Under the pieces are notes generated by a model. That model worked only from the letters and a program-made list of their open reading frames with translations, had not been told where the DNA came from and searched no databases. From NCBI GenBank assembly GCA_009772895.1, contig WOUP01000004.1, positions 62,001-126,000 on the forward strand: a stretch of 64,000 bases of DNA. The letters are read 5' to 3'. The position numbers and the translations under genes were made by a program. This stretch comes from Puniceicoccaceae bacterium 5H (lineage in GTDB: Bacteria; Verrucomicrobiota; Verrucomicrobiia; Opitutales; Oceanipulchritudinaceae). Shown one piece after another: positions 1 to 64,000 of this stretch. The stretch's first letter is position 1, and the number at the start of each line of letters is the position of its first letter.

Positions 1-421
1 CCCAGACGGTGATTTCGGGCGCACTGGTGGCCCAGAGCAGGATGCCGAGCAGCACCACCAGCACGGCGCCGAAGATCAGGTTTTCGACCGAAGCGGCGGC
101 ATGCTCGAGGTTGACCCCGCGATACGAGATGTCTGCGATGGCGAGAAAGGCGGTTTGGGCCGCGATGCCGCCGTAGGCATTGGCCAGGGAGAGCTGCGCC
201 AGCCCCTGTGAGGCCGCGACGACGGAGGTCGTGATACCGGGGAGGGAGGTGACGGCGCCCAGAAACACGGCCCCCATGAGCGCTTCGCCCATGCCGGTGC
301 GGTCGGCCAACTCGTCGGCCAGCGCACTGAGGCGCGTCCCGACGGCAAAGATCAGCGCACCGCAGGCAATGAAAATGGGGATGGCCCAGGCCAACGGCCA
401 TTCGGCAGAAACATCGAACAT
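1..421 (-). CDS. Sodium/calcium exchanger-type (CaCA) membrane antiporter, 3' part cut by window edge
   Basis: The reverse strand from the ATG at 421 is open to the window edge (140 codons). The product starts with a membrane segment (about residues 10-28). A CaCA alpha-repeat-like stretch follows: GTRLSALADELADRTGMGEA and then VTSLPGITTSVVAA. That family exchanges Na+ or H+ for Ca2+ across the inner membrane. Small and hydrophobic residues dominate, and a further membrane helix near residues 115-130 fits. The usual glutamate after TSLP is replaced by Gly62, so the ion selectivity is doubtful. It is divergent from the sanA-like gene, with 113 bp between them. The C-terminal half lies outside the window, so family assignment rests on one repeat only. 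Confidence 0.72.
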   Translation of the reverse strand, partial: MFDVSAEWPLAWAIPIFIACGALIFAVGTRLSALADELADRTGMGEALMGAVFLGAVTSLPGITTSVVAASQGLAQLSLANAYGGIAAQTAFLAIADISYRGVNLEHAAASVENLIFGAVLVVLLGILLWATSAPEITVW

Positions 422-534
422 GGTTGCGGACTTTAGCAGGTGCCGTTCCGGCAGATGCGGCGGCAAACATCAACGCCTCGCAAATTCAGGCGGTGCGCTT
501 GAGAGGTTTTGGGGGTGCGGGTTGTTTATAGGGT

Positions 535-1149
535 ATGCATTCTTCCCATTCATCCCGCTCCGGACGGATTATCTGGCGGCTGCTGCGCGCGTTGTTGGCC
601 ATGGCGTGCGGCGGGCTGTTGGTGTTGGCGGCGATCAATCTCTGGGTCTTTTCGCAGACTGAGAGCCGCGTGTATAACGACGTGGCCGAGGTGCCCCGGA
701 CGGAGTTTGCGCTGGTGTTGGGGGCGGATCCTCAGGGCGATTTTCTCGACGAGCGCCTGCAGGCCGGGCTCGAGCTCTACCAGGCGGGCAAGGTCGAACG
801 GTTGATTGTGAGCGGGGCGGATTACGGCCCCGACTACGACGAGGTCGCGTACATGCAGGACTGGCTGGTTGAGCACGGTGTGCCGGCGGAGGCCGTGCAG
901 CCCGACGATGAGGGCTTTCGCACGCGGGCGAGCATTCGCAACGTGCAGCCCTTTGTGCGAACCGGGACGCCGGTGGTCATTGTGTCGCAGGCCTTCCACG
1001 ACTACCGGGCGCTCTATCTGGCCGACGCCAAACACGTCGATGCGGTCGCCTATGTCGCCCCGGACGCGCCGATGCGCGCCCGCGTCTTCAGCGAGGTGCG
1101 GGAATTTCTCGCGCGCCCCTGGGCCTTCCTCGAGGTGATGTCGATGTAG
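535..1149 (+). CDS. SanA/YdcF (DUF218) family membrane-anchored protein
   Basis: A 204-residue protein with an N-terminal signal-anchor (about residues 12-33) and a DUF218 domain behind it. Recognisable family motifs are ALVLGADP, RLQAGLELYQAGKVERLIVSG, YDEVAYMQDWLVEHGVP, GFRTRASI and IVSQAFHDYRALYLA. They match the order found in SanA, the E. coli protein linked to vancomycin exclusion and envelope integrity. The domain should face the periplasm. A purine-rich TAGGG lies just before the ATG. The biochemical activity of SanA-type proteins is not established. The gene appears monocistronic, and the toxin-antitoxin pair starts 41 bp later. Confidence 0.85.
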   Translation: MHSSHSSRSGRIIWRLLRALLAMACGGLLVLAAINLWVFSQTESRVYNDVAEVPRTEFALVLGADPQGDFLDERLQAGLELYQAGKVERLIVSGADYGPDYDEVAYMQDWLVEHGVPAEAVQPDDEGFRTRASIRNVQPFVRTGTPVVIVSQAFHDYRALYLADAKHVDAVAYVAPDAPMRARVFSEVREFLARPWAFLEVMSM

Positions 1150-1190
1150 GGCGGCTTGACGCACCTCCTTAAAAAGGCCATTTAGAGAGT

Positions 1191-1427
1191 ATGGATGCTG
1201 CCATGGATCAGCTGATCGAGGAGCTGCGCAATCTTCCGCCCAAAAAACAGGCGGTTGCAGCTTCGGTGATCCACGCCCTTGCAGTTGAAGCGGAAGCTGA
1301 AATTCACCCCGACTGGAAAACGGAATTGGATCGGCGCGCGCGCGATTTTCAGGAGGGCAAAGTGACGTTGCTGAGCGAGGAAGAACTGGAAGCCCGAATC
1401 CAGCACCTCTTGAACGAATCACATTAG
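1191..1427 (+). CDS. Putative antitoxin, addiction-module component type
   Basis: A 78-residue acidic, helical protein preceding a ParE-like toxin. The C-terminal half (DWKTELDRRARDFQEGKVTLLSEEELEARI) resembles the short 'putative addiction module component' antitoxins that bind and neutralise RelE/ParE toxins: a helix followed by a toxin-binding tail of the GKVTLLSEEE type. An AGAGAG purine stretch lies immediately upstream of the ATG at 1191; a second in-frame ATG at 1203 is possible. Local GC is visibly lower than in the flanking genes, as is common for mobile TA modules. I see no DNA-binding motif with certainty. Confidence 0.72.
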   Translation: MDAAMDQLIEELRNLPPKKQAVAASVIHALAVEAEAEIHPDWKTELDRRARDFQEGKVTLLSEEELEARIQHLLNESH

Positions 1428-1489
1428 GGGGCGTTCGCAGACGAGCCGTTGCATTGCTTCAGGCGATCATTGGATGGAGCCCGTGAAAC

Positions 1490-1526
1490 GGAGGTTTTTA
1501 TGCTGGCAATCTATTTGCCTGGTTAA
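1490..1526 (+). promoter_or_regulatory. Strong ribosome-binding site with 8-codon leader ORF, in frame with the toxin
   Basis: GGAGG at 1490-1494 is followed after five Ts by ATG (1500-1502), encoding MLAIYLPG and a TAA at 1524-1526. This frame is the same as the toxin frame, whose ATG is at 1536, only nine bases after the stop. The toxin's own ATG has no clear Shine-Dalgarno. Two readings are possible: translation of the toxin depends on reinitiation after this leader, or an original longer toxin start was cut off by the TAA. The sequence cannot tell these apart. Confidence 0.5.
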
Positions 1527-1535
1527 ACTCTCAGC

Positions 1536-1844
1536 ATGACTTCATCCTTGCGGCATCTAAAGATCCATCCCCGCGTAGCCAACGACCTTGAAGAGGTCGT
1601 GAATTACTATGAATCGGAGCAGGTCGGCCTGGGTGGCGATTTCTTGCGAGCCTTTCGCAAGGCGCTCAGGCGCATCGAGGCTGGGCCGGAGGTTTACCGG
1701 AAAGTCTATGGCGAAAATCGACGCGTGATGCTGCCGCGATTCGGGAATTTCGCCGTAATCTATACAGTCAATCCGGACATTATATACATCAAGGCGGTTG
1801 CTGACTTGAGGAGGCGGCCGCTGTATTGGGGATCCCGCGCATAA
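1536..1844 (+). CDS. ParE/RelE-family toxin
   Basis: A 102-residue basic protein of ParE size. It opens with HLKIHPRVANDLEEVVNYYE and continues with LGGDFLRAFRKALRRIEAGPEVY. It then has the strand-rich end RRVMLPRFGNFAVIYTVNPDIIYIKAVADLRRRPLYW. This is the order of the RelE/ParE fold: two helices, then a beta sheet carrying a conserved Arg and a C-terminal aromatic/basic patch. ParE toxins poison DNA gyrase and RelE toxins cleave mRNA on the ribosome; which applies here cannot be read off. It is paired with the antitoxin gene 108 bp upstream, an unusually long gap for a TA operon. Confidence 0.82.
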   Translation: MTSSLRHLKIHPRVANDLEEVVNYYESEQVGLGGDFLRAFRKALRRIEAGPEVYRKVYGENRRVMLPRFGNFAVIYTVNPDIIYIKAVADLRRRPLYWGSRA

Positions 1845-1899
1845 TTACCGTGGATCCGCATTTGCCTTTCGGGCGCAGGCTGGCCAATGCTGGTGAGAT

Positions 1900-3312
1900 A
1901 TGCGGCTTTATTTCATGAGCGTGTGCGGAACGGGGATGGGCAATGCCGCCTTGCTGATGCGGCAGCTGGGGCACGAGGTGCTCGGTTGCGATCGGAATAT
2001 CTACCCGCCGATGAGCGATGCGCTGCAGGCCGCCGGGATCGAGATCCTGCCCGACTTCGATGTCGAGCGCCTGCAACGCCTGCAGCCCGACCTGGTGGTG
2101 GTCGGTAACGTCAACACCCGCGGCAACCCCGAGATCGAGTGGTTGCTGGAGACGCGCGCCATCCCCTACACCTCGCTGCCGGGCCTGCTGCACAGCCACT
2201 TGCTCAATCGCCGCCGTAACATCGTGGTAACGGGTACCCATGGCAAGACCACGACCACCTGCATGACCGCCCATCTGCTGCGTCAGCACGGGCAGGAACC
2301 GGGTTGGCTACTGGGCGGCGTGCCGCGTGACTTGCCGGGTGGCTCCGAGTTGGGCCGGGCAGACGCGCCGTTTGTGATCGAGGGCGACGAGTATGACAGC
2401 GCGTTTTTCGATAAACGCAGCAAGTTCATCCACTACGCGCCCAACATCGTGGTGCTCAACCACCTCGAGTTTGATCATGCGGACATCTTCCGCGACCTGG
2501 CCGACGTGCAGCGCACGTTCAGTCACCTGCTGCGCATCGTGCCGCAAAACGGCTTCATTCTCGCCAATGGCGACGACCCCAACCAGGCCGCGCTGGTCGA
2601 TGCGGTCAGCTGGTGCCGCGTGCTGAAGGTCGGCACCGAGGCCGCGAACGACCTGCAGATCCGCGGCTTCAGCGAAGACGAACGCGGCTCACGTTTTCAA
2701 CTGGTATGGCGCGGCACGGTGTGGGGGCGCGTGCAGTGGAAGCAGTGGGGGCTCTACAATGCCCGCAATGCGGCGATGGCCTGCCTCTCGGCGGGGCTGG
2801 CGCTGAAGCCGGACGATCCGTTTTGCGCGATCGAGCCCGAAAAGCTGCAGGGTTATCAGGGGGTGAAGCGGCGCCAGGAAGTGCTTTTCGACAACGGCAC
2901 GACCACGCTGTTGAGCGACTTCGGGCACCACCCCACGGCAATCCGCCAAACGCTGGAATCGCTCAAGCAGCGCTACAAGGGGCGCCCTGTGGTGGCGTGT
3001 TTCGAGGCCCGCAGCAATACCGCCTGCCGCAAGGTGCTCGAGACGGATTTCGCGGGCGCGTTTGTGCCGGCCGACCGGGTGCACTTCGGGGCCGTCTTTC
3101 GCGCGGAGCGTTACCGCGACGAGGACCGGATCGATTTGCCGGCCATCGCGACGCAACTGGGGCCGCAAGCGGTCGCCCACGGCAGCAACGAAGCGATGGG
3201 CGAGGCGCTGCAACAGAGTCTGCGTGACGAGCCGCGCCAGGTAGTGGTGTTTTTCTCCAACGGCAGCTTTGACGGCATGATTGAGCAGACCGTTCAGGCC
3301 GTAGCCTCGTAG
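1900..3312 (+). CDS. mpl: UDP-N-acetylmuramate:L-alanyl-gamma-D-glutamyl-meso-diaminopimelate ligase
   Basis: A 470-residue Mur ligase. The N-terminal Rossmann motif is CGTGMGN, the ATP-binding P-loop TGTHGKTTTT lies at residues 111-120, and VLNHLEFDHADIF with EGDEYDSAFFD are the central-domain signatures. The length is close to E. coli Mpl (about 457). Mpl recycles murein by attaching the L-Ala-gamma-D-Glu-mDAP tripeptide to UDP-MurNAc in the cytoplasm. VIEGDEYDSAFFDKRSKFIHY is characteristic of Mpl as opposed to MurC. GGTGAG precedes the ATG. It stands alone on its strand and converges with the photolyase gene. Confidence 0.93.
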   Translation: MRLYFMSVCGTGMGNAALLMRQLGHEVLGCDRNIYPPMSDALQAAGIEILPDFDVERLQRLQPDLVVVGNVNTRGNPEIEWLLETRAIPYTSLPGLLHSHLLNRRRNIVVTGTHGKTTTTCMTAHLLRQHGQEPGWLLGGVPRDLPGGSELGRADAPFVIEGDEYDSAFFDKRSKFIHYAPNIVVLNHLEFDHADIFRDLADVQRTFSHLLRIVPQNGFILANGDDPNQAALVDAVSWCRVLKVGTEAANDLQIRGFSEDERGSRFQLVWRGTVWGRVQWKQWGLYNARNAAMACLSAGLALKPDDPFCAIEPEKLQGYQGVKRRQEVLFDNGTTTLLSDFGHHPTAIRQTLESLKQRYKGRPVVACFEARSNTACRKVLETDFAGAFVPADRVHFGAVFRAERYRDEDRIDLPAIATQLGPQAVAHGSNEAMGEALQQSLRDEPRQVVVFFSNGSFDGMIEQTVQAVAS

Positions 3313-3398
3313 CGCTGAGCGTTCGCGAGGGTAGGGCCGTCTCTAGGCACGCCGCCAGTTTTCTCGCGCCATTGTTGGCCTCCGAATGCACTCGTGGA

Positions 3399-4952
3399 TC
3401 AATACCGCTCCGGGTGCTGGCGGATGGCGTGCGCGCGGGCGCGGATCTGCTTGAGCTCGTCGGCGGATTTACGCTGCAGGTTCTTGAGCTGGAAGGCCAT
3501 GCGCTGATTGTCCTTGAAGGTGTCGCGGTGGCGGTCGAGAAAGTCGTAGTAGAGCGTGGTCATCGGGCAGGCCTGTTCGCCGGTTGCCTGCTTGTATTGG
3601 TAGCGGCAGCGGTCGCAGTGGTTCGACATCTTGTGGATGTAGTTGCCCGTGGCGCAGTAGGGCTTGGTGCCGACGATGCCGCCGGCGCCGTGCTGGCTCA
3701 TGCCGAGCGCGTTGGGCAGGGACACCCAGTCGATGGCGTCGGCATACATGGCCATGTGCCACTCATGGAATTTGCGGGGGTGCACGCCGTAGAGCAGGGC
3801 GAAGAGCCCCAGCACCATCAGCCGCTGGATGTGGTGGGCGTAGGCGTTGTCGAGCACGTTGCGCATGGCGTCGCGCACGCAGGCCATCTGGGTCTCGCCA
3901 TCCCAGAAAAAGGGCGGCACCGCCTCCTGGGCACCCAGCGCGTTCATCTCTGCGTATTCCGGCATGTGGGTCCAGTAGATGCCGCGTACGAACTCCCGCC
4001 AGCCGAGGATCTGGCGCACGAAACCCTCGACGCTGTTCAGCGGGGCATCCCCGCCGGCATAGGCGGTTAGCACCTTTTCGATCACTTCGCGCGGGTGCAG
4101 GAGCTTGATGTTGAGCGCGGCCGAGAGGCGGGAGTGATAAAGAAAATCCTCACCCTGCCACATCGCATCCTGAAAGCGCCCGAACAGCTCCAACCGGCGG
4201 TCCACGAACTCGCGCAATGCCTGCAGCGCCTGTTCGCGGTTGACCGGCAGGTGAAAGTGATCGAGTCGCCCCGGGTGATCGCCGAAGCGCTGGGCCACCA
4301 TCTCGAGCACCTCGCGGGTGGTGGCGTCGGGGGTGAACTGGCGGGGCGGCTTGATGTATTCCGGCCCTTCGCGGCCGAAGGTCGCGCGGTTGTCGGCATC
4401 GTAATTCCAGTCGCCGCCTTCGGGCTGCTTGCCCTGCATCAAGATCCCCTCGCGACGGCGCAGGTGGCGATACCACGTCTCCAGCAACAGGCTGTTGCGG
4501 CCCTGCGCCCAGTCCTTGAAGTCGTCCACGCTGGCGTAAAAATGCGTATCCGGGCGGATCTCCAACGCGAGGCCCAGTTCTACCGCCGCGCCCTGTAACA
4601 TCCGCCGCACACGCTCATCCCCCGGTTCGACCACGACCAGCCGTTCGGGCTGCAGGCGGTGCACGTCCTGGCGCAGGATTTCGGCAACGTCCTGGCCGCG
4701 GTCGTCGCTGCGCCGTGCCGTGAGCGCATGGTAATGCACGGGGTGCCCCTTCGCGCGCAGTTCGTCGCGGAAGTGCCGCATGGCGCTGAAGAAAAACGCG
4801 AGCCGCAACTGGTGACACCAAACGTGTGTCGCCTCCGTCTCGTTTTCGGCCATCCATACGGCGTCCTGCCGCGGGTCGAAGTCTTCCCACAGCGCACTGC
4901 GGTGATCGAGCTGGTCTCCCAGCACGAGGTAGAGGCGGCGAGTGGTGGGCAT
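3399..4952 (-). CDS. Iron-sulfur bacterial cryptochrome/(6-4) photolyase (PhrB/FeS-BCP type)
   Basis: A 517-residue protein of the cryptochrome/photolyase-related family that repairs UV (6-4) photoproducts using FAD and light. The N-terminal Rossmann-like part (LVLGDQLD) binds the antenna pigment. The C-terminal helical half carries the FAD pocket ([34 protein letters not shown]). The four [4Fe-4S] ligands of PhrB map well: C358 (QMACVRDAM) plus C446, C449 and C462 (CDRC...CPMTT), with the same spacing as published for Agrobacterium PhrB. An additional Cys433 lies close by. It is monocistronic, and the next gene on the same strand starts far upstream. Confidence 0.9.
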
Positions 4953-5015
4953 GGAGGAGAGGCTATGCCGAGAAACGCCCTCCCGAAACTAAGAAGGTGT
5001 GGATGGTCTACTGGT

Positions 5016-6983
5016 CTAGTTGACGGCGTTTTCTGCGGCGCGTTTGCCCTCTTCGCGCGCGGCAACATGTTGCCGCGCTTCGAAGACTTGGTCGAGGGCC
5101 GGTTCGATGGTCGAGTCGAAGAGGATGCCGCCGCCGGTGACGTTCAGGTGGTCATCGTCAAAATACAGCAGGCTTCCTCCCTGCACCAAATCAAGTTCGC
5201 CTGTTTCTCGATCAACAAAAACTTCGGTTGGATCAATGGTTGCTACGTTTGGAATGTGAGCGCTGTCGAGAGCCTTAACGAGTTTTTGGTTTGATTCGTT
5301 AACGTGAGGATCACTGGTAAACTGAAAAGGCTCCCCGGAAACTAGCGTACCAACGAAATAGTGTCGGATGTCGCTTTCCCACATGGGCGGCGTCTTTAGT
5401 ATCGGAACCTGGAGCACAATAATAACTTGATCGGAGGAGGCCGCCACTCTACGCAGCCTTTGCAGAAAGGCCTGTTGGCGGGATGTTTCACCCCCTTGCC
5501 GATATCCGTAGAATTCGTCATCCCATCGACCGAGCATTACGGTGACACGCGGTCGCAGTTTTTCGATGAGCTCTAGACGGAGGTTTGAGACATCGGCCTC
5601 GTAATCGAGCGTATATACCGGATCGCCGAATCCTAGCGCGCGGGCGGACATGTTGACCATCGAGAGGTGGTGATCCTCGGCATAGTCCGCGAACGAATGG
5701 CCGACAAAAAGGCCGTGGGACGAGCCCAGCAAACAGATGTCCACGGGACCTTCCTTGCGACCGAAATGGGGCGGAGTGCGGTTGACCCTCATTTTCCACA
5801 GTGCGTTGAACTCTCGTCCCCCCACATCGTACTTGCTGTCGTCAAAATACAGTTCCTTGTCGGCGGGGATATAGGCGGCTGGCCCCGGCGTGAAGAACAG
5901 CAAGGCGAAGGCAGCTGCCACCGTGGTGCCGATTCCGGCCATGCAGAGGCGGAATCGGGGGAATCCGCGCCGGAAGGGCTGTTCAATGACGTGATAGCTC
6001 AGGATTGAAAGGATTACGGTCAGGATCAGTTGCTCAACGGGGCCGACGTTGAAGAAGAAGCCGTTGGCAAAGAAGATGATCGGCCAGTGCCAAAGGTAGA
6101 GCGAGTAGGATATTTTGCCGGTGTAGACGATGGGCGGCAGCGTTAAAAAGCGGTAGCCGGGACCTTTGCTCTGGCCAAAGTGCAGCACCAGTGCCGCGCC
6201 CACGCAGGGCAAGAGCGCCTTGTAACCCGGAAAACCGGTTTCGCCGCTCATGGTCAGGACCGTCAAGACGATCAAGCCAAGGCCGACCACGGAAAGGCTT
6301 GAAGCCAGGGGACCACTGTAGTTCTTCTCCGGGCGGTGTAAGCGGTAGACCCCCAGGATGCCGCCGATCATCAACTCCCACATTCGGGCTGGAAGCAGGT
6401 AAAACGCCGCTTCCTGGTGATGTGCCGTTCCCCATAGACAGACCGCGAAGCTCGCTACCGCGGTGGCGGATAGGATGAGCAGGACGTGTTTGCGGAAAAA
6501 CTTGTGGATGATGATTAGGAAGAACGGGAACAGGATGTAAAACTGTTCTTCCAAAGACAGCGACCAAGTGTGAAGGAGGGAAACCAGCTCGGAGTTGTTG
6601 TTCCAGTAGCTGTCGGTCGCTTGCCAGAGATGGATATTCTGAAAGGAGAAAAGAGCCGCGAGAGATTGCCAGACCAGGTTGTCTCTCAAGCTGTTCATGA
6701 ACAGGAACGAACCCGCGACGAGCACGGCAATGACCACGGTCAGCAAGGCCGGATAGAGGCGTCGAATGCGGCGCCACCAGAATTTCCGTAGCGACAGCGT
6801 TCCCCGCTCGAGGTCCCGCTGGAGAATGCTGGTGATGAGAAAACCGGAGATGACAAAAAAGACGTCTACCCCTACGAATCCGCCCGGAAAGTAGGCAGAG
6901 GTCGCGCCCAGGTGGAAGAGAATTACTGAGACGACGGCGATGGTTCGGAGGCCATCCACTTCGGGCCGATAAGAGAGCGACAT
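5016..6983 (-). CDS. OafA/YrhL-type membrane O-acyltransferase with C-terminal SGNH domain
   Basis: A 655-residue protein. The N-terminal acyltransferase-3 domain begins RPEVDGLRTIAVVSVILFHLG, with the catalytic His, followed by FPGGFVGVDVFFVISGFLIT and about ten membrane helices. The C-terminal extracytoplasmic SGNH domain runs from about residue 390, with a GSSHG nucleophile block and a DDDHLNVTGG block carrying the Asp/His pair. Such proteins O-acetylate lipopolysaccharide, peptidoglycan or other surface glycans. The ATG at 6983 is preferred over an upstream ATG at 7046 because the family starts right before the RPEVDGLR motif. Its GC is clearly lower than that of neighbouring genes, suggesting transfer. 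Confidence 0.9.
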   Translation of the reverse strand: MSLSYRPEVDGLRTIAVVSVILFHLGATSAYFPGGFVGVDVFFVISGFLITSILQRDLERGTLSLRKFWWRRIRRLYPALLTVVIAVLVAGSFLFMNSLRDNLVWQSLAALFSFQNIHLWQATDSYWNNNSELVSLLHTWSLSLEEQFYILFPFFLIIIHKFFRKHVLLILSATAVASFAVCLWGTAHHQEAAFYLLPARMWELMIGGILGVYRLHRPEKNYSGPLASSLSVVGLGLIVLTVLTMSGETGFPGYKALLPCVGAALVLHFGQSKGPGYRFLTLPPIVYTGKISYSLYLWHWPIIFFANGFFFNVGPVEQLILTVILSILSYHVIEQPFRRGFPRFRLCMAGIGTTVAAAFALLFFTPGPAAYIPADKELYFDDSKYDVGGREFNALWKMRVNRTPPHFGRKEGPVDICLLGSSHGLFVGHSFADYAEDHHLSMVNMSARALGFGDPVYTLDYEADVSNLRLELIEKLRPRVTVMLGRWDDEFYGYRQGGETSRQQAFLQRLRRVAASSDQVIIVLQVPILKTPPMWESDIRHYFVGTLVSGEPFQFTSDPHVNESNQKLVKALDSAHIPNVATIDPTEVFVDRETGELDLVQGGSLLYFDDDHLNVTGGGILFDSTIEPALDQVFEARQHVAAREEGKRAAENAVN

Positions 6984-7225
6984 GTGGCTCTTTTTTGCGG
7001 AGCGGCAGGAGCCCGGTAAGACGAAAGCCCGTTTTGCCGGGCGCAATGGCGGTTGCGCTTTGCAAGTTGCGCGGGTAGAAGAAGTGCATGTCGCATCTCG
7101 GGCGCGGTGTAGTCCTAACTCTATTACCGCTGATCCTGCTGGAGATGATGGGTTTACTGCATTTAGGGTAATGACTTGGCCCGGGTCTTGTTGCAGAAGT
7201 CGAATCTATAACTACCTGTCACACG

Positions 7226-8770
7226 ATGACGTCCCGTATCTTCGATTGCTTCGCCGCTCGCTTCATCAGGCTTGCCACACCCATTCTCGCGCTCCTGGTG
7301 CTGAGTTCCGCTTCGCTGCGCGCGATGGAACCGGCCCAGATCAATCTCGACTACGTGTCGCGGATTGCCGAGCAAAAGGCCGCCGAGCCCTTCCAGGAAT
7401 ACCCGGTCGCTCCGGATTACCTGATGGAGCTGGATTACGATGCCTACCGGGATATCCGGTTCAACTCGCGCAAGGCGCTGTGGCGCGAGGAAGGGCTGCC
7501 CTTCCGCGTGGAGTTTTTCCACCCGGGGCTTTACTTCAAGGACATCGTCAAGATCCATGAATTTACGGATTCGCACGTGCAGGAGATCCGTTTTGTGCCG
7601 GAATTTTTCGACTATGGCAAAAACGAGCGTCTGGCCGATCGCATCCCGCGCCCGCAGGGCTACGCTGGCATCCGCGTGCTGTATCCGATCAACAATCCCG
7701 ACGTCTACGACGAAGTGGGCGTGTGGGTCGGCGCGAGCTACTTCCGCATTTTGGGGCGCAACCAGCATTGGGGCCTTTCGGCTCGCGGTCTGGCGCTGAA
7801 CACCGGCCTGGATGTGGGCGAGGAGTTTCCCGTCTTCCGCGAGTTCTGGCTCGGGAAGCCGAAGGCCGGCGATACGGCGCTGACGATTTATGCGCTGCTC
7901 GACAGCCCGAGCGTCGCCGGGGCCTACAAGTTTGTGCTGACGCCGGGGGACATGACGACGGTGGATGTGCGCAGCCGCCTGTTTTTCCGCAATGAAGTGC
8001 AGCAGGTGGGCATCGCGCCTTTCTCGAGCATGTTCTACTTTGGTGAAAACAGCTTCGACCCGCCGACGGATTTTCGCCCCGAGGTGCACGACTCCGACGG
8101 CATCTTTATCGAGTCGAGCAACGATGAGCGCATCTGGCGGCCTTTTGTGAACGAAGTCCGCAACCGCACGAGCATCTTTCAGGAAAAGGCCACGCCGAAG
8201 GGCTTTGGCGTGATGCAGCGCGACCGCGAGTTTGCCAACTATCAGGACATCGAGGCGCACTACCACCAGCGGCCGAGCGTGTGGGTGCAGCCCAAGTCGG
8301 ACTGGGGGCCGGGCAGCGTGCGCGTCTGGGAATTTCGCACCGACAAGGAGACCGACGACAACGTCGCGGCCTTCTGGACGCCGCAACAGGCTCCCAAGGT
8401 GGGCGAGCCCTACGAGGTGGCCTACCGGCTCTACTGGATGATGAACCAGCGTAACCAGGACGCCTACGTGAGCGCCACCCGGGTGGGGGACAGTGCCTTC
8501 AAGCCGGGCGTGGTGGAGTTTGTGATCGACTTTCAGGGCAAGGCGCTCGAGGAGCTGCCGCCGGTCACCGAGTTGAGTGCCGTCGTCTCGGTGGAGAAGG
8601 ATGCGGAGCTGCTCGAACAGATCGTGCAGCGCAACCCCTACACCAAGGGCTGGCGCCTGATCCTGCACGTGAAAAAGAGCCAGCCGGAGGGCGTATCGGA
8701 GATGCGCGCTTACCTCAAGCAGGGTGAGGAGGCCCTGACCGAGACATGGAGCTACCAGTGGATTTGGTAA
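7226..8770 (+). CDS. opgG: Periplasmic glucan biosynthesis protein OpgG
   Basis: A 514-residue protein, almost the length of E. coli OpgG. It has an N-terminal signal sequence (hydrophobic core about residues 16-30, then ASLRAMEP). The mature protein carries the family motifs DYDAYRDIRFNSRKALW, GYAGIRVLYPIN, GASYFRILGRNQHWGLSARGLA and GENSFDPPTDFRPEVHDSDG. OpgG acts in the periplasm on the backbone of osmoregulated periplasmic glucans, introducing or modifying branches after OpgH extends the chain. It is first in a three-gene operon and its last 25 bp overlap the next gene. The 242-bp upstream region shared with the divergent acyltransferase shows no certain promoter. Confidence 0.95.
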   Translation: MTSRIFDCFAARFIRLATPILALLVLSSASLRAMEPAQINLDYVSRIAEQKAAEPFQEYPVAPDYLMELDYDAYRDIRFNSRKALWREEGLPFRVEFFHPGLYFKDIVKIHEFTDSHVQEIRFVPEFFDYGKNERLADRIPRPQGYAGIRVLYPINNPDVYDEVGVWVGASYFRILGRNQHWGLSARGLALNTGLDVGEEFPVFREFWLGKPKAGDTALTIYALLDSPSVAGAYKFVLTPGDMTTVDVRSRLFFRNEVQQVGIAPFSSMFYFGENSFDPPTDFRPEVHDSDGIFIESSNDERIWRPFVNEVRNRTSIFQEKATPKGFGVMQRDREFANYQDIEAHYHQRPSVWVQPKSDWGPGSVRVWEFRTDKETDDNVAAFWTPQQAPKVGEPYEVAYRLYWMMNQRNQDAYVSATRVGDSAFKPGVVEFVIDFQGKALEELPPVTELSAVVSVEKDAELLEQIVQRNPYTKGWRLILHVKKSQPEGVSEMRAYLKQGEEALTETWSYQWIW

Positions 8771-9348
8771 CCCCCGCGGTGGGGGGTGGCAAGGTGGACG
8801 GCCAGGCGGATTTTTCGGCCTGGGATGAAGCCTATCGGCGCGTGGAGGCCTATTTTGCCGCCCTGCGCATTCGCAACAAGCTGCTCCTGAGCACCTTGGT
8901 GCACCGGGTCTTGCAGAAGGCGGCCGAGCGCCAGAACGCGGGCGAGGTCGGGGCTCCGACCGAGATCGCGATGGACGAGGCGGACCGCGAAGTCCACCAG
9001 TGGTTCATCCAGATCCTGGATCTGGATGAAGAGGCGGGGGAAGACCCTGTCTTGCGGGGGCGCCTGTCGCTGTTGCTGGCTGACATGCCGCGCCAATGGC
9101 AGCACGAGTTTCTGACCGATCCGCCGTGGCCGGAGCCGTTTGTGGAGGCCATGCGCAAGAGCTTCCTGCGCGCGGGCCCCGACTTTCACCTCTCGCAGAT
9201 GCGCGCGCGTCCGCTCGAGTTGGGGCCGATCCCGAACCTCGCGGGCGAGACGCTGCGAGATCTGGACCGCAAGCCGCACCTGCGCAACATCCTGTTGTTC
9301 CTCTTCGTCATCGTCGGGGGCTTCATTCTCTTCTACCTGACCCGCTGA
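8746..9348 (+). CDS. Unknown single-pass membrane protein between opgG and opgH
   Basis: A 200-residue protein whose ATG lies inside the last codons of opgG (25-bp overlap) and whose stop is 4 bp from opgH, so the three are translationally coupled. Residues 1-175 are predicted soluble, helical and charged. One C-terminal membrane helix (about 180-198, NILLFLFVIVGGFILFYL) ends the chain, making it tail-anchored with the bulk probably cytoplasmic. E. coli OpgH has a cytoplasmic N-terminal region of about 140 residues that the OpgH here lacks. This protein could supply it in trans, but I see no convincing sequence identity. No family recognised. Confidence 0.8.
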   Translation: MELPVDLVTPAVGGGKVDGQADFSAWDEAYRRVEAYFAALRIRNKLLLSTLVHRVLQKAAERQNAGEVGAPTEIAMDEADREVHQWFIQILDLDEEAGEDPVLRGRLSLLLADMPRQWQHEFLTDPPWPEPFVEAMRKSFLRAGPDFHLSQMRARPLELGPIPNLAGETLRDLDRKPHLRNILLFLFVIVGGFILFYLTR

Positions 9349-9352
9349 TCTC

Positions 9353-11512
9353 ATGGTAACCGCGACGGAAATCACGGACGAGAATCAGGAGATCTTGTCC
9401 GGCTCGCCGGCTCTCTCCGCCAAGCGCGCCAGCCTGCGCCGCTTTCTTTTTCTCGCCACGTTTACGATCATCTCGGTGGCGGGCATCCTGTTGTTTGCCG
9501 ACTTCATGTGGCGCACGGGCATCTACGACATCAAATGGGTGGTGCTGGTGCTGTATGCGATTCTTTTCACGCACATCAGCCTCGGCTTCTGCAACGCGCT
9601 GTTCGGCTTCATCTCGCTGCGGGGTAATCGCTCGGTGGGGCGCATCAACGCCAGCATTCCCGAAGACAGCGACACGCCGCTGGCCGCGACCGCGATCCTC
9701 TTCCCGGTGTATAACGAGGACGTTTCGCGCGTGATGGCGGGGGTCAAGGCGACCTACGAGGCGTTGGTCAAGACGGGCGAGCACCAGCATTTTGACATCT
9801 TCATCCTCTCGGACTCGACCAACCCCGACCGCTGGATCGAGGAAGAGGTGGCCTGGTTGCGCCTCTGCAAGGACCTCAACGCGCTGGACCGCATCCACTA
9901 CCGTCGCCGCACGGACAATGTGGACAAGAAGAGCGGCAACGTGCGGGACTTCCTCGAAACCTGGGGCGCCCGCTATCGCTATATGATCGTCTTCGATGCG
10001 GACAGCTTGATGACGGGGCCGACGCTGGTGCGTCTGGTGCGCCTGATGCAGGCCAATCCGGGTGTGGGGCTGATCCAGACGGCCCCGGGGCTGATCGGGG
10101 CGGATACGTATTTCGGCCGCCTGCAGCAGTTTGCCAGTCGCTTCTACGGGCGCGTCTTCACCAGTGGCTTGAACTATTGGCAGCAGAGCGAGGGCAATTA
10201 CTGGGGCCACAACGCGATCATCCGCATCGAACCCTTTATCGAGCACTGTGAGCTGCCCGAGCTGCCCTACAAGGAGCCGATCGGCGGCAAGATCCTCAGT
10301 CACGACTTTGTAGAGGCCGCCCTCATGCGGCGCGCGGGCTTTGCCGTCTGGCTGGTGGACGACCTCGAGGATTCCTACGAAGAAGGGCCACCCAACCTGA
10401 TCGACAGCGCCACGCGCGACCGCCGCTGGTGTCAGGGTAATCTGCAGCACACCTGGCTGCTCTTCTCCGGCCAGCTGCACGCGATCAACCGCATGCACTT
10501 CTTCAACGGCATCATGGGCTATGCCGGTTCGCTTTTCTGGCTGCTGTTCCTGATCGCGTCGACGCTTTCGGTGGTGCGCTTCGAGCGCTCGGGGCTGTCG
10601 CTGATCGTGTCGCAGGGCTTTACGCGCAACCTCAACCTGAGCATGGAGCAACACGGCGCGCTGCTGCTGGGCTTCACGGCGATCATCCTCTTTACGCCCA
10701 AGCTGCTCGCCTGGCTGGACGCGGTCTTCGATCCCGCCCGCCGCAAGCGCTTTGGCGGGGTGCTGCGGCTCAGCGGCAGTGTCTTCATCGAGACGTTGAC
10801 CAGTGCCTTCATCGCCCCGCTGCTGATGGCGTTCCACAGCCGCTTCCTGATCGAGGTGCTGTTGGGGCGCAAGTCCGGCTGGAATGCCCAGAATCGCGAC
10901 GCGGGCCAAGGCACGCCGTGGGTGGATGCCATTCGCGCGCACATGGGGCAGGTGGTGCTGGGCATTCTCTGGAGCGGCATTGCCCTGTATTACAGCGAGA
11001 CGTTTTTCTGGTGGCTCAGCCCGGTCACTTTCTCCCTCATCCTCGCACCGGTCATCAGCAAGATCACGAGTTCGCCGCAGCTGGGCCAGTGGTTGCGCCG
11101 CCACCGATTGCTGCAGACTCCGGAGGAATCGCAGGAGCCCGTGATCTGGAGCACCTGCAAGGAGGAAGAGGAAAAGCTGCGCAACGCGCTCGAAAACGGC
11201 CCGATGCGGGGCTCGGCGCTGGCCTTGGCGGACCCCTACATCAACACGCTGCACTATACGCTGCTGGAGCAGAACCCGGCGGGTGCCTCCATCGAGCAGC
11301 CGCCGGAAAAGCTGGTGGAGCGGGTCTTGATCGAGGGCTGGGACAAGCTCGACAAGAAGGAGCGCGTGGCGGTGTTGATCCATCCGCCGACGATCCGGCG
11401 TCTGCACCACGAGCTGTGGCACCGTTCGGGGCATCAGCTGGCGGAATCGTGGCGCGAAAGCCTCTCGGCCTACACGGCGGTTAATCCGCAGCGGCTGCTG
11501 GGCTTCGTTTAG
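9353..11512 (+). CDS. opgH: Glucans biosynthesis glucosyltransferase H
   Basis: A 719-residue membrane GT2 enzyme that polymerises glucose from UDP-glucose and passes the chain to the periplasm. Two membrane helices (about residues 25-45 and 55-75) come first. The cytoplasmic GT domain has FPVYNEDVSRV, ILSDSTNPD, VFDADSLMTG (DxD) and the RDRRWCQGNLQH block (Q/RxxRW). Several membrane helices follow from about residue 385. E. coli OpgH is about 847 residues; the difference is mostly a missing N-terminal cytoplasmic region. No strong Shine-Dalgarno precedes the ATG, consistent with coupling to the preceding gene. Confidence 0.95.
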   Translation: MVTATEITDENQEILSGSPALSAKRASLRRFLFLATFTIISVAGILLFADFMWRTGIYDIKWVVLVLYAILFTHISLGFCNALFGFISLRGNRSVGRINASIPEDSDTPLAATAILFPVYNEDVSRVMAGVKATYEALVKTGEHQHFDIFILSDSTNPDRWIEEEVAWLRLCKDLNALDRIHYRRRTDNVDKKSGNVRDFLETWGARYRYMIVFDADSLMTGPTLVRLVRLMQANPGVGLIQTAPGLIGADTYFGRLQQFASRFYGRVFTSGLNYWQQSEGNYWGHNAIIRIEPFIEHCELPELPYKEPIGGKILSHDFVEAALMRRAGFAVWLVDDLEDSYEEGPPNLIDSATRDRRWCQGNLQHTWLLFSGQLHAINRMHFFNGIMGYAGSLFWLLFLIASTLSVVRFERSGLSLIVSQGFTRNLNLSMEQHGALLLGFTAIILFTPKLLAWLDAVFDPARRKRFGGVLRLSGSVFIETLTSAFIAPLLMAFHSRFLIEVLLGRKSGWNAQNRDAGQGTPWVDAIRAHMGQVVLGILWSGIALYYSETFFWWLSPVTFSLILAPVISKITSSPQLGQWLRRHRLLQTPEESQEPVIWSTCKEEEEKLRNALENGPMRGSALALADPYINTLHYTLLEQNPAGASIEQPPEKLVERVLIEGWDKLDKKERVAVLIHPPTIRRLHHELWHRSGHQLAESWRESLSAYTAVNPQRLLGFV

Positions 11513-11560
11513 GGGGCAGTTGCATTAGAAGAACCTCGATCCTGTGCTATCGTAGCTGGT

Positions 11561-12643
11561 ATGAAATGCCTGATTGCGCTCTTGGCCCTGGCTGCAGCCG
11601 GGATGGAGGCCTGGGCTTCGCCTTCGGCCAACGTCTTGCCTTCGGCGGGCGATTATCGCCTGGAGGAAGTGGCGACGAGTCAGCGGCAATGGACGGGGCT
11701 GACGGTGGCCCAGGACGGGACGCTATTCGTCAACTATCCCCGCTGGTCGCAGGATGTCCCGATCTCGGTCGCGAAGCTGGTAGACGGACAGCCCTAGCCC
11801 TTCCCGGACGCTGCCTGGAACGATTACCATCCCGAGGGTGACCTCGCCACCCAATGGGTGTGCGTGCAAAGCGTCTACGTCGACGCCGAGGGCAGCCTGT
11901 GGGTGCTCGACCCGGCTTCGCCTCGGATGCAGGGCGTGCAGGAGGGCGGCGCCAAACTCGTAAAGCTGGACCCGGAGACGGGTGAGGTCATCTGGAAGCA
12001 CGTTTTCAACGCCGAAGTGGTTCTGCCCAAGAGCTACCTCAATGATGTGCGGATCGATACCCGGCGCGGCTTTGCCTACATCACCGACAGCGGGGTGGGC
12101 GGCATCGTCGTGGTAGACCTGAATACGGGGGAGGCCTACCGCACCCTGAGCGACCACCTTTCGACGCAGCACGAGATGACGGCCCTCGTGCTCAATGGGC
12201 AGCCCTACCTGCGCAACGGTCAGATCCCGAAAATCAACAGCGACGGCATCGCGCTGACAGGCGACGGTGAGACGCTTTACTACCAGGCGCTGAACGGGCG
12301 CACGCTCTACTCCGTCCCGACTCAGGTTTTAAGGAATCGTAAAATCTCCGCGCAGCAGCGGCAAAAGCAGGTGCGGGTGGTCGGACGCACCGGAGGAGCT
12401 GACGGTATTTTGCTCGATTCGGAGGGTAACCTGTACTTAACGGCGCTGGAGACGAATGCGATCCATCGCCTGACGCCAGATCATCAGCTGGAGGCAGTGG
12501 TGCAGGATGACGCCTCCATCCAATGGCCGGATACCTTGGCGCAAGGACCCGATGGTAGCATATATTTTACGACCTCGCGCATCCATCAAACGCCGCGGCC
12601 GCCGGCGCCCTACGGAATTTATCGGATCGTGAGGCAGCGTTAG
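11561..12643 (+). pseudogene. Secreted yellow/major royal jelly-like protein gene interrupted by an amber codon
   Basis: A single reading frame runs through 11561-12643 except for one TAG at 11795-11797 (codon 79). Before it are a signal peptide (MKCLIALLALAAAGMEAWAS) and the family start VNYPRWSQDVPISVAKLVDGQP. After it the frame continues directly with PFPDAAWNDY, VQSVYVDAEGSLWVLDPASP, YITDSGVGGIVVVDL, SDGIALTGDGETLYYQAL and WPDTLAQGPDGSIYFTTSRIHQ. These are hallmarks of the yellow/MRJP (dopachrome-related) beta-propeller family. Reading frame and homology are otherwise intact, so this is a recent nonsense mutation, an assembly error or, less likely, readthrough. Its stop overlaps the stop of the convergent HNH gene by 4 bp. 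Confidence 0.8.
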
Positions 12644-12936
12644 CGCCCAGACTGTCTCCGCCGCTTCTTTTTGGTCTTCATGGCAAACTCAAACCCGCGT
12701 TGCCGCCGGACCCAGAGGATCCATCGTTGCATGTCGGGGTGGGTCCGTAGCCGTTCCACGGTGTGGTATTCCCGCGCCAGCTCTTCCAGCGAGAAGAGGC
12801 GATGCACCTGATCGCCACAGTTGCGGCAGACGGTGATGGTCTCGGTTCCTCCCTTGGCGCGCGGCACGAGGTGGTGCTCCTCCTGGTGCTCGGGGGGCGT
12901 CAGGCGACCACAGAGGGTGCACGGCTGAGGTGACAT
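12640..12936 (-). CDS. Small HNH-type nuclease-like protein
   Basis: A 98-residue protein with two zinc-type pairs (CTLCGR near residue 6 and VCRNCGDQVH near residue 36). Between them lies the HNH core EEHHLVPRAKGG, and the end is strongly basic (KTKKKRRRQ). This layout is that of short stand-alone HNH proteins related to YisB, found in many bacteria outside phages. DNA binding and a metal-dependent nickase or nuclease activity are inferred from the fold only. It converges with the interrupted secreted gene, with its stop overlapping by 4 bp, and is divergent from the phytochrome operon. Confidence 0.8.
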   Translation of the reverse strand: MSPQPCTLCGRLTPPEHQEEHHLVPRAKGGTETITVCRNCGDQVHRLFSLEELAREYHTVERLRTHPDMQRWILWVRRQRGFEFAMKTKKKRRRQSGR

Positions 12937-12998
12937 TCCCTAGAACATGAACGATGTTAAGTTGATCGCAAATAAGGTTTTATACCCGATTTTTGAAA

Positions 12999-13013
12999 AC
13001 TTCTGGTAGAAGT
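12999..13013. promoter_or_regulatory. Short perfect dyad upstream of the phytochrome operon
   Basis: ACTTCT-GGT-AGAAGT is a perfect 6-bp dyad 45 bp before the phytochrome ATG. TTGAAA (12993-12998) abuts it on the left and TACAAT follows on the right (13013-13018); their spacing (14 bp) is short for a sigma-70 promoter. It may be an operator in the promoter region. Chance occurrence is possible. Confidence 0.3.
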
Positions 13014-13057
13014 ACAATCCCTTGCGAGCTTGTTTACATCACGTAGTCTGAAACAAA

Positions 13058-15325
13058 ATGGCTGAAGTGACTCTGGAGAATTGCGACCGCGAACCTATCC
13101 ACATACCGGGAAGGGTTCAGTCGCACGGCGTGCTGCTCGTGGCTGATCGGCACACGCTACAAATTGTCCAAGTCAGTCAAAACGTAAAGGAGGTGCTCGG
13201 CCTGGAGCCGGACGCGGTGCTGGAGAGCAATTTGATTACCTTGGTGCCTCAAGCGACCCACGCAAAGCTGGAGCAGTTTTTGCGTGAGCCTTTCCCCGAG
13301 CAGGTGCCGCTCAGTGTCTTTTCCTTCAAGCATCCCGTCAGTGGAGCGGCTTACGATTGCCTGGCGCACAAACAAAACGACCTGTTCATTATCGAGGTCG
13401 AGCCTGCGGGTAACCCCAACGAGGCCATCAACCAGCTTTCGTTGTTGCGTGCCGCGATTGCGGAGGCGCGACGGGCGCACGATATCGGCGAGTTTTGTGA
13501 GATCAGTGCGCGTTATTTTCGCCGTTTCACCGGCTATGACCGGGTGATGATCTACCGGTTTCAGGAGGATAGCTCGGGCGAAGTGGTCGGTGAGAGCAAG
13601 CGGGATGACCTTGAGAGCTTCCTGGGCCTCCATTACCCGGCGACGGATATCCCGGCGCAAGCGCGTCGCCTCTATGCGCTCAACCCCGTGCGCATTATTG
13701 CGGACGTCAACGACCCGACCGTGCCATTGACGCCGAACGTGAATCCGATCACGCGTGCGCCGCTCGATATGAGCTTCTCGACCCTGCGTGCGGTCTCGCC
13801 CATCCACATCGAATATCTCCAGAACATGGGGGTCGGGGCTTCGATGTCGGTCTCGCTGCTCGATGGCGATAAATTGATCGGTCTGATCGCGTGCCACCAC
13901 TATTCCCCGCGCTTTTTGCCCTTTAACGTGCGCACGGCCTGTGAATATTTCGCGCACGCGTTTGCCCTGCAGTTTCGCAACAAGCTCGACCGCGCGACGC
14001 TGGACCAAGTGCGCCGGGCCAAGCGCATTGCGCATGATATGACGCTGGCCTTGCAGGCGGACCAGCCGGTGCACCGCACGTTGCAGGCCGAGAGCGAGCA
14101 ACTGCTGTCGATGGTCAACGCGCAGGGCGTCGCTTTCAAGGTGGGCAACCACCTCATCTGCCGGGGTGAGACGCCGGCGGGGGCGGCGGTCAAGCGCTTC
14201 GTGGCCTGGCTGCGGCAGCAAAAGGTGCGCGGCATGTGGCACACCGCCAGTATCCGGGAGTCTTACCCGGATTACGCGGACATGGAGGATCACGCCTCCG
14301 GTCTGCTCGCCGTGCCGCTGCAGGATAATTGGCAGTCTTACATCATCTGGTTTCGCGGTGAAGAGGCGCGCACGGTCAACTGGGCCGGCAAACCGGACGA
14401 GAAGGAGATCAAGGAGCTGGGGGATGGGCGCGCCCGCTTGAGCCCGCGGCGTTCCTTCGCGGTCTGGCGCGAGACGGTGCGGCACCGCTCCAGCGCGTGG
14501 CAGCCGCACGAGCTGGACAACGCGGAGCAGTTTACCCTCACGCAGCTCGCCCTGCGGGTGGAAAACGAGCGTCGGCGCAAGGCGGAGGATCGTTACCGCC
14601 GCGCCGTGGACCAGCTCAAGCGCTCCAACCACGACCTGCAGCAGTTCGCCTATGTGGCCTCGCACGACTTGCAGGAGCCGCTGCGTGCAGTGGCCGGGTG
14701 CCTGCGCCTGCTGGAGCGCCGCTTCAACGATAAGCTGGACGGCCCGGCCGCCGAGTTGTTGCAGCACGCGGTCGACGGTTCGATCCGTATGCAGCGGCTG
14801 ATCGAGGGGCTGTTGGCCTACTCGCGCATCAACAGCCGCGGGCGACCGTTTGCCGAGGTGGAGATGGAGGGCGTGCTGGAAGAGGCGCGCCATAACCTGA
14901 TGGTCTCGATCGAGGAGAACCAGGCGGAGGTGACATGCGACCGTTTGCCGGCGGTGAGCGGTGATCGCCTGCAGTTGGTCCAGCTTTTCCAGAACATCAT
15001 GGGGAATGCCCTCAAATTCCGCTCGGAAGATGCACCCAAAATTCATGTTTCCGCTCGCCAGAATGGCGACTTCCATCACTTTTATATTGCGGACAACGGC
15101 ATCGGGGTAGAGCCGGAATACGCCGAACGTATCTTTGACATGTTCAAGCGCTTGCACTCGCGACAGGAATACCAGGGCACCGGTATTGGCCTCGCGATCT
15201 GCAAGAAAATCGTCCAACGGCACGGCGGGATCATCGAATGTGAGCCAGTCGAGCCGAAGGGCTGCCGCTTTCATTTCACGCTCCCACGGGCTGACCTCAG
15301 CCTCTCTCCCTCTGTTGAAGAATGA
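13058..15325 (+). CDS. bphP: Bacteriophytochrome histidine kinase (PAS-GAF-PHY-HisKA-HATPase)
   Basis: A 755-residue red/far-red photoreceptor kinase. Cys9 in ENCDREPIHIPG is the biliverdin-attachment cysteine of bacteriophytochromes. A PAS domain (about residues 15-115) precedes the GAF domain, with PATDIPAQARRLY (Asp197) and SPIHIEYLQNMGV (His250) lining the chromophore pocket. The PHY domain is about residues 320-500, with PRRSFAVWRETV in the tongue. The kinase part has the H-box ASHDLQEPLR (His536), MGNALKF and DNGIGVEPEYAERIF with GTGIGLAICKKIV. Thr196 replaces the Ser usual in PASDIP. It heads an operon; its stop overlaps the receiver gene (ATGA), and a heme oxygenase for biliverdin supply lies at the other end. 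Confidence 0.95.
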   Translation: MAEVTLENCDREPIHIPGRVQSHGVLLVADRHTLQIVQVSQNVKEVLGLEPDAVLESNLITLVPQATHAKLEQFLREPFPEQVPLSVFSFKHPVSGAAYDCLAHKQNDLFIIEVEPAGNPNEAINQLSLLRAAIAEARRAHDIGEFCEISARYFRRFTGYDRVMIYRFQEDSSGEVVGESKRDDLESFLGLHYPATDIPAQARRLYALNPVRIIADVNDPTVPLTPNVNPITRAPLDMSFSTLRAVSPIHIEYLQNMGVGASMSVSLLDGDKLIGLIACHHYSPRFLPFNVRTACEYFAHAFALQFRNKLDRATLDQVRRAKRIAHDMTLALQADQPVHRTLQAESEQLLSMVNAQGVAFKVGNHLICRGETPAGAAVKRFVAWLRQQKVRGMWHTASIRESYPDYADMEDHASGLLAVPLQDNWQSYIIWFRGEEARTVNWAGKPDEKEIKELGDGRARLSPRRSFAVWRETVRHRSSAWQPHELDNAEQFTLTQLALRVENERRRKAEDRYRRAVDQLKRSNHDLQQFAYVASHDLQEPLRAVAGCLRLLERRFNDKLDGPAAELLQHAVDGSIRMQRLIEGLLAYSRINSRGRPFAEVEMEGVLEEARHNLMVSIEENQAEVTCDRLPAVSGDRLQLVQLFQNIMGNALKFRSEDAPKIHVSARQNGDFHHFYIADNGIGVEPEYAERIFDMFKRLHSRQEYQGTGIGLAICKKIVQRHGGIIECEPVEPKGCRFHFTLPRADLSLSPSVEE

Positions 15326-15771
15326 ACACCCATATGGACATCCGCCCGATCAATATCCTGCTGGTAGACGATAGCGAGACCGACGTCCTGCTGACGCGTG
15401 AGGCGCTGGCGGACGCGAAGATCCGCAACCATATGGACGTGGTCCACGACGGCGAGGAAGCCTTGAAGTTTCTCCGGCGGCAAGACCCCTACAAGTCCAA
15501 GATGCGGCCAGACCTCGTGTTGCTCGACTTGAACATGCCGAAGAAAGACGGCCGCGAGGTCCTAAAGGAAATCAAGAGCGATCCGAAGCTCAAGACGCTG
15601 CCGGTCGTCATCCTGACCACCTCGAAAGCCGAAGAAGACATTGCGCGTTCCTATGCTTATCATGCGAATTGCTATGTGACAAAGCCTGTTGACTATGAGC
15701 AATTTAGTGTAGTTGTGCGCTCGATCGAGAGTTTCTGGTTGAGTGTGGTCACCTTCCCTCCTCATTTGTAG
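15322..15771 (+). CDS. Rcp1-like single-domain response regulator
   Basis: A 149-residue receiver without an output domain. The acidic pair is VDDSETD, the phospho-acceptor is Asp69 in VLLDLNMPKKDG, the switch Thr is in VVILTTSKAEEDI, and Lys in YVTKPVDYEQF completes the active site. The form RPDLVLLDLNMPKKDGREVL is typical of the Rcp1 family encoded next to phytochromes, which takes phosphate from the phytochrome kinase. It overlaps bphP by 4 bp and is followed by the hybrid kinase after 8 bp. Output must be by protein-protein contact, possibly through the downstream hybrid kinase. Confidence 0.93.
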   Translation: MNTHMDIRPINILLVDDSETDVLLTREALADAKIRNHMDVVHDGEEALKFLRRQDPYKSKMRPDLVLLDLNMPKKDGREVLKEIKSDPKLKTLPVVILTTSKAEEDIARSYAYHANCYVTKPVDYEQFSVVVRSIESFWLSVVTFPPHL

Positions 15772-15779
15772 TCAATCCT

Positions 15780-17378
15780 ATGTCCCAACTGATCAACGTC
15801 CTCGTAATCGAGGATAACCCGACCGACGTTGTGCTGCTTCGTGAGCAGCTCAAGGAGGTGCCCAGTATCCAATTCTCGTTCGATACGGCGGACACCTTGC
15901 GGGGTGGGTTGGAAAAAATGGCGAGCAATAGTTACGACGCCGTACTGCTCGATCTGGGGCTGCCAGATGCTGACGGGCAGGAGGGTATCAAGCGACTGGT
16001 CGAGGCAGACCGCATGATGCCGCTCATCGTCCTGACCGGCCTGGCCGATGAGGAAGAGGCGCTGCGGGCCGTCGCCATGGGTGCCCAGGATTACCTCATC
16101 AAGGGGGAGACGGAGGCCAGCCTGCTGGTGCGCTCGATTCGTTATGCCATCGAGCGCAAGAATATGCAGGTAGAGCAGGAGATGATGGAGCGTCAGATCC
16201 AGCAGACGCAAAAGCTGGATGCTATCGGCACGCTTGCGGGGGGCATCGCTCACGACATCAACAACATGCTCACGCCTGTCCTGGCCTTGGCCGAAGTGGG
16301 GCGCATGGCGGACAATGCCGACTTTAACGAGATTTTTGACGAGATCCGCGACAGCGTGCTGCACGCGTCCGACCTGGTGCAGCAGATCCTCGTTTACAGC
16401 CGTCGGGCGCGCGACGAGGATCCCGAGCCGGTGCCGATCCACTATGCGGTGGCGCAGGCGATGAAGTTGGTGCGCAAGACGATCCCGAGCACGGTCAGCA
16501 TTCAGCAGGATATCCCGACCGAAGCGGGCATCGTACGCGTCGACCGCACTGCGATCCAGCAGGTGGTCATCAACTTGTGCATCAATGCCGCCCAAGCTAT
16601 GAGCGACGACGGCGGCGTACTGGCGATAGAGGTGTCCGATTGTCTGCTGGGCGAGCAGGAGGTGCGCGATTTCCGGGCCGACGGTCGGGGCGGCGCCTAC
16701 GCCCGCATCAAGGTGCAGGACAACGGCAAGGGTATCCCTGCAGATGTCGTAGAGCGGATTTTCGATCCATTCTTTACCACCAAGGAAGCCGGGGAGGGCA
16801 CCGGGCTGGGCCTGACGGTCTCCCAGGGCGTGGTCAAGCGCCACGGAGGTTTCATCACCGTCGATACGGAGGTAGGCAGAGGCTCGACGTTCTGCGTCTA
16901 CCTGCCGTTGATCGACGACGAGGACGCGTTGCCGAACGAAACGACGGCTTCTGTGCCCGGTGGGCAGGAGCGTGTAATGTTGATCGACGATGAGCCGCGC
17001 TTGCTCGAGGCGGTGCAGCTATTGCTCAACCGCCTGGGCTACGATGTGGTGGCGCATCAGGACAGCATCGCAGCGTGCGAATGGCTCGAGGCCCAGTCGG
17101 AGCGCCCGGTAGATCTGATCATCACTGATCAGACGATGCCGCGGATGACCGGTCTACAGGTGGCCCGTCGCGTCCTCCAGCGCTGGCCGGACATTCCGGT
17201 GCTGCTCACTACGGGCTATAGCGACAAGGCGAAGCCGGAGGTGGTGAAGGCGGCAGGGATCCACAGCATCGTTTACAAGCCCTTCCAGCCGCGAGAGCTG
17301 GCGCGGCAACTGCGGGCCGTCTTCGAGCCGGAACGGTTGGAGGAGCCGCAAAACGGCTCAGTCTCGCACTCTTCGTAA
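15780..17378 (+). CDS. REC-HisKA-HATPase-REC hybrid kinase of the phytochrome operon
   Basis: A 532-residue cytoplasmic protein without membrane segments. The first receiver has Asp58 in AVLLDLGLPDADG. The kinase core has His158 in LAGGIAHDINNML, ATP-lid motifs (INLCINAAQAM, DNGKGIPADVVERIFDPFFTTK) and GTGLGLTVSQGVV. A second receiver carries Asp450 in LIITDQTMPRMTG and the KPFQPREL lysine. A kinase with receivers at both ends can act as a phosphorelay node. Its place directly after the Rcp1-like gene suggests that it receives the light signal and passes it on. No DNA-binding domain is present in the operon, so the final target is elsewhere. It converges with bphO with a 12-bp gap. Confidence 0.92.
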   Translation: MSQLINVLVIEDNPTDVVLLREQLKEVPSIQFSFDTADTLRGGLEKMASNSYDAVLLDLGLPDADGQEGIKRLVEADRMMPLIVLTGLADEEEALRAVAMGAQDYLIKGETEASLLVRSIRYAIERKNMQVEQEMMERQIQQTQKLDAIGTLAGGIAHDINNMLTPVLALAEVGRMADNADFNEIFDEIRDSVLHASDLVQQILVYSRRARDEDPEPVPIHYAVAQAMKLVRKTIPSTVSIQQDIPTEAGIVRVDRTAIQQVVINLCINAAQAMSDDGGVLAIEVSDCLLGEQEVRDFRADGRGGAYARIKVQDNGKGIPADVVERIFDPFFTTKEAGEGTGLGLTVSQGVVKRHGGFITVDTEVGRGSTFCVYLPLIDDEDALPNETTASVPGGQERVMLIDDEPRLLEAVQLLLNRLGYDVVAHQDSIAACEWLEAQSERPVDLIITDQTMPRMTGLQVARRVLQRWPDIPVLLTTGYSDKAKPEVVKAAGIHSIVYKPFQPRELARQLRAVFEPERLEEPQNGSVSHSS

Positions 17379-17390
17379 GCCGCAGTCTCC

Positions 17391-18050
17391 TTATTGAGGC
17401 TGTCGGACGATGACTTGCTCGACTTCCTCAAAGATCGTGCTGCTGAGGTCGAAGCCGCGCACGGCTTCTTCCATCACGTGGCAGCGCTCAATGTCGCTCA
17501 AGGGGGCGTCGTCGATCCAGTTGCGGAAGTCTTCCTTGAAGCGGTCGAGGTCCGCAATCTGGGGGAAACTGTAAAAATTCGTGCCGAGCTCGTTGGGCAA
17601 GTCGAACTGGCGCTCGATGGCCTGGCCGATCATCTGTCCGCCGGACATATCTCCTAGATAACGCACGTAGGCGTGAGAGAGCAGGGCGGCGGGCATTTCT
17701 TCCGCCAGGTCTTTCAGGTGGCTGGCATAGCGGCGCCCGGCGTGCGGCTCCGCATGATAGGTATCGCTGCAAAGATCAGTGAGCTGCTCCAGGTCTTGCC
17801 CGAGGGCCTGAGAGCGGAAGATCTCGGGGCGGACCAGCAGACTGAGGGCCGGATGGGCGGCGTGCTCCCGCAGGTGTTGCTCCAACGCCATGTAGAGTTC
17901 CCGTAGTTCCTGCAGATAATAGATATACGCCGGCATCGTAAGGGGCCCGCGTATCAAGCGCCTGACGAAAGGCGCGCGTTCGGCTGAGCGGTGGGACTCC
18001 GCAGTCAGTTTGCGCAGCGCGGCAGAGAGCTTTACCGACGAATGAGGCAT
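17391..18050 (-). CDS. bphO: Heme oxygenase supplying biliverdin
   Basis: A 219-residue helical protein of heme-oxygenase length. The proximal heme ligand is His20 in LRKLTAESHRSAERAPF, and the distal-helix glycine motif is YLGDMSGGQMIGQA at about residues 131-143. The enzyme opens heme to biliverdin, iron and CO, and biliverdin is the chromophore of the phytochrome encoded opposite. The gene converges on the phytochrome operon instead of sitting in it. Its ATG lies in the right arm of a perfect 12-bp hairpin, and a TAG directly precedes the ATG in frame, so no longer start is possible. It lies 47 bp downstream of the metH C-terminal gene on the same strand. Confidence 0.93.
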   Translation of the reverse strand: MPHSSVKLSAALRKLTAESHRSAERAPFVRRLIRGPLTMPAYIYYLQELRELYMALEQHLREHAAHPALSLLVRPEIFRSQALGQDLEQLTDLCSDTYHAEPHAGRRYASHLKDLAEEMPAALLSHAYVRYLGDMSGGQMIGQAIERQFDLPNELGTNFYSFPQIADLDRFKEDFRNWIDDAPLSDIERCHVMEEAVRGFDLSSTIFEEVEQVIVRQPQ

Positions 18051-18071
18051 CTACCTGACGGTAGATGCCTC
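18044..18071 (-). promoter_or_regulatory. Perfect 12-bp stem, 4-nt loop hairpin covering the heme oxygenase start codon
   Basis: On the reverse strand GAGGCATCTACC, loop GTCA, GGTAGATGCCTC; the ATG of the heme oxygenase (18050-18048) is within the right arm and an AAGAGG purine stretch overlaps the left arm. No U-tract follows, so it is a poor intrinsic terminator. It would hide the start codon in RNA, or serve as a protein-binding dyad. It begins 26 nt after the metH stop. Confidence 0.6.
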
Positions 18072-18097
18072 TTATCAAGTGTCCAGTTTTTACCGGT

Positions 18098-20857
<2,760 letters not shown>

Positions 20858-20870
20858 AATAATAAAGCTG

Positions 20871-20955
20871 AACAGAAGGACACAAAGAACGCTAAGGCGT
20901 CATCGAGCGTATCGCTTCTCGGCCTGCATCTTTGTGTTCTTCGCGTTCTTCTGTT
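20871..20955. repeat. Imperfect inverted repeat between the two metH genes
   Basis: The left arm starts AACAGAAGGACACAAAGA (20871-20888); the right arm (20929-20955) is its complement with an extra nine bases, TCTTTGTGTTCT then TCGCGTTCTTCTGTT. Cores AACAGAAG and ACACAAAGA pair exactly. The wording 'cacaaagaacgc / gcgttcttctg' resembles short dispersed intergenic repeats common in environmental genomes. It fills almost the whole intercistronic gap and could fold in the metH mRNA. Confidence 0.55.
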
Positions 20956-20977
20956 GGTTTATCTGGCTTGGCGGATG

Positions 20978-22060
20978 TTACTGGATGACGAGGCTTTCGA
21001 GGCCGCTGAGACGCATGACCGGCTCGAAGTTCGGGATCTTGCGCGGCGGGCATTGCTTGAGGCGTTCAGCGATGGCCTTGATGTGGGCGGGGCGGGTGCC
21101 GCAGCAGCCACCGACGAGGTTCAGCCAGCCTTGGTCGCCAAACTCGGCCAGCACATTGGCCATGTTTTCCGGCGTATCGTCGTATTCGCCGAAGGCATTC
21201 GGCAGGCCGGCGTTGGGGTAGCAGCTGACGTAGCAGTCTGCCAGGCGGTTGAAGTCTTCCACGTGCGGGCGCATGTCCTTGGCGCCGAGGGCGCAGTTGA
21301 GGCCCACGCTGAGCGGTCGGGCGTGCGCGACGGAGGCCCAGAAGCCTTCGACCGTCTGCCCGCTGAGGGTGCGGCCCGAGCGGTCCGTAATCGTGACGGA
21401 AATCTGGATCGGCAGCTTGTAGCCCAGCTCGTCGAACAAGTCGTAGCAGGCAAAGATGGCGGCCTTGGCGTTGAGCGTGTCGAAGATCGTCTCGATCAAC
21501 AACGTGTCGACGCCGCCTTCCACGAGGTTCTTGGCCTGCTCGTAGTAGGCTTCCTTCAGCTGATTGAAGTTGATGGCGCGGTAGCCCGGGTTGTTCACGT
21601 CGGGCGAGAGCGAGGCCGTGCGGTTGGTCGGCCCGAGGCCGCCGGCAACGAACACCTGACGGTCCGGGTTTTCGGCCATGAACTCGTCGGCCACCTTGCG
21701 GCACAGCTGCGCCGCCTTCACGTTGAGCTCCGGCACGAGCGACTCCATGTGGTAGTCGGCCTGGGAGATCTTCGTGGCGTTGAAAGTGTTGGTTTCGATG
21801 ATATCGCTACCGGCCTCGAGGAAGCTGCGGTGGACGTTGGCGATCACATCGGGGCGGGTGATCACGAGCAGGTCGTTGTTCCCCTTCAGGTCACCCTGGT
21901 GATCCTTGAAGCGGTCTCCGCGAAAATCTTCCTCCGACAGCTTGTACTGCTGGATTTCGGTACCCATACCACCGTCCAGAAAGGCGATGCGCTCACTCAG
22001 AAGCTGGCGCAGGGCGGCTTCGCGTTCTTTCACGCGCTGGGCATTGGATTGATTACTCAT
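20978..22060 (-). CDS. metH: Methionine synthase, N-terminal homocysteine S-methyltransferase polypeptide
   Basis: A 360-residue TIM-barrel protein equal to the first domain of MetH. It begins [16 protein letters not shown], and has the zinc ligands Cys256 (GLNCALGA) and Cys319/Cys320 ([11 protein letters not shown]) that bind and activate homocysteine. [16 protein letters not shown] and [11 protein letters not shown] are further MetH signatures. It must dock with the folate/cobalamin polypeptide encoded 120 bp downstream. Such two-part MetH enzymes are known in other bacteria. No cobalamin or SAM riboswitch fits in the short upstream region, but a promoter with an internal dyad is present there. 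Confidence 0.93.
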
Positions 22061-22066
22061 AAATCA

Positions 22067-22096
22067 TATCATCAAAATTCGATGATACGTTGTCAA
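22067..22096 (-). promoter_or_regulatory. Candidate metH promoter with operator-like dyad
   Basis: On the reverse strand TTGACA (22096-22091), 17-nt spacer, GATGAT (22073-22068). A perfect 7-bp dyad TATCATC-N7-GATGATA (22067-22073 and 22081-22087) overlaps the spacer and -10, the classical position for repressor control. Transcription would start near the metH ATG at 22060, implying little or no leader. The regulator is not in the window. Confidence 0.45.
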
Positions 22097-22155
22097 GCGG
22101 GGTAGGTGACAAGCGTATGCCAGTAAGGTGCAGGCGATTAGGCGGTCGCCGGGGC

Positions 22156-22839
22156 TTATCGGGCACTGTCCGCCACCGGTGCATGGGCAGCGGGGCGCAG
22201 GTAGAGCTGACCTTGGGCGGTGAAGAGCACCATGTAGAGCGTATTGGCCCGGGGGCGGATGCTGACGCTGCTGCCGTAGACGGCGACGATGCCTTGCTGT
22301 TGCTGCTGCTCGGGGTCGTGGGCGAGCTGCCAGACCTTTGCCCAGAACTGCTGGCTCACGCGCGCGGGCACTTCGGAGAAGGCCGACTCGTAGCGGGCGG
22401 GGACTTTGGGCTGGTCGGGCCAGAGCTGGGCGCCTTCGGCGGGGCGTTCTTCATCGCCGTAGATGCGGCGCCAGAGCAGGAGGGCCCGGGCCTTGCCGTC
22501 GGAGACGAGTTGGTTGTCGAACTTGACTACCGCGCCCTCGAGGAAGACTTCTTCGCCGAAGACGACGTAGGTCTGCGGCTGGGGCAGCTTTTCAGGGCCG
22601 GAAGGCTCCTGGACTTCGACGCGCAGGTGCGGCTCCGTGATCGTTTGGCCGGGGGCGTCGGGCACGACGCGCAGGTAGGCGACGACTTCTTCCTGCTGGA
22701 GGTTGGAAATGGCCTGTTGCAGTGCCTGATTTTCGTGCACGAGCGACTGCAAGGTATGGGTGCCGGCCCACCAGAAAAAGCCGCCGACGCCCGCAATGGC
22801 GGCAGCTACCAGCACTATGGCTCGGGTCGCCCATTTCAT
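22156..22839 (-). CDS. Unknown membrane-anchored protein
   Basis: A 227-residue protein with one N-terminal membrane segment (about residues 5-24, AIVLVAAAIAGVGGFFWWAG). A short helical stretch (LQSLVHENQALQQAISNLQQEE) that may form a coiled coil follows, then a beta-rich extracytoplasmic domain. The ATG at 22839 is chosen over an ATG at 22929 because AGGGG lies right before it and the signal-anchor begins there. No family recognised; the acidic, strand-rich body suggests a periplasmic or cell-surface role. It lies between metH and the CoA-transferase gene on the same strand but follows a terminator, so it is probably transcribed separately. Confidence 0.65.
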   Translation of the reverse strand: MKWATRAIVLVAAAIAGVGGFFWWAGTHTLQSLVHENQALQQAISNLQQEEVVAYLRVVPDAPGQTITEPHLRVEVQEPSGPEKLPQPQTYVVFGEEVFLEGAVVKFDNQLVSDGKARALLLWRRIYGDEERPAEGAQLWPDQPKVPARYESAFSEVPARVSQQFWAKVWQLAHDPEQQQQQGIVAVYGSSVSIRPRANTLYMVLFTAQGQLYLRPAAHAPVADSAR

Positions 22840-22881
22840 GCCCCTACGATGGCGGCGCTGCGGGCAACAAGCAACCGGTAG

Positions 22882-22915
22882 ATAAAGAAACTGCCGGACG
22901 TATGGGGTCCGGCAG
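22882..22915 (-). terminator. Rho-independent terminator of the CoA-transferase gene
   Basis: On the reverse strand CTGCCGGAC, 7-nt loop, GTCCGGCAG (perfect 9-bp GC-rich stem, 22915-22891) followed by TTTCTTTATC. It sits 75 nt after the stop of the CoA-hydrolase/transferase gene and before the start of the next gene. Confidence 0.8.
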
Positions 22916-22989
22916 TCGATGTGTGGCAATCTATCCTATCAGTCAGGATTCTCTGAATTCCCGACGGGGGAGGTGCGGGGTAAAGGCTG

Positions 22990-24495
22990 CTACTTGGCCG
23001 AGCCCCACTCGGTGCCCTGCATGGAGCCCGTCTCGAGGAAGCGCTGGTGCATGGCGAAGGCGCGGTCGAGGGTCTGCGGCGTATGGCCACCCTTCACGTC
23101 CTTCGAGTAGCCGCGCAGCGTGTCGCGGTAGTCGGGGTGGGCGCACTTGTTGATGATCTCGAGGGCGCGTTCGTGCGGGTCCTTGCCGCGCAGGTCGGCG
23201 ATACCTTGCTCGGTCACGACGACTTGCACGGAGTGCTCGCTGTGGTCGAGGTGGCTGCAGAGGGGGACGATCGGGCTGATCGCACCCTTCTTGGCGAGGC
23301 TGGGGCAGGTGAAGATCGAGATGTAGGCGTTGCGGGTAAAGTCGCCGCTGCCGCCGATCCCGTTCATCATGTCGTTGCCCATGATGTGGGTGGAGTTGAC
23401 GTTGCCGAAGATGTCGACCTCGATCGCGGTGTTGATCGTGACGACGCCGAGACGGCGGACGACTTCCGGGTTGTTGGAAATTTCCTGCGGGCGCAGGATC
23501 ATGCGGCGGCGGAAGAAGTCGAAATTGTCGTAGACCTTGCGCATGAGGTCTTCGCCGATGGTGAGGGAGGTGCCGCTGGCAAACTTGATGCGGTCGGCCT
23601 CCATCAGGGAGATCACGCTGTCCTGGATCACCTCGCTATACATCTCGAAGGCGGGGATGTCCGGGTGTTCACCCATGGCGCCGAGCACGGCATTGGCGAT
23701 ATTGCCCACGCCGCTCTGGATCGGCAGGAAGTCGAGCGGGATGCGGCCCGCGCGCATTTCGGCGGCAAGGAAGTCGGCCACGTTCTGACCGATCTTCTGG
23801 GGAATCGCGTCCGGCGCCTTGAAGCCGCCCACTTCGTCGGGCTGGTCGTTGTAGACGACGCCGACGATCTTGCTCGGGTCGATCTTGACGACGGGGGCGC
23901 CGCAGCGCTGGCGTACGCTGAAGACGGGAATCTCGCGGCGACGGGGCGGATCTTCCGGCTCGTAGATGTCGTGCAGTCCGTAGAGCTTCGTCGGGTGGAA
24001 GCGGTTGATCTCGATGATGACCTTTTCCGCCTGATTGAGGAAGGTGTTGGCGGCGCCGACGCTGGACGTGAGGGTGATCTCGCCGTCCGGCGTGACCTCG
24101 GCGGCTTCGACGATGGCCCAGTGGAACTTGCCCAGGAAGCCGTAGCGCACCCACTGCTGGAGCAGCGAAAGGTGCATGTCGAAGAAGCGCGTGCGCCCTT
24201 CGTTGATCGCTTTGCGCAGTGAGCCGTTGCTTTGGTACGGCGTGCGCCACGCGATAGCGTCGGCCTCGGCCAGCACGCCATCGAGCGATTGGCCCGTCGA
24301 CGCACCGGTGACCACACCCACCTGGAAGGGGCGGCCGGCCTCGTGTTCAGCCTTGGCGCGTTCGGCCAAAGCGCGGGAAACGGCTTTGGCGGCGCCTGCT
24401 GGCGTGAACCCACTGAAGCCGATCGTCTGTCCGTTCTGGATCAGAGAGGCGGCTTCCTCCGGGGTCATCTCGGTGTAGGGCGTAGCAGAATTCAT
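22990..24495 (-). CDS. Acetyl-CoA hydrolase / succinyl-CoA:acetate CoA-transferase
   Basis: A 501-residue family-I CoA-transferase of the Ach1/AarC/Cat1 group. It has TIGFSGFTPAGAAKAVSRAL near the start, GVVTGASTGQSLDG, the IPLDFLPIQSGVGNIANAV block, and FEMYSEVIQD with the catalytic Glu that forms the glutamyl-CoA thioester. GNDMMNGIGGSGDFTRNAY is typical of the group. It moves CoA between acetate and succinyl-CoA, or hydrolyses acetyl-CoA. The ATG at 24495 is preferred over one at 24567 because homology starts right after it, though neither has a good ribosome-binding site. It is divergent from a MarR regulator and ends at a clear terminator. Confidence 0.9.
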   Translation of the reverse strand: MNSATPYTEMTPEEAASLIQNGQTIGFSGFTPAGAAKAVSRALAERAKAEHEAGRPFQVGVVTGASTGQSLDGVLAEADAIAWRTPYQSNGSLRKAINEGRTRFFDMHLSLLQQWVRYGFLGKFHWAIVEAAEVTPDGEITLTSSVGAANTFLNQAEKVIIEINRFHPTKLYGLHDIYEPEDPPRRREIPVFSVRQRCGAPVVKIDPSKIVGVVYNDQPDEVGGFKAPDAIPQKIGQNVADFLAAEMRAGRIPLDFLPIQSGVGNIANAVLGAMGEHPDIPAFEMYSEVIQDSVISLMEADRIKFASGTSLTIGEDLMRKVYDNFDFFRRRMILRPQEISNNPEVVRRLGVVTINTAIEVDIFGNVNSTHIMGNDMMNGIGGSGDFTRNAYISIFTCPSLAKKGAISPIVPLCSHLDHSEHSVQVVVTEQGIADLRGKDPHERALEIINKCAHPDYRDTLRGYSKDVKGGHTPQTLDRAFAMHQRFLETGSMQGTEWGSAK

Positions 24496-24517
24496 GGAGA
24501 TAACAGTATTAGCTAAA

Positions 24518-24543
24518 CTTAATTTATGTTCTTGTATATTAAG
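24518..24543. promoter_or_regulatory. AT-rich operator-like dyad between the CoA-transferase and marR genes
   Basis: CTTAATTTAT-N6-GTATATTAAG, arms agreeing at 8 of 10 positions, in an unusually AT-rich patch 23 bp before the CoA-transferase ATG. Its position in a divergent intergenic region next to a MarR gene makes it a candidate operator or promoter core. No experiment or family consensus supports it. Confidence 0.4.
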
Positions 24544-24691
24544 ATGGACTTTACGCTTCAAGCGCATAATCGGCGATTATCGGACATTTTTAGGGGCGAT
24601 GTGGCGCTGAACGCCTGCTAATCCGGGGCTTACAGTGGCGAAATTTGCTTGAACCGGTGCGGGAAAGGCCTCTTCATCCTGATCGGTCGCT

Positions 24692-25183
24692 ATGCCTGTG
24701 CAAGAGCCTATTCTCACTGCCGATGCGTTAGGGTTGTCGGATGAACAAGCCCAACAAGCTTTTATGGGCTGCGCGTGCTTCAATCTCCGTAAGGCCAGCC
24801 GGGCGATGACGCAAATCTATGACGATGTCTTGCGTCCCCTCAATTTGCGCAGCGGCCAATTTGCGCTGTTGATCGGCATTCGCCTGCTGAATCGTCCGAC
24901 GATCCAGGAGCTGGCCGACTTGACGTGGCTCGATCGTTCGGCCCTGAGCCGCAACTTGCGCCCGCTCGAGTCGCGCGGGCTGTTGCAGATCGAGCCGGGC
25001 AAGGACCGCCGTACGCGTCGCATCACGCTGACCCAGGACGGTGTCGATGCGTTGATGGAGGGCTACTCCCGCTGGGAAACGGCGCAGCAAAAGGCCGAAG
25101 CGATGCTCGGCACCCAGCAGCTCAACGGCTTGCTCGCCCAGCTCGGCGAAGTCTGTGGCCGTTTGAAGCCGGAAGAGAACTAG
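24692..25183 (+). CDS. MarR-family transcriptional regulator
   Basis: A 163-residue protein with the MarR winged-helix layout. An N-terminal dimerisation helix (CACFNLRKASRAMTQIYDDVL) precedes the helix-turn-helix with TIQELADLTWLDRSALSRNLRPLESRGLLQI (about residues 70-100). The wing is GKDRRTRRITLTQDG and the C-terminal helices complete the dimer. Such repressors respond to small aromatic or fatty-acid-like ligands. It is transcribed away from the CoA-transferase, the usual arrangement for control of the neighbour and itself. Cys28 and Cys30 near the dimerisation helix could make it redox-sensitive; that is a guess. Confidence 0.88.
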   Translation: MPVQEPILTADALGLSDEQAQQAFMGCACFNLRKASRAMTQIYDDVLRPLNLRSGQFALLIGIRLLNRPTIQELADLTWLDRSALSRNLRPLESRGLLQIEPGKDRRTRRITLTQDGVDALMEGYSRWETAQQKAEAMLGTQQLNGLLAQLGEVCGRLKPEEN

Positions 25184-25210
25184 CCTTGAGCCGGCCCGGC
25201 GAAGAGGTGA

Positions 25211-25366
25211 TGGGATGTCCCGCCGCAGGTTCGCATTCGCAATCGACGCCAAGTGACCTTCCCGAAGAAGCTGATGGAGCATCTGAATCTGAAAGAGGGG
25301 GATGCAGTGGAGCTGATGCGTGACCGCAAAATGGCGCAGTTGCCAACAGCCCGGCTTTTGTTCTAG
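25211..25366 (+). pseudogene. Frameshifted AbrB/MazE-like DNA-binding protein remnant
   Basis: The open frame has no start codon but reads VRIRNRRQVTFPKKLMEHLNLKEGDAVELMRDRKM, a good SpoVT/AbrB swapped-hairpin core. GAAGAGG (25201-25207) and an ATG at 25215 upstream are in a different frame, giving only 13 codons before a TGA. A one-base frameshift near 25220-25250 would join them. There is no toxin partner next to it, and the tail is short. I take it as a decayed antitoxin-type regulator. Confidence 0.55.
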
Positions 25367-25375
25367 GTCTACGGG

Positions 25376-26113
25376 ATGCCTTTAGAGCTGGTGCAACAGT
25401 TTTTCCCCGACATCACCCCACGGCAGCAGGCGCAGTTGGAGCATTTGGCGCTGCTGTTCCGGGAGTGGAACGACAAGATCAACCTTGTCTCGCGCAAGGA
25501 CATCGACCAGTGGGAGGAGCATCACCTGTTGCACTCGCTGGCCTTGGCCAAGGTGGCGCAGTGGCCGGAACGCGCGCGCGTGCTCGATGTGGGTACGGGC
25601 GGCGGTCTGCCGGGTCTGCCGCTGGCGATCCTGTTTCCCGAGGTGCAGTTTTTTCTCTGCGACTCGGTGGCGAAGAAGATCCAGGCCGTGGCCGACATGG
25701 CCGAGCGCCTGAAGCTGAAGAATGTGCAGGCGGTCAACAAGCGCGCAGAGCAGCTTGAGAGCAAGTGGGAGTTTGTGACAGGCCGGGCGGTGACGGCGTT
25801 GCCGAACTTCCTGCCCTGGGTGGTCGACAACATCCGCCCGGGCGGCGTCGAGGGCTTCCCGAACGGCGTGCTTTATCTCAAGGGTTCGCTCTACAAGGAC
25901 GAGCTGGAGGCGTTGGGCGTCGAGCCCTATGCGGTGTACGACCTGCACACGCTCTTCCCCCGCGATTACTTTCAGGAGAAATACCTCGTGCACCTCGACA
26001 CCGCGACCTTGGCCAAACAGGTGCAGCCCTGGGAAGACCCGCAGGAGGTGGCGCGCAAGGCCAAGCGGGCCGCCAAGACCGCGCGCAAGCAGGGGCGCCC
26101 CCCGCGCCGCTAG
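25376..26113 (+). CDS. rsmG: 16S rRNA (guanine527-N7)-methyltransferase
   Basis: A 245-residue RsmG/GidB methyltransferase. It has WNDKINLVSRKDI (family start), the SAM-binding glycine loop VLDVGTGGGLPGLPLAI at about residues 69-85, and GRAVTALPNFLPWV. The C-terminal extension is rich in Lys and Arg (about residues 222-245), longer than in E. coli RsmG (207). It methylates N7 of G527 in 16S rRNA using AdoMet, and loss gives low-level streptomycin resistance. It is not next to parA/parB or mnmG here. Its TAG abuts the stop of the convergent ABC-permease gene with no spacer. Confidence 0.93.
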   Translation: MPLELVQQFFPDITPRQQAQLEHLALLFREWNDKINLVSRKDIDQWEEHHLLHSLALAKVAQWPERARVLDVGTGGGLPGLPLAILFPEVQFFLCDSVAKKIQAVADMAERLKLKNVQAVNKRAEQLESKWEFVTGRAVTALPNFLPWVVDNIRPGGVEGFPNGVLYLKGSLYKDELEALGVEPYAVYDLHTLFPRDYFQEKYLVHLDTATLAKQVQPWEDPQEVARKAKRAAKTARKQGRPPRR

Positions 26114-26929
26114 CTAGATGTGGTTGGCGAAGCCGGGCCGCAGGCGGGCGAAGACCCGGTAGCCGGCGTAGAAGATCGCCAGGCTGAAGACCCACAGGTA
26201 GATGACGGAGCGGAAATCGATCGGGCGGTCCCAGAGGGTGACGTCGCGGCTCAGCTCGATCGCGTGCATCAGCGGGTTGAAGTTGAGCCACACCGCGATG
26301 TCCTGCGGGATCTCGTCGGGCGAATAAAAGACGGCACTGGCGTAAAAGATGACCTGGGTGAGGAATTGCACGATCTGGGCGCTGTCGCGCAGGTAGACGC
26401 CCACCGCACTGAGCGCCCAGCCGATCCCGTAGGTCATGAGCACGACGGGGCAGAGGAAGAGCGGCAGCCAGAGCAGGCGCCACGACCAGCCCGGCCCGAG
26501 CACCAGCAGCGCGATGAGGAAGAGGCCGGTCGAGATGACGAACTTGTGCAGCACGCTGGTGATGGCGGCGGCGGGCAGCAGCTCGACCGGGAAGACGACC
26601 TTTTTGACGAAATTTGCGTGCCCGACCACGGTGTTGGGGGCGATCATGAGGGTGTCGTTGATCAGATTGACCAACAGCAGGCCCATGAAGATACCGAGGG
26701 AGAAGTCGAAGGGGCCGCTGGTCTTCACGTCGCCGAACGAACCGCCGAGGATCAGGCCGAAAACAACCGTGTAAACCCCCAGCTGCAGCAGGGGGTGGAG
26801 GATGGACCAGCCCCAACCGAGCCAGCTGCCTTTGGTCAATTCGTCGATCTTGCGCTGGCTGAGCTGCAGAAACAGCTCGCGGTAACGAATGATGGAAACT
26901 CCTGGAAATGTTGAGGCTACGGAAGGCAT
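26114..26929 (-). CDS. ABC-2 type polysaccharide export permease (Wzm-like)
   Basis: A 271-residue inner-membrane protein with six predicted helices. Before the first helix it has IIRYRELFLQLSQRKIDELTKGSWLGWGWSILHPLLQLGVY, the ABC-2 motif of O-antigen/teichoic acid exporters. APNTVVGHANFVKKVVFPVELLPAA and the C-terminal FYSPDEIPQDI...NPLMHAIELSR are further family marks. It carries lipid-linked glycan across the inner membrane with an ATPase of Wzt/TagH type. The likely partner is encoded at 36553-37965. The ATG at 26929 lacks a clear Shine-Dalgarno; a GTG at 26962 is an alternative. Confidence 0.9.
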   Translation of the reverse strand: MPSVASTFPGVSIIRYRELFLQLSQRKIDELTKGSWLGWGWSILHPLLQLGVYTVVFGLILGGSFGDVKTSGPFDFSLGIFMGLLLVNLINDTLMIAPNTVVGHANFVKKVVFPVELLPAAAITSVLHKFVISTGLFLIALLVLGPGWSWRLLWLPLFLCPVVLMTYGIGWALSAVGVYLRDSAQIVQFLTQVIFYASAVFYSPDEIPQDIAVWLNFNPLMHAIELSRDVTLWDRPIDFRSVIYLWVFSLAIFYAGYRVFARLRPGFANHI

Positions 26930-27069
26930 ATCGACTAAGGGAAGCAGGCGGGACGTTGACACCGTTTAGCGCTTAGGTATAGCGATACAGTAGGTTGTTT
27001 GGCAATCCTTGCTCTTCTGGGGGTAACCGGTAACTTTTATCAGCCTTGTTTGATTCCTTGAGCTTTCCA

Positions 27070-28269
27070 ATGCGACGCCCCGGGCGCCGCTCCCGAGCGA
27101 ACAGCATTGCCTCCCGCTGCCAGCAGGATGCTGCTACCCAGGCCCGTCTGCGTTTCGAGCCCTGGTATCACCACATGGAGCGGCAGAAGGGGGCCAAAGT
27201 CTGGCGTGATGGGCATGAGATGATCATGCTCAGCAGCAACGACTATCTGGGCCTGACGGACCACCCCAAGGTGGTGACCGCCGCGCAGGAGGCGATTCGT
27301 GAATGGGGCACCAGTACCACGGGCGCCCGCATGGCCAACGGCTCCCGCTCTTTTCATCGCGACCTGGAGGCCAAGCTGGCGACGTTTCTGGGCACGGAGG
27401 CGTGCCAGATCCTCAGTGCGGGCTACCTGGCGTGCCAGACGGCCATCGCGACCTTTGCGCAAAAGGGCGACCTGATCCTGGTCGACCGCAATGTGCACTC
27501 CTCTCTCTGGGCGGGCATCAATCAGACCCAGGCCCGGGTGGAGCGTTTTGCGCACAACAACCCGCGCGACCTCGAAGAAGCCCTGCGGGTCGAGGAGGCC
27601 AAGACGCCCAAGCTGCTCGTGATCGAGGGGGTCTACTCGATGGAGGGCCACGTTTCGCCCTTGCGCGAGCTGCTCGATACCTGTGCGGAACACAACTGCT
27701 TTGTCGTGCTCGACGACGCCCACGGCTTCGGGGTGTTGGGCGAACGCGGGCAGGGGACCGTCAGCCATTGCGGTTGTGAAGGGGAGGTCGACCTGATTGT
27801 CGGCAGCCTCTCCAAGTCCCTGGCGAGCACCGGCGGCTACGTCGCGGGCGACCGGGCGTTGATCGAATACCTGCGCACGCACTCCAAGCAGACGATTTTC
27901 AGCGCGGCGCTGAGCCCCAGCCAGACGGCGGCGGCGAGTGCGGCGCTCGACGTGTTGATCGACGAGCCGGAGCATCGGGCGCGTCTCTGGGAAAACACGC
28001 GCTACTACCTCGACGGGCTCAAGCAGCTGGGCATCGACACCTGGGGCAGTGAGACCCCGGCGGTGCCGCTGGTGGTGGGCGATCGCGAGCGCACCTATCG
28101 CATCTGGAAGCAGCTGCTGAAGGAGGGCGTCTTTACCGTCATGGCGATTGCGCCCGCCGTGCCTCCGGGCAAGGACTTGCTGCGCACGGCGATTTCGGCG
28201 CGCCTGACGCGTCAGGAGCTCGACCGCGTGCTGGAGGCGATCGGCAAGGCGTTCAAGAAGTCCCGCTGA
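27070..28269 (+). CDS. Alpha-oxoamine synthase (BioF/serine palmitoyltransferase-like), PLP-dependent
   Basis: A 399-residue fold-type I PLP enzyme. It has MLSSNDYLGLTDHPKV, WGTSTTGARMANGSRSFHRDLEAKLATFLGTE, VLDDAHGFGVLGERGQGT (the Asp binding the PLP ring nitrogen) and VGSLSKSLASTGGYVAGD with the Schiff-base Lys. These identify 8-amino-7-oxononanoate synthase, KBL or serine palmitoyltransferase relatives, which condense an amino acid with an acyl-CoA. No biotin genes are nearby. It overlaps a glycosyltransferase gene by 1 bp in a glycan locus, so lipid-anchor (sphinganine-like) or acyl-sugar chemistry is as likely as biotin. A TTG at 27046 is an alternative start. Confidence 0.85.
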   Translation: MRRPGRRSRANSIASRCQQDAATQARLRFEPWYHHMERQKGAKVWRDGHEMIMLSSNDYLGLTDHPKVVTAAQEAIREWGTSTTGARMANGSRSFHRDLEAKLATFLGTEACQILSAGYLACQTAIATFAQKGDLILVDRNVHSSLWAGINQTQARVERFAHNNPRDLEEALRVEEAKTPKLLVIEGVYSMEGHVSPLRELLDTCAEHNCFVVLDDAHGFGVLGERGQGTVSHCGCEGEVDLIVGSLSKSLASTGGYVAGDRALIEYLRTHSKQTIFSAALSPSQTAAASAALDVLIDEPEHRARLWENTRYYLDGLKQLGIDTWGSETPAVPLVVGDRERTYRIWKQLLKEGVFTVMAIAPAVPPGKDLLRTAISARLTRQELDRVLEAIGKAFKKSR

Positions 28270-29003
28270 TGAGCACCTCGCCGGCACGTGCGGCTCTGGT
28301 CACGCTCGCCATCGGGGACGACATGCCCTGGCTGGCGCACACCGAGCCCTGGCGCGAAGCCTATGCGGCGCGTCATGGGCTGGCCTATGTGCGGTTGACG
28401 CAGGCGCGGGTGCGCAAATGTGTGCGCTGGTTCAAGCCGCGCGTGAACCTGTATCTGGAGAAGTTTCAGCTCTTCGACTTGTTCCCGCAGTTCGACCGCA
28501 TCTTCTACGCCGACGCGGATGTGCTGCTGCACCCGCAGGCACCCAATTTTCTCGAGCTGGTGCCGGAGCGTGAGCTGGGGGTTGTCTACGAAGACATTGC
28601 GCACGAGGAGCCGAAGCGGATCGAGGAGTGGCAGCGCGCCCAAAAGCGTCTCGGGCCGCTGCCGCAGCCGCCGGCGGGCTACTTCAATGCCGGCGTGATG
28701 GTGATGGGCGGCGTGCACCGCGAACTGTTTGCCATCCGGGGCCGCAAATTCGCCTCCGGGCGCTGGCCCGACCAGAACACGCTCAACTATTACGCCGCGA
28801 AAGGGCGCTACCCGATCCGGGTGTTGCCGGCGCACTGCAACCTGATGCCGGTGGCGGGCGAAGCGTTTGCGGATGCGGCGCTGCGACGCCGCGCCTGGGC
28901 GATCCACTACGCCGGGCGCGGCACCAAGGAGCTGATGGCCGGGGACGATGCCTACTTTCGCGCCACCTACGGGCGCCCCGCGGATTTCGCGGTCGCCAGC
29001 TGA
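28269..29003 (+). CDS. GT8-like glycosyltransferase (GT-A fold)
   Basis: A 244-residue cytoplasmic protein. It opens with a Rossmann-like strand (AALVTLAIGDD) and carries FDRIFYADADVLLHP, a DxD metal/nucleotide-sugar site at about residue 80. GYFNAGVMVM and RWPDQNTLNYY follow, and a histidine near the end is in WAIHYAGRGTKEL. The order DxD, FNAG, D(Q)xxLN, H..G..K/W is that of GT8 (glycogenin/LgtC-like) retaining transferases. It starts on the last base of the oxoamine synthase stop (TGATG coupling), so the two are co-translated. Its final 37 bp overlap the end of the convergent GT4 gene. Donor and acceptor are unknown. Confidence 0.8.
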   Translation: MSTSPARAALVTLAIGDDMPWLAHTEPWREAYAARHGLAYVRLTQARVRKCVRWFKPRVNLYLEKFQLFDLFPQFDRIFYADADVLLHPQAPNFLELVPERELGVVYEDIAHEEPKRIEEWQRAQKRLGPLPQPPAGYFNAGVMVMGGVHRELFAIRGRKFASGRWPDQNTLNYYAAKGRYPIRVLPAHCNLMPVAGEAFADAALRRRAWAIHYAGRGTKELMAGDDAYFRATYGRPADFAVAS

Positions 29004-30175
29004 TCGAGCAGGTCGCGCAGGTCGGCTGCGAAGTCGTGCATGGTGCGGATGGGGCGGTTGGCCGCTTCGTCGCACAAGCATGGGTGCAGCTCGGGCTCCG
29101 TTAACAGGCGGCGCAGGGCGGTCTCGACGCTGTGGGCGTTGGGCTCCACCACGAGGCAGCCGCCGTGGTGCACGAAGTCATTCAAGCCGCCCCGGTCGGT
29201 CGTAATGGCGGGCTTGCCGTAGTCCAGGCTCTCCAATACCGGCAAGCCGAAGCCCTCGAGGTGAGAGGGGAAGACGGTGGCCCAGCACTGGCGATAGCGT
29301 TCCTCGAGCGCCGCCGCGTTGAGCCCGCCTTCCCAGATCAGCGGGTAACCGGCCTCTTGCAGCGCCTTGACCTGGGCGACCACGGGCTTGCCGGTCACCG
29401 CGTGCGGCATCCCGACCAGGTGGACGGCAAAGGAGAGGCCCTCTTGCCAGAGTGTTTCGGCTGCCTTGAGCAGTGCTTCGTGGTTCTTGCGCGTCTCGAG
29501 GGTGGCGACCATCAGCAGCTCCGGGCAGTCCGGGCGTGGCCCTGCGGGCATGAGCGGGCGCTGCTGGGGTGGGCGGCGCAGGCCCAGTTGCACGGCATGC
29601 ACCGGGGGGGGGTCGTGGAGGTCGAGGCGCGCCCAACATTCGCGCAGTTCGTCGGCGGAGGCTTCGGAGACGGCGGCCACGGCGTCGAACTGGGCCAGCT
29701 CGCGCAGGTATTGGGGAAAGCGCTTCGTCGTCTCCGGCATGCCCAGCTCCGGGTGGCGAAAGGCAATGGCATCGTGAAAGATGGCGACTGCGGGGCCGCC
29801 GATGCGCTCCCGCAGGGCCGGCAGCCACGGGCCGACATCGCTGCCGAAGAACTCCGGCACGAGCAACCCCCGGTAGCGGCCCTCGGGCGGCAGGACGAGG
29901 CGCTTGCCACGTAGATTGGCCAACCAGCGACCGCGCAGGCGTTGCCAGGTGCTCCAGTGGGCGCGCTTGCGGCGCACGCCCTTGCGGCTGTCGACGTGCT
30001 TTAGGTGGCGGCGCTCCCGACCGTCGAGGCGTCGCCAGGCGCGGGCAAAGCGGTCGTAGACGATCGCCTCGGCGTCGGTCAGGTCCGTCATGGCGTCGAG
30101 TAACCCGCGCGAGACCTGTTGGATGCCGGTTTGGGCGCGCGAGTGGGCAGAGTGGGTCAGATCGATCGCCAGCAT
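28967..30175 (-). CDS. GT4 family glycosyltransferase
   Basis: A 402-residue GT-B enzyme. The N-terminal half holds TGIQQVSRGLLDAM (glycine-rich start) and VAIFHDAIAFRHPELG. The C-terminal half starts LLMVATLETRKNHEALLKAAETL and has the nucleotide-sugar EX7E block EGFGLPVLESLDYGKPAI. It transfers a sugar from a nucleotide donor onto a lipid-linked glycan on the cytoplasmic face. The start is the ATG at 30175, which shares its A with the TGA of the upstream transferase, so the two are translationally coupled. It is last of a five-gene reverse-strand operon that begins at 34577. Confidence 0.87.
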   Translation of the reverse strand: MLAIDLTHSAHSRAQTGIQQVSRGLLDAMTDLTDAEAIVYDRFARAWRRLDGRERRHLKHVDSRKGVRRKRAHWSTWQRLRGRWLANLRGKRLVLPPEGRYRGLLVPEFFGSDVGPWLPALRERIGGPAVAIFHDAIAFRHPELGMPETTKRFPQYLRELAQFDAVAAVSEASADELRECWARLDLHDPPPVHAVQLGLRRPPQQRPLMPAGPRPDCPELLMVATLETRKNHEALLKAAETLWQEGLSFAVHLVGMPHAVTGKPVVAQVKALQEAGYPLIWEGGLNAAALEERYRQCWATVFPSHLEGFGLPVLESLDYGKPAITTDRGGLNDFVHHGGCLVVEPNAHSVETALRRLLTEPELHPCLCDEAANRPIRTMHDFAADLRDLLDQLATAKSAGRP

Positions 30176-31494
30176 CACTGCAAGGGGTAACAGCCTTCGA
30201 TCACTTCGCTCAAGCGCCGGATCATGGCCGGATGGGTGGTGGCCGGCAGCCGGGCGAGGTGGCGGCGGGCTATACTCTCGCCCCACTTCTCCGGGTAGGC
30301 GATGCGGCCAAACGCGGCCGCCTCTTCCCGGAAGGCACGCAGGCCGCGCGCGAAGGCTTCGGCCGTATGGTGTCGCTCGAGGTAGGCGCGCCCGGCTTCG
30401 CCCATGCGGGCGTAGTACGCGGGCTCGTCGAGCAGGCGGGAAAAGTGGCGGTGCAGCTCGGCCTGTTCGTCCTTGGGGTCGACAAAGGCTACGACCTCTT
30501 CCGGCAAGGTGGCGTAAAAGGCGGTGCGGGTGACGAGCGCCGGGCGGGCGTGGTCCCACACGCGTAACAGCGTGCCGGATGCCTCGCCCAGAGAGGGCCA
30601 GCGCAGGTTGAGCACGAGGTCGGCTGCATCCAGTTCGGCGCGCAGGTCGCCTTCGCTGAGGAAGCCGCGCACATGCACGATTTCGCTGAGCCCCATTTCC
30701 TGCAGGTGCCGCGGCATGGCCTCCGCATCGGGGTATTCGCCCGCGAGGGTCAGCTCCAGCTCGTCCCGGCGAGGGAAGGTGGCGAGGGCTTCGAGTATGG
30801 GCTGCAGGCGGCGGTTGGCCGAGTGCAGGAAGCCGAAGAGCAGCAGTCGCCGGCGGCCCTGCGGAGCGGCGCGCGGTGGCTGGACCGGGTGCAGGCGATC
30901 TTGCGGCCAATAAGGCAGCGGGGCGGCCCAGACGGGGGCGCGGGTGGAGGCTGCGACGCGGTCGAGGTTCTCCGGGTTGTGCACGATCACGCCCCAGGCG
31001 CCGGTGGTCAGCCATTCGAACATCGGGTAACGCGGCACCACGTCTTCAACCGGGCGCTCACCCTTCAGCGTTTCGCGCGCCTCCTGGGCGGCCAGATTCC
31101 CGGCATAGCGCCGAACGAGCTGGATGTAGGCTTCCTTGCCGGGGCCGTCTCCTTCCAGGCAATAGAAGCGTAGCAGGTCGTGCACCCCCAGGTCGTGCAA
31201 TACCAGCACGCCGGGTTGGCGCAGCGCCACTTCCACGATCTGGCGGTGGAAGCGCCCGTCGTTGCCCACCTGGTAAATGGAGGGGCTCTGGTAGTTGAGC
31301 GGAGGCCAAGGCAGATCCAACCCATGAAATTGCCGCACCTCGGCGCCGCGCAGCGCGGTGTGATCGGCGTTGAGGTCCGACCACAGGGTCACGGGGCCTT
31401 CTTCGATCAAGGCCGGCAGCACGCGCGCGGTGTAGTTGGCGATGTCCGTGCGGTGGGCGGGCAGCGGCGAAAACCAGTTGAGCGGAGTCCTCAT
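30175..31494 (-). CDS. GT4-like glycosyltransferase
   Basis: A 439-residue GT-B protein. It starts LNWFSPLPAHRTDIANYTARVLPAL, a form common in glycosyltransferases of large surface-glycan loci. The middle has VIVHNPENLDRVAAS and LLLFGFLHSANRRLQPILEAL. The EX7E region is degenerate: GEASGTLLRVWDHARPALVT keeps the first Glu, with Asp in place of the second. That change is seen in part of GT4. It overlaps the next gene upstream by 4 bp (ATGA) and the next downstream by 1 bp. The predicted role is adding one residue of the exported polysaccharide; specificity is unknown. Confidence 0.82.
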   Translation of the reverse strand: MRTPLNWFSPLPAHRTDIANYTARVLPALIEEGPVTLWSDLNADHTALRGAEVRQFHGLDLPWPPLNYQSPSIYQVGNDGRFHRQIVEVALRQPGVLVLHDLGVHDLLRFYCLEGDGPGKEAYIQLVRRYAGNLAAQEARETLKGERPVEDVVPRYPMFEWLTTGAWGVIVHNPENLDRVAASTRAPVWAAPLPYWPQDRLHPVQPPRAAPQGRRRLLLFGFLHSANRRLQPILEALATFPRRDELELTLAGEYPDAEAMPRHLQEMGLSEIVHVRGFLSEGDLRAELDAADLVLNLRWPSLGEASGTLLRVWDHARPALVTRTAFYATLPEEVVAFVDPKDEQAELHRHFSRLLDEPAYYARMGEAGRAYLERHHTAEAFARGLRAFREEAAAFGRIAYPEKWGESIARRHLARLPATTHPAMIRRLSEVIEGCYPLQ

Positions 31495-32537
31495 GCCAGC
31501 AGCTTCGAGATGACGTGGGGCCAGTTGATGTTCAGCTCGTGGTAGGTCTGGTGGGCGCGTTCGCCCGCTTCGCGTGTCCAGGCCTTTTCGCGCCAGAGCT
31601 CATCCAGACCCAGCGCGAGGCTCTCTGCGGTGGGGTCGGCCACCCAGCCGTTTTCGCGGTGGCGGACGAATTCCAGCGGGCCGCCGCTGTCCGTGCACGT
31701 GATGACTGGCTTGTGGGCGAGAAAGGCCTCGAGCGTGATGTAGCCGTAATCCTCGTCGACGGGGGTAAAGATCACCCCCCGACTGCGCGCGTAGCCTTCC
31801 AGCATTTCCGCGTCGCTCACGCGGCCCATCCAGGTAATGCGGTCACTTACGCGGTAGCGTTCGGCCAGATCGAGCAGTTGCTGCATGATCTCCGGGCCTT
31901 CCGGCGCGCCGGCGAAGCGCACCTGCACGGGCTCTTTGGTATGAGCGAGCGCCTTCACCACCAGGCTTTGCCGCTTGAGTGCGTTCAGGCGGCTGGGAAA
32001 AAAGAGGTAGTCCTCCGCCTCCCGGGTGTAGATGCGGTCGGCGTGACGCGGTGGGTGGTAGAGCGGCTCGGCGTGGCGGTGGCAGAAGCGCTCCAGGCGG
32101 TGGGCGACATTCTGGCTGTTGGCGTAGAGGCCTTGGGCCTCCTGCAGCAGGTGGTCTTCCGTCGTGCGGATGGCTTCGGCGATTTCGCGGCCCTGGGGAA
32201 AGTGGGCGAGGTCGCAGTCGTCGAGGCCCCAGAGGTCGAAGGCGCTCCGGTACTGATGCAAGACCCACAGCGTCTTGTGCGGGTGTTGCACATGGTAAGC
32301 GGGGAATTTGAGCCCGATCACCCGGTCGATGCGGTCACCGCAGCTTTCGCTGAGGTCGAGCAGGCGGCAGGCGAGCAGGTGATCCATGATCTGCTCCGGC
32401 GGATACCACTTGAAGGGGATGGCGACGATCTCCGCTTCGTGACCGGCCTGCTCCAGCGCATGCTGTAACGATTGGGCGTGGATTTCGGCTCCGCCCTGAA
32501 CGAAGGGCACTTGAGTCGTGGCAATGGCGATACGCAT
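31491..32537 (-). CDS. GT4 family glycosyltransferase
   Basis: A 348-residue GT-B protein. The N-terminus is MRIAIATTQVPFVQGGAEIHAQSLQHALEQAGHEAEIV, with the donor/acceptor glycine loop VQGGAE. LFFPSRLNALKRQSLVVKAL begins the second Rossmann domain, and DEDYGYITLEAFLAHKPVITCTDSGGPLEFV is the EX7E-equivalent segment with Asp first. It overlaps the downstream transferase by 4 bp and is 7 bp after the unknown 240-residue gene. Cytoplasmic, acting on lipid-linked intermediates by inference. Confidence 0.87.
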   Translation of the reverse strand: MRIAIATTQVPFVQGGAEIHAQSLQHALEQAGHEAEIVAIPFKWYPPEQIMDHLLACRLLDLSESCGDRIDRVIGLKFPAYHVQHPHKTLWVLHQYRSAFDLWGLDDCDLAHFPQGREIAEAIRTTEDHLLQEAQGLYANSQNVAHRLERFCHRHAEPLYHPPRHADRIYTREAEDYLFFPSRLNALKRQSLVVKALAHTKEPVQVRFAGAPEGPEIMQQLLDLAERYRVSDRITWMGRVSDAEMLEGYARSRGVIFTPVDEDYGYITLEAFLAHKPVITCTDSGGPLEFVRHRENGWVADPTAESLALGLDELWREKAWTREAGERAHQTYHELNINWPHVISKLLA

Positions 32538-32544
32538 GGAAAAG

Positions 32545-33267
32545 TCAGTTCAGTTCGTCGATCCAACGCAGAAAGTCGTGCCCTTCGGTGATCGCGGCCC
32601 GCAGCGCACGGTTGATCTGTTTCTGGGGGCGGAACCAGCGTACAGTCGGGGTGGGGGCGGCTGCCTGCTGGCGCACGATTTCGGGCAGATCCCGCGGGGT
32701 AAAGCCCTGGAAGGACTCGGTGCCGGTCCGGTCTACACGGAGCTCGGCCACGCGTAGCGCGCGCTCGCGGATGCACTTTACGAGGCGCGCCAGGTGGTGG
32801 TTGATGGTTTGCTGATCGCGCTGCAGTCGGCGCCGCATCCAGTGCTGGCCTGCACCCACCGCGTTGATTTCGAGCACTTTGCGTGTTTGCTCCTCCCAGG
32901 CATCGAGGTCGTGCGTCCAGCCGAGCCGCCGGCGTGCGAAGGGGGGCAGGGAGGCTTCCATCTGCCGCAGGGCATGGATCTGCATCAGCAGCGCAGTGGC
33001 GAGGTGGCGGTTGATCCGGCCCTGCGGACGGGCGAGTCGGGCGAAGGGGCCCAAGGCTTCGCCCTCCTTTAGTGCGCGATGGAGGCCCTGCAGGGCGGCG
33101 CTCATCTCGTGCCAGACCTTGGCGTCCACCGGGGCGACCGTATGCTCGAGGTGGGTCCAGCCGTCTTCCTGGCGTTCCCAGCCGAGGCTGCGAAACATGC
33201 GTTCTTCGATCGCGGCGCTTCGAGGCAGGGGGCGGGCGGCTCGTTGTGTCGGTTGGGCAGCGTTCAC
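32545..33267 (-). CDS. Unknown helical protein inside the glycosyltransferase operon
   Basis: A 240-residue basic protein, largely alpha-helical by composition and without membrane segments or signal peptide. It contains no Rossmann glycine loop, DxD or EX7E motif, so it is not an obvious glycosyltransferase. It overlaps the upstream GT2 gene by 4 bp (ATGA) and is 7 bp from the GT4 gene downstream, so it belongs to the operon. The patches LHRALKEGEALGPFARLARPQGRIN and NRHLATALLMQIHALRQMEASL may be part of a helical bundle. No family recognised; a scaffold, chain-length or regulatory function is possible but unsupported. Confidence 0.75.
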   Translation of the reverse strand: MNAAQPTQRAARPLPRSAAIEERMFRSLGWERQEDGWTHLEHTVAPVDAKVWHEMSAALQGLHRALKEGEALGPFARLARPQGRINRHLATALLMQIHALRQMEASLPPFARRRLGWTHDLDAWEEQTRKVLEINAVGAGQHWMRRRLQRDQQTINHHLARLVKCIRERALRVAELRVDRTGTESFQGFTPRDLPEIVRQQAAAPTPTVRWFRPQKQINRALRAAITEGHDFLRWIDELN

Positions 33268-34577
33268 GGGCGCGGTTGCCTCTTTTGCCAGGCGATTTCC
33301 AATGGTCCCAGCTTGAGCAGGACCTTGCGTGCATTCAGTTCTTGGCGCATCTCCTCGACGATGGCACGTTGAGTTGCTTCGAGCTTTTCTATTTCGACCC
33401 GTTGATGGTAGGCGTTGGCCTCGGCCTTGTCGGCAATCTCCTTGGCCAGAAAGTCGCGCATCCGCGATACGGCATCCTGGTCTTCGTGCTGGATGTGGTG
33501 GCGCAGGTCTTCGGCTTTGCGGGAAAATTCAGTCAGGACTTCCTGACGCAGACCTTCGAGCTTTTCGCCCAGCTGCTGGGAGACGGCATAGCCTTGGCTT
33601 TCAGCCTTGTCGGCGATCTCCTTGGCGAGGAAATCGCGGGTGCGGGCGGTGCTCTGGTGGTCTTCCTCCCGGATGGCGTGGCGCAGGTCTTCGATCTTGG
33701 CGTGAAAATCGGCGCGCTCGGGCAGCTGCTCGACCTGCTGAAGGATCTGGCGGGTCTCCCATTGCTGGACCAAGGTGTATTGCGCGATCTCGAGCGCGAG
33801 GCCCAGCGCGGCTTCAGCGGGAGTGCGGCCGGAGCGCAGGTAGTGGTTCTTCAGCTCGTTGAGCTTCTGTGCGTGGTGGGCCTGACCGGCGGTGACGCTG
33901 TTGGAGAGGCCGTCCGGGGCGGTCCGACGCCAGTGGTAATAGGCACGCACATCGGGCAGCACGCCGATCTCGTAGTGCAACAGGAAGCGCAGGTTGAAGT
34001 CGAGGTCGCCTGCCACGTCGAATTCTGGCCGGTAGGGCCCCGTCTCGCTCAGCACCGCCCGGCGATACAGGAAGGCGATAGGAGGGAAGGGGTTCTCGTA
34101 GCCGACGCGGAAGAGGTTAACCTCCTTCAGCGGTTGGTAGGGCTCGCGGCTGATCTCGGTCGCCTGGCCGTCCTCGTCGAGGTCTTCCCAGACGCGCTCG
34201 GTCTGGACGACCACCCCCTGGTAAGGGCTGTCGGCGCCCTTGGCCTCGAGGTAGGCCACCGTGTCGCGCAGGAAATCCGGGTGCCAGGCGTCGTCGTCGT
34301 CGTGGATGGCAACGAATGCGCTTTCGCTCGCCTCGAGGGCGGCATTGGCGGCCTGCTGCATGCCTTGACTGTGCTCGTGGTGGAGCACTTGCAGGCGGTC
34401 GGCGTAGCGTTCGCGCCATGGTTGGAGGAATGCCTCCAGCGCGGCGGGATCTCCTCCGTCGTTGACGATGACGTGTCGCCAGTCCGTAAAGGTCTGGCCT
34501 AGCACGGAGGCGAGGCACCGCCGGAGCAAGGGCAGGCGGTCTCGGGTGCGGGTGACGATGGCGACACGAGCTTTCAT
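33264..34577 (-). CDS. GT2 family glycosyltransferase with duplicated C-terminal coiled coil
   Basis: A 437-residue protein starting at the ATG at 34577; the reading frame upstream of that is not family-like. The GT-A domain (residues 1-250) has VAIVTRTRDRLPLLRRCLASVLGQ, VNDGGDP, AIHDDDDAWHPDFL (DxD region) and DVAGDLDFNLRFLLHYEIG. After it, residues 296-326 and 356-386 repeat nearly the same sequence (EDLRHAIREED / EDLRHHIQHED, then RDFLAKEIADKAE in both) with a 60-residue period. A coiled-coil tail of this type may join enzymes of the locus. First gene of the reverse-strand operon that ends at 28967. Confidence 0.87.
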   Translation of the reverse strand: MKARVAIVTRTRDRLPLLRRCLASVLGQTFTDWRHVIVNDGGDPAALEAFLQPWRERYADRLQVLHHEHSQGMQQAANAALEASESAFVAIHDDDDAWHPDFLRDTVAYLEAKGADSPYQGVVVQTERVWEDLDEDGQATEISREPYQPLKEVNLFRVGYENPFPPIAFLYRRAVLSETGPYRPEFDVAGDLDFNLRFLLHYEIGVLPDVRAYYHWRRTAPDGLSNSVTAGQAHHAQKLNELKNHYLRSGRTPAEAALGLALEIAQYTLVQQWETRQILQQVEQLPERADFHAKIEDLRHAIREEDHQSTARTRDFLAKEIADKAESQGYAVSQQLGEKLEGLRQEVLTEFSRKAEDLRHHIQHEDQDAVSRMRDFLAKEIADKAEANAYHQRVEIEKLEATQRAIVEEMRQELNARKVLLKLGPLEIAWQKRQPRP

Positions 34578-34690
34578 CCAGAGGCACTTAAGACACAGGC
34601 ACCTAGCCAGAGGGGGGCAAAAAAGACAACGCCCTTTTTGCGAAAAGGCCAGACTTGCGCTGCGTGGCGGTGAGGCCACAAGATCGCGCC

Positions 34691-36544
34691 ATGCACGTTT
34701 GCTTCGTCAGCCGCGAATATCCGCCCAATGCGATGGGCGGCATCGGGACCTATGTGATGAACATGACCCACCTGCTGGCGGAGGCCGGACATACCGTAAC
34801 GGTGCTGACCCAATGGTGCGAAGCGGCGCCGACGAAGGGGCTGGAACAACCCGCGCTATCTCACGACAACCGCCTGCGCGTCTACTACCTGCCGCTGGTG
34901 GACGCCAACTGGGCGATGTACCCGGAGGTGGCGGGTCCGGAGACCGAGGCGCTGGCCGCGCGCGATTTGATTGCAACGTTTGCCTGGGTGGTGGCAGAGG
35001 CGTTGGACCAGCTCGTGGCGCAAGACCCCATTCAGGTGATCGAGGCGCCCGAATACGAGGCCCCGGGGCTGATCTGGCAATTGCGGCGCCTGACGTATCC
35101 GGAGGACCATCCCGCGCGCCGCATCCCGGTGATCACGCACCTGCATTCGCCGAGTCACCTGATCTTTACCCACAACGACGACACGCTGGACAACCATTGG
35201 GTGGAAGCGCGCCGCACGCATGAACACGAAGCGATCGCGCTGGCTGATGCGGTGCTCTCGCCCAGCCGCTTTCTGGCCGAGCAAGTGGCCGGCTGGACGC
35301 GCTTGGCGCGGGAGCGGCTGACCGTGATCCCTTACCCGGTCGGGCCGCGGCTCGAGGTGCCGACGGAGGCCGAAATCGTGCCTGGACGCTTTCTGCACGT
35401 GGGACGCGTGGAGCCTCGCAAGGGTGTGTTCGAGTTTGTCGAGGCGGCCTGTCGGGTGGCGCGGGACTTCCCGTGGGCGCGCTTTCGCTTTGTCGGCGGC
35501 CCGCACGTGCGGTTGGGGCGCGAAGCGGATGGGGAGACGGCGGAGCTGTTGCGCCGCCTGATCCCGGACGACCTGCAAGACCGTTTTGAATGGGTGGGCA
35601 AGATCCCGCGGGAGCAGTTGGGGCGCGAATACGCTTCGGCCCATGTCTGCGCGGTGCCCTCGCGTTGGGACAACTTCCCTAATACCTGCGTCGAAGCGAT
35701 GGAAGCCGGCCGGCCGGTGTTGGCTTCGGACCAGGGCGGTCAGGCGGAGATGTCATTGCCGGGGGTGACGGCCTGGATTGCGGTCGGGGGACCGGGGGCC
35801 GATGGTCGGGCGCAGCTGGTGGACAGCCTGGAGGCGCGCCTGCGCGAGATCCTGCAGACGCCGCTGGAGGTGGCAGCTGCGATGGGAGCGGCCGGCAAGC
35901 GCCGAATCGAAGACTATTGCGACGACGCCGCTGTGGTGCGGGCGCACGAAGATTTTTACGCTACCCTGTGGGAGCGGGCTCAGCAGACGCCCGCTGCCGC
36001 TGCCCTCGAAGTGGAGGTGCGGCGCTCGGCCGATCTGGAGCTGGCGCAGGCGGCGGACGTGGTGGGCTGGTTGCCGGAGGGCGTGGTGTTGACGGAGGAG
36101 GCGCTGCTGCGTATCGGGCGGTTTTTTGCCGCGCGCCCCGAGGTGGGCTTTGCCACTGTCTGGCGGCGCACGAAAGATGGCGGTCTGAACGTGGCGCACC
36201 GGGTGGAGGCTGCGAGCCTGGTGCACCCGGCTGCATATCCAGAGTATGCCTTTATTCGCCGTTGCGCGTGGAAGGGGCTAGCCTCGTCTCCACAGGCGGG
36301 GCATTACCTCGACGACCGCTTGCGCGACGCGTGCCTGAGTTTGCTGGAGGCGGGCTGGCAGGGGGCGCAGATCCCATTACCGCTGATCGAGAATGCCGGA
36401 GGCGTGCTCGACCAACCGGTGCCGGGGCGGTTTGGCTTTGCCTCGCGCGAGGATTCCGCACGCTCGGTGCGGCTGGCGCACCGCAAGGTGTTCGTCGACC
36501 ACCTGGAAGACGTCCTGCACGACGGGCGGCGGGAGCGCCCTTGA
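34691..36544 (+). CDS. GT4 glycosyltransferase with extra C-terminal domain resembling a degenerate GT-A half
   Basis: A 617-residue protein. Residues 1-430 form a GT4 enzyme: VSREYPPNAMGGIGTYVMNMTHLLAEAGHTV, VIEAPEYEAPGL, ITHLHSPSHL, LHVGRVEPRKGVFEFVEA and the EX7E-type NFPNTCVEAMEAGRPVLASD. Residues 445-600 are an additional domain with the spacing of a GT2 C-terminal half. VVGWLPEGVVLTEEALLRIGRFF sits where an acidic DxD stretch is expected, and DDRLRDACLSLLEAGW resembles the acceptor-side helix followed by IPLPL. The metal-binding acidic residues are missing, so it looks non-catalytic. It is convergent with wzt-like gene (8 bp gap). Confidence 0.85.
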   Translation: MHVCFVSREYPPNAMGGIGTYVMNMTHLLAEAGHTVTVLTQWCEAAPTKGLEQPALSHDNRLRVYYLPLVDANWAMYPEVAGPETEALAARDLIATFAWVVAEALDQLVAQDPIQVIEAPEYEAPGLIWQLRRLTYPEDHPARRIPVITHLHSPSHLIFTHNDDTLDNHWVEARRTHEHEAIALADAVLSPSRFLAEQVAGWTRLARERLTVIPYPVGPRLEVPTEAEIVPGRFLHVGRVEPRKGVFEFVEAACRVARDFPWARFRFVGGPHVRLGREADGETAELLRRLIPDDLQDRFEWVGKIPREQLGREYASAHVCAVPSRWDNFPNTCVEAMEAGRPVLASDQGGQAEMSLPGVTAWIAVGGPGADGRAQLVDSLEARLREILQTPLEVAAAMGAAGKRRIEDYCDDAAVVRAHEDFYATLWERAQQTPAAAALEVEVRRSADLELAQAADVVGWLPEGVVLTEEALLRIGRFFAARPEVGFATVWRRTKDGGLNVAHRVEAASLVHPAAYPEYAFIRRCAWKGLASSPQAGHYLDDRLRDACLSLLEAGWQGAQIPLPLIENAGGVLDQPVPGRFGFASREDSARSVRLAHRKVFVDHLEDVLHDGRRERP

Positions 36545-36552
36545 GCTTTGCC

Positions 36553-37965
36553 TCAGGCCTCCGCGCGCACTTCGACCTCGATGGGGAGAGCTGCGTCCTC
36601 CACCGACGGGTCGAAGGCGAAGTCGACCACGCTGGTGGGCAGGGCGCCTTTTTCCGCGATGATCTGGAAGGCGAGCACGTCGACGATGCGGTGCAGGTAG
36701 GACGGGCTGTCGTCCACATAGCCTTCGACGCCCGTATTCATGAAATAGACGCCGTGGTTGAGCAGGGCCTGGAAACGGAAGCGCACGCGCTTGATCTCGC
36801 CCTTGCTCACGTGCTGAATCCGCTGGTGGTTGGGGTGTGAGCGGCAACCGCCCAGCTCGCGCCCTTCCTTGGTCTTGATCAGCATGGCAAACGCGACGTG
36901 CTCGCAGTCGCGATGAAATTCCACCTCGTAGGCCAGGGTATAGAAGCCGCGCCGGTGCAGCCGGTTGACTTCCTCGCCGGACTCGTCCAACAGTCTAGGA
37001 TTGCGGATGTAGGCCCCGTGGCTCGGGTATTCGAGCCGGCTGCGCGAGTTCAGGTCGGGATCGACTTCGGAAACCGCCTCGTTGGAGCCATCGTCTTCGG
37101 CCTCGGGCTCATCCTCGTAATCGGTCAGCACGCGGATCTCTTCCACCAGGCGAGAGCGCTGTGCATGGGGGGCGTGCAGCAACTTTTCGTATTGGGCGGT
37201 GACGAACTTGGCGTTGCCGCTGCAAATGGAATCGCCTTGGTAGAGCAGCATCGCGCGGTCGCACAGGTTGAGCACGGCCGACTGATCGTGGGAGACGAAG
37301 AGGATCGTCATGCCCTTGGCCCGCAGCTGCTCGATCCGGCTGAAGCACTTGCGCTGAAAGGCGGCGTCCCCGACGGCGAGCGCTTCGTCGACGATCAGGA
37401 TTTCGGGCTCCACCAGGATCTGCACGGCAAAGGCCAGCCGCATGAGCATACCGGAGGAGTAGGTGCGCACGGGCTGATCGATGAAAGTGCCGATATCGGC
37501 GAAGGCCTCCACCTCGTGGAAGCGCTCCTGCACCTGCTTCTTGCCCAGACCGAGGATCGAGGCGTTGAGGAAGACGTTTTCGCGGCCCGTGAAGTCGGGA
37601 TCGAAGCCTGAGCCCAGCTCGAGCAGGGCGGCAATGCGCCCGCGCACTTCGACGGTGCCTTCCGAGTGGTCGAGGATGCCGCAGATGATCTGCAGCAGAG
37701 TGCTCTTGCCGGAGCCGTTGAGGCCGAGGATGCCGACGCATTCACTCGGACGCACTTCCAGATCGATGTCGCGCAGGGCAGTAAATTCCGGGGCTTCGAT
37801 CGGGCCCTGTGCGCGCCGGCAAGCCCACTCAAAGGCGCGCTTGATCGGTTGCCGCTGCGAGGCCTGGGTGCTCTCGGGGATCGGGTAACGCTTGGTGACA
37901 CCGCGTAGGCGAATCCGCCATGCGTCCTGATCGTGTTCCGCAAGGATGGGGGCGTCCTGCGCCAT
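36553..37965 (-). CDS. Polysaccharide export ABC ATPase, Wzt-like, with C-terminal carbohydrate-binding-type domain
   Basis: A 470-residue protein. Residues 1-250 are an ABC ATPase of the exporter class: LRDIDLEVRPSECVGILGLNGSGKSTLLQIICGI (Walker A), GRENVFLNASILGL, RTYSSGMLMRLAFAVQILVEPEILIVDEALAVGD (signature and Walker B). Residues 310-470 are an extra beta-rich domain (GAYIRNPRLLDESGEEV, VEFHRDCEHVAFAMLIKTKEGRELGG), like Wzt C-terminal domains that recognise a terminal modification of the glycan before export. The matching Wzm-like permease is at 26114-26929. It follows the methyltransferase gene by 5 bp. A methyl group could be the recognised cap. Confidence 0.9.
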   Translation of the reverse strand: MAQDAPILAEHDQDAWRIRLRGVTKRYPIPESTQASQRQPIKRAFEWACRRAQGPIEAPEFTALRDIDLEVRPSECVGILGLNGSGKSTLLQIICGILDHSEGTVEVRGRIAALLELGSGFDPDFTGRENVFLNASILGLGKKQVQERFHEVEAFADIGTFIDQPVRTYSSGMLMRLAFAVQILVEPEILIVDEALAVGDAAFQRKCFSRIEQLRAKGMTILFVSHDQSAVLNLCDRAMLLYQGDSICSGNAKFVTAQYEKLLHAPHAQRSRLVEEIRVLTDYEDEPEAEDDGSNEAVSEVDPDLNSRSRLEYPSHGAYIRNPRLLDESGEEVNRLHRRGFYTLAYEVEFHRDCEHVAFAMLIKTKEGRELGGCRSHPNHQRIQHVSKGEIKRVRFRFQALLNHGVYFMNTGVEGYVDDSPSYLHRIVDVLAFQIIAEKGALPTSVVDFAFDPSVEDAALPIEVEVRAEA

Positions 37966-37970
37966 GGGAA

Positions 37971-38564
37971 TCAGGAGCGTTGCCAGTTGACCGCCGGCTC
38001 GCGTTCGTCGGCGTAGTTTTCGGCGTCGACAATGAAGACGGCCAGACCGCCGTAGACGCCTTCCGGCGTACGGGAAATCGTGTCGCAGGCGTGGGTGTAG
38101 TGGTCGATCTGGCGGGACCAGTCCTGAGCGAGGCGCTGGATGGCCGCTGCGACGGGCGGGTGGTAGGCGTCGTGGAAGCAGATGACGCCACCCGGCGCCA
38201 TGAGAGGTTCGAGCGCCATGCCGTCGCGGTAGACGCCGTCCTCGCTGTGGTCGCCGTCGACAAAGGCAAAGTGGATCGGGCCGGGGATCTTGTCGAGGTC
38301 GTGCGGGCTGCCGCCCTTGATGAGCTGCACAGGCTGGCCGGAGCGGCAAACATCGCCGTCTTGCGGATACCAGAGCGGCTCCGGATCGATGCAATAGAGT
38401 TCGTCGCAAGCACGGCGCATCACGTGCATGGTCGTGCCCCGCCAGGTCCCTATCTCCACCGCACGCACGTAATCATGATTGAGCGCCTGCATCATGCCCC
38501 AGATGAAAACCCGTTCGGTGGGTTGAATCAGGCCGTGAGCGGCATCGAGCAGGATACCGGGCAT
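37971..38564 (-). CDS. Class I SAM-dependent methyltransferase
   Basis: A 197-residue protein from the ATG at 38564. The SAM loop is RAVEIGTWRGTTMHVMRRAC, then LYCIDPEPLW (acidic ribose ligand) and HFAFVDGDHSEDGVYRDG. GGVICFHDAY with a His/Asp pair is typical of the Methyltransf_24 / cephalosporin-hydroxylase-like group found in surface-glycan clusters. The frame extends upstream to a TTG at 38717 (248 residues), which would overlap the start of the divergent gene; I favour 38564, so the true start is uncertain. Co-transcribed with the wzt-like gene (5 bp), it probably methylates the glycan end that Wzt recognises, as in E. coli O8/O9a systems. Confidence 0.8.
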   Translation of the reverse strand: MPGILLDAAHGLIQPTERVFIWGMMQALNHDYVRAVEIGTWRGTTMHVMRRACDELYCIDPEPLWYPQDGDVCRSGQPVQLIKGGSPHDLDKIPGPIHFAFVDGDHSEDGVYRDGMALEPLMAPGGVICFHDAYHPPVAAAIQRLAQDWSRQIDHYTHACDTISRTPEGVYGGLAVFIVDAENYADEREPAVNWQRS

Positions 38565-38710
38565 GGTTTTCTTCGTGCTATCCGGCGCCGGGGTTTGATC
38601 GGTAGCGACGGGAGAGGGGAAAAAATTGCGTTCGAGGCGCTCGTCTTGCTGTTCCACGGAATCTAGGGCTTGAGAGATAAAAGGAAAGGCCGTAGTCTCC
38701 CTATATAAGC

Positions 38711-39859
38711 GTGTCAACGCAAGCCCTCAGTCACCCGCAGTCGACCCACCGTTCCGCATCCGAGGCCACGGTCGTGCACGTATGCCCGCCTGCGGAGATG
38801 ACGCGTGAGCTGGAGGCCTGGCGGACGTTGGCCGAGCAGCGGGGTGAGATCTGGCACGAATGGCTGCCGGACGAGCGCGGCAATTGGCGGGGCGTCGGTT
38901 ATTGGAGCCGGCGCTTGCAGGAGTTGGCCGCCGACCGCAAGGGGCCGCGCGTCTGGGTGTTTCACGATGGCTGGGGGGCGGATTTGCTGCCACCGGCCGG
39001 TGAGGATGAGTGGCGGGTCGCGCTGTTGCACGCGCCCTACCCGCACATGCGTTTTGTGGGAGATTACCTTGCCCGCTACGTGCACGCGTTCGTCCTGCCG
39101 GATGAGGCGACCAAAGCAAAGCTGAAGCAGGAAATCAGCTGGTTGCCGACGCGGATCATGCACGTGCAGCCGCTGCCGTTGCCGTGGCGCGACGAGGCGC
39201 AAGGGGCGGAGCACGTCCCGACCTCGGCCCAGGAGGTGATGGGGTTCAACGGCTGGGTCCGGCGTCCCCAACAGCGTGTGGAGCGCCTGTTCCCCCTGAT
39301 CGAACGGCTACGCGACTCCGGTTGGCGCGGGCGTTTCGAGGTGCTGGGGCGTGGGCCGGATGTAGACTGGCTGGAGAAAGAGGCGCGCAAGCAGGGGATC
39401 GATTTGCAGATCGTGCCGCCTCCAGCGCAGGATTTCGATCCCGCGGCCATTGCGCACTGGCGGTATGCCTGGAGCGTGAGCAGTTTTGAATCCACGTCTC
39501 TGGCTCGGCTCGAAGCCTGGTCGGCTGGCGTGGTGCCCATTTATCCGCAGGAAGATCACTTGGACGCGAGCGACGCGCTGAAGGACTGCCGTTATACCTA
39601 TCACGATATCGACGCGGCGGTGGACACCTGGCGCGATCTGGAGCGGCGTTCCGGCTTTGCCTGGCAAGGACTGGTGGCCGCGGGTCAGGGCATCGTGCAA
39701 ACGCACCTGAGGGCCGCGCAACAGTGGCCGGCGACGTTGCAGACGATCCTCGAGCAGCGCAAGGCACGGCTGTCGTGCAAGCCAGTGGCGCGCTGGTGGC
39801 CGCAAAAGCTGTATCAACAGCGTTACCGCCAGCGCCTCTGGGGCCGGGTTAAAGGGTAG
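38711..39859 (+). CDS. Glycosyltransferase-like protein (GT-B fold, GT4-related)
   Basis: A 382-residue protein with a GTG start. The early part is unusual (ATVVHVCPPAEMTRELEAWRTLAEQRGEIW), but the second half has FNGWVRRPQQRVERLFPLIERLRDSG, FEVLGRGPDVDWLEKEA and SSFESTSLARLEAWSAGVVPIYP, a clear EX7E block. This suggests a nucleotide-sugar-dependent enzyme of the locus. No signal peptide or membrane segment. The ribosome-binding site is not obvious, and the divergent methyltransferase lies 146 bp away if its ATG start is used. The next gene converges, sharing a terminator region at 39934-39959. Confidence 0.75.
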   Translation: MSTQALSHPQSTHRSASEATVVHVCPPAEMTRELEAWRTLAEQRGEIWHEWLPDERGNWRGVGYWSRRLQELAADRKGPRVWVFHDGWGADLLPPAGEDEWRVALLHAPYPHMRFVGDYLARYVHAFVLPDEATKAKLKQEISWLPTRIMHVQPLPLPWRDEAQGAEHVPTSAQEVMGFNGWVRRPQQRVERLFPLIERLRDSGWRGRFEVLGRGPDVDWLEKEARKQGIDLQIVPPPAQDFDPAAIAHWRYAWSVSSFESTSLARLEAWSAGVVPIYPQEDHLDASDALKDCRYTYHDIDAAVDTWRDLERRSGFAWQGLVAAGQGIVQTHLRAAQQWPATLQTILEQRKARLSCKPVARWWPQKLYQQRYRQRLWGRVKG

Positions 39860-39933
39860 CGCCAGAGGCTCCCGGCATATCCCCATGAGGGTGGGTGTGC
39901 TCTTGGCTCGCCCGCTTTTGGTCTGGGCGCATT

Positions 39934-39959
39934 AAAAAAGCCGGGCGTGAACCCGGCTT
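39934..39959 (-). terminator. Rho-independent terminator for the secreted-protein/GT operon
   Basis: On the reverse strand AAGCCGGG, 6-nt loop, CCCGGCTT (39959-39938) followed by TTTTAAT. It lies 28 nt after the stop of the reverse-strand gene 39987-40808 and 75 bp after the convergent gene's stop. On the forward strand no T-run follows, so it acts mainly on the reverse strand. Confidence 0.85.
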
Positions 39960-39986
39960 GGTTGAAAGCGTCCTGCGCTTTGGCCG

Positions 39987-40808
39987 TTACTGACGGCCAG
40001 GCGGCGTGTAGGTCGGTGGCGGCGAAGGCGGTGCGCCGGTAGGCGGCGTAAGGCCCCAGGGGGGTCCGTCATCGCGACCGTTGCCGCCGCTGGTGTTGCC
40101 GTTGCTCCCGGAGTCGCTGGGCGGTCCGGAGGTCGGGCTGTCGGAGGGGGCTTCGCCCGGCGCATCCGGCATGCCGGAGTTTTCACCACTGTTGTTGCCG
40201 TTGTCCGCCAGGGCCTCATCGGGCGGCGAACCCGGGTTGTAGCTGGGCGGCGGCGGTGGCGTGAAATTGGGCGGAGGCGTGCTCGGCGGCTTGCTGGGCG
40301 GGGCCGGCGGAATCACGCGGCGGCGGATGTTGGAGCGGCCCACCGTCTTGGTGGTGCTGGCTTCCGCCTGGGCGCGGGCGAGGGCGGCGTCGCTACGCCG
40401 TTGCTCACGCGCGGCGGCGAGGGGATCGACAGGACTGCCGGTGGCGTTGGGCAGCTTGATCAGGCTCAGCCGTTGGCCGTTCACCTCGATCTCATTTTGG
40501 CGGTCGTTGTAGTGAGACACCTGAAAGGGGGCTTCTACATCGTTCAGCGTCACCCAATTGGAGGAACGGTCCATCTTGTTGAAGATGAGAAAGTGGTATT
40601 CCCCATTGAGCTGATAGACGCCCTGAAACTCCAGTTGCGAGGAGCTGACCTGAGGGCGTTCGACGGTTGGGGCTGGCGCGCTGTCCGGATTGAAACCCTG
40701 GGGCAGGAATGGAGAATTGCTGACCAGGTTGCTCGCGGCGGACAGGCTGCAGCTGCCACCCAGCAGGGCGGCCACCATCAGGTTGCGCGTGATGGATCGG
40801 TTCGTCAT
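39987..40808 (-). CDS. Unknown exported protein with Pro/Gly/Ser-rich C-terminal half
   Basis: A 273-residue protein with a signal peptide (residues 1-25, NLMVAALLGGSCSLSAAS). A compact domain follows (about 55-120) with LEFQGVYQLNGEYHFLIFNKMDRSSNWVTLNDVEAPFQVSHYNDRQNEIEVNGQRLSLIKL. That pattern, 'lef.G.....y.F.i.n....s.Wv.l.e...p..V..y' is one I associate with secretion-system accessory proteins of Verrucomicrobia, but I cannot name it. Residues 165-273 are low-complexity Pro/Ser/Gly-rich (RRVIPPAPPSKPP, TPPPNFTPPPPPSY), likely an extended linker or wall-spanning region. It is coupled to the GT4 gene 9 bp upstream and ends at a strong terminator. Confidence 0.75.
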   Translation of the reverse strand: MTNRSITRNLMVAALLGGSCSLSAASNLVSNSPFLPQGFNPDSAPAPTVERPQVSSSQLEFQGVYQLNGEYHFLIFNKMDRSSNWVTLNDVEAPFQVSHYNDRQNEIEVNGQRLSLIKLPNATGSPVDPLAAAREQRRSDAALARAQAEASTTKTVGRSNIRRRVIPPAPPSKPPSTPPPNFTPPPPPSYNPGSPPDEALADNGNNSGENSGMPDAPGEAPSDSPTSGPPSDSGSNGNTSGGNGRDDGPPWGLTPPTGAPPSPPPTYTPPGRQ

Positions 40809-40817
40809 GACGTAGGC

Positions 40818-41984
40818 TTAATTAGACCCCGTGGCCGGTGGAAAGTTGCACGGAGGCGGCACATCATCTGAAAACAGCGCCTGGACGTTGCGTTGCCAAC
40901 TGAAATGCGTGCGCACCCACTCGGGACCGGCCTGGCCCAAACGATGCCTCAATGCGGTATCGGTCGTCAAGCGTTCTAGTGCGGCCGCCAGAGCGGTGAC
41001 GTTTCCGGGAGAGACCAGCAGGCCGTTGACGTTGTGGGCGACGGCTTCCGGGATGCCGCCGGTGCGGGTGCCGAGCACGGGCAGGCCGGCGGCCGCTGCT
41101 TCGAGCAAGACGAGCCCCAGCCCCTCGACGCTGGCCCCGTGGGGCTCGCTGGCCAGCACGAAGACGTCGGCCGCGGCGTAAAACTGGGGCAGGGCGGCGT
41201 CGGGCACGGCCCCGGCAAAATTGACGCGCAGGCCATGCTGGCGAGCCAGCCGCTCGAGCTCACTCCGGTAGGCGGTATCGCGCGAAGGGCCGACGATCAG
41301 GTAGTCCCACCGGCGGCGCAGGTCGGGCGGGAGCAGGCCGAGGGCCTGCATCACGCGGTGCTGGCCTTTGCGCCGGTGGATGCGGGCGACCGTGAGCAGG
41401 CGCAGGCGGGGGTGTTCTTCGCGCTCGGCCTGCACTTGCTGGAAGCCGGGCAGCGGCGCGCCCGGCACGCGCACGAGTTGGCCGGGGCGCGCGGCATAGT
41501 GGCGCAGGTAGGTGTGCCCTACGTAGTTGGAGACGACGCCGACGCGGCGCGCTCGCCGCAGCAGGGCCTTGAGCAGCAGGTGCCGGTGGGGCCAGCGAAT
41601 GCAGCGATTGAGCTCAGAGCCATGCAGCACCAGGCTGAGCGCGGCGGGCTGGGGCAGGTCGAGCCACGGCTGATAGAGCCAAAGGCGCAGCGGCCCGGGA
41701 TCGACGAGACAGATCTGGGCCTGACGCCAGTCCACGGCGGCGGAACGCAGTGTCCGACGCAGGGCCCAGCGATCGCTCCAGTCTTCCCGGCCCGGGAAGG
41801 GCAGCTCGTGGATGGTGAACGGCCAGTCTTGAGCGGAGAGCTCGTGGGCCTGGGGCGCCCAGACGTGGGTCTCGTAGCCGGCTTCGGCGGCGGCGAGTGC
41901 GAGACCGAGCGTATAGGTCGCAATTCCACCCCGTCGTGGGTAAAACTCATGCGTGAGCAGGTGCACACTACGCGGGGCTGACAT
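40818..41984 (-). CDS. GT4 family glycosyltransferase
   Basis: A 388-residue GT-B enzyme. It begins VHLLTHEFYPRRGGIATYTLGLALAAAEAGYETHVWAP (RRGGIATY donor loop) and has SLVLHGSELNRC, LLTVARIHRRKGQHRVMQAL and the EX7E block VEGLGLVLLEAAAAGLPVLGT. It is followed by the secreted Pro-rich protein gene after 9 bp, and the SDR gene diverges 52 bp away. The ATG at 41984 is used; no strong Shine-Dalgarno is seen. Cytoplasmic glycan assembly by inference. Confidence 0.88.
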   Translation of the reverse strand: MSAPRSVHLLTHEFYPRRGGIATYTLGLALAAAEAGYETHVWAPQAHELSAQDWPFTIHELPFPGREDWSDRWALRRTLRSAAVDWRQAQICLVDPGPLRLWLYQPWLDLPQPAALSLVLHGSELNRCIRWPHRHLLLKALLRRARRVGVVSNYVGHTYLRHYAARPGQLVRVPGAPLPGFQQVQAEREEHPRLRLLTVARIHRRKGQHRVMQALGLLPPDLRRRWDYLIVGPSRDTAYRSELERLARQHGLRVNFAGAVPDAALPQFYAAADVFVLASEPHGASVEGLGLVLLEAAAAGLPVLGTRTGGIPEAVAHNVNGLLVSPGNVTALAAALERLTTDTALRHRLGQAGPEWVRTHFSWQRNVQALFSDDVPPPCNFPPATGSN

Positions 41985-42036
41985 AGGAAATGACTTGTCG
42001 CAGTTGCGCGCGCGAAGCAAGTTAGATGTTTCAGCT

Positions 42037-42846
42037 ATGGAGGAAGCTCGCTCACAGGCCCTTGCTGTCGTGACTGGAGCACGTTCCGGCTTGGGGGCTG
42101 CCGTTGCAGCTGGCCTGCGCCGCGCGGGCTATCGGGTCGTGGGCACCACACGGCAGCCGTCGACCGCGCCGGAGGGCGAATGGCGGGCGTTGGATCTGGC
42201 GGACCCGGCCGACGTGGAACGCTTTGCCCGCGAGCATGCGGATCTGTTGGCCGAGGCTGAGGTCTGGATCAACAACGCCGGAGCGGGCTGCTTTGGGCCG
42301 TTTTCCGAATGGCGTGCGGAGGACATCCGGGCGCAGCTGGAGCTGCTGCTGACCGGGCCGATGCATCTGTGCCAGCCGGTGTTCAAGGCGATGGTGGCAC
42401 GCGGCCACGGCTGCCTCGTCAACGTCAGCTCGCTTTCGGTGGAATTTCCGCTGCCCTACATGCCGGCCTACAATGCCGCGAAGGCGGGTTTGAGCCAGTT
42501 GAGCCAGACGCTGCTGTTGGAGGCGCCGGCGGGGGTGCGCGTCATCGACTTCCAGCCCGGCGACTTCCGGACGGACTTCAACCGCAACCTCCAGCGCACG
42601 CGCGGGAGCGGCGCCCGGCTCGAACGGGTGTGGCAGTATCTCGACCGTCACCTGCAATCCGGCCCGCCGGCGGAAGCGATCGCGCGCACCTTGCTTGCCG
42701 CGATCCAGCGGGGCCACCGCGGGCGCTTGCGGGCGGGCTCGACTTTTCAAACCCGGTTGGCTCCCTGGGGGGCCGGCCTGTTGCCCGCGCGCTTGCGTCG
42801 TCGCGCGCACCTTGCGTATTACGGGGTGGGAGAGATGCGCGCGTGA
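42037..42846 (+). CDS. Short-chain dehydrogenase/reductase
   Basis: A 269-residue classical SDR. It has the cofactor loop VVTGARSGLGAAVAAGLRRAG (TGxxxGxG), the NNAG motif (INNAGAGCFGPF), the catalytic Ser in VNVSSLSVEFPLPY and YNAAK (Tyr/Lys pair). RVVGTTR after the second strand suggests NADP preference. It starts at the ATG at 42037 and overlaps the following glycosyltransferase by GTGA, so the two form an operon. The substrate is not determined; a sugar- or lipid-reduction step in the glycan locus is possible. Confidence 0.88.
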   Translation: MEEARSQALAVVTGARSGLGAAVAAGLRRAGYRVVGTTRQPSTAPEGEWRALDLADPADVERFAREHADLLAEAEVWINNAGAGCFGPFSEWRAEDIRAQLELLLTGPMHLCQPVFKAMVARGHGCLVNVSSLSVEFPLPYMPAYNAAKAGLSQLSQTLLLEAPAGVRVIDFQPGDFRTDFNRNLQRTRGSGARLERVWQYLDRHLQSGPPAEAIARTLLAAIQRGHRGRLRAGSTFQTRLAPWGAGLLPARLRRRAHLAYYGVGEMRA

Positions 42847-43994
42847 AGATCCTCGTCTGGCAAGACCACTTGCGCAATGGCGGCACCGAGCGGCAGGCCC
42901 TTTGGCTGGCCCGCCATTTTGGGGCGCGTGGGCATGAGGTGGAGGTGCTGTTGCACCGCGACGGCGGACGGCTTTTCGAGCAGGTGACGGAGCACGGGCT
43001 GCGCGCACGCGTCCTGCAGCCGACCTCTACCTCGCGAGACATGTGGGCTCCGGGATTGACGCGCATCATCCGTGAGTGCGGGCCCTGCGTGGTGCTGTGC
43101 ATGGGGCGAGTGGCCAATCTTTATGCGGGCTGGGTGCAGTTGCGCTGCCCGCAGGCGGTTGTGGTCGGCACGGTGCGCACGGGCAAGCCGTTGTCGGCCC
43201 TTTCCTTCTGGTCGCTCAAGCGCACGCGCGGGGTGATCGTCAACAGCGAGTGGTGGCGCCAACGGCTGTTGCGACGCGGGTTCGACCCGGCCAAGGTGAC
43301 CACGGTCTACAATTCCCTGCTTTGGGCGGAATCGCAGGATGAGGCGGCCTGGGAGGCGGAGCGCCAGAAAATGCGGGCGGCGCATGGTTTGGGCCCGGAT
43401 ACTTGCGTATTTTTGAAGGTTGCGGGTTTTCGTCGGGGCAAGCGGCACCGTGTCTTGATCGAGGCGTTTCGGAAGCTTTCGTTGGACCACCCGGAGCTGG
43501 ATTGGCAGTTGTGGCTGGTGGGCGAGGGCCCGGAGGCGCGGGCCTGTCAGGAGTTGGCGCGGGAGCAGAAGATTGGCGCGCGCGTGCGCTTTTTTGGGTA
43601 TCAGGCGCGGCCCCAGGCGTTTTACGCGGCCGCCGATGCCGCGGTCTCGGCTTCCAAGGAGGATTCGCTGCCCAATTTCCTGGTCGAAGCGCAGTCGTCG
43701 GCGCTGCCGGTGGTGGCGATGGATTACCGGGGGGTGGCGGAAACGTTTTTGCCGGACCGTTCGGGTGTGTTGATCGAGCAGGGGGACACGACGGCCATGG
43801 TGAATGCGGTGGTGCGGCTGATGGGAAATGCTGCGCTGCGTCGCCAGATGGGCCAGGCGGGGGCGGAGCATGCGCGCGAGCGGTTTGCCCCGGTACCGCA
43901 GGCGGATGCTGTGTTGCATTTTCTGGAAAATCGTGTCGCCCTTTCTCAAGGCAAAGACTGGCGCCCCCCTTTGGCTCAGCCGGACTTGCCTTGA
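42843..43994 (+). CDS. GT4 family glycosyltransferase
   Basis: A 383-residue GT-B protein with a GTG start that overlaps the TGA of the SDR gene (GTGA). The reading frame is open much further upstream but only inside the SDR, so 42843 is chosen. It starts VKILVWQDHLRNGGTERQALWLARHFGARGHEV (GGTE donor loop) and has VVGTVRTGKPLSALSF, FLKVAGFRRGKRHRVLIEAFRKL and ASKEDSLPNFLVEAQSSALPVVAMDYRGVAET, the family's nucleotide-sugar-binding segment. It is the last transferase of the glycan locus. Confidence 0.88.
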   Translation: MKILVWQDHLRNGGTERQALWLARHFGARGHEVEVLLHRDGGRLFEQVTEHGLRARVLQPTSTSRDMWAPGLTRIIRECGPCVVLCMGRVANLYAGWVQLRCPQAVVVGTVRTGKPLSALSFWSLKRTRGVIVNSEWWRQRLLRRGFDPAKVTTVYNSLLWAESQDEAAWEAERQKMRAAHGLGPDTCVFLKVAGFRRGKRHRVLIEAFRKLSLDHPELDWQLWLVGEGPEARACQELAREQKIGARVRFFGYQARPQAFYAAADAAVSASKEDSLPNFLVEAQSSALPVVAMDYRGVAETFLPDRSGVLIEQGDTTAMVNAVVRLMGNAALRRQMGQAGAEHARERFAPVPQADAVLHFLENRVALSQGKDWRPPLAQPDLP

Positions 43995-44035
43995 CCTTTC
44001 CGTTCTGGTTCGTGTTTTCCATTCATTTTCGTCGC

Positions 44036-45415
44036 ATGCTTGCTTCCCGCTCAACCCTTGCCGTACTCCTGCTGGGCCTTGCCAGCACCTCCGCACTTTC
44101 AGCGCAGGACGGGAGCCCCGACCGTCAACTTGTCTCCGCTTCGGACCCGCGGGCGTTTTTCCCCGAGCATTACTTCCCGGGTCTCGAGCCGCTGCTGCGC
44201 GAGAGCGTCACGCAGTCGCCCAATGCGGTCTTTCAGCAGGCGCGCATGGAAGAGACCGAGGGCCAGATCGAGCGGGCGGAGACCCAATACCACTGGCAGG
44301 TAAACGCCTATGGCCGCTATGTGGGCGGCTATGAGATGCGTGAAGATATCGACAACGGGGTCCGCCAACTTGTTTACACCAATGTTATTGGCCGGCGTCC
44401 CCTCTACCATTGGGGCAAGCTGGACGCACGCAAGGATCAGGCCGAAGCTCAGCGTGCCCTAGCCTCGGCCGACGTGGGCCTCGCGTTGCAAGACCATCTA
44501 CTGCAGGTGCGCGAGGTCTACTTGCGGGCGCTGGCGGCCAAGGAGCGTGTGCAGTTGGCAGACAATTCGTTGGAAATCGCGCGCAAGGCGCTGGATGGCT
44601 ACGAGCGACTCTATGATGCGGGGCAGGTCTCTGAGGCGCAGTTCCTGGAGTTGCAAATTCAGTATCAGGAAGCGGAAGAGCTGCAGGTGTCGGCCCGCCG
44701 TGAATACGCCTACCGGATGAACCAGTTGAAGCAATTGGTGGGGCGTGAGGATGTGGAGGCCCAAGTGCAGGCGACCGACTTTCCGGAAATCGAGCTGTGG
44801 AGCCAGGAGACGATCGAGGAGTGGGGCGAGCGGATCCGTTCTGGCGAGCTGCTGGGCGATTTGACGGAGCAGCGTTACGATGCCATGCGCGAGACGGAGG
44901 AAAAGAACATTTACATCGCCAAGCGCACCTACCTGCCCGACGTGAATCTGGAGGTAGGTTTGAACAACGACCGTCTGGAGGACATCAATAGTGATGACAA
45001 TGTGATGCGTACCTATGCCTACGGTGGTGTCTCCATCGACTGGACGATCTGGGATGGCTGGCGCGCCAAGGCCGATGAACGCATCGCTCGCGCCAAGCTG
45101 CGCCGCCTGGAGATGGAAGAGCGCCTGAAGCGCCGCCAGAACGCAAACCAGATCGACTCCCTGGTCGAAGAATTGAATTTTAACCGTATGCAGATCGATT
45201 CGCGTCAGCGCCGGGCAGACTTGCTCCAGCGTCAGCTCCAACTTGCAGATGAGCTGGGCGATCGCTCGGAGATGACGTCGCTGGACCGGCTGCGTACCCA
45301 GCTGAATTACGAGCGGCAGCTGCAGGATGTGCGCGATTTGCGCATCAACTATCTGCTCAACCTCGCCAAGCTGGGCCTGCTGGCCTTCAACGATCCTATT
45401 TTGCCTGAATCATGA
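44036..45415 (+). CDS. TolC-family outer-membrane efflux factor
   Basis: A 459-residue protein with a signal peptide (LASRSTLAVLLLGLASTSALSAQ). Long amphipathic helices follow in two OEP repeats: about residues 140-240 (LQDHLLQVREVYLRALAAKERVQLADNSLEIARKALDGYERLYDAGQVSEAQFLELQIQY) and 340-450, separated by a beta-barrel-like segment (NIYIAKRTYLPDVNLEVGLNN). This is the TolC/OEP pattern of outer-membrane channel-tunnels. First of four overlapping genes for a complete tripartite exporter; its stop overlaps the membrane-fusion gene (ATGA). Substrate unknown. Confidence 0.87.
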   Translation: MLASRSTLAVLLLGLASTSALSAQDGSPDRQLVSASDPRAFFPEHYFPGLEPLLRESVTQSPNAVFQQARMEETEGQIERAETQYHWQVNAYGRYVGGYEMREDIDNGVRQLVYTNVIGRRPLYHWGKLDARKDQAEAQRALASADVGLALQDHLLQVREVYLRALAAKERVQLADNSLEIARKALDGYERLYDAGQVSEAQFLELQIQYQEAEELQVSARREYAYRMNQLKQLVGREDVEAQVQATDFPEIELWSQETIEEWGERIRSGELLGDLTEQRYDAMRETEEKNIYIAKRTYLPDVNLEVGLNNDRLEDINSDDNVMRTYAYGGVSIDWTIWDGWRAKADERIARAKLRRLEMEERLKRRQNANQIDSLVEELNFNRMQIDSRQRRADLLQRQLQLADELGDRSEMTSLDRLRTQLNYERQLQDVRDLRINYLLNLAKLGLLAFNDPILPES

Positions 45416-46533
45416 AGTGGTTTTTACGCCTGGGTGTGCCGTTGCTGATTGTCGTAGCGGCCTGGTTCTTAGTCGGGTACCTGTTGCGGCCCACCGTCTT
45501 GGTTGTCGAGGCGCAAAAGGGCACGGCCGTGAATGCGATCACCGGCAACATCAATGTTGCAGCGCAGACGGATATCAACGTGCGCTCGGAGGGTTACGGC
45601 AAGATCATCGAAAAGCCCGTTTCTGCCGGAGATTTCGTGAAGCAAGGCGATGTGCTGACGCGTCAGGATGCGACCCAGACCGAGCGTAAACTCGATGCCT
45701 ACCGCGTGCAGTTGAAAGCGGCGGAGGCGCTGGAGAAGCTGCCGCAGACGGAACGCTACGACCTGGAAAACCTGCACGAGCAGCAAGAGGCCGCCGAAGT
45801 GGCCGTTAATGTGGGGCAGCGCTCGACGGTTGAACTCGAGCGCCTCAATCGTGAGGTGGAGAAAACCGAAAACTTGGCCGAGCGCACCCGGATCGAGCTG
45901 GAGAAGAACGTGGATTACCTCAAGGCACAGATTTCCTTGCTCGAGCTGGACCTGGAGCAGTTGACCGTCACCGCGCCATTCGACGGCCAGATCGTTGCCA
46001 TCTACCGCTATCCCGGTGACCTTGTGCACCAGGCGACTGACTTGATGCGCCTCGTCTCGAACAACCGCCGGGTGGAGATGATCATCAGCGAGGAGGATTT
46101 TGTGGGCGTCGAACTGGGCCAGTTGGTGCGGGTGCACCTGGCGAGCCGGCCCAACGAAGAGTTTTCGGGCAAGGTCAGCTGGATCTCGCCGGTCGCCAAT
46201 ACCGCGGACAAGACCCGCATGATCTGGGTGGACGTGGATGCGCCGATCGACGTGCTGGCGCCGGGGCTGACCGGCGAGGGTTACCTCGTGAAGGCCGAGC
46301 GCTCGGATACCGTCATCATTCCGCGCCGGGCACTGATCGGCAGCGAAGTTTACGTCGTCAACAACGGTAAGGTGGAGATCCGGCAGGTGCGCCCTGGCTT
46401 CCTCAGCCTCAACAAGGCCGAGATCCTCGAAGGCATCGAACCGGGCGAACTGGTCATCGCCGAGGGGCAGGCCGACCTCAAGACCGGTGATGCCGTGCAC
46501 ACCGAACATACGACCGCCGACGAATTGCGCTGA
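45412..46533 (+). CDS. Membrane-fusion (HlyD/MacA/DevB-like) periplasmic adaptor
   Basis: A 373-residue adaptor with an N-terminal membrane anchor (about residues 2-25) and a lipoyl-like domain split by a coiled hairpin. The coiled coil spans about residues 95-185 (AVNVGQRSTVELERLNREVEKTENLAERTRIELEKNVDYLKAQISLLE). It continues with LTVTAPFDGQIVAIYRYPGDLVHQATDLMRL, then a beta-barrel domain. It links the FtsX-type permease in the inner membrane to the TolC partner. Order MFP-permease-ATPase equals DevBCA of cyanobacteria and MacA/MacB-type pumps. Confidence 0.88.
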   Translation: MKWFLRLGVPLLIVVAAWFLVGYLLRPTVLVVEAQKGTAVNAITGNINVAAQTDINVRSEGYGKIIEKPVSAGDFVKQGDVLTRQDATQTERKLDAYRVQLKAAEALEKLPQTERYDLENLHEQQEAAEVAVNVGQRSTVELERLNREVEKTENLAERTRIELEKNVDYLKAQISLLELDLEQLTVTAPFDGQIVAIYRYPGDLVHQATDLMRLVSNNRRVEMIISEEDFVGVELGQLVRVHLASRPNEEFSGKVSWISPVANTADKTRMIWVDVDAPIDVLAPGLTGEGYLVKAERSDTVIIPRRALIGSEVYVVNNGKVEIRQVRPGFLSLNKAEILEGIEPGELVIAEGQADLKTGDAVHTEHTTADELR

Positions 46534-47783
46534 TGAAGCTGAATCTGTTCATCGCCTGGCGCCTGCTCTGGGCCAAGAAGCGCGCCATGGGTATGAGCCT
46601 CGCGGGCATCGTCTGCGGGGTTGCGTTCTTTGTGCTCACCCAGGCACAAACCAGCGGCTTCGAGGATTTCTTTATCCGCACGATCTGGCAGACGCGCGGG
46701 CCGTTGCGCGTGCAGGACAAATATCAGGCTTCGGTGACGGAGATGGTGGCCCGCAGCTCCGACGGCAAGGGTTCGTTTGCGATCCCGCTGCGCGAGGGGC
46801 GCCAATACGTGCCCGGCGTGCATGAGCCGGAGCGCGTCATTGAGGCCGTCTGGAATTTCGATGCGGTGACGGGCGTCTCCGGGGTGCTCTCGGGCAACGT
46901 CACGGCCACCAGTGGCTTTCGCAGTGAAACGGCGGAGGTGATGGGCGTGAAGATGTCGGATCACGTGACCGTCAGCGGCGTAGCCGACCAGATCCGCTAC
47001 GGCGATATTACGACCTTCGACGAAGATCCCCAGTCGGCGGTGATCGGCAGCATCCTGGCCGAGCGCCTGAACCTCGACATCGGCAGCGAGCTGTTGCTGA
47101 AAAACGCGGGACAGTCCCGACGCTATGAGGTAGTGGCGATTTTTGAGACCGGCGTGCGCGACTACGACAAGAGCTGGGTTTACATTCAGCAACGGGAGGC
47201 GCGTCAGTTGCTCAACAAGATGGACGGGCTGACGTACCTGCAGGTAAATCTGCGGGACAACGACAAGGCTCCCCAGATCGCCGAGCAGATGAAGCACGCC
47301 CTGTGGCACGATGTCGACAGCTGGCAGGAGAGCGAGCGCGTCTGGCTGGAGGTGTTCCGCGCCCTGCGGGTGTCTTCGGGCATCACGATGAGCATCATCA
47401 TCCTGATCGCCGGGCTCGGCATGTTCAACACGCTGGCCATCATCGTGATGGAGCGGCAGCGCGATATCGCGATCTTGCGCTCGATGGGCTACCGCCGCAG
47501 CGATGTGGCGCAAATTTTCCTGCTGCAGGGGGCCTTGGTGTGCGCGGTCGGCACGGTGCTGGGCTGGATCTTTGCCGCGGTGTTGACCTATGGCGTTGAA
47601 AACCTGCCGATCCGGATCCGCGGCATCTTTGCCACCGATCACTTTGTGGTGAAGTGGGACCCGATGCACTACGTCCTGGCTGGGGTCGTGACCGTCATTA
47701 TCGTGCTGGGTGCCAGCTACATTCCGGCGCGCAAGGCGGCCCGCATCGAGCCGGGCGACATCATCCGGGGGACGAGCGCATGA
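46533..47783 (+). CDS. FtsX/MacB-type ABC permease
   Basis: A 416-residue inner-membrane protein. The first helix (about residues 20-40) is followed by a large periplasmic domain (45-275), then three C-terminal helices (about 280-300, 335-355, 380-400). The FtsX-like core has SIIILIAGLGMFNTLAIIVMERQRDIAILRSMGYRRSDVAQIFLLQGALV. Such permeases transmit ATP-driven motion rather than forming a classic channel. It overlaps the adaptor stop by 1 bp and its ATPase partner by 4 bp. Drug, lipid or lipoprotein transport cannot be told apart. Confidence 0.9.
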   Translation: MKLNLFIAWRLLWAKKRAMGMSLAGIVCGVAFFVLTQAQTSGFEDFFIRTIWQTRGPLRVQDKYQASVTEMVARSSDGKGSFAIPLREGRQYVPGVHEPERVIEAVWNFDAVTGVSGVLSGNVTATSGFRSETAEVMGVKMSDHVTVSGVADQIRYGDITTFDEDPQSAVIGSILAERLNLDIGSELLLKNAGQSRRYEVVAIFETGVRDYDKSWVYIQQREARQLLNKMDGLTYLQVNLRDNDKAPQIAEQMKHALWHDVDSWQESERVWLEVFRALRVSSGITMSIIILIAGLGMFNTLAIIVMERQRDIAILRSMGYRRSDVAQIFLLQGALVCAVGTVLGWIFAAVLTYGVENLPIRIRGIFATDHFVVKWDPMHYVLAGVVTVIIVLGASYIPARKAARIEPGDIIRGTSA

Positions 47784-48487
47784 GCGAAACCAGCACCCAA
47801 AAATCCGTCGTCCTGCAGACGCGCCAGCTGACGCGTTACCTGGGCGACGGCGCCAACCGCCAACTGGTGCTCGATGCGCTCGACCTGGACCTGCACGCGG
47901 GGCAGACCTGCGCCGTGGTGGGACCGAGCGGCTGCGGCAAAAGCACGCTGCTCTATCTGCTGGGGCTGCTCGATCGCCCCAACGAGGGGACCATCCACGT
48001 GCAGAATCGCGAGATGGCGGCGGCTGACGACACTGCGCGCACGGCCTTCCGCAACGAGCACATCGGCTTTGTCTTCCAGTTTCACTTTCTGCTGCCGGAG
48101 TTCACGGCGCTGGAAAACCTGCTCCTGCCCATGCGCAAGCTGGGGCGTTGGGGGGATGAGGAGATGCGCGAGCGTGCGACGGAGCTGCTGACGCGCTTCG
48201 GCCTCGGCGACAAGGTGAACCGCTACACCAACCAGCTCTCGGGCGGGGAACAGCAGCGGGTGGCGGTCGCACGCGCCTTGGCCAACGAGCCGACCCTGAT
48301 CCTGGCCGACGAGCCGACGGGCAACCTCGACACCCGCAACTCCAACAACGTGATGGAGCTGCTACAGGAAGCTGCGCATGCCTACGGCCCCTCGATCCTG
48401 ATCGTTACGCACAACCCGGAGCTCGCCCAGGCCTGTGACCGTCTCCTGACCATGCGCGACGGCCGCTTCGAGTCAGAGCAAGGGTAA
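47780..48487 (+). CDS. ABC transporter ATPase (MacB/LolD/DevA-like)
   Basis: A 235-residue ATPase. It has Walker [19 protein letters not shown]-loop [22 protein letters not shown], signature [16 protein letters not shown], Walker [13 protein letters not shown] and the H-loop [29 protein letters not shown] is typical of the MacB/LolD/FtsE group that drives FtsX-like permeases. The start is the ATG at 47780, in TGA/ATG overlap with the permease. Final gene of the exporter operon. Confidence 0.93.
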
Positions 48488-48507
48488 GGTGGACGCTGCG
48501 TCGGGCT

Positions 48508-49005
48508 TCAGTGGACGATTTCGACGGTGAAGCCTTCCTCTGCTGAAGGCGGCTCGAAGAACTTCGTGACCTGCCGAAAAACGTCTTCTGTATCGAAGCG
48601 TGTCCGCTCAGGATGGGTCTCTCGCCGTTTTGCAATTTGCTGCAGGCAGGTTTCATCGGCGATGTTCAGATAGATCATTCGATGAGGGATTTCTTCGTTC
48701 AGGCATATCTCTTTGAACCATGCTCTTTGCTTCCGGGTGTTGGCCGGAAAATCCATGACTACGGAGGTACCCGAGCGAAGGATGGCCCGGACATGTGTTT
48801 TCAGTAAGGGCTTCAGGCGACTCGAATACTGCAGGTAGTCTTCAAAGGCCCGTATCTCTCCAGGATACAGAGCCGACAGCCAGGCGTCTTCAGACAAGAG
48901 GATCGCATTGAGTTCCTGAGACAATTTGCGGGCCAGCGTTGATTTACCAGCGCCCATTTTGCCGCAAAAGAAGACCAAGCTGCCGTTTGAATTCAGGTTG
49001 TTCAT
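48508..49005 (-). CDS. Small P-loop NTPase/kinase (AAA_33/zeta-like)
   Basis: A 165-residue protein. Walker A is VFFCGKMGAGKSTLARKLSQEL, then ILLSEDAWLSALYP (acceptor-site aspartate region) and VVMDFPANTRKQRAWFKEIC (Walker B-like). This is the layout of the AAA_33 group: cytidylate/shikimate-kinase-like phosphotransferases including chloramphenicol phosphotransferase and zeta-type toxins. It starts at the ATG at 49005. Its GC is lower than that of the flanking genes, pointing to recent acquisition. No antitoxin is visible nearby. Function open. Confidence 0.78.
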   Translation of the reverse strand: MNNLNSNGSLVFFCGKMGAGKSTLARKLSQELNAILLSEDAWLSALYPGEIRAFEDYLQYSSRLKPLLKTHVRAILRSGTSVVMDFPANTRKQRAWFKEICLNEEIPHRMIYLNIADETCLQQIAKRRETHPERTRFDTEDVFRQVTKFFEPPSAEEGFTVEIVH

Positions 49006-49177
49006 CGATTTGGAAAGCGTTGCCCATGAGAAGGGAAGAGGGCAGGGACGGACACAAAACAACTCCGGCGCTCGTTTGGCGGAGGAACTCGGGAGCCCGG
49101 ATGGCTGGTCTCCTTACCGGAGCCGGCATCACCAGCCCAAACGGCAGGCGCGATGGTGTCGCGGAAAAGAAGAAAAA

Positions 49178-49254
49178 TGGTCGGGGCGACAGGATTCGAA
49201 CCTGCGACCCTCTGCTCCCAAAGCAGATGCGCTACCAGACTGCGCTACGCCCCG
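49178..49254 (-). tRNA. tRNA-Pro (anticodon UGG), with encoded CCA
   Basis: The reverse strand folds to a complete cloverleaf of 77 nt including CCA. The acceptor stem is CGGGGCG/CGCCCCG. The D-arm contains AGCGCAGTCTGGTAGCGCA. The anticodon arm is TCTGC-TTTGGGA-GCAGA with TGG at positions 34-36. The T-arm is GCAGG-TTCGAATC-CCTGT-like (GGTTCGAATCC). The 3' end reads ACCA at 49181-49178. UGG reads all four proline codons or most of them. Confidence 0.97.
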
Positions 49255-49360
49255 ATCAAACCGCCAGTCTCCGGGATGTGGGCGCAAAGTCAACGCCAGA
49301 TGGTATTTAGGTGATGCTTCTCGCTTGCGTGGGGCAAATGTGGTATTAGGCTCGCCACGC

Positions 49361-50065
49361 ATGGAGGATTTTGACGATAAGCCATTAAATCCGCTGACTC
49401 CGGATGAAGAACCGGAGGAGCGCGCTGCCGAGGGCGGCTCGAAATTGTTAGTCGTGGCCCTGCTGTTGGCTCTGGGCGGTTTGGCAACCGGTGTGGCTGG
49501 TATCGTCATGGCCAACCAGAGCGCCCAGAAGGTGGAGGCGTTGCGCGAGCAGCTGGCGAACGCGGGCGATCCCACGGCCGATCTGCAGCAGCGCGTCCAG
49601 GATATGGACGATCGTATTGTGACGTTGGGCAGCGAGATCGTGAAGCTGGGCCGCACGGACCGCCAGTTGCGGGACAATGTGCAGGCGGCGATCGACAGCA
49701 TTTCGCGCGAGGTGCAGCAGCAGCGCGGCACCCTGTCTGAGCTGGCCGGTAATATGGATAAGCTCAACTCGGGCGTTTCGGAGATGCGCCAAGGCGGCGG
49801 CAGCAGCCGTTCTTCCAGCTCGAGCGCATCGACGTCCTCCAGTTCGTCGACCGAGCGCACCTCGCCTCCGTCATCGGATGCCTCTACTGCAAGCACCAGC
49901 TCCAGCGAGGGCGGTGTGCGCACCTATACGGTGGAGTCGGGCGACAACTACTACCGCATTGCGCGCAAGACGGGCACGACTGTCGACGGCATTACGGCGG
50001 CGAACCCGGGGGTGAATCCCAATCGCCTGCACGTGGGCCAGGAGCTGAATCTGCCGGTGGAGTAG
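49361..50065 (+). CDS. Membrane-anchored LysM peptidoglycan-binding protein
   Basis: A 234-residue protein. An acidic cytoplasmic tail (about residues 1-28) precedes one membrane helix (about 29-51, LLVVALLLALGGLATGVAGIVMA). A coiled coil follows (about 55-145, with repeated heptad-like QRVQDMDDRIVTLGSEIVKL and DSISREVQQQRGTLSELAGNM). A Ser/Thr-rich linker (about 148-182) leads to a C-terminal LysM domain (YTVESGDNYYRIARKTGTTVDGITAANPGVNPNRLHVGQELNLP). It tethers the inner membrane to peptidoglycan. The gene is monocistronic and lies next to tRNA-Pro on the opposite strand. Confidence 0.87.
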   Translation: MEDFDDKPLNPLTPDEEPEERAAEGGSKLLVVALLLALGGLATGVAGIVMANQSAQKVEALREQLANAGDPTADLQQRVQDMDDRIVTLGSEIVKLGRTDRQLRDNVQAAIDSISREVQQQRGTLSELAGNMDKLNSGVSEMRQGGGSSRSSSSSASTSSSSSTERTSPPSSDASTASTSSSEGGVRTYTVESGDNYYRIARKTGTTVDGITAANPGVNPNRLHVGQELNLPVE

Positions 50066-50120
50066 CAAAGAGAGCCTGGATCGCCGTGGACATCGACGGA
50101 TGAGGCGCTAGGTTGCGGTT

Positions 50121-50717
50121 ATGAGTTCCTCCACGCCGCTTCCCGACGAGCCGTCTTCCTGGCAACAGACGCACGACGTCCTCCATGCCGAGTGCCGGGT
50201 GTGCCGGGTCTATCGGCGGGGGTTTCGGCATCCCATCAGTGAGGCGCAAGGCGACTTCTTCGTCTTCGACATGCCGGACTGGGTGGTGGCGCTGCCGGTG
50301 ACGAAGGACCGCAAGGTGTTGCTGGTGCAGCAGTTCCGCTTTGGCATGAACGCGCTGACCTGGGAATTTCCGGCGGGCTTGATCGATCCGGGCGAACAGC
50401 CGGTCGAAGCCGCGGTGCGGGAGTTGAAGGAGGAGACGGGCTACGAGGGCCCGGGGGCGCGCCAGATTGGCGAGGGGTGGCCCAACCCGGCCCTGCAGAA
50501 CAATCGGTGCCACTTTGTGCTGGTGGAACAGGCGGAAAAAACGGGGCCCGCCGCCTGGGAGCAATACGAGGAGCTGGCCGTGGTGGCGCTGCCGCTGGAT
50601 GAATTGTGGCAGTGGTTCCAGCAGGGCAAGATCCGCCATGCGCTGGCCTACCAGGCCATGTTGCTGCTCATGCAGTCGATCGACTGGTGGCCTCAGGCTT
50701 CGGGACCGAGGCCGTAG
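50121..50717 (+). CDS. NUDIX hydrolase, ADP-ribose pyrophosphatase-like
   Basis: A 198-residue NUDIX protein. The Nudix box is GLIDPGEQPVEAAVRELKEETGYEG (Gx5Ex7REUxEExGU). Before it is VLLVQQFRFGMNALTWEFPAGL, the classical arrangement of ADP-sugar diphosphatases. It probably splits ADP-ribose or related nucleoside diphosphate sugars with Mg2+ in the cytoplasm. Exact substrate is not decidable. Its last 25 bp overlap the end of the convergent Fur-like gene. Confidence 0.85.
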   Translation: MSSSTPLPDEPSSWQQTHDVLHAECRVCRVYRRGFRHPISEAQGDFFVFDMPDWVVALPVTKDRKVLLVQQFRFGMNALTWEFPAGLIDPGEQPVEAAVRELKEETGYEGPGARQIGEGWPNPALQNNRCHFVLVEQAEKTGPAAWEQYEELAVVALPLDELWQWFQQGKIRHALAYQAMLLLMQSIDWWPQASGPRP

Positions 50718-51061
50718 CAGATGAGTTGCGCCTCTTGCAGTTGATAGCCGTCGGGCAAATTCAGCTGGAGCTCGTCCAGCTTGGGCTGGATGACGTAGAC
50801 GCGGTCCGTCTTTTGGCAGATGAAGAGGTGGGTGCGCTCGGCCCGCGGTATCTGATAGCGGGTCTGGCCGCCGGGGACTTCTACCGCCTGGAGTTCGTCC
50901 TGCTCCAGCAGGCTCTTGATGTTGCGGTAGACGGTAGCGATGCCGAGCTTGGGCACTTCGGCTCCGGCGAGGTCGAGGACTTCCTTGGGCCCCAGAGGAC
51001 GTTGAGCCTGAGCAAAGGCTCGCTTGATGGCCGCTCGTTGTCTCGTATCGCGCTGTTGCAT
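50693..51061 (-). CDS. Fur-superfamily regulator without the canonical metal-site residues
   Basis: A 122-residue protein. The winged helix is Fur-like: TRQRAAIKRAFAQAQRPLGPKEVLDLAGAEVPKLGIATVYRNIKSLLEQDEL, with the recognition helix IATVYRNIKSL. The second domain is shortened: where Fur/Zur have a histidine-rich stretch and CxxC, it has RTHLFICQKTDRVYVI with one cysteine, and the C-terminal CxxC pair is absent. Total length is 20-30 residues below usual Fur. It may therefore not respond to iron or zinc in the known way. The upstream region (51075-51102) has a dyad that could be its own operator. Confidence 0.82.
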   Translation of the reverse strand: MQQRDTRQRAAIKRAFAQAQRPLGPKEVLDLAGAEVPKLGIATVYRNIKSLLEQDELQAVEVPGGQTRYQIPRAERTHLFICQKTDRVYVIQPKLDELQLNLPDGYQLQEAQLICYGLGPEA

Positions 51062-51074
51062 CTATAGGATTTTG

Positions 51075-51102
51075 GTAAAGGAATTCGTAAATTCGTCCTT
51101 AC
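51075..51102. promoter_or_regulatory. Dyad upstream of the Fur-like gene
   Basis: GTAAAGGA (51075-51082) and TCCTTAC (51096-51102) form an imperfect inverted repeat with AT-rich centre (ATTCGTAAATTCG). It sits 14-41 bp before the ATG, where an autoregulatory site would be. It does not match the canonical Fur box well. Confidence 0.35.
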
Positions 51103-51202
51103 AAAGTCCTTAGCGGCGTGCGCTTGTCAATGCCTTTTCGTCGTAGCGGTCTCCTTGGGGTGCATTTCGCATTAAAACACCTTGATGGGTTTATGCGTTG
51201 CT

Positions 51203-51700
51203 CTACTGGGCGGGCCGATATTGCGCTGGGGTGACCATCCACCGCAGCAAGGCGGCGCCGCCGACACTACGGCCGCGCCGCGGAAAATACTCGATGCAAA
51301 GCAGGCCGGCCTTCTTGAAGCGCACGCCCAGGCGGTCGAAGCTGTCGGTGAGCAGCCACGAGGCAAAGTAGCTGAGGTAGGGGTTGTGGCTCACGATGAG
51401 CACCGGGCCTTCGAGCTCCTGCAGCGGCGCGTCGAGCTGGCGCGGGTCGTCCTCCGGCGTGATGCAGGGGACTTCTTCAAAAGGGGCGAACGCATGGCCA
51501 TAGCCCTGGCAGAGAGAATCGACGGTCTCCTTGGCGCGCAGGTAGGGGCTATGCCAGATGGCGTCGACCTGGAGCTGCAACTGGGTGTTGAGGTAGGTGC
51601 CCAGCGCCTGCGCATCTGCGCGCCCTTTGGCGGTGAGGGGGCGGCTGGAGTCGGGATGGGCATCCGCGGCTTCGGCGTGGCGCAGGAGGTAGAGCTTCAT
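51203..51700 (-). CDS. sixA: SixA-type phosphohistidine phosphatase
   Basis: A 165-residue histidine phosphatase. The catalytic RHG-type motif is LLRHAEAAD near residue 7, with SPYLRAKETVD and VLIVSHNPYLSYFASWLL carrying the second catalytic histidine. This is the short SixA form, which removes phosphate from His-containing phosphotransfer domains. With several hybrid kinases in the window it may act in phosphorelay control; that is inference. The ATG at 51700 follows the stop of the PHP gene by 1 bp, so they are an operon. Confidence 0.87.
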   Translation of the reverse strand: MKLYLLRHAEAADAHPDSSRPLTAKGRADAQALGTYLNTQLQLQVDAIWHSPYLRAKETVDSLCQGYGHAFAPFEEVPCITPEDDPRQLDAPLQELEGPVLIVSHNPYLSYFASWLLTDSFDRLGVRFKKAGLLCIEYFPRRGRSVGGAALLRWMVTPAQYRPAQ

Positions 51701-51701
51701 C

Positions 51702-52544
51702 TTAACCGGCGGGGCTGAGGGGCGTCCAGGATTCGAGCGGCACGCTGACGCGCTCGCCCTTTTCAAAGTAGTTGAGGTGGTGGATGCCCTTGGCCTGCAG
51801 CAATTCCACGATCTCGTCGAAGTGCTGGGTCAACTGCTCCGGCGCGTGCGAATCGGAACCGAGGGTAAAGGGGATGTCCATTTCCGCCGCCCAGGAGAGG
51901 ATGACGGGGTCGGGATGGACCACATAGTCGCCCTTGATCAGGCCGCTGGTGTTGACTTCGAGGCAGACGCCGGCGCGCTTTACCGTCTCGAGAAACTGGC
52001 GGATATCTTTCTCGTAGATTTGCGGCAGGAAGGCGTCCTTGAGGGTGCCGTAAAGGCGGATGACGTCGGGGTGGGAGAGGCTGTGGTAGCGTCCGCTGAG
52101 GGCCCCGATGGAGAGGTGGGCAAAATAGGTGGGAATAATCTCCTCGTCATGCTTCTTGCCGCGGTCCGACAACCATTCGCGGTAGGCGTGCAGGTGGTGG
52201 TGCAGCGAGCCGAGCACGAAGTCGAAGGGGTAGGCGTGAAGCGTTTCGTCCATCAGCTTCATCTCCTTCGCATCGGGAAAGACTTCCGCCTCGATCCCGG
52301 TCAGCACTTTGATGCCATGCGCCGCTCCGAGTTCGCGTGCCTGATCGACCCAAGCGATGTACTCGCCCAGTTGGTCGCGCCCCATCCGGATGTTGGAACC
52401 GCCGAATTTGCGGTTTTCCATGGGGATGTGGCAGGTAAACGTCAGCAAATTCAACTGCTTTTGGACGGCCTGGTCGATGAACTCCTGAGGGGTCCCCCTC
52501 GCGTGTCCGCAGAGCGGGGTGTGCATATGGCAATCGAAGCGCAT
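51702..52544 (-). CDS. PHP-domain phosphoesterase, histidinol-phosphatase-like
   Basis: A 280-residue PHP protein starting at the ATG at 52544 (a TTG at 52559 is an alternative). Metal-site motifs are FDCHMHTPLCGHA, FTCHIPM, GIEAEVF, GSLHHHLHAY, LSHPDVIRLYG, LEVNTSGL and LGSDSHAPEQL. The order and spacing match HisK-type histidinol-phosphate phosphatase of the PHP superfamily, though other phosphoesters are possible. No histidine operon is next to it; it is coupled to sixA. Confidence 0.85.
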   Translation of the reverse strand: MRFDCHMHTPLCGHARGTPQEFIDQAVQKQLNLLTFTCHIPMENRKFGGSNIRMGRDQLGEYIAWVDQARELGAAHGIKVLTGIEAEVFPDAKEMKLMDETLHAYPFDFVLGSLHHHLHAYREWLSDRGKKHDEEIIPTYFAHLSIGALSGRYHSLSHPDVIRLYGTLKDAFLPQIYEKDIRQFLETVKRAGVCLEVNTSGLIKGDYVVHPDPVILSWAAEMDIPFTLGSDSHAPEQLTQHFDEIVELLQAKGIHHLNYFEKGERVSVPLESWTPLSPAG

Positions 52545-52574
52545 CTGCTCGCAGTCCAATGTAAGGCTACGGGC

Positions 52575-52613
52575 GTGTAAACCGCGATTTGGGTTAGACC
52601 GTAGATTTTACAC
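52575..52613. repeat. Spaced inverted repeat between pdxH and the PHP gene
   Basis: GTGTAAA (52575-52581) and TTTACAC (52607-52613) form a perfect 7-bp dyad with a 25-nt spacer, just upstream of the PHP start and downstream of pdxH. It may be a protein-binding site or part of a weak terminator structure. No U-run adjoins it. Confidence 0.3.
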
Positions 52614-52618
52614 TTCGC

Positions 52619-53263
52619 TTAAGGCGCGAGACGCTCGATGTCCCAGGTGTTCCCCCCGGATTTGCGGTAGATGAAGCGGTCGTGCAGGCGGTTGGCGCCG
52701 CCTTGCCAGAACTCGTAGGAATCCGGCACCACGCGATAGCCGCCCCAGAAGTCGGGCAAGGGCACTTCGCCCTGGGCGAATTTGGCTTTCAGCTCGGCCA
52801 GCTTGTTTTCGAGCAGGCTGCGGGAGCTGATGACCTTGCTCTGCGGGCTGGCCCAGGCGCCCAGGCGACTGCCGATCGGGCGCTTGATGAAATACTTCAT
52901 CACTTCGCCGCGGCTGAGCAGTTCGGCGTGGCCGTTGATGCTCACCTGCCGCTGCAGAGGCAGCCAGGTAAAGAGCAGGGAGATGCGTGGGTTGTGCTTC
53001 AGCTGGTCGGCCTTGCGGCTGCCGAGGTTGGTGTAAAAGACGAGGCCGCGTTCATCCAGCTCCTTCAGCAGCACGGTGCGCGTATAGGGCTGGCCCTCCG
53101 CATCGACCGTGGCGACGGTCATGGCGTTGGGCTCGAGCAGCCCGGCTTCTTCGGCTTGCTCCAGCCAGCGGCGGAAGAAAGCTGCCGGTTCCTCGGTCAG
53201 GTCTTCGCGGTGGAGGCTGTAGGCACCGTATTCCTGGCGCATCTCATGCAGGTCCTTGGCCAT
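52619..53263 (-). CDS. pdxH: Pyridoxamine 5'-phosphate oxidase
   Basis: A 214-residue flavoenzyme of PdxH length. It has the family blocks [82 protein letters not shown] and the C-terminal [21 protein letters not shown]. It oxidises PNP/PMP to PLP with FMN in the cytoplasm. The ATG at 53263 starts [22 protein letters not shown], the usual N-terminus. PLP-dependent decarboxylase and gamma-synthase-like genes lie next, though on the other strand. Confidence 0.95.
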
Positions 53264-53386
53264 ATGCCTTAGGTAGCGGCAGCGGGGGCAAAGGTCAACG
53301 TGCGGGGGATGACGGTCCGACTTTTCTTGGCTGGCGGGGTTACATAAGCAACTTGACCCTGCGGTTCCGGAAGGCAGATTTGGGGC

Positions 53387-54646
53387 ATGAGCGATTGGCA
53401 GCCCTTTCTCGGTTATTCCGAGGCCCAGCGTCTGGCCACAGAGCACGGCACGCCCGTCTACGTCTATGACGAGCGACGTCTGCGGGCCCAGGCGGAAAAA
53501 GTGCTGAACTTCCCGCACGCGTTCGGTTTCACGGCGCGCTATGCGGTCAAGGCCTGCCCGACGCTGGCGGTGATCCAGATCCTGCACGGCCTGGGGCTGC
53601 ATTTCGATGCGAGCAGCGGTTACGAGGTCCAGCGCTTGTTGAAGGCGGGCATCCCGGCCGATCACATTTCGCTCTCCACCCAGGAGCTGCCGGACAATTT
53701 CGTGGCGTTCGTGCCGCAAGGCCTGAAGGTCAACGCCTGCTCGCTGCAACAGCTCGAGCGCTTTGGCAAGGCCTTCCCCGGCGGGCGTGTCGGCTTGCGC
53801 GTCAACCCCGGTCTCGGCTCGGGGCACGTCAACCGCACCAACGTGGGCGGGCCGGCTTCCAGCTTCGGCGTCTGGCACGCGCATTTGCCGCAGGCCAAGG
53901 AGATCGCGGCGCGTTACGACCTCGTGATCGAGCGCCTGCATACACACATTGGCTCCGGCGCGGACCCCGAGGTGTGGGAGCGTGTGGTGGACCTCAACCT
54001 GGAGACGGTGCGCCAGTTGCCGGACGTCGAGACGGTCAATATGGGTGGCGGCTTCAAGGTGGCGCGCGTGCCGAGCGAGCAGACGACCGACCTGCAGGTG
54101 GTGGGCGGTCGAGCCCAGAGCCGTTTCGAAGCCTTTGCTCAGGAGACCGGTCGTGAGTTGAACCTGGAGATCGAGCCCGGCACCTATATCGTGGCCACGA
54201 CCGGTGCGCTGCTCGCGCGCGTGCAGGATATCGTGGATACGGGCGAGGAGGGCTACCGCTTCCTCAAGCTCGATACCGGCATGACCGAGATTCTGCGCCC
54301 CTCCATGTATGGCGCGCAGCACCGCTTTGAGTTGCTGGCGGCGGAAGAACGGGCGGTCGATGCCGCTTATATTCTCGTCGGCCACTGCTGCGAGTCGGGG
54401 GATATCCTGACGCCGGCGGCGGGTGATGCCGAGGCGTTGGCCCCGCGCGATCTGCCCGAGGCGGAGGTCGGCGATCTGATCCTGATCCGCGACACCGGCG
54501 CCTACTGCGCGTCGATGCCCTCGAAGAATTATAATAGTTTCCCCGAAGCTCCGGAGGTCTTGCTCCGCACGGATGGCAGTTTTGCGCTGATTCGCCGCCG
54601 CCAGACTCTGGACCAGATCCTTGCCAACGAACTTTCGCTGGCGTAA
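53387..54646 (+). CDS. lysA: Diaminopimelate decarboxylase-like PLP enzyme (alanine racemase fold)
   Basis: A 419-residue fold-type III enzyme. Lys in [11 protein letters not shown] is the PLP Schiff base. [18 protein letters not shown] and ISLSTQELP follow, then [23 protein letters not shown] (phosphate-binding glycines) and the C-terminal [11 protein letters not shown] and [22 protein letters not shown] (active site from the second subunit). These fit LysA, which decarboxylates meso-DAP to lysine. LSTQE is a variant of the standard, so a close relative such as a carboxynorspermidine decarboxylase is not excluded. GGGG precedes the ATG. Confidence 0.83.
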
Positions 54647-54661
54647 CCAAGAGCCATTACC

Positions 54662-56209
54662 TTGTCCTCCCGAACCTTCAACGACGATACCCTCGGGAAA
54701 CACTTCCCGCTGGGGCACTCGATCACCGGCAGCCCGCATAGCGTGGCCGTCAGCCTGCCGACGCTCAAGGACGTCGTCGGCTACGAAGAGAAGGATTCGC
54801 GCGTGATGGCGGCGATGCAAAGCGGCTACCCGCGCTTCATCATCCACCCGTTGATCCGCCAATGGCGCAGCGAAGTCTGGCAGGAGCTGGGTTGGGGCGA
54901 TCGCATCGGTTTTGGCCTGACCAACGAGGAAGCCGTGCGCGACTGGAAGGAATTTGTGGGCGAGGTGGCCAAGGGCGCCGAAGTGGCCGAAGTCGACGGT
55001 GCCTGGTGGGTGTGCCTGCCCAAGGGCGCCAGCGACGACGTGATAAAGCGGGGCCGTTGCTTTTTGGTCCATACCGGCTGTGGCGTCAGTTCACGCCAGG
55101 CGGAGGCGGCTCTCGTGCAGCGTGGCCTGGCCGAACCCTATCCGGAATCGCGGCTGGAGGCCCCGGCGATGGTGGCCGATGCCAAGGTGCGCGGCTATCT
55201 GAGCGTGCTTTACGGGGCCGAGGCGGAGGATCTCTACCTCTGCCGCAGCGGCATGAACGCTTTTTATGCGGGTTTTCGCGCGCTGCGCTCGGTAGCGGCG
55301 AAGGAGGGGCGCGATCTGTGGATCCAGCTGGGCTGGTTGTATGTCGATACGACGCGCCTGCTGGAGGAGTATTCGCCGCGCTACCAGCAGCCTGAGAAGA
55401 TCCTGCGCGTGAGCGACCTCAAGGAACTGGAAAAGGTGATGCGCGAGCGGGGCCGCCGGGTGGCGGGCATCGTGACCGAAGCGCCGACGAATCCGCTGGT
55501 GCAAACGCCCGATTTGCCGTGGTTGCGGGCGCTGGCGGATCAATACGGCGCGGCGCTGATTCTCGATCCTTCGCTGGCCAGCCCGCACAATGTGCACCTG
55601 TATCCGTACGCCGACCTGCACCTCAACAGCTTGACGAAATACGCCGCGCCCGATGCGGATGTGATGATCGGGGTGTTGGCGCTCAATCCGGCGTCCCGCT
55701 TCTACGACGAGGTGAGCGACCGCGTGCGCAACTTCATCGCTCCGCCCTTCTGGGGCGATCTGCAGCGCCTGGCTTTCCAGATCGACCGCTACGAGGAGAC
55801 GGTGGAGCAGGTCAACGCCAACGCTCGCCGGGTGGTGGAATGGCTCGAGCATCAGCCGGAGGTAAAGGCGGTGTATTGGGCCGAGCAGGAGTCCAGTTGC
55901 GACGCCTACCGCCAGGTCTACCGGCATGAACAGGCGGGGCCGGGCGCGGTCATTTCGTTTGTGCTGCACACGTCGATGGAGTCGTTTTACGACAACGTGG
56001 CGCTGCCCAAGACGCCGAGTTTCGGTGGCAGCTTTACGATGATCTGCCCCTTCATTTACCTGGCTCATTACGATCTGGTAAAAACGCCTCAGGGCCGCCA
56101 CGAGTTGGCTTTGGCCGGTCTGTCGCCCGATCTGCTGCGCCTGTCGGTGGGGACGGAGCCGGCGGAGCGCATCATCGAGGTGCTGAAAAACGCGTTGCGC
56201 CAACGATAA
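54662..56209 (+). CDS. Cys/Met metabolism PLP-dependent enzyme, cystathionine gamma-synthase-like
   Basis: A 515-residue protein that starts with TTG; the N-terminal block [28 protein letters not shown] is conserved in long relatives, so the TTG is more credible than an internal ATG. AAGAG lies upstream. The PLP domain (from about residue 170) has [52 protein letters not shown] and [19 protein letters not shown] (Schiff-base Lys). C-terminal [17 protein letters not shown] is the family ending. The long N-terminal extension resembles fungal Str2-type enzymes rather than E. coli MetB. It lies 15 bp after the lysA-like gene. Confidence 0.82.
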
Positions 56210-56246
56210 GTTCTAGACGCAGTGCCTTATAAGTGCTGTTATAGCG

Positions 56247-56260
56247 CCGCTGTCTAGCGG
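56247..56260 (+). promoter_or_regulatory. Short hairpin just before the binding-protein start codon
   Basis: CCGCT-GTCT-AGCGG, perfect 5-bp stem ending 4 nt before the ATG at 56265, where the ribosome-binding site should be. No Shine-Dalgarno is visible there. It could restrict initiation. TTATAAG and TTATAG stretches (56228-56244) upstream may include a -10 element. Confidence 0.35.
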
Positions 56261-56264
56261 ATCC

Positions 56265-57275
56265 ATGTCCCTGCTCCTCAAGCGTCTACCGACTCTGCTG
56301 CTTGTCTTGCTCCTGCTTCTGGTGGGAGGGATAATCCTTGGCGTTTTCTGGGTTTGGCGTGCGCCGACGGAAGAACCGGCTTTGCGAGTGGGTTATAATC
56401 ACTGGGCGGGTTACGAGTTCCTGTCACTGGCGGAGGAGTTTGGCTTGTATGAACAAGAGGGCGTCGTCGTCCAACTGGTGGAGCTGGGCTCGCTGGGGGA
56501 TGTGCGCCGGGCGTTCGAGCGGGGGCAGGTTGACGTCATGGCCAGCACCCTGATCGAGTCCGTCCTGGCGCAGGAGCTGACACGTGATCAGGTGAGCATT
56601 ATCTACGCTGCTGACTATTCGGCGGGGTCGGACATGATCGTCGCGCGGCAGGATGTCGAGGGAGTGGCGGGGCTGAAGGGCAAGCGCATCGGGGTGGAAC
56701 CGGCCGCGTTGGATCTTTTGGTGGTGATGATCGCATTGGGGCAGGCCGGTCTGTCGCTGGACGATGTGACCGTGGTGCCTTTGAGCCAAGGGGAGTTGGT
56801 GGAGGGCTTCAGGCAGGGGCGTATCGATGCGGCAGCGACCTACCCGGTGGTGTCGCACGTGCTGTTGGCGCGACCGGAGCTGCACCGCTTGTGGGACTCG
56901 ACGGCGGCACCGGGATCGATCGTGGACGTTTTTTCGGTAAAGGAGGAAATGCTGCGCAGTCGGCGCGATCAACTGGTGCATTTTCTTCGTGCGTATGACG
57001 GAGCTTTGCGCTTGCACCGCGAGAATCCGACGGTGACGGTTGAGCGCATGGCTCGTCGCCAAAACGTCACGCCAAAGCAATTTGAGCGAGCCCTGGAGGG
57101 CATTGAACTGCTGGAGTTCGGACAGCAGGCGGAGTTACTTCAGGCCGGCGGGGTGGTCGAGCGTAGCTCTGAGCAGACTTTAGAAGCGCTGCGGGCACTT
57201 TCCTTTTATCCGGACAATGCGGTAGGCCGCCCGGCGGTGGATCCCTCGCTCGTGGAGGAGGCGTCGCGTCCATGA
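56265..57275 (+). CDS. NMT1/SsuA-like periplasmic solute-binding protein paired with a sensor kinase
   Basis: A 336-residue protein with an uncleaved-looking N-terminal membrane helix (about residues 8-30, LPTLLLVLLLLLVGGIILGVFWVW). An ABC-type binding domain follows: RVGYNHWAGYEFLSLAEEFGLYEQEGVVVQLVELGSLGDVRRAFERGQVDV, then SGSDMIV-like block SAGSDMIVARQDVEGVAGLKGKRIGVE and RIDAAATYPVVSHVLL. These mark the NMT1/SsuA/TauA group. There is no permease or ATPase nearby; its stop overlaps the start of a hybrid kinase (ATGA). It probably senses a ligand for that kinase rather than feeding a transporter. Confidence 0.87.
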   Translation: MSLLLKRLPTLLLVLLLLLVGGIILGVFWVWRAPTEEPALRVGYNHWAGYEFLSLAEEFGLYEQEGVVVQLVELGSLGDVRRAFERGQVDVMASTLIESVLAQELTRDQVSIIYAADYSAGSDMIVARQDVEGVAGLKGKRIGVEPAALDLLVVMIALGQAGLSLDDVTVVPLSQGELVEGFRQGRIDAAATYPVVSHVLLARPELHRLWDSTAAPGSIVDVFSVKEEMLRSRRDQLVHFLRAYDGALRLHRENPTVTVERMARRQNVTPKQFERALEGIELLEFGQQAELLQAGGVVERSSEQTLEALRALSFYPDNAVGRPAVDPSLVEEASRP

Positions 57276-60200
57276 CTCCCGGGCGCTGGCTGAAGCGGCA
57301 GAGCTTGCGCTGGAACCTGTTGGGCCCGTTGTTTGTCGCGGGTTCGCTCCTGTCGATCGGCGGCCTGGTCCTGATGGCGCTGGCGCTGCGCTGGCAGTTG
57401 CGGCATGAGCTGGCGCACCGGGGCGAGCTTTTGGCGCACGCGCTGAGTCAGGCCGCGGAAACCCAGACGGACCCGGTCAGCTTTGAACGCTTCGTAGCCG
57501 CGGCGGGCGCGGAGCGCGACGTCTTGCTGATCGTGGTGCTCAGCGGGAAGGACGGCACGGTGGTCGCCAGTACCCGTCAGGAATGGATCGGGCTGAAGCT
57601 GGAAGATCTGCCGGACGAGGTGGGCTTCCGCGGCTCCATGGACGCCCTGGAGAGCGACATGCACCAGCACTACTTCCTGGAGGGCGAACGGGTGGAATAC
57701 GTTGAGCCGATCCTGTATGCGCATAGCGACGACCGCCTGGCTTTTGAGCGCGGGGCGGTCGTGATGCAGCTCGATACGCGCATGATCGATGAGGGGCTGG
57801 CGCATACCTTTGTCGTGGCCGGCACGTTTCTCACCGGCACCTTGCTGCTCTTTTTACTCTGGATGATGGGGGTGCTGGAGCGACGTGTATTGCAGCCTTT
57901 GGCCAATATGGCGGGCGTCATGCGCCTGCGGGCCGCCGGTGATCCCAGCGCGTTGGTTGAGGTGGAGCGTGAGGACGAAGTGGGGCAGTTGGCCCGCAGC
58001 CTCAACGGCATGTTGCTGACTGTGCACGAGCAGACGGAGGTGGCGCAGCGGAGCGCGGCCCGCTTTCAGACTATTTTCGACCATTCGACCAGTGCGATCA
58101 TCCTCTTTGACAAAAAGGGTGTGTTCGACGGCAACCGCGCCGCGCTGCAATTGCTGCGGTGCGACCGTAAGAGTCAGCTGCTGGGGCTGCAGATGGTAGA
58201 TTTCGCTCCGGCTTGCCAGCCCGACGGCCGCAGTTCGGAAGACAAGTGCCGCGAGATTTCGGAGCTGTCGATGCGCCAGGGCTACTGCCGCTCGGAGTGT
58301 GTGCTCATGCGGCGCGACGGCACCGTTTTTTCGGTCGATCTGGCGCTGACGCCGGTCGAGGTGGATGAGCGGCAGGGCTTTTTGCTCACGTTTAGCGACA
58401 TCACGGATTACAAGCAGGTCCAGGCGGATTTGCGGCGGAGCAAGGAAGTGGTCGAGCGGGCGCTGCGCGAGCTGTCGAGCCACAAATACGCGCTCGACCA
58501 GCACGCGATCGTGGCCGTAACGGACGATCAGGGCGTGATCACCTACGCCAACGACCGGTTCTGTCAGATCAGCGGATACGCCCTCGACGAGCTCCTGGGC
58601 AGCACACACGCCCTCCTCAAGAGCGGCATCCACTCTCAGCAGTATTACCGTGAGATGTGGGATGTAATCTCGAGTGGCCGCGTGTGGCGGGGAGAGCTTT
58701 GCAACCGGGCCAAAGATGGCCGGCTGTACTGGGTCGAATCGACCATCGTGCCGTTCAAGGCGGCGGATGGAACGATCGAGCGTTACGTGGCGATCCGCTC
58801 CGACATCACGACGCGCAAGGAAGCGGAGGCGGCGATGCGGCGCGCGAAGGAGGCCGCCGAAGAGGCGGACCGGGCGAAGAGTGCCTTTCTCGCGACCATG
58901 AGTCACGAGATCCGGACCCCCATGAATGGGGTGGTCGGCATGACGCAATTGCTTGCGCGCACTTCCCTGACGCCCGATCAGCGGGAGTTTGTGCGCACCA
59001 TCGAAGTCTGCAACAGCACGCTGCTGGCGTTGATCAACGACATTCTGGACTTTTCCAAGATCGAGGCAGGGCGGTTGGAGCTCGAGCACCTGACCTTCGA
59101 TGTGCGGCAGTGCGTGGAAGAGTCGCTGGACCTCGTGAGCCATTCGGCGGCGGAAAAGGGGTTGGAACTGGCCCTGATCTTCGACCCGCAGGTGCCAGCT
59201 ACCGTGGTGGCGGACGCAACGCGGCTGCGCCAGGTGTTGTTCAACCTCCTGGGCAACGCGATCAAGTTTACGGCCCAGGGCGAAGTGGTGCTGCGCGTCT
59301 GGTCGGAAATGCCGGAGGAGGACGCCGATCAAAAGGCAAAGGCGCGTCTATGCTTCTCTGTGCAGGACACCGGTATCGGCATCGCGCAGGAGCGGCGCGA
59401 CCACCTTTTCAAAGCCTTCAGTCAGGGAGACGTCGCGACGACGCGCGAATATGGCGGCACTGGGCTGGGCCTCGCGATTTGCGACCGCCTCGTCCACATG
59501 ATGGGCGGCGAAATCAGCCTCGAAAGTGAGTTGGGCCAAGGGGCGACGTTCAGCTTCTACATTCAGGCGGAGGTTGCCGGCGACAGTGGCCAGCGAGCCT
59601 CCAAACCGGCACCGAAGCTGCCGCAGTTGAAGTGTGTGGTGGTGGAGCCAAGCGCAGTGCAGCGGGAGGCGCTTCGATCGATTTTCGAACCCCAGAAAGT
59701 GCAGGCAGCCTATTTCCCGAGATTGGCCGAGGCAAAGGACGACGGAGAGCGGGTGTGGCTGGTGGCATCCTCGGCGGTTAAAAGCACGGCTGATCGTGAG
59801 CGCTTGATAAAGATGAAGGGGCAGGGCTATAAAATTCTCTTGTCAACGCCTCTTCAAGTTGGCGAAGACAAGACGATAGCACATGCTATGGTGCAAAAAC
59901 CCTATAAGGCAGGGGCCGTGGTGGCGACGCTGACGCGCTTTCAAAGTGATGAGGCGGGCGCCTTCCAGCTCTCCGATCGTCTGGGCTATCGGGAACAGCG
60001 CAGCCTCCCGGCCGCGGAAGCACCTGAAACGTTGCGGGTGCTGGTGGCCGACGACAATCAGGTGAACCAGAAGGTACTGACGCTTATGCTCAGCCGTCAG
60101 GGGCACCAGCCTACTACGGTCTCCAATGGGCAGGAGGTGCTCGATGCTTTGCAGCGAGCAGCGTTCGACGTGGTGCTGCTCGATGTGCGCATGCCCGTGA

Positions 60201-60403
60201 TGGATGGCTACGAGGCCGCGCGGGCGATCCGGCAACTGGAGGATCCGCAGCTGGCGGGGGTGCCTATCGTGGCGGTGACCGCCGGGGCGATGAGCGACGA
60301 TCGCGAGAAGGCGTTGGAGGCGGGTATGGACGATTACCTGCCGAAACCGATTTCCGAGGAGTCCCTGAAGCGAGTCCTCGGGCGGGTCTTGCTGCAGCGC
60401 TAG
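57272..60403 (+). CDS. Membrane hybrid histidine kinase: HAMP-PAS-PAS-HisKA-HATPase-pseudoREC-REC
   Basis: A 1,043-residue sensor. TM1 is about residues 16-38, the extracytoplasmic sensor region 39-178, TM2 180-200 and HAMP 203-255. PAS domains are about 265-385 and 405-520. The kinase H-box is [12 protein letters not shown] (His545), with [26 protein letters not shown] and [13 protein letters not shown]. About residues 790-885 form a receiver-like domain without the acidic pair or phospho-Asp ([17 protein letters not shown], ending [11 protein letters not shown]). The true receiver has Asp971 in [12 protein letters not shown]. Translationally coupled to the binding protein. Output partner unknown. 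Confidence 0.92.
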
Positions 60404-61677
60404 GCGCGGGTAATCGCGGGTTGGGGCGTGCGCCAGAGCAGGGCGAGGCCGGCGATAAACAAGGCGGCCATGGCCAGCGTCCCCCAGCGGGTGTCTCCGG
60501 AAACGAGGCCGATGCCGCCCATCATGAGCGGCCCGAAGATTGCACCCCCTTTGCCCAGCATATTATAGAAGCCGAAGCAGCCGCTGATGTGCTGCTCCGG
60601 CACGACGTTGGCAAGGTGCGAGCGGCTGAGGGCTTGCAGCCCGCCCTGCACCATGCCGATGAGGCCGGCCAGTAGGTAGATCTGGCTGACCGGCAGGCCG
60701 AAGGCCTGCATGGGAGCGGCGGAAAGGCGAAAGCTGCAGATGGCCACCCCGAGGTAGACGAGAATGCAAAACGTGATCAGCTTGCGCGGGGAGATTTTCT
60801 GACCGAGGAAGCCGAGCAGCAGCGCGCAGGGCACGCCGACGATTTGCACCAGGATGATTGCCAGCAGCAGGTCCTGCGAGGGGATGCCCACCGCTTCGGC
60901 GTAGGTCGTCGTCATGTTGGTCAGCGTGTTCGCGCCGTCTATATAGATAAAGTAGGCCAGTAGAAAGAGGCCGGCGGCGGGCGTGTGCCTGAGAAAGCGC
61001 AGCGTCTGGGCGAGTTCGCGCCAGGTATGGCCGACGGCTTGGCGCAGGCTGGCGGGGCTTTCCGCCTGGCCTTCTTCGACCCAACGCCAGAGGGGCAGGG
61101 TGAAGAGCAGCCACCATAGCGCAACGGTGACAAAGGCGAGCTTGACCGCATGGGTGCCGTCGAGCCCCAGTAGCTCCGGCTTTTGCACGACGATGAACTG
61201 CCCGATGAGCAGCAGCATGCTGCCGAGAAAGCCGAGTGAGAAGCCGAGGCCGGAAACCAGGTGACGGTTTTGGCGCGTCGTGACACCGGTCAACAGGGCG
61301 TCGTAGCAGACGAGGCTGCCAAAAAAGCCGAGCGAGGCCACCAGGCGCAGCAGCAGTGCGAGCTCCCAGGCACCCTGCGGAACGGCCGCGAGCGCAGCAG
61401 TGCTGAGCATGCCGACGCCCGCAAGGCCTAGCAGGCACTTCTTTTTCAGGCGCCCCGCTTCGACGATCGCCCCGAGGATCGGGGCGAGAGCGGCCACTGC
61501 CAGGCTGGAAACGGTGACGCTGACCGCGACCCACGAAAGCCCTTGCTCCGCCGGCCCATCGAACCAATAGCGGGTGAAGAACGGGCCGTAAAACACAACG
61601 AGCACGGAAAGCGCGAAGGCGGAGTTGGCCCAGTCGTAGAGAGCCCAGGCCCAGGCCGGCTTGGAGATGGCACGCAT
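60400..61677 (-). CDS. MFS transporter, UMF1 family
   Basis: A 425-residue inner-membrane protein with about 11-12 helices. It begins PAWAWALYDWANSAFALSVLVVFYGPFF, the hallmark of the UMF1 (Vacuole effluxer Atg22-like) family, and continues VAALAPILGAIVEAGRLKKKCLL, YDALLTGVTTRQNRHLVSGLGFSLGFLGS and GMVQGGLQALSRSHLANVVPE. Substrates of bacterial UMF1 proteins are unknown; Atg22 of yeast exports amino acids from the vacuole. The ATG at 61677 precedes the family N-terminus; an upstream ATG at 61746 is less likely. It overlaps the hybrid-kinase stop by 4 bp. Confidence 0.88.
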   Translation of the reverse strand: MRAISKPAWAWALYDWANSAFALSVLVVFYGPFFTRYWFDGPAEQGLSWVAVSVTVSSLAVAALAPILGAIVEAGRLKKKCLLGLAGVGMLSTAALAAVPQGAWELALLLRLVASLGFFGSLVCYDALLTGVTTRQNRHLVSGLGFSLGFLGSMLLLIGQFIVVQKPELLGLDGTHAVKLAFVTVALWWLLFTLPLWRWVEEGQAESPASLRQAVGHTWRELAQTLRFLRHTPAAGLFLLAYFIYIDGANTLTNMTTTYAEAVGIPSQDLLLAIILVQIVGVPCALLLGFLGQKISPRKLITFCILVYLGVAICSFRLSAAPMQAFGLPVSQIYLLAGLIGMVQGGLQALSRSHLANVVPEQHISGCFGFYNMLGKGGAIFGPLMMGGIGLVSGDTRWGTLAMAALFIAGLALLWRTPQPAITRA

Positions 61678-61797
61678 GGCCCTACGCTGGCGCATTTTGT
61701 GGGGTGAAGCAACGCCGCAACCGTAGCAAAAGTCCCTGAGGTTCATGACGCTTTTCGACTTTCCCGTAAGGCCGTTTCATGGTAGGTTTTATATACT

Positions 61798-64000
61798 TTG
61801 GCTGAGGTTAACGGCAGGCAGGGCACCGACTTTCGAGTCTTGGTGGCAGAGGACGACGCAGTCCTGCGAAAGACCATCGCCTTGGGCTTGAAAGGGCGCG
61901 GGTTTGCTGTCGCACAGGCCGAAACGGGCGACGATGCGCTCGATCGTTTCAGCTCGGAAGAGTTCGATGCCGTGCTGCTGGACGCCATCATGCCCCGCGT
62001 CGACGGGTTCGAAGTTTGTCGACGCCTGCGGCGTCACGACCGCGGGCAAGGGATTCCCATCCTGATCATCACCGGTCTGGACGACTCGGCGGCAGTCAAG
62101 CAGGCCTACGATGCCGGCGCGACGGACTTTATCCCCAAGCCGCTCCGGCTGGGCATCCTGCGGGAGCGCCTGCGCGGCCTGATCGAAGCCAGCCTGCTGG
62201 AAGAGCGCCTGCGCAACAAGCGCCTCCAGTTCGACGCGATTTTCAAGTCCATCCCCTCCGCCATCATTTTCTGTCGGCTCGACCAGAGCATCCTGTTGGT
62301 GAATCCCGCTTTTTCCCGGCACTTCGGCTACCGCGACGCCGAGGTGAACAACCGCAAGGCCGGCATGCTCTACGATGACGACCGCGTCTTTCGGGAGCAC
62401 GAGGTGGCCTGGCAGCAGGAGATCGAGCCCGGGCGCACCGCCACTTATCAAGTAAACTACCGCCGCGCGGACGGCTCGGTCTTCATCGGAGAGACCACCG
62501 TCATTTTGGTCACCGACGAGACCGGCGGTGTGATTGGCTGGCTGCGCATTATAGAAGACATCACGCAACGGCTGGAGCGCGAACGGGCGATCGCCGAACG
62601 GACGGCGGAGCTGCAGGCCGTGACTGAGCACGCGCCGGAGATGGTTGCGCGTCTGGATTGCCGGGGGCGCTTCCTGCTCGTCAATCGCGTGCTCGCCGAC
62701 TTCTTCCGCCGCCAGATCGCAGAATTCGAAGGCCGTACCGGCCGCGAACTTCAGCTCGATGCCCCGTGGGACGCCTTGTGGGAAGATGCTTGTCGCCTCG
62801 TCCGCGAGCATGGCAGCCGCCAGATCAAGGAAGTCGCCCTGGGAGAGGAAGACCGGGTGCAGACTTTCCAGGCCCTGTTCGCCCCCGAGCGGCATGAAGA
62901 CGGAGAAGTCAGCACGGTCATCGCCTTCGTCCGTGACGTCTCCGCGCAGAAGCAGGTGGAGCGGATCCGGATCCAGACGGACCGTCTCGACACTCTGGGC
63001 GTGCTCGCCGGCGGAGTGGCCCACGATTTCAACAACATCATCGGTGCGCTCATCAGCAGTCTGGCCCTGATTCGCGAGAGCATCAAAGACCAGCCCGCAT
63101 CCGCCTATCTCGACGACTGCCGGGCCGCCCTCGACCAGGCGCGCTACCTCTCGCGCCAGCTCATGACTTTTTCCCAGGGAGGCGAAGAGCCGGTGACCGA
63201 TGCCGTCGACCTGCAACGCCTGCTCAAGGAGACTTGCCAGTTTACTGTGCGCAACCGCGCGGTGAAGGTGCAGCACTTTTGCGACGAAGAACTCTGGCCG
63301 GTCGAGGCAGACAGCGGCCAGCTCGTCCAGGTTATCAGCAATCTCCTGATCAATGCGGAGCAGGCCATGGCCTCCGGCGGCAAGATCGAGACTCGCCTTG
63401 GCAATGTCGCTCTGGACGCGCAAAACAGCCTGACGCTGCCGTCCGGACGCTATGTCAAGATGGAGATTGCGGACAATGGTCCCGGAGTGCCGCAGGAGAT
63501 CGTCGACCGCGTCTTCGATCCCTACTTTACCACCAAGCGCGAAGGCAGCGGCCTCGGCCTCGCCACGACCTATGCCATCATGAAGCGCCACGGCGGCCTC
63601 ATCAGTGTGCGCTCCGCCGTAGGGGAGGGGGCCACCTTTGTCTGTTACGTGCCTGCAGCCCAGAAGGTCCAGGAGGTGCCGCCGGAATCACGGCCCGCCG
63701 AACCACCGGCCGCAGCGGGGAACTCCGAAGCGAATTTGGTGCGGGCGGATGCACCCTGTGTGCTGCTGATGGAAGATCAGCCCATTATCCGGCGCGGTCT
63801 GGCCCGCTTGCTCGCGCCTGCGGGCTATAAGGTGATCCCGACCGCCAGCGGGGAAGAAGCGATCAAGGCCTACGAAGAGGCGGAACGCCAGGGCACCTCC
63901 ATCGATCTCGTGATCCTCGACATGGCCGTGGTGGAAGGAATGGGCGGCCTGGAAGTCATCCAATACCTGCGCCAGCGCCGTGCAAAACTGCCGGCAATCG
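61798..64000 (+). CDS. REC-PAS-PAS-HisKA-HATPase-REC hybrid kinase, 3' end cut off
   Basis: The frame is open from a TTG at 61798 (preceded by in-frame TAG at 61783) to the window edge, 734 codons. The first receiver has Asp62 in AVLLDAIMPRVDG. PAS-like domains span about residues 145-265 and 270-385. The H-box is LAGGVAHDFNNI (His409), with ISNLLINAEQAM, DNGPGVPQEIVDRVFDPYFTTK and GSGLGLATTYAIM. A second receiver starts VLLMEDQPIIRRGL with Asp708 in LVILDMAVVEGMGG. No membrane segment is seen, so it is probably cytoplasmic. It is divergent from the MFS gene. The TTG start is not supported by a strong ribosome-binding site. Confidence 0.88.
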   Translation, partial: MAEVNGRQGTDFRVLVAEDDAVLRKTIALGLKGRGFAVAQAETGDDALDRFSSEEFDAVLLDAIMPRVDGFEVCRRLRRHDRGQGIPILIITGLDDSAAVKQAYDAGATDFIPKPLRLGILRERLRGLIEASLLEERLRNKRLQFDAIFKSIPSAIIFCRLDQSILLVNPAFSRHFGYRDAEVNNRKAGMLYDDDRVFREHEVAWQQEIEPGRTATYQVNYRRADGSVFIGETTVILVTDETGGVIGWLRIIEDITQRLERERAIAERTAELQAVTEHAPEMVARLDCRGRFLLVNRVLADFFRRQIAEFEGRTGRELQLDAPWDALWEDACRLVREHGSRQIKEVALGEEDRVQTFQALFAPERHEDGEVSTVIAFVRDVSAQKQVERIRIQTDRLDTLGVLAGGVAHDFNNIIGALISSLALIRESIKDQPASAYLDDCRAALDQARYLSRQLMTFSQGGEEPVTDAVDLQRLLKETCQFTVRNRAVKVQHFCDEELWPVEADSGQLVQVISNLLINAEQAMASGGKIETRLGNVALDAQNSLTLPSGRYVKMEIADNGPGVPQEIVDRVFDPYFTTKREGSGLGLATTYAIMKRHGGLISVRSAVGEGATFVCYVPAAQKVQEVPPESRPAEPPAAAGNSEANLVRADAPCVLLMEDQPIIRRGLARLLAPAGYKVIPTASGEEAIKAYEEAERQGTSIDLVILDMAVVEGMGGLEVIQYLRQRRAKLPAI

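Follow-up and report, generated by a model that had tools for sequence, protein, structure and literature searches.

How is heme oxygenase (HO) made in Puniceicoccaceae bacterium 5H, given that the start codon of its gene is embedded in a perfect palindrome close behind metH? The window analysed here, a stretch of 64,000 nucleotides of contig WOUP01000004.1, carries on its minus strand the second part of metH, a gap of 47 nt and then HO (Table 1). A preliminary description of this DNA had reported a perfect 12-bp hairpin with the ATG inside it, no terminator U-run, and an HO gene that follows metH on the same strand. All of this holds: the two arms are 100% complementary around their 4-nt loop, the 3' arm contains the ATG, the tail ATTCGTCGG on the 3' side of the stem is devoid of a U-run, and both genes lie on the minus strand. 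We tentatively suggest, from sequence comparison and computed folds, that selection maintains the palindrome to control HO and that it would lock RNA reading through from metH, with HO being made from an open transcript of its own that would start at or next to the ATG.

Table 1. Positions in the window of the genes and of the sequence elements at the metH-HO junction.
Feature	Position	Strand	Remark
Heme oxygenase (HO), PF01126	17391..18050	-	E 1.1e-47
HO ATG start codon	18048..18050	-	no other start precedes the heme-ligand histidine
Perfect 12-bp inverted repeat, 4-nt loop	18044..18071	.	minus strand GAGGCATCTACC-GTCA-GGTAGATGCCTC; RNA fold -22.4 kcal/mol
RNA hairpin, 3' arm	18044..18055	-	holds the start codon
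RNA hairpin, 5' arm	18060..18071	-	found solely in transcripts begun upstream
TACCGT, candidate weak -10 element within the palindrome (putative)	18058..18063	-	missed by stricter scan
TGGACA, candidate -35 element (putative)	18080..18085	-	
Block from CTGGACACTTG to ATGCC, conserved in the sister species	18046..18086	-	
metH C-terminal part (pterin, B12, activation domains)	18098..20857	-	stop 18098-18100

The start codon is secure, because ATG, GTG and TTG are absent from the HO reading frame after codon 1 and before codon 32, and because, in the alignment, position 25 of human HO-1 corresponds to His20, which we take to be the heme ligand histidine. Few genomes of the order carry HO (8 of the 372 sampled at E<=1e-8), and only one other genome, that of another species of the same genus (G001; the genome studied here is G000), carries a close homologue, with 67% identity. 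No such palindrome was seen near the start of the two distant HO loci that were inspected (L003 and L008, from a set that also comprises L004 and L009-L011), and a scan of the genome contigs with an HO alignment gave no match. HO would presumably provide biliverdin for the phytochrome of the neighbouring gene. The window contains several light-related genes (3399-4952 and 13058-17378), encoding a photolyase-related protein, a bacteriophytochrome histidine kinase and two response regulator proteins. Synteny is broken at 17305-17417: in G001 about 67 kb separate the HO-metH pair from the phytochrome cluster, and in G000 the two converge with 12 nt between them. At 13000-13025, on the upstream side of the bacteriophytochrome gene, 26 nt (CTTCTGGTAGAAGTACAATCCCTTGC) are identical in G001 and include a CTTCT-GGT-AGAAG inverted repeat directly 5' of a -10-like TACAAT.

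That the hairpin exceeds chance, as had been proposed, is supported by simulation: a single repeat with arms of at least 12 nt and a loop of 3-8 nt arose in 30 simulated 64 kb windows (first-order Markov). Stable folds near starts are not peculiar to HO in this genome of 63% GC, however, as 2 of 143 predicted start regions have a fold that equals or surpasses that of the HO start. A second repeat of similar size is also present in the window, with perfect 13-bp arms around a 1-nt centre (9004-9030), within a coding ORF beside mdoG, so that perfection by itself is no proof of function. The palindrome might on that account be a chance product or a functionless relic, which we consider quite improbable since its position, the surrounding block and its pairing are all conserved in a second species. 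It is not a dispersed palindromic repeat of the REP type, as the 28-bp pattern occurs at a single place in G000 when up to 3 mismatches are allowed.

G001 is the only other genome found with the metH-HO order, and it has kept the palindrome, in the form GGGGCATCTACC-GTAA-GGTTGATGCCCT, in a metH-HO gap of equal length that aligns without gaps. The preliminary description had named absence from relatives with the same gene order as evidence against a function; the single such relative does possess the element. It had also asked whether the stem would be conserved rather than its sequence. The stem is indeed preserved, four substitutions leaving 11 of 12 pairs, but the sequence is preserved as well, since 9 of the 12 pairs are the same in the two species and both members of a pair have been replaced in just one case. 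The altered pairs are one A-U that became G-C (a compensatory change), one G-C that became G-U and one U-U mismatch, and the computed energy goes from -22.4 kcal/mol in G000 to -18.2 kcal/mol in G001. When four random substitutions were placed in the stem, an energy of -18.2 kcal/mol or lower was retained in 0.4-1.2% of the trials, 11 of 12 pairs in about 5% and at least 10 Watson-Crick pairs in about 9%. A shuffle control of the pair counts, which has little power with two sequences, gave 239 of 500 shuffles as good. Because the palindrome is known from two genomes only, the single compensatory pair is weak evidence, and two genomes cannot tell an RNA function of the palindrome from a DNA function.

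Conservation extends beyond the palindrome. From CTGGACACTTG through to the HO ATG, 31 of 36 sites are identical in the two species, compared with 3 of the first 11 nt 3' of the metH stop. Fourfold degenerate sites are identical at 36 of 73 positions in HO (49%) and at 142 of 196 in metH (72%); against these rates the 31/36 block, whose bounds were chosen after looking, is significant with HO as reference (4e-6) and weakly so with metH (0.04). Over the whole 47-nt gap, where 34 sites are identical, the corresponding values are 0.001 and 0.55.

What would the palindrome do in RNA? A transcript reading through from metH would fold into the hairpin and bury the HO start codon, and a stem this strong over an AUG should nearly abolish initiation. 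The base of the hairpin lies 26 nt past the metH stop so that, given the size of the ribosome footprint, a ribosome ending there should neither reach nor melt it. Read-through RNA would thus probably be locked against HO translation, and transcription of metH would yield no heme oxygenase. The scan found no terminator-like site in the metH-HO gap. Since HO is conserved as a protein, some way out of the lock must exist. We propose that this may be an HO transcript from the candidate promoter TGGACA-N16-TACCGT, the -10 of which lies inside the palindrome and which would start at or next to the ATG; devoid of the left arm, such a transcript would leave the start open. In the computed fold of a putative transcript begun at the ATG, the first 11 nt (G000) or 9 nt (G001) are unpaired.

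The candidate promoter occupies -35 to -8 from the HO ATG and is kept in both species, at a distance suited to a leaderless start. It was chosen after looking at the sequence, and no other pair within the upstream 110 nt satisfied loose criteria in either species. TACCGT matches a -10 at 3 of 6 positions, and a standard, strict promoter scan upstream of HO found no promoter; sigma-54 and ECF spacings, compared by eye, did not fit. In favour of the candidate, the same layout occurs in none of 143 sampled gene starts; against it, TANNNT at leaderless distance is not enriched in these genes. The sampled starts are rough predictions, which misplaced the starts of both HO genes. Strong Shine-Dalgarno pairing is found in just 12.6% of the 143 starts, and structure in the start region should therefore matter. 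Some Verrucomicrobia are described as Shine-Dalgarno-scarce (PMC10783764). A search of the literature on bphO promoters retrieved no papers.

The same geometry admits a reading at the level of DNA: HO would have a leaderless or short-leader promoter whose -10 and start are covered by the palindrome, and a dimeric transcription factor could bind there; the RNA hairpin would then be a by-product. A dimeric repressor site had been offered as an alternative in the preliminary description, and it stands as a live rival: all four half-sites, from the two species, fit RRGGCATCWACC. Against it, no transcription factor gene adjoins HO among the neighbours tested. An operator would account for the conservation reaching CTGGACACTTG, which an RNA lock alone leaves unexplained, and two other conserved upstream blocks of the genus also hold inverted repeats. 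The overlap of the palindrome with a promoter-like pair beside the ATG fits a leaderless promoter with operator of the acuR type, a precedent in which an inverted-repeat operator lies over the promoter of a leaderless operon (PMC3017554), with the reservation that the HO promoter is putative and its -10 weak. On the other hand, the retention of at least 10 Watson-Crick pairs after four changes is less unusual than the retained RNA energy.

In favour of an operator, the 14-bp core of the palindrome is in excess of controls. With up to 2 mismatches it occurs at 13 places in G000 and 14 in G001 (HO site included), whereas the reversed pattern gives 2 and 4, dinucleotide shuffles a mean of 0.04 per 64 kb and Markov simulation about 3 per genome. 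Such near-matches to ATCTACC-N4-GGTAGAT exceed the reversed-pattern control 3- to 6-fold in the two genomes. The excess lies mostly inside genes, which argues against an operator: 11 of the 12 other places in G000 (L064 is ambiguous) and 8 of the 13 in G001 (L059, L065, L106, L108 and L110 are ambiguous) are in coding-looking ORFs. As most of the other sites are so placed, codon usage is the likely cause. In G001, L106 stands 59 nt before an ORF; a second promoter-placed core site common to G000 and G001 was not seen. Across the order, a pattern search with up to 2 mismatches gave matches in 78 of 372 genomes, and among the matches listed, mismatch-free ones occurred only in G000 and G001, at the metH-HO junction. 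An exact scan of all genomes gave 12 matches in mixed phyla (chance estimate about 2), 9 of which overlap an ORF and 3 of which (L088, L090 and L098) do not; such overlap says little, because 98.9% of the bases of the window lie in some ORF of at least 60 aa. The upstream box CTGGACACTTG with its neighbours, sought in 10 genomes, was found only at the metH-HO junction of G000 and G001, apart from one match with 3 mismatches in G007. Taken as a whole, the operator explains nearly as much as the read-through lock, and we regard it as conceivable and somewhat doubtful. The two are not exclusive, and the same palindrome can do both.

A third reading makes the hairpin a regulated RNA switch, which would block HO translation until opened by a factor sensing light, heme or another signal. 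The AUG is buried in a very stable stem in both species, the loop (GUCA in G000, GUAA in G001) keeps its G, U and A, and HO should, from what we assume of the pathway, feed biliverdin to the neighbouring phytochrome. In start-codon-sequestering switches and thermometers, the start codon is likewise paired in a stem; the HO stem differs in being perfect and very stable, and no sensor domain was found. An RNA thermometer has a marginal stem with mismatches or bulges, which is not what is seen here: all 12 pairs are formed in G000, one mismatch is present in G001, and a defect-free stem of -22.4 kcal/mol is too stable to melt as a thermometer would. The minimum-energy folds keep the AUG paired in both species, and a search of 17800-22300 at E<=1 gave no match to any Rfam family, known riboswitches included. 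That light, heme or temperature might open the stem, as the preliminary description had imagined, thus finds no support in these results, there is no positive evidence for a signal-opened switch beyond the hairpin itself, and we judge a switch of this kind rather unlikely.

The hairpin could also belong to the upstream gene, as a 3' end or processing hairpin that would mark or protect the end of the metH mRNA; stable hairpins can protect RNA 3' ends, and this one stands 26 nt past the metH stop. It is not an intrinsic terminator, as no U-run follows the stem and the scan finds none. U-tract terminator candidates, some of them weak, are found 3' of 10 of 142 predicted genes in G000 and G001, and the lack of a U-run therefore speaks against a metH end hairpin in species that have such terminators at several gene ends. 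Thirteen family members in which metH is present with no HO behind it were compared: 10 of them have no perfect stem of at least 8 bp within 200 nt past metH, and the other three (L018, L022 and L025) have stems of other sequence. One of these does offer a parallel: in L022, a perfect hairpin of 11 bp lies 31 nt past metH. The palindrome is thus not a metH-linked 3' element of the family, it overlaps the start of the next gene, and a role at the metH end is unlikely. Elsewhere in this region, methionine synthase is split over two genes (18098-22060), the homocysteine methyltransferase part occupying 20978-22060 and the remainder 18098-20857. The metH 5' region (22041-22120), strongly conserved in G001, displays TTGACA and an inverted repeat TATCATC-N7-GATGATA just 5' of the start codon, and has no Rfam match.

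Returning to the read-through lock with its own leaderless transcript, the most specific form of the proposal is that promoter and lock are one piece on a bacterial chromosomal metabolic gene: the palindrome would hold the -10 of a leaderless promoter and would fold over the same AUG in RNA from upstream, so that HO, 47 nt behind metH with no recognisable terminator between them, would answer only to its own promoter. We see this version as open to considerable doubt. Should it hold, one palindrome of 28 bp would shield a gene from the neighbour upstream of it with no need of a terminator, the origin of the RNA would decide whether it can be translated, and the cell would have a way to keep the biliverdin supply of its phytochrome apart from the expression of methionine synthase. 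A narrow check of titles and abstract openings in one open-access library showed no host metabolic gene of such design.

Two known systems combine elements of the arrangement suggested for HO. In the acuR-acuI-dddL operon of Rhodobacter sphaeroides, the promoter lies within 36 bp before the ATG and the transcript starts at the AUG (PMC3017554). HO resembles it in having an inverted repeat placed like an operator over a promoter and a leaderless start, both putative in its case. It differs in that the acuR operon encodes its own TetR-family repressor and has a repeat with a 6-nt spacer, whereas HO has no adjacent regulator gene and its palindrome contains the ATG (same source). For the lock, the parallel lies in late genes of phage T4 (I-TevI, soc and e) and mobE of phage Aeh1, in which hairpins silence read-through RNA (PMC2988022). 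As in those genes, a stable hairpin buries the HO start site in RNA of the upstream gene, here by computation alone. In T4 it has been shown, and for HO it may be supposed, that the hairpin covers the translation start only on transcripts from an upstream promoter and that transcription from a promoter at the hairpin yields a shorter RNA that stays open (PMC2988022). HO differs from the T4 type in being a chromosomal metabolic gene of a bacterium, in having the start codon itself in the stem, and in belonging to a genome with little use of Shine-Dalgarno pairing. The literature thus already describes the principle in phage T4 and related phages, and here it would serve a bacterial metabolic gene.
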